Assembly (NCBI GenBank): GCA_030646745.1
Contig: JAUSKV010000122.1
Span: 1 to 5,725, forward strand
Reading direction: 5' to 3'
From: Sulfurimonas sp.
GTDB taxonomy: Bacteria; Campylobacterota; Campylobacteria; Campylobacterales; Sulfurimonadaceae
Length of the DNA: 5,725 bases
Within the stretch, counting starts at the first letter, position 1. Every line of letters begins with the position of its first letter. Below the pieces are notes generated by a model. That model was not told the origin of the DNA and ran no database searches. It saw nothing but the letters and a program-made list of their open reading frames with translations. This document shows, piece by piece, positions 1 through 5,725 of the stretch. Both the position numbers and the translations under genes were made by a program.

Positions 1-7
1 GAGTGAT

Positions 8-914
8 TTAATTTTCGATGACATTTGGTATTTTCCCTGTGAGTGACTGTAAAAAGAATTCTATTTTTTGCACATCTTCTTGAGGTATTTTTATTCCCAT
101 TTGGTACTCTCCCATAAATTGTACACACTTATCCAACTGATCTATACTTCCATCATGTAAATAGGAATGTGTCCAGTTGATGTTTCTAAGAGTAGGAACT
201 CTGAAATATTTTTTGTCTTTTTCCTCTTTTGTGACATTGTATCTGCCAAGCGAATTCCCTTCGTACTCTTTCATAATTCCGAGTTTTTGAAAAAGATTCC
301 CACCGATATTTATGCCATTATGACATGCGATACAGCCATAGGATTTAAAAAGTTCTAAGCCCTGCACTTCAACGTCTCTAAGCGCTTTTTTATCACCTTG
401 CAAATATTCATCGAATCGGGAGAGTGTTACAAGTGCATTTTCAAACTGAGCGATTGCATCTAAAATGTTATCCATCGTGATGCCGTCTTTGTAGAGTTGT
501 TGAAATCTCACACTATAGAAGTTGTTTTTTTTGACGGTTTTAACTACATTTGTCAGTGTATTTCCCATCTCAATGGGATTTGTGAGCGGTCCTGTTGCTT
601 GAGATTTTAAATCATCCGCTCTTCCATCATGAAACTGTGCAAAATGGTATCTTGCATTGAAAGTAGTTGGTGCATTTATAGCACCTTTTTAACCTCGTAT
701 GCCAGTAGATGTTTTGGCTTGATCCACTCCTAGCTCATTCCGTCATGGCAACTCGCACAAGAGATAGTTCCATCGGCAGAGAGTGTTTTATCTGTAAAAA
801 GCATCTTACCAAGTAAAACTTTTTTTGCATCAAAATCTTTTGGGTATTCTAAGGGCGTAAACACCACATTTTCATACGCAAACAAAAGAGCATAAACAAA
901 AATAAAATCCTCAT
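8..914 (-). pseudogene. Di-heme cytochrome c peroxidase (CCP/MauG family), broken by two frameshifts and a stop
   Basis: Intact relatives are periplasmic enzymes that reduce H2O2 with electrons from cytochrome c. The start is ATG at 912-914, with AAGAGG at 920-925. A hydrophobic signal peptide follows (MRILFLFML...). The first heme site CASCH is at 745-759 and the second, CIACH, at 320-334. Other family blocks are NAPTTFNARYHFAQFHDGRA, GITMDNILDAIAQFENAL and FRVPTLRNI..YLHDGS. Three lesions are visible. A base is missing in the T-run at 884-887; restoring it gives a signal peptide running into AYENVVFTP. A base is missing near 730-733, just after the first heme; restoring one T turns AGC-TAG into AGC-TTA and joins CHDGMS to GVDQAK. 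A TAA stands at 689-691 where GQKG or GKKG would be expected. From 688 to the stop at 8 the frame is open. Repaired, it would be about 302 residues, near the usual family length. A fragment starting at the internal ATG 568 would lack the first heme and the signal peptide, so it is unlikely to work. Confidence 0.88.
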
Positions 915-933
915 AGAAGCCTCTTTTTTATCT

Positions 934-941
934 ATTTTATA
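934..941 (-). promoter_or_regulatory. Extended -10 promoter of the cytochrome c peroxidase pseudogene
   Basis: On the minus strand TGC-TATAAAAT (TGC at 942-944, the -10 box at 934-941) lies 19 bases before the ATG at 914, with an AAGAGG ribosome site between. No -35 box is seen at the usual distance; that position falls inside the hairpin repeat at 952-986. Extended -10 boxes without a clear -35 are common in Campylobacterota. Confidence 0.5.
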
Positions 942-951
942 GCAAATAACT

Positions 952-986
952 CTCGAAACGAACGAGTTCGTTTGAGTGCGTAACAT
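952..986. repeat. Imperfect hairpin; left copy of the repeat seen again at 5579-5623
   Basis: AAACGAAC (956-963) and GTTCGTTT (966-973) form a perfect 8-bp stem around GA. It extends by CTC (952-954) pairing with GAG (974-976), with G955 bulged out. The right part continues as GTTTGAGTGCGTAACAT (970-986), identical over 17 bases to 5607-5623. The left part (ACTC, an extra TCG, then AAACGAA) looks like a degraded version of the perfect left arm at 5580-5599. Neither strand has a strong T-run after it, so a terminator role is weak. It lies just upstream of the peroxidase -10 box and downstream of the arsenic operon. Confidence 0.75.
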
Positions 987-987
987 C
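967..987 (+). repeat. 21-bp inverted repeat, left arm flanking the arsenic module
   Basis: These 21 bases are the exact reverse complement of 5579-5599. The match stops at 966 and at 988. The two arms enclose 4,591 bases (988-5578) that contain all seven arsenic/metal genes and nothing else. Confidence 0.85.
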
Positions 988-1092
988 GGTAAGTATAGTA
1001 TTTTTTTTAAAATACTGTGCTAAATTGCGACAGATATTTCAAAAGCATCCCTCAGACTACTCCTCAAATTTATATTCACTCATTTGCATATT
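988..1092. other. Non-coding stretch after the six-gene operon, with an AT-rich stem-loop
   Basis: No gene or tRNA is visible. AGTATTTT (997-1004) and AAAATACT (1009-1016) form an 8-bp stem with a TTTT loop. On the minus strand, where the operon transcript arrives, it is followed by ATACTTACC and not by a U-tract, so termination there is uncertain. A nine-codon minus frame at 1083-1057 (MSEYKFEE, then stop) has no ribosome site and may be debris. Confidence 0.5.
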
Positions 1093-1326
1093 TTAAGCGT
1101 TTATAAAAGCCAAAACTTCATCCACACTCAAAACTCTGCCGCTGCTCACTACTTTGCCATCTATCACTAGTGCGGGAGTGCTAAGAACTTGATACTCCAT
1201 AATTTTCATAATGTCTTCTACTTTGACTATCTGAGCAAACTTTCCGCTCTTAGCAACCGCCTCTTGTACTACTTTTTCTAAGGTTTTGCATTTTGCACAT
1301 CCTGTGCCTAAAACTTCGATTTTCAT
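1093..1326 (-). CDS. Mini-thioredoxin (redox-active disulfide protein 2 type), CAKC
   Basis: A 77-residue cytoplasmic protein with a stripped-down thioredoxin/glutaredoxin fold. The first strand MKIEVLGTG leads into C10-A-K-C13 at the head of the first helix. The cis-proline loop is S49-T50-P51-A52, followed by the strand LVIDGKVVSSGRV and a final helix. This matches the short thioredoxin family known as redox-active disulfide protein 2. The ATG at 1326 is chosen because its ATGA overlaps the stop of the upstream gene and because family members begin MKIEVLG. A GTG at 1335 would add three residues. No strong Shine-Dalgarno site precedes the ATG, so translation is probably coupled. It is the last gene of the operon. 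It could re-reduce ArsC or service the cysteines of its two upstream neighbours; the partner cannot be told from sequence. Confidence 0.88.
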   Translation of the reverse strand: MKIEVLGTGCAKCKTLEKVVQEAVAKSGKFAQIVKVEDIMKIMEYQVLSTPALVIDGKVVSSGRVLSVDEVLAFINA

Positions 1327-1568
1327 AAGAGACACTCACGCATCATAGGTTCTAACTCTTCAGCTTTAACATCCCCGTCTATTGTAATGCTCGCACCGTT
1401 TTCTTCACTGTTTACTTCAATATTTGTAATCTTTTGCATCATCTGCGGGTCACAATTGCAACTACACGCTCCATCTTTACACGCTTCTATTTTTGCACTC
1501 AAATCTTCAGCTTTAAAGCCACCTAAAAACGCCTTTACGCCTTTGTTTGTATTGTTTATCTTAAACAT
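1323..1568 (-). CDS. Small cysteine-rich protein of unknown function
   Basis: I do not recognise this 81-residue protein. It has no signal peptide or membrane segment. Cysteines are C30, C35, C37, C39 and C79, and the core reads CKDGACSCNCDP (C-x4-C-x-C-x-C). Before it is a mixed N-terminal stretch (KGVKAFLGGFKAEDLSAKIEA). After it comes what looks like a strand-turn-strand and a helix (ITNIEVNSEENGASITIDGDVKAEELEPMMREC). The start is well supported: ATG at 1568 with AGGAG at 1575-1579, six bases away, the site overlapping the stop of the permease gene. Its end overlaps the thioredoxin start by four bases. Clustered cysteines in an arsenic/metal operon suggest a soft-metal binder or carrier, or a thiol partner of the CxxC protein; this is inference. 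It resembles neither ArsD nor a classical metallothionein as I know them. Confidence 0.85.
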   Translation of the reverse strand: MFKINNTNKGVKAFLGGFKAEDLSAKIEACKDGACSCNCDPQMMQKITNIEVNSEENGASITIDGDVKAEELEPMMRECLL

Positions 1569-1574
1569 TTTTTT

Positions 1575-1579
1575 CTCCT
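1575..1579 (-). promoter_or_regulatory. Ribosome binding site AGGAG of the cysteine-rich gene, overlapping the permease stop
   Basis: The permease stop TAG (1578-1580) runs directly into AGGAG, six bases before ATG 1568. Termination and re-initiation should be tightly linked, which supports both gene ends. Confidence 0.75.
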
Positions 1580-2537
1580 ATAAAATTAAATTGAAAACAT
1601 ATCCGACAACGAGTATTCCAAAGCCGACAATGCCAAAAAAGAGGGCTATGAGTTTCACATGAAGTATCCGTTTGAGAATCATTGCCTCTGGCAAACTTAG
1701 AGCCGTTACCGCCATCATAAACGAGAGAGCCGTTCCAAGAAGCATCCCTTTGTCGGTGAGAACTTCTACAAGCGGCATCACTCCCGCGGCATTACTGTAC
1801 ATCGGGATTCCCATAATCACGGCGAGAGGCACAGCATACCAAACATCTCCACCTGCGTACTGGGCTATAAAATCAGCCGGAACGAAGCCGTGAATAAACG
1901 CACCGATTCCGACACCCACTATCACATAAAGATAGATTTTTTTGAAAATATCGAGCGTATATTCCCATGCCTCTTTTGCTCTTTGCTCTACACTCAGCTC
2001 AATCTTCACATCTGCAAGTTCGCCCTCCATGGGTGTTACGGGAATAAGCACATACTTCTCTAATCGCATTTTACCTATAACATATCCGCCAAATATCGCG
2101 ACAAAGAGACCAAAACCAATGTAGAGAGCCGTAATCTTCCACCCAAAAAGCCCAAAAAGCATGGCAATCGCAATCTCATTGTTGAGTGGGGCAGAGATGA
2201 GAAAACTAAAAGTGATGCCCATCGGAATTCTCGCTTGCATAAATCCAAGAAAGAGGGGAATCGCAGAACATGAACAAAATGGAGTGATAATTCCAAAAAA
2301 TGCCGCCAAAACATTGCCTGTAAATTCACTTTTTCTCTGTAAATAAACTCTTACTTTTTCAGTATTAAAATAAGTTCTCAAAAAACTGACTAGAAAAATA
2401 ATCGCTATCAAAAGCATAAATATTTTCAGAGTATCATAGAGAAAAAAGTGCAGAGCCTCACCTAGATGTGTTTGCGGTACAAACCCTAAAATATCAAAAA
2501 TCAACATGCCGCTAAGGCTTTGCCACCAATCAAACAT
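1578..2537 (-). CDS. ArsP/YraQ-type permease (DUF318, PF03773) with CSC motif
   Basis: A 319-residue inner-membrane protein with about eight hydrophobic segments (roughly 33-53, 74-99, 104-127, 135-155, 201-219, 234-257, 265-288, 295-318) and a polar loop at 157-200. The first half carries TPFC88SC90SAIPLFLGF and SAP117LNNE. The second half repeats the plan with GIPMY247SNAAGVMPL and SLP283E, without cysteines, consistent with the internal duplication in this family. The best-known relative, ArsP of Campylobacter jejuni, exports trivalent organoarsenicals; other members have been linked to other metals, so the substrate is open. An arsenic operon favours As(III) or methyl-As(III). The start is ATG 2537, with AGGAG at 2545-2549. 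The CDF gene overlaps it by eight bases. Two blocks counted by eye in this gene (1681-1800) are about 52% GC, above blocks elsewhere in the window (30-37%). Confidence 0.88.
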   Translation of the reverse strand: MFDWWQSLSGMLIFDILGFVPQTHLGEALHFFLYDTLKIFMLLIAIIFLVSFLRTYFNTEKVRVYLQRKSEFTGNVLAAFFGIITPFCSCSAIPLFLGFMQARIPMGITFSFLISAPLNNEIAIAMLFGLFGWKITALYIGFGLFVAIFGGYVIGKMRLEKYVLIPVTPMEGELADVKIELSVEQRAKEAWEYTLDIFKKIYLYVIVGVGIGAFIHGFVPADFIAQYAGGDVWYAVPLAVIMGIPMYSNAAGVMPLVEVLTDKGMLLGTALSFMMAVTALSLPEAMILKRILHVKLIALFFGIVGFGILVVGYVFNLIL

Positions 2538-3450
2538 GACAACACTCCTGTTTCACCAAATCTTTATTATCCTCTCTTTCAAATTCGTTTTGGAATGTAG
2601 CATGTGTGATGCCAAAATGTGTATGCAGCTCTTCTTGGAGCGTTTCGACTATTTTTGTGCTTTGACTCAGTGCTAAATCCTCTTTAAAATCGAGATGTGC
2701 TTCGAGCATTATCTCTTTGTCGCTCAGTTTCCAAATGTGGACATGGTGGATATTTTTTATACTTTCACATGCCAAGATAATTTTTTCCACTTCACTCAGT
2801 TCTATCTCTTTTGGAGTGAATTGCATAAGAACCGAAACAGAGTCATACACCAAAGAGTAGGCACTTTTGATAATATAAACAGCGATAAAAATCGTGATAA
2901 GACTATCTATCCAAAAGAGCTCATAGAGCATCATCGCCACACCGCCTACAAGTACAGCAACAGAGGTCATCACATCTGTAAAAAGGTGCAGATAGACCGC
3001 TTTTACATTCATATTGTCATACGAATCTTCTTTGATAAGAAACATAGAGAGAGCGTTAAACACAATACCTAAAATCGCCAAATAGATGACAATATTGGAT
3101 GCTATCGGCTGAGGATGTTGCACTCTCTCAATACTCTCAAATATCAGATAAATTCCTATCCCAACGAGAGAAGAAGCGTTAAAAAGTGTCGCCAAAATTT
3201 CGGCTCGTCTGTAACCAAAAGTTTTAACATCGCTGTTTTTTCTCCCTGAGAGCTTATTTGCCCACCAAGCAACTATAAGGGTAATCACATCACTAAAATT
3301 GTGAAGTGCATCACTCAAAAGAGCTAAGGAACCGGAAAATATTCCACCCACTACCTGTGCAAGGGTGATAAGAAGATTTAATAGAATCGTAATTAAAAAG
3401 TTTTTACCTTGAACTTCATGTGTGTGATTATGTCCGTGACTATGCTCCAC
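2530..3450 (-). CDS. CDF-family zinc/cadmium-type cation efflux protein
   Basis: A 306-residue cation diffusion facilitator, an inner-membrane divalent-cation/H+ antiporter. It has a His-rich N-terminus (EHSHGHNHTHE) and six membrane segments (about 18-38, 42-64, 86-106, 119-139, 151-175, 181-200). A cytosolic C-terminal domain begins near 210, with HHVHIW (H235, H236, H238) and GITHATFQ. Site residues are H50/D54 in segment 2 (LSDALHNFSD) and H155/D159 in segment 5 (HLFTD), the HxxxD pair pattern of Zn/Cd exporters such as ZitB and CzcD. The protein ends in C303-C304-H305-V. The start is GTG 3450, preceded by GAAGG and eight A residues; no closer ATG keeps the His tract. It lies 12 bases after arsC and overlaps the permease by eight bases. 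A CDF exporter is not part of a canonical ars operon; it may give joint resistance to arsenic and Zn/Cd. Confidence 0.93.
   Translation of the reverse strand: MEHSHGHNHTHEVQGKNFLITILLNLLITLAQVVGGIFSGSLALLSDALHNFSDVITLIVAWWANKLSGRKNSDVKTFGYRRAEILATLFNASSLVGIGIYLIFESIERVQHPQPIASNIVIYLAILGIVFNALSMFLIKEDSYDNMNVKAVYLHLFTDVMTSVAVLVGGVAMMLYELFWIDSLITIFIAVYIIKSAYSLVYDSVSVLMQFTPKEIELSEVEKIILACESIKNIHHVHIWKLSDKEIMLEAHLDFKEDLALSQSTKIVETLQEELHTHFGITHATFQNEFEREDNKDLVKQECCHV
2545..2549 (-). promoter_or_regulatory. Ribosome binding site AGGAG of the permease, inside the CDF coding end
   Basis: AGGAG lies seven bases before ATG 2537. In the CDF frame the same bases encode the Q-E of the terminal QECCHV, so the CDF tail and the permease initiation signal are written in one stretch. 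Confidence 0.75.
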
Positions 3451-3462
3451 TTTTTTTTCCTT

Positions 3463-3867
3463 CTAACACAACTCTTTTTTCACAATTGGCAAAAGCTCTG
3501 CTTCTATCAAATCAAGCGTTTTTTCATACTCATTCACCTCTTTGCCGCTCGGGTCATCAAACCCCATGTGAATAGTTTTTATCGCCTTTGGAAACATCGG
3601 ACATGTCTCTTTTGCATGGTCACACACGGTGATAACCAAATCAAACGGCGTGTCCAAAACAGTCTCAATCACTTTGGAATGGTACGAATCTCTCCAGTAC
3701 CCTTTACTCTGTAAAAGTTCTTTAGCATGTGGATTTACTGCACCGCTCGCTTTAACACCCGAACTCTGAGCAGTGACGCAATCGCCCATTTTTGCATTGA
3801 TAAGTGCTTCAGCCATAATCGAACGGCAACTATTTCCCGTACATAAAATCAGTACATTCTTTTTCAT
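3463..3867 (-). CDS. arsC: Arsenate reductase ArsC, thioredoxin-coupled (LMW phosphatase fold)
   Basis: Reduces arsenate to arsenite in the cytoplasm. With the ATG at 3867 the protein has 134 residues. The P-loop C9-T-G-N-S-C14-R15 (CX5R) holds the nucleophile. The relay cysteines are C82 and C89 (VC82DHAKETC89P), and the acid/base loop is GFDD105PSGKE. The numbering and motifs coincide with Staphylococcus aureus pI258 ArsC (Cys10, Cys82, Cys89, Asp105), which is recharged by thioredoxin; this is not the unrelated glutaredoxin-type E. coli ArsC. A GTG at 3876 is in frame, but only one base separates it from AGGAG (3878-3882). ATG 3867 lies ten bases from that site and forms an ATGA overlap with the arsR stop. 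The mini-thioredoxin at the end of the operon is a possible electron donor, although a general thioredoxin is the expected one. Confidence 0.95.
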   Translation of the reverse strand: MKKNVLILCTGNSCRSIMAEALINAKMGDCVTAQSSGVKASGAVNPHAKELLQSKGYWRDSYHSKVIETVLDTPFDLVITVCDHAKETCPMFPKAIKTIHMGFDDPSGKEVNEYEKTLDLIEAELLPIVKKELC

Positions 3868-4187
3868 ATTTGACACTCTCCTGTTTGTGATGGTTTTTTT
3901 AATTTTGGAAGTTCGATATTTAAGTATTTTATCTCTTGCAACGCTTCAGTTCTAAATCTGTCTAAGGGGCTACGCAGTGCATAATACGCCCAAGTTCCTC
4001 TTCGCTCCACCCGTAAAAATCCGGCATCTTTGAGAATTTTAAGATGGCGGGAGAGACGCGACTGAATCATCTCTAAAGAGCTTTGCAAATCACACACGCA
4101 TGTCTCTCCGTTTTCCTCAAGAAAACGAAGTATCAAAACTCTTGTTTCATCATTGAGTGCTGCAACGCTTTTTAAAAATATTTCCAT
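3864..4187 (-). CDS. arsR: ArsR arsenite-responsive repressor
   Basis: An ArsR/SmtB-family winged-helix repressor that binds DNA as a dimer and leaves it on binding As(III)/Sb(III). The 107 residues begin MEIFLKSVAALNDETR. The metal motif is ETC30VC32DL at the start of the DNA-binding helix region. The recognition helix is about QSRLSRHLKILKDAG (42-56), and the wing is RVERRGTWAYYAL. E. coli R773 ArsR has a third cysteine five residues after the first (CVCDLC); here it is Gln35, and the only other cysteine is C105 near the end. The ATG at 4187 is chosen over an upstream in-frame TTG at 4211 because GGAG (4194-4197) is six bases before it, and because the TTG would lie only a few bases from the -10 box. 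First gene of the operon; it overlaps arsC by four bases. Confidence 0.94.
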   Translation of the reverse strand: MEIFLKSVAALNDETRVLILRFLEENGETCVCDLQSSLEMIQSRLSRHLKILKDAGFLRVERRGTWAYYALRSPLDRFRTEALQEIKYLNIELPKLKKPSQTGECQI

Positions 4188-4193
4188 GCCCTG

Positions 4194-4197
4194 CTCC
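4194..4197 (-). promoter_or_regulatory. Ribosome binding site GGAG that sets the arsR start at 4187
   Basis: GGAG followed by CAGGGC and ATG gives a six-base spacer. No comparable site precedes the TTG at 4211. Confidence 0.7.
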
Positions 4198-4212
4198 GTT
4201 TGGATTTTCAAA

Positions 4213-4241
4213 ATTGTAGCAGATTAAAATCGTTAAATCAA
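4213..4241 (-). promoter_or_regulatory. arsR operon promoter
   Basis: On the minus strand, TTGATT (4236-4241) is followed by 17 bases and then TACAAT (4213-4218). TGC lies directly before the -10 box, making it an extended -10. The predicted RNA start is near 4205, leaving a short leader before ATG 4187. The -35 box is the left half of the dyad at 4237-4252. Confidence 0.7.
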
Positions 4242-4252
4242 GATATGTTGAT
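4237..4252. promoter_or_regulatory. Candidate ArsR operator, dyad ATCAA-N6-TTGAT
   Basis: ATCAA (4237-4241) and TTGAT (4248-4252) are perfect inverted halves around GATATG. The halves coincide with the -35 boxes of the two facing promoters, so one bound ArsR dimer could block both. AT-rich imperfect dyads at the promoter are usual for ArsR/SmtB repressors. Two facing TTGA-type -35 boxes would create such a dyad by themselves, so operator function is inference. Confidence 0.6.
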
Positions 4253-4275
4253 ATTTAGATTAATTTTGCTATAGT
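4248..4275 (+). promoter_or_regulatory. arsB promoter
   Basis: TTGATA (4248-4253), a 16-base spacer and TATAGT (4270-4275), with TGC just before the -10 box (extended -10). A T-rich run follows at 4279-4285. The predicted RNA start is near 4282, about 24 bases before the arsB ATG. The -35 box overlaps the right half of the dyad. Confidence 0.7.
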
Positions 4276-4295
4276 TTCTTTTTTTAAATACAAAT

Positions 4296-4300
4296 GGAGG
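4296..4300 (+). promoter_or_regulatory. Ribosome binding site GGAGG that sets the arsB start at 4306
   Basis: GGAGG lies five bases before ATG 4306. An upstream in-frame ATG at 4294 overlaps the GGAGG itself and has no site of its own, so the longer form (four extra residues, MEDE) is unlikely. Confidence 0.8.
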
Positions 4301-4305
4301 ATGAA

Positions 4306-5568
4306 ATGACACTTGCCATGTTAGTTTTTTTGGTTACTTTAGTTTTTGTGATTTGGCAGCCGCGAGGTTTGCAAATCGGTACAACAGCGGTGGTTGGAGC
4401 AGTTATTGCACTTATGGTTGGCGTAGTAAACTTGCATGATGTACAAGCCGTTATCGCCATCGTTTGGGATGCTACTCTGGCTTTTATCGGGATTATCATT
4501 CTCTCCATGATACTCGATGAGATAGGATTTTTTGAATACGCAGCCATCAAAATGGCAAAACTTAGCGGTGGGAACGGGCATAAAATGTTTGTTTATATCC
4601 TGCTTTTGGGTGCAGTTGTCTCTGCTTTTTTTGCCAACGATGGTGCGGCACTTATCCTCACACCGATTTTACTTGCCAAGATGAAATACCTTAAAATGAA
4701 ACCCCTGCCAATTTTCGCTTTTTTGATGGCGGGCGGTTTTATAGGCGATAGTGCTTCAAGCCCTCTTGTCATCTCAAACCTCACAAATATAGTGACAGCC
4801 GGGTATTTTCATATCGGATTTGTAGAGTACGCCAAAAATATGTTTTTGCCGAACTTGCTTAGCATAATCGCTTCCATCGCTGTTTTGTGGATTTATTTTC
4901 GCAAAGATATTCCCTTTGTCATCGATGTTTCCAAACTCCCTGAGGCGCACACCGTTATCAAAAATCAAACCATGTTCAAATTCTCTTGGTTCTTTTTGGC
5001 ACTTTTGATGGGTGGATATTTTATAGGCGATTACTACCACTTACCGGTGAGTATCTTCGCTCTGGGTGGGGCTTTGCTGTTTTTGGCAATTGCAACGCAC
5101 TACAAAGCTGTCAAACCAATCATGACTATCAAAGCCGCTCCATGGCAAGTAGTCTGGTTTAGCATCGGGCTTTATGTGGTTGTGTATGGGCTGAAAAATG
5201 CGGGTTTAACAGATGTGATTGCTTCGTGGATTCGTGAATTAAATACTCATTCTGATGCTATCGCTATCATCGGAACCGGATTTTTATCGGCATTTATAAG
5301 CTCTGTGATGAACAACATGCCAACGATTATGATTATGGACATCGCTATAGAACAAGTGGGCTTCGTGGGAAATGAAGCGCTTGTCTATGCAAACATCTTA
5401 GGCTCAAATCTCGGACCAAAAATGACACCTATCGGCTCATTGGCAACGCTGTTATGGCTCCATGTGTTGGCACAAAAAGGGGTAAAAATCAGCTGGGCGG
5501 AATACATGAAAGTGGGGCTTGTTATCACACCGCCCGTGCTTTTAGCGGCACTTCTTGGTTTAATATAA
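4306..5568 (+). CDS. arsB: Arsenite/antimonite exporter ArsB
   Basis: An inner-membrane As(III)/Sb(III) exporter of the E. coli ArsB type (not Acr3), working as a proton antiporter when no ArsA ATPase is present; none is encoded here. It has 420 residues against 429 in E. coli, hydrophobic throughout. Conserved blocks are VIWQPRGL near the start, SAFFANDGAALILTPI, SNLTNIV, IYFRKDIP, APWQVVWFSIGLYVVVYGLKNAGL, SSVMNNMPTIMI and YANILGSNLGPKMTPIGSLATLLWLHVLAQKG. The protein contains no cysteine at all; the single cysteine of E. coli ArsB (in VIGCDLGPK) is Ser here, in agreement with reports that this cysteine is dispensable. The start at 4306 is set by GGAGG. It is transcribed alone, divergently from arsR, under the shared control region, and ends at a strong stem-loop. 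Confidence 0.96.
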   Translation: MTLAMLVFLVTLVFVIWQPRGLQIGTTAVVGAVIALMVGVVNLHDVQAVIAIVWDATLAFIGIIILSMILDEIGFFEYAAIKMAKLSGGNGHKMFVYILLLGAVVSAFFANDGAALILTPILLAKMKYLKMKPLPIFAFLMAGGFIGDSASSPLVISNLTNIVTAGYFHIGFVEYAKNMFLPNLLSIIASIAVLWIYFRKDIPFVIDVSKLPEAHTVIKNQTMFKFSWFFLALLMGGYFIGDYYHLPVSIFALGGALLFLAIATHYKAVKPIMTIKAAPWQVVWFSIGLYVVVYGLKNAGLTDVIASWIRELNTHSDAIAIIGTGFLSAFISSVMNNMPTIMIMDIAIEQVGFVGNEALVYANILGSNLGPKMTPIGSLATLLWLHVLAQKGVKISWAEYMKVGLVITPPVLLAALLGLI

Positions 5569-5578
5569 CCCTTTAACG

Positions 5579-5599
5579 GATGTTACGCACTCAAACGAA
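5579..5599 (-). repeat. 21-bp inverted repeat, right arm flanking the arsenic module
   Basis: Exact reverse complement of 967-987. It also forms the left arm of the stem-loop at 5580-5623. A third partial copy, 17 bases in the same direction as the left-flank copy, is at 5607-5623 (GTTTGAGTGCGTAACAT). Confidence 0.85.
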
Positions 5600-5627
5600 A
5601 AAGTCTGTTTGAGTGCGTAACATTTTT
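5580..5627 (+). terminator. Strong stem-loop terminator after arsB
   Basis: A perfect 17-bp stem (5580-5596 with 5607-5623) has a 10-base loop and is followed by T residues at 5623-5627, eleven bases after the arsB stop. It is a good intrinsic terminator for the plus strand. For the convergent b561-type gene it begins within three bases of the stop, but the minus-strand side has no T-run beyond it, so termination there is less certain. Confidence 0.8.
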
Positions 5628-5725
5628 AATGATGCTCTTTATCCCCGTGTATCATAGTCGATACTAAACCCTTTTCATCTCTGTTTTCTGCGATAATTAC
5701 CCCGGCGATGTGAATTGGTACAAAA
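5626..5725 (-). CDS. Cytochrome b561-type membrane cytochrome, C-terminal fragment (gene continues past the window)
   Basis: The last 32 residues of a minus-strand gene whose 5' part lies beyond 5725. It reads FVPIHIAGVIIAENRDEKGL, then VSTMIHGDKEHH and a TAA at 5626-5628. A membrane-helix end with H-x-x-G-V followed by E-x-R-x-E-x-G-L-V-S-x-M-I is the typical C-terminus of bacterial cytochrome b561 and related b-type cytochrome subunits. There the His in this last helix is a heme ligand, and the protein passes electrons within the inner membrane. The ending KEHH is unusually His-rich but short. The call rests on a short stretch. The gene converges on arsB. Confidence 0.7.
   Translation of the reverse strand, partial: FVPIHIAGVIIAENRDEKGLVSTMIHGDKEHH

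What the first reader, a model, noticed from the sequence alone, without database searches (positions are those of the whole stretch)
1093..2537. Candidate undescribed thiol set: CSC permease, C-x4-C-x-C-x-C protein and CxxC mini-thioredoxin
Seen directly: three adjacent genes with overlapping or touching ends, each bearing close cysteine motifs (C88-S-C90 in the permease, C30/C35/C37/C39 in the small protein, C10-A-K-C13 in the thioredoxin). Known: some DUF318 permeases export soft-metal species (ArsP, organoarsenicals). Inferred: the small protein may hold As(III), methyl-As(III) or a thiolated metal and pass it to the permease, with the thioredoxin keeping the cysteines reduced. The middle protein is the part I cannot assign to any family.
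Basis: partly seen in the sequence, partly recalled or inferred. Interest (0 to 1): 0.75.

Follow-up and report, generated by a model that had tools for sequence, protein, structure and literature searches.

The report
Thiol partner domain of arsenate reductase
The unnamed 81-residue protein belongs to a protein family with no entry in the family libraries searched, whose genes sit mostly in bacterial arsenic-resistance clusters and are in some species fused to the arsenate-reducing enzyme itself, so it likely catches the toxic arsenite that this enzyme makes and would pass it to the export pumps.

Summary
Permease (ArsP_1) and mini-Trx (MTH895/ArsE family) are known ars accessory genes. The small protein has no significant match in Pfam, NCBIfam or PDB sequences. 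It founds a family: C-x-x-G-x-C-x-C is in all 193 homologues examined, and the protein is an internal duplication. In 397 Campylobacterota genomes it lies at 52 places in 49 genomes, all with an ArsC gene (162 of 397 have one); at 45 of 52 places it is fused to ArsC or has an ars gene in the fetched stretch, with 12 intact fusions and one broken. The only hit among 72,556 plasmid records is an Alicyclobacillus ars cluster. Permease and Trx accompany it in 18 of 20 places of the window's subfamily; in the other subfamily the Trx is found in 0 of 32 and the permease, weakly, in 2, so the general partner is ArsC, often with ArsB. Best reading: a three-thiolate As(III) acceptor that takes arsenite from ArsC and hands it to efflux pumps. 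Binding and hand-over are inferred.

The parts
1323..1568 (-). 81-aa thiol domain protein (subfamily A): C30-x4-C35-x-C37-x-C39 loop and C79; two strand-strand-helix repeats
1093..1326 (-). mini-thioredoxin, MTH895/ArsE family, C10-x-x-C13 (77 aa from ATG 1326)
   Evidence: TIGR00412 108.6 bits (cut-off 62), PF13192 2e-27:
1578..2537 (-). ArsP_1/DUF318 permease; C88 and C90 are its only cysteines
   Evidence: PF03773 241.6 bits (cut-off 32.3); CxC, and no other Cys, in 34 of 34 distinct permeases of the loci, the window's included
2530..3450 (-). CDF cation efflux transporter
   Evidence: TIGR01297 256.3 bits, PF01545:
3463..3876 (-). ArsC, low-molecular-weight-phosphatase type, with C12-x4-C17-R18 loop and C85/C92
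   Evidence: PF01451 73.1 bits (cut-off 23.2); cysteines. Best NCBIfam model NF010053, 97 bits, below its cut-off of 215
3864..4211 (-). ArsR/SmtB regulator, CVCDLQ site
   Evidence: NF033788 83.6 bits (cut-off 55)
4294..5568 (+). ArsB arsenite efflux pump, divergent from the operon
   Evidence: NF011980 613.2 bits (cut-off 457)

Best explanation
The 81-residue protein is a member of a domain family, without a significant match in Pfam, NCBIfam and PDB sequences, that is encoded mostly in ars clusters and fused to the C-terminus of ArsC in 12 intact places (plus one broken) of 52, and it likely works as a three-thiolate As(III) acceptor that takes arsenite from ArsC and would hand it to an efflux pump. 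Shown: the family, its invariant C-x-x-G-x-C-x-C loop, its internal duplication, its linkage and fusion to ArsC, and its position directly before ArsB in 6 of 19 separate subfamily-B places. Inferred: C30, C35 and C37 form a trigonal As-S3 site like those of ArsD and ArsR (recalled). Inferred: fusion or co-translation keeps the site next to ArsC, so freshly made As(III) is caught before it reaches other thiols. Inferred: in subfamily A the extra C39 and C79 give a second grip that matches the CxC of the co-encoded permease as a second exit besides ArsB, and the mini-Trx keeps these thiols, or ArsC, reduced.
For: No family match for the window protein over a cut-off, and none at E<=0.01 for it nor over a cut-off known to me for its 85 aligned relatives (weak BON and DUF hits only). 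Motif in 193 of 193 homologues examined, core invariant in an 86-row alignment. ArsC fusions: 12 intact + 1 broken of 52 places; 27 of 28 proteins of a search with the domain part of a fusion carry PF01451. All 49 genomes with the domain have ArsC, which is in 162 of 397. 45 of 52 places are fused to ArsC or have an ars gene in the fetched stretch; 32 of 34 genome loci have ArsC within 3 kb. In 6 of 19 separate subfamily-B places the gene lies directly before arsB. The single plasmid hit is in an Alicyclobacillus ars cluster. The 12 intact fused ArsCs keep CTGNSCR and the C-x6-C pair, so the domain does not replace the catalytic or resolving cysteines. BFD-domain fusions resemble the CopZ plan of Fe-S domain plus metal chaperone (recalled).
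Against: No binding or phenotype data exist. 7 of 52 places have no ars gene in the fetched stretch, one of them at a contig start. 113 of 162 ArsC-bearing genomes lack the domain, so ArsC does not need it. The Alicyclobacillus cluster also encodes ArsD and two ArsA-family ATPases, so the domain is not simply a replacement for ArsD. The broken fusion in L143 has no C-x-x-G-x-C-x-C in its frame. The BFD [2Fe-2S] fusions also suit electron transfer. The cysteine loop is among the least confident parts of the model (residues 31-40 mean pLDDT 72), and no coordinates were available, so no As-S3 geometry could be checked.
Confidence: 0.5

Rival explanations
1. Redox relay: the domain's cysteines likely pass electrons (from the mini-Trx, or from a BFD [2Fe-2S] domain) to ArsC and regenerate its disulfide, so the fusion would be a built-in reductant.
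For: Fusion to ArsC. BFD [2Fe-2S] domain between ArsC and the domain in L078, L083 and P0192. Mini-Trx in 18 of 20 subfamily-A stretches. [quoted passage not shown]
Against: No CxxC and no thioredoxin model matched at E<=0.01 among 86 members. Three invariant cysteines rather than two. Of the 12 intact fusions, 10 have no BFD domain between the parts and none of the 13 has the mini-Trx in its fetched stretch. Subfamily B also sits before ArsB where no ArsC lies in the fetched stretch (L077, L080, L082).
Confidence: 0.22
2. As(III) buffer: the domain likely only sequesters arsenite, a small thiol sponge without directed hand-over.
For: Three to five conserved thiols in a small soluble protein of ars clusters.
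Against: Fusion to ArsC and gene overlap with ArsB suggest placed, stoichiometric partners rather than bulk storage; one site per 81 residues is poor capacity (inference).
Confidence: 0.13
3. Carrier of another soft ion (Cu(I), Zn(II), Sb(III)) or of a thiolated or methylated arsenical, likely for the CxC permease, with the CDF as a related part.
For: Window operon holds a CDF and an ArsP_1 permease; a relative in L021 lies by a zf_CopZ gene.
Against: CDF is within 3 kb in only 6 of 34 loci (window excerpt left out); the permease is in 2 of 32 subfamily-B stretches, weakly; fusion is to arsenate reductase.
Confidence: 0.1

Closest known systems
ArsD arsenic metallochaperone (PF06953)
   Same: Small ars-operon protein with three thiols, here proposed to hand As(III) towards an efflux pump.
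   Different: No PF06953 match; C-x4-C-x-C instead of vicinal cysteines (recalled); predicted duplicated strand-strand-helix arrangement; fused to ArsC in some species. ArsD is in 5 of 397 genomes, none of them among the 49 with the domain, but both occur in the Alicyclobacillus cluster.
CopZ-type chaperones with a BFD/zinc [2Fe-2S] domain (plan recalled)
   Same: BFD-domain fusions and a zf_CopZ neighbour: Fe-S domain plus a thiol metal-carrier domain.
   Different: The domain has no HMA match and no CxxC; partner is ArsC.
CcdA / thioredoxin / redox-active disulfide protein 2 ars accessory genes (PMC2963123)
   Same: [quoted passage not shown] relatives L013 (and by look L015) add DsbD/CcdA-like and thioredoxin genes.
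   Different: The 81-aa family does not appear in the passages read of that paper.
ArsP / ArsG permeases and ArsEFG (roxarsone resistance)
   Same: Permease is ArsP_1; mini-Trx falls in NCBI's MTH895/ArsE family.
   Different: ArsF and ArsG were not compared; ArsEFG is known here only from a reference title and one sentence in PMC9144182.

Membership tests
ArsD (PF06953) | profile match | tested here: not met
   No PF06953 hit at E<=1 for the window protein, none at E<=0.01 for the 86 members of A4
ArsD (PF06953) | vicinal cysteine pair plus a third Cys (recalled) | tested here: not met
   Motif is C-x-x-G-x-C-x-C in 193 of 193
ArsD (PF06953) | thioredoxin-like fold (recalled) | tested here: inconclusive
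   [not shown]
ArsD (PF06953) | As(III) binding and transfer to ArsA | not testable with these tools
   -
Thioredoxin / glutaredoxin (for the 81-aa protein) | CxxC and profile match | tested here: not met
   No CxxC in the window protein; no thioredoxin model at E<=1
HMA metal chaperone | HMA profile match and CxxC | tested here: not met
   No HMA hit; one relative's UniRef name begins 'HMA domain-containing p' (P0123), with no Pfam domain listed
BON domain (PF04972) | profile match over cut-off | tested here: inconclusive
   6 of 86 members at best E 0.0019, window protein none; the L021 relative at 17.2 bits against a cut-off of 27
MTH895/ArsE thioredoxin-like (mini-Trx) | TIGR00412 over cut-off | tested here: met
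   108.6 bits, cut-off 62
ArsP_1 (permease) | PF03773 over cut-off | tested here: met
   241.6 bits, cut-off 32.3
SaoE or SO_0444 permeases | NCBIfam equivalog cut-off | tested here: not met
   105.3 of 325 and 96.7 of 300 bits
ars operon | ArsR, ArsC and ArsB in one cluster | tested here: met
   NCBIfam ArsC models below cut-off, PF01451 over it

The most novel reading that the evidence does not exclude
A previously undescribed arsenite chaperone domain that plugs directly into arsenate reductase: ArsC hands As(III) to its own tail or partner, which delivers it to ArsB or to a CxC permease, so that arsenite is channelled from reduction to export and never runs free in the cell.
Probability: 0.38. 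Interest if true: 0.75.

Novelty: new variant of a known kind. Interest (0 to 1): 0.62.

Why it matters
How As(III) gets from arsenate reductase to the efflux pump without poisoning cellular thiols is open wherever the chaperone ArsD is absent, which is nearly all of the Campylobacterota examined (ArsD in 5 of 397 genomes; ArsA was not tested). A thiol domain fused to ArsC makes substrate channelling directly testable in one polypeptide. It also defines a family of more than a thousand clustered proteins (1152 at E<=1e-3); among the 120 listed there, the names given are nearly all 'hypothetical protein'.

Tried and rejected

Rows dropped before counts: G332:C28 (E 3.4e-6, no reading frame matched in L145); the two G313 rows counted once as a broken ArsC fusion (L143); L001 (excerpt of the window) left out of the 34 loci. 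Only 120 of 1152 proteins were listed and checked. In some searches ars genes were sought only with the window's own proteins in stretches of about 3 to 12 kb, so other ars genes (Acr3, ArsM and so on) or distant ones could be missed. L067 and L142 count as ars-linked only through the ArsC to which they are fused. The hypergeometric value 5.5e-22 treats genomes as independent, which they are not; the ArsC threshold of 1e-10 may take in other small phosphatases.

Papers: PMC9144182, PMC2963123 and PMC3598800 were seen as passages; all others as search listings. That I found no print on the family rests on searches of open-licence papers only.

Full report
What is there. The window is a Campylobacterota ars locus. 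On the - strand it reads arsR (4211-3864), arsC (3876-3463), a CDF transporter (3450-2530), an ArsP_1 permease (2537-1578), an 81-aa protein (1568-1323) and a mini-thioredoxin (1326-1093); arsB is divergent (4294-5568). The permease passes PF03773 and the mini-Trx passes TIGR00412 (MTH895/ArsE family). The small protein's only hits are PEGA (E 0.13, under its cut-off) and one PDB chain at E 1.8; NCBIfam gave none.

A family of its own. A search of 5.8 billion clustered proteins gave 45 relatives. A search of 397 Campylobacterota genomes with a profile of 27 of these plus the window protein (A1) found a second, divergent set, and a profile of that set with the L021 relative (A3) matched 1152 proteins at E<=0.001, of which 120 were listed. 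The two profiles are related (hhalign probability 98.4, E 5e-15). In a tree of 20 subfamily-A, 31 subfamily-B and one Alicyclobacillus domain, A is one side of a branch (96/93) and B another (99/98); the tree rests on 89 columns. Subfamily A, the window's, has C-x-x-G-x-C-x-C-x-C plus a cysteine in the last helix (45 of 45 proteins); subfamily B has C-x-x-G-x-C-x-C-M (120 of 120 listed; 27 of 28). The core C30, G33, C35, C37 with G10 and G65 is invariant in 86 aligned sequences chosen from these sets, and C-x-x-G-x-C-x-C is in all 193 proteins checked.

Architecture. Residues 1-31 and 49-80 are repeats of one strand-strand-helix unit: the two half-profiles align with score 35.0 (E 5.7e-9), while 100 column shuffles reached at most 16.5. 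C30 and C79 occupy equivalent ends of the two helices, and the C-x-C loop lies in the link between the halves. The predicted model agrees (strands 2-7, 10-16, helix 20-31, helix 41-46, strands 47-55, 58-65, helix 69-80; pLDDT 87.2, pTM 0.72). Structure searches gave only middling, mixed matches.

Genomic setting. A scan of 84,980 species genomes with two subfamily-A peptide patterns gave 34 loci, all with titles from Campylobacterota lineages. ArsC is within 3 kb in 32 of 34, the permease in 28, the mini-Trx in 28, ArsR in 29 and ArsB in 22 (the window excerpt L001, the 35th row of that table, is subtracted). Among 397 Campylobacterota genomes the two profiles hit 40 and 46 genomes, 49 together. 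ArsC (E<=1e-10) is in 162 of the 397 and in all 49. Of 52 places, 20 are subfamily A and 32 subfamily B. All 20 A stretches hold ArsC; 18 hold both permease and mini-Trx, 2 hold neither. Of the 32 B places, 12 are intact fusions to the C-terminus of ArsC, 1 is a broken fusion, 12 are separate genes with an ars gene in the fetched stretch (8 with ArsC; 6 directly before arsB), and 7 have none, one of these at a contig start; the permease is in 2 of 32 (weak) and the mini-Trx in none. Two of the 12 intact fusions have a BFD [2Fe-2S] domain between ArsC and the domain. A protein search with the domain part of one fusion gave 28 proteins, 27 with PF01451. All 12 intact fused ArsCs keep CTGNSCR and the C-x6-C motif; in the 28 the counts are 27 and 25.

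Outside the phylum. The window protein and a subfamily-B protein each hit one record among 72,556 plasmids, the same gene (E 3e-6 and 5e-8): an 86-aa 'hypothetical protein' of Alicyclobacillus sp. SO9 plasmid p1. It lies directly after trxB in a cluster annotated arsD, two ArsA-family ATPases, two other genes, ArsR, an arsenic transporter, two arsenate reductases and trxB. Its cysteines are C-STGS-C-S-C-C plus one near the C-terminus and one near the N-terminus. The search was not aimed at arsenic, so this is an independent check of the arsenic link; but it also shows the domain beside ArsD.

How it most likely works. Shown: invariant three-cysteine loop, genome-level company of ArsC in 49 of 49, physical fusion to ArsC, adjacency to ArsB in part of the places. 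Inferred: the three thiols form an As(III) site; As(III) released by ArsC is caught at once and delivered to the pump; in subfamily A the permease with its conserved C-x-C (CSC 28, CTC 6 of 34 distinct permeases) is a second exit and the mini-Trx keeps thiols or ArsC reduced. The main rival is electron relay to ArsC; the BFD fusions and the neighbouring redox genes, already proposed as ArsC electron suppliers in PMC2963123 (passages), keep it alive.

Known and new. Permease and mini-Trx-type genes in ars operons are known (PMC2963123, passages). What I did not find in print (ten searches of open-licence papers, listed in Tried and rejected) is the 81-aa family and its fusion to ArsC. It may work like ArsD but is not a member of that family. 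I file it as a new variant of a known kind: an arsenic thiol carrier with an unrelated sequence and a new partner.

Noticed in passing
window 956-990 and 5576-5640: A repeat element flanks the ars cluster: one copy at 956-990 and a hairpin at 5580-5623 (17-nt perfect arms, 10 nt between). Its core TTTGAGTGCGTAACAT occurs at 33 places (up to 1 mismatch, the window's three included) in the own genome against 0 for the reversed control. Dispersed repeat or terminator of unknown role.
   Followed up: partly
window 8-885, - strand: A di-haem cytochrome c peroxidase (CCP_MauG) gene lies downstream in two separate reading-frame pieces (8-568 and 730-885), so it appears broken here or carries sequencing errors.
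   Followed up: no
L021:8721-8993: A third, intermediate relative (C-x5-C-x-C-x-C) sits beside a zf_CopZ gene and an ABC ATPase and SufBD-core gene, about 2 kb past the ars genes of the same contig.
   Followed up: partly
P0161, P0105: Proteins of 168 and 171 aa join a BFD-like [2Fe-2S] domain directly to the thiol domain without ArsC (Pfam BFD listed for P0161; P0105 by sequence likeness).
   Followed up: partly
L013:4547-5641, L014:7575-7976, L003:6357-7076 and 7824-8342: Relatives of the operon also hold a DsbD/CcdA-like membrane protein and a thioredoxin-like protein (L013), a rhodanese (L014), and DUF4395 and sulfur-transport proteins (L003).
   Followed up: partly
L138:3549-3848, L139:3956-4255, L140:3574-3831: Three genomes of one genus carry the subfamily-B gene away from ars genes, followed in all three by the same 439-aa gene; the gene before it is alike in L139 and L140 and different in L138.
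   Followed up: no
window 2530-3450: A CDF cation transporter lies in the ars operon between arsC and the permease; CDFs also occur in the clusters L002, L102, L103 and L104.
   Followed up: no
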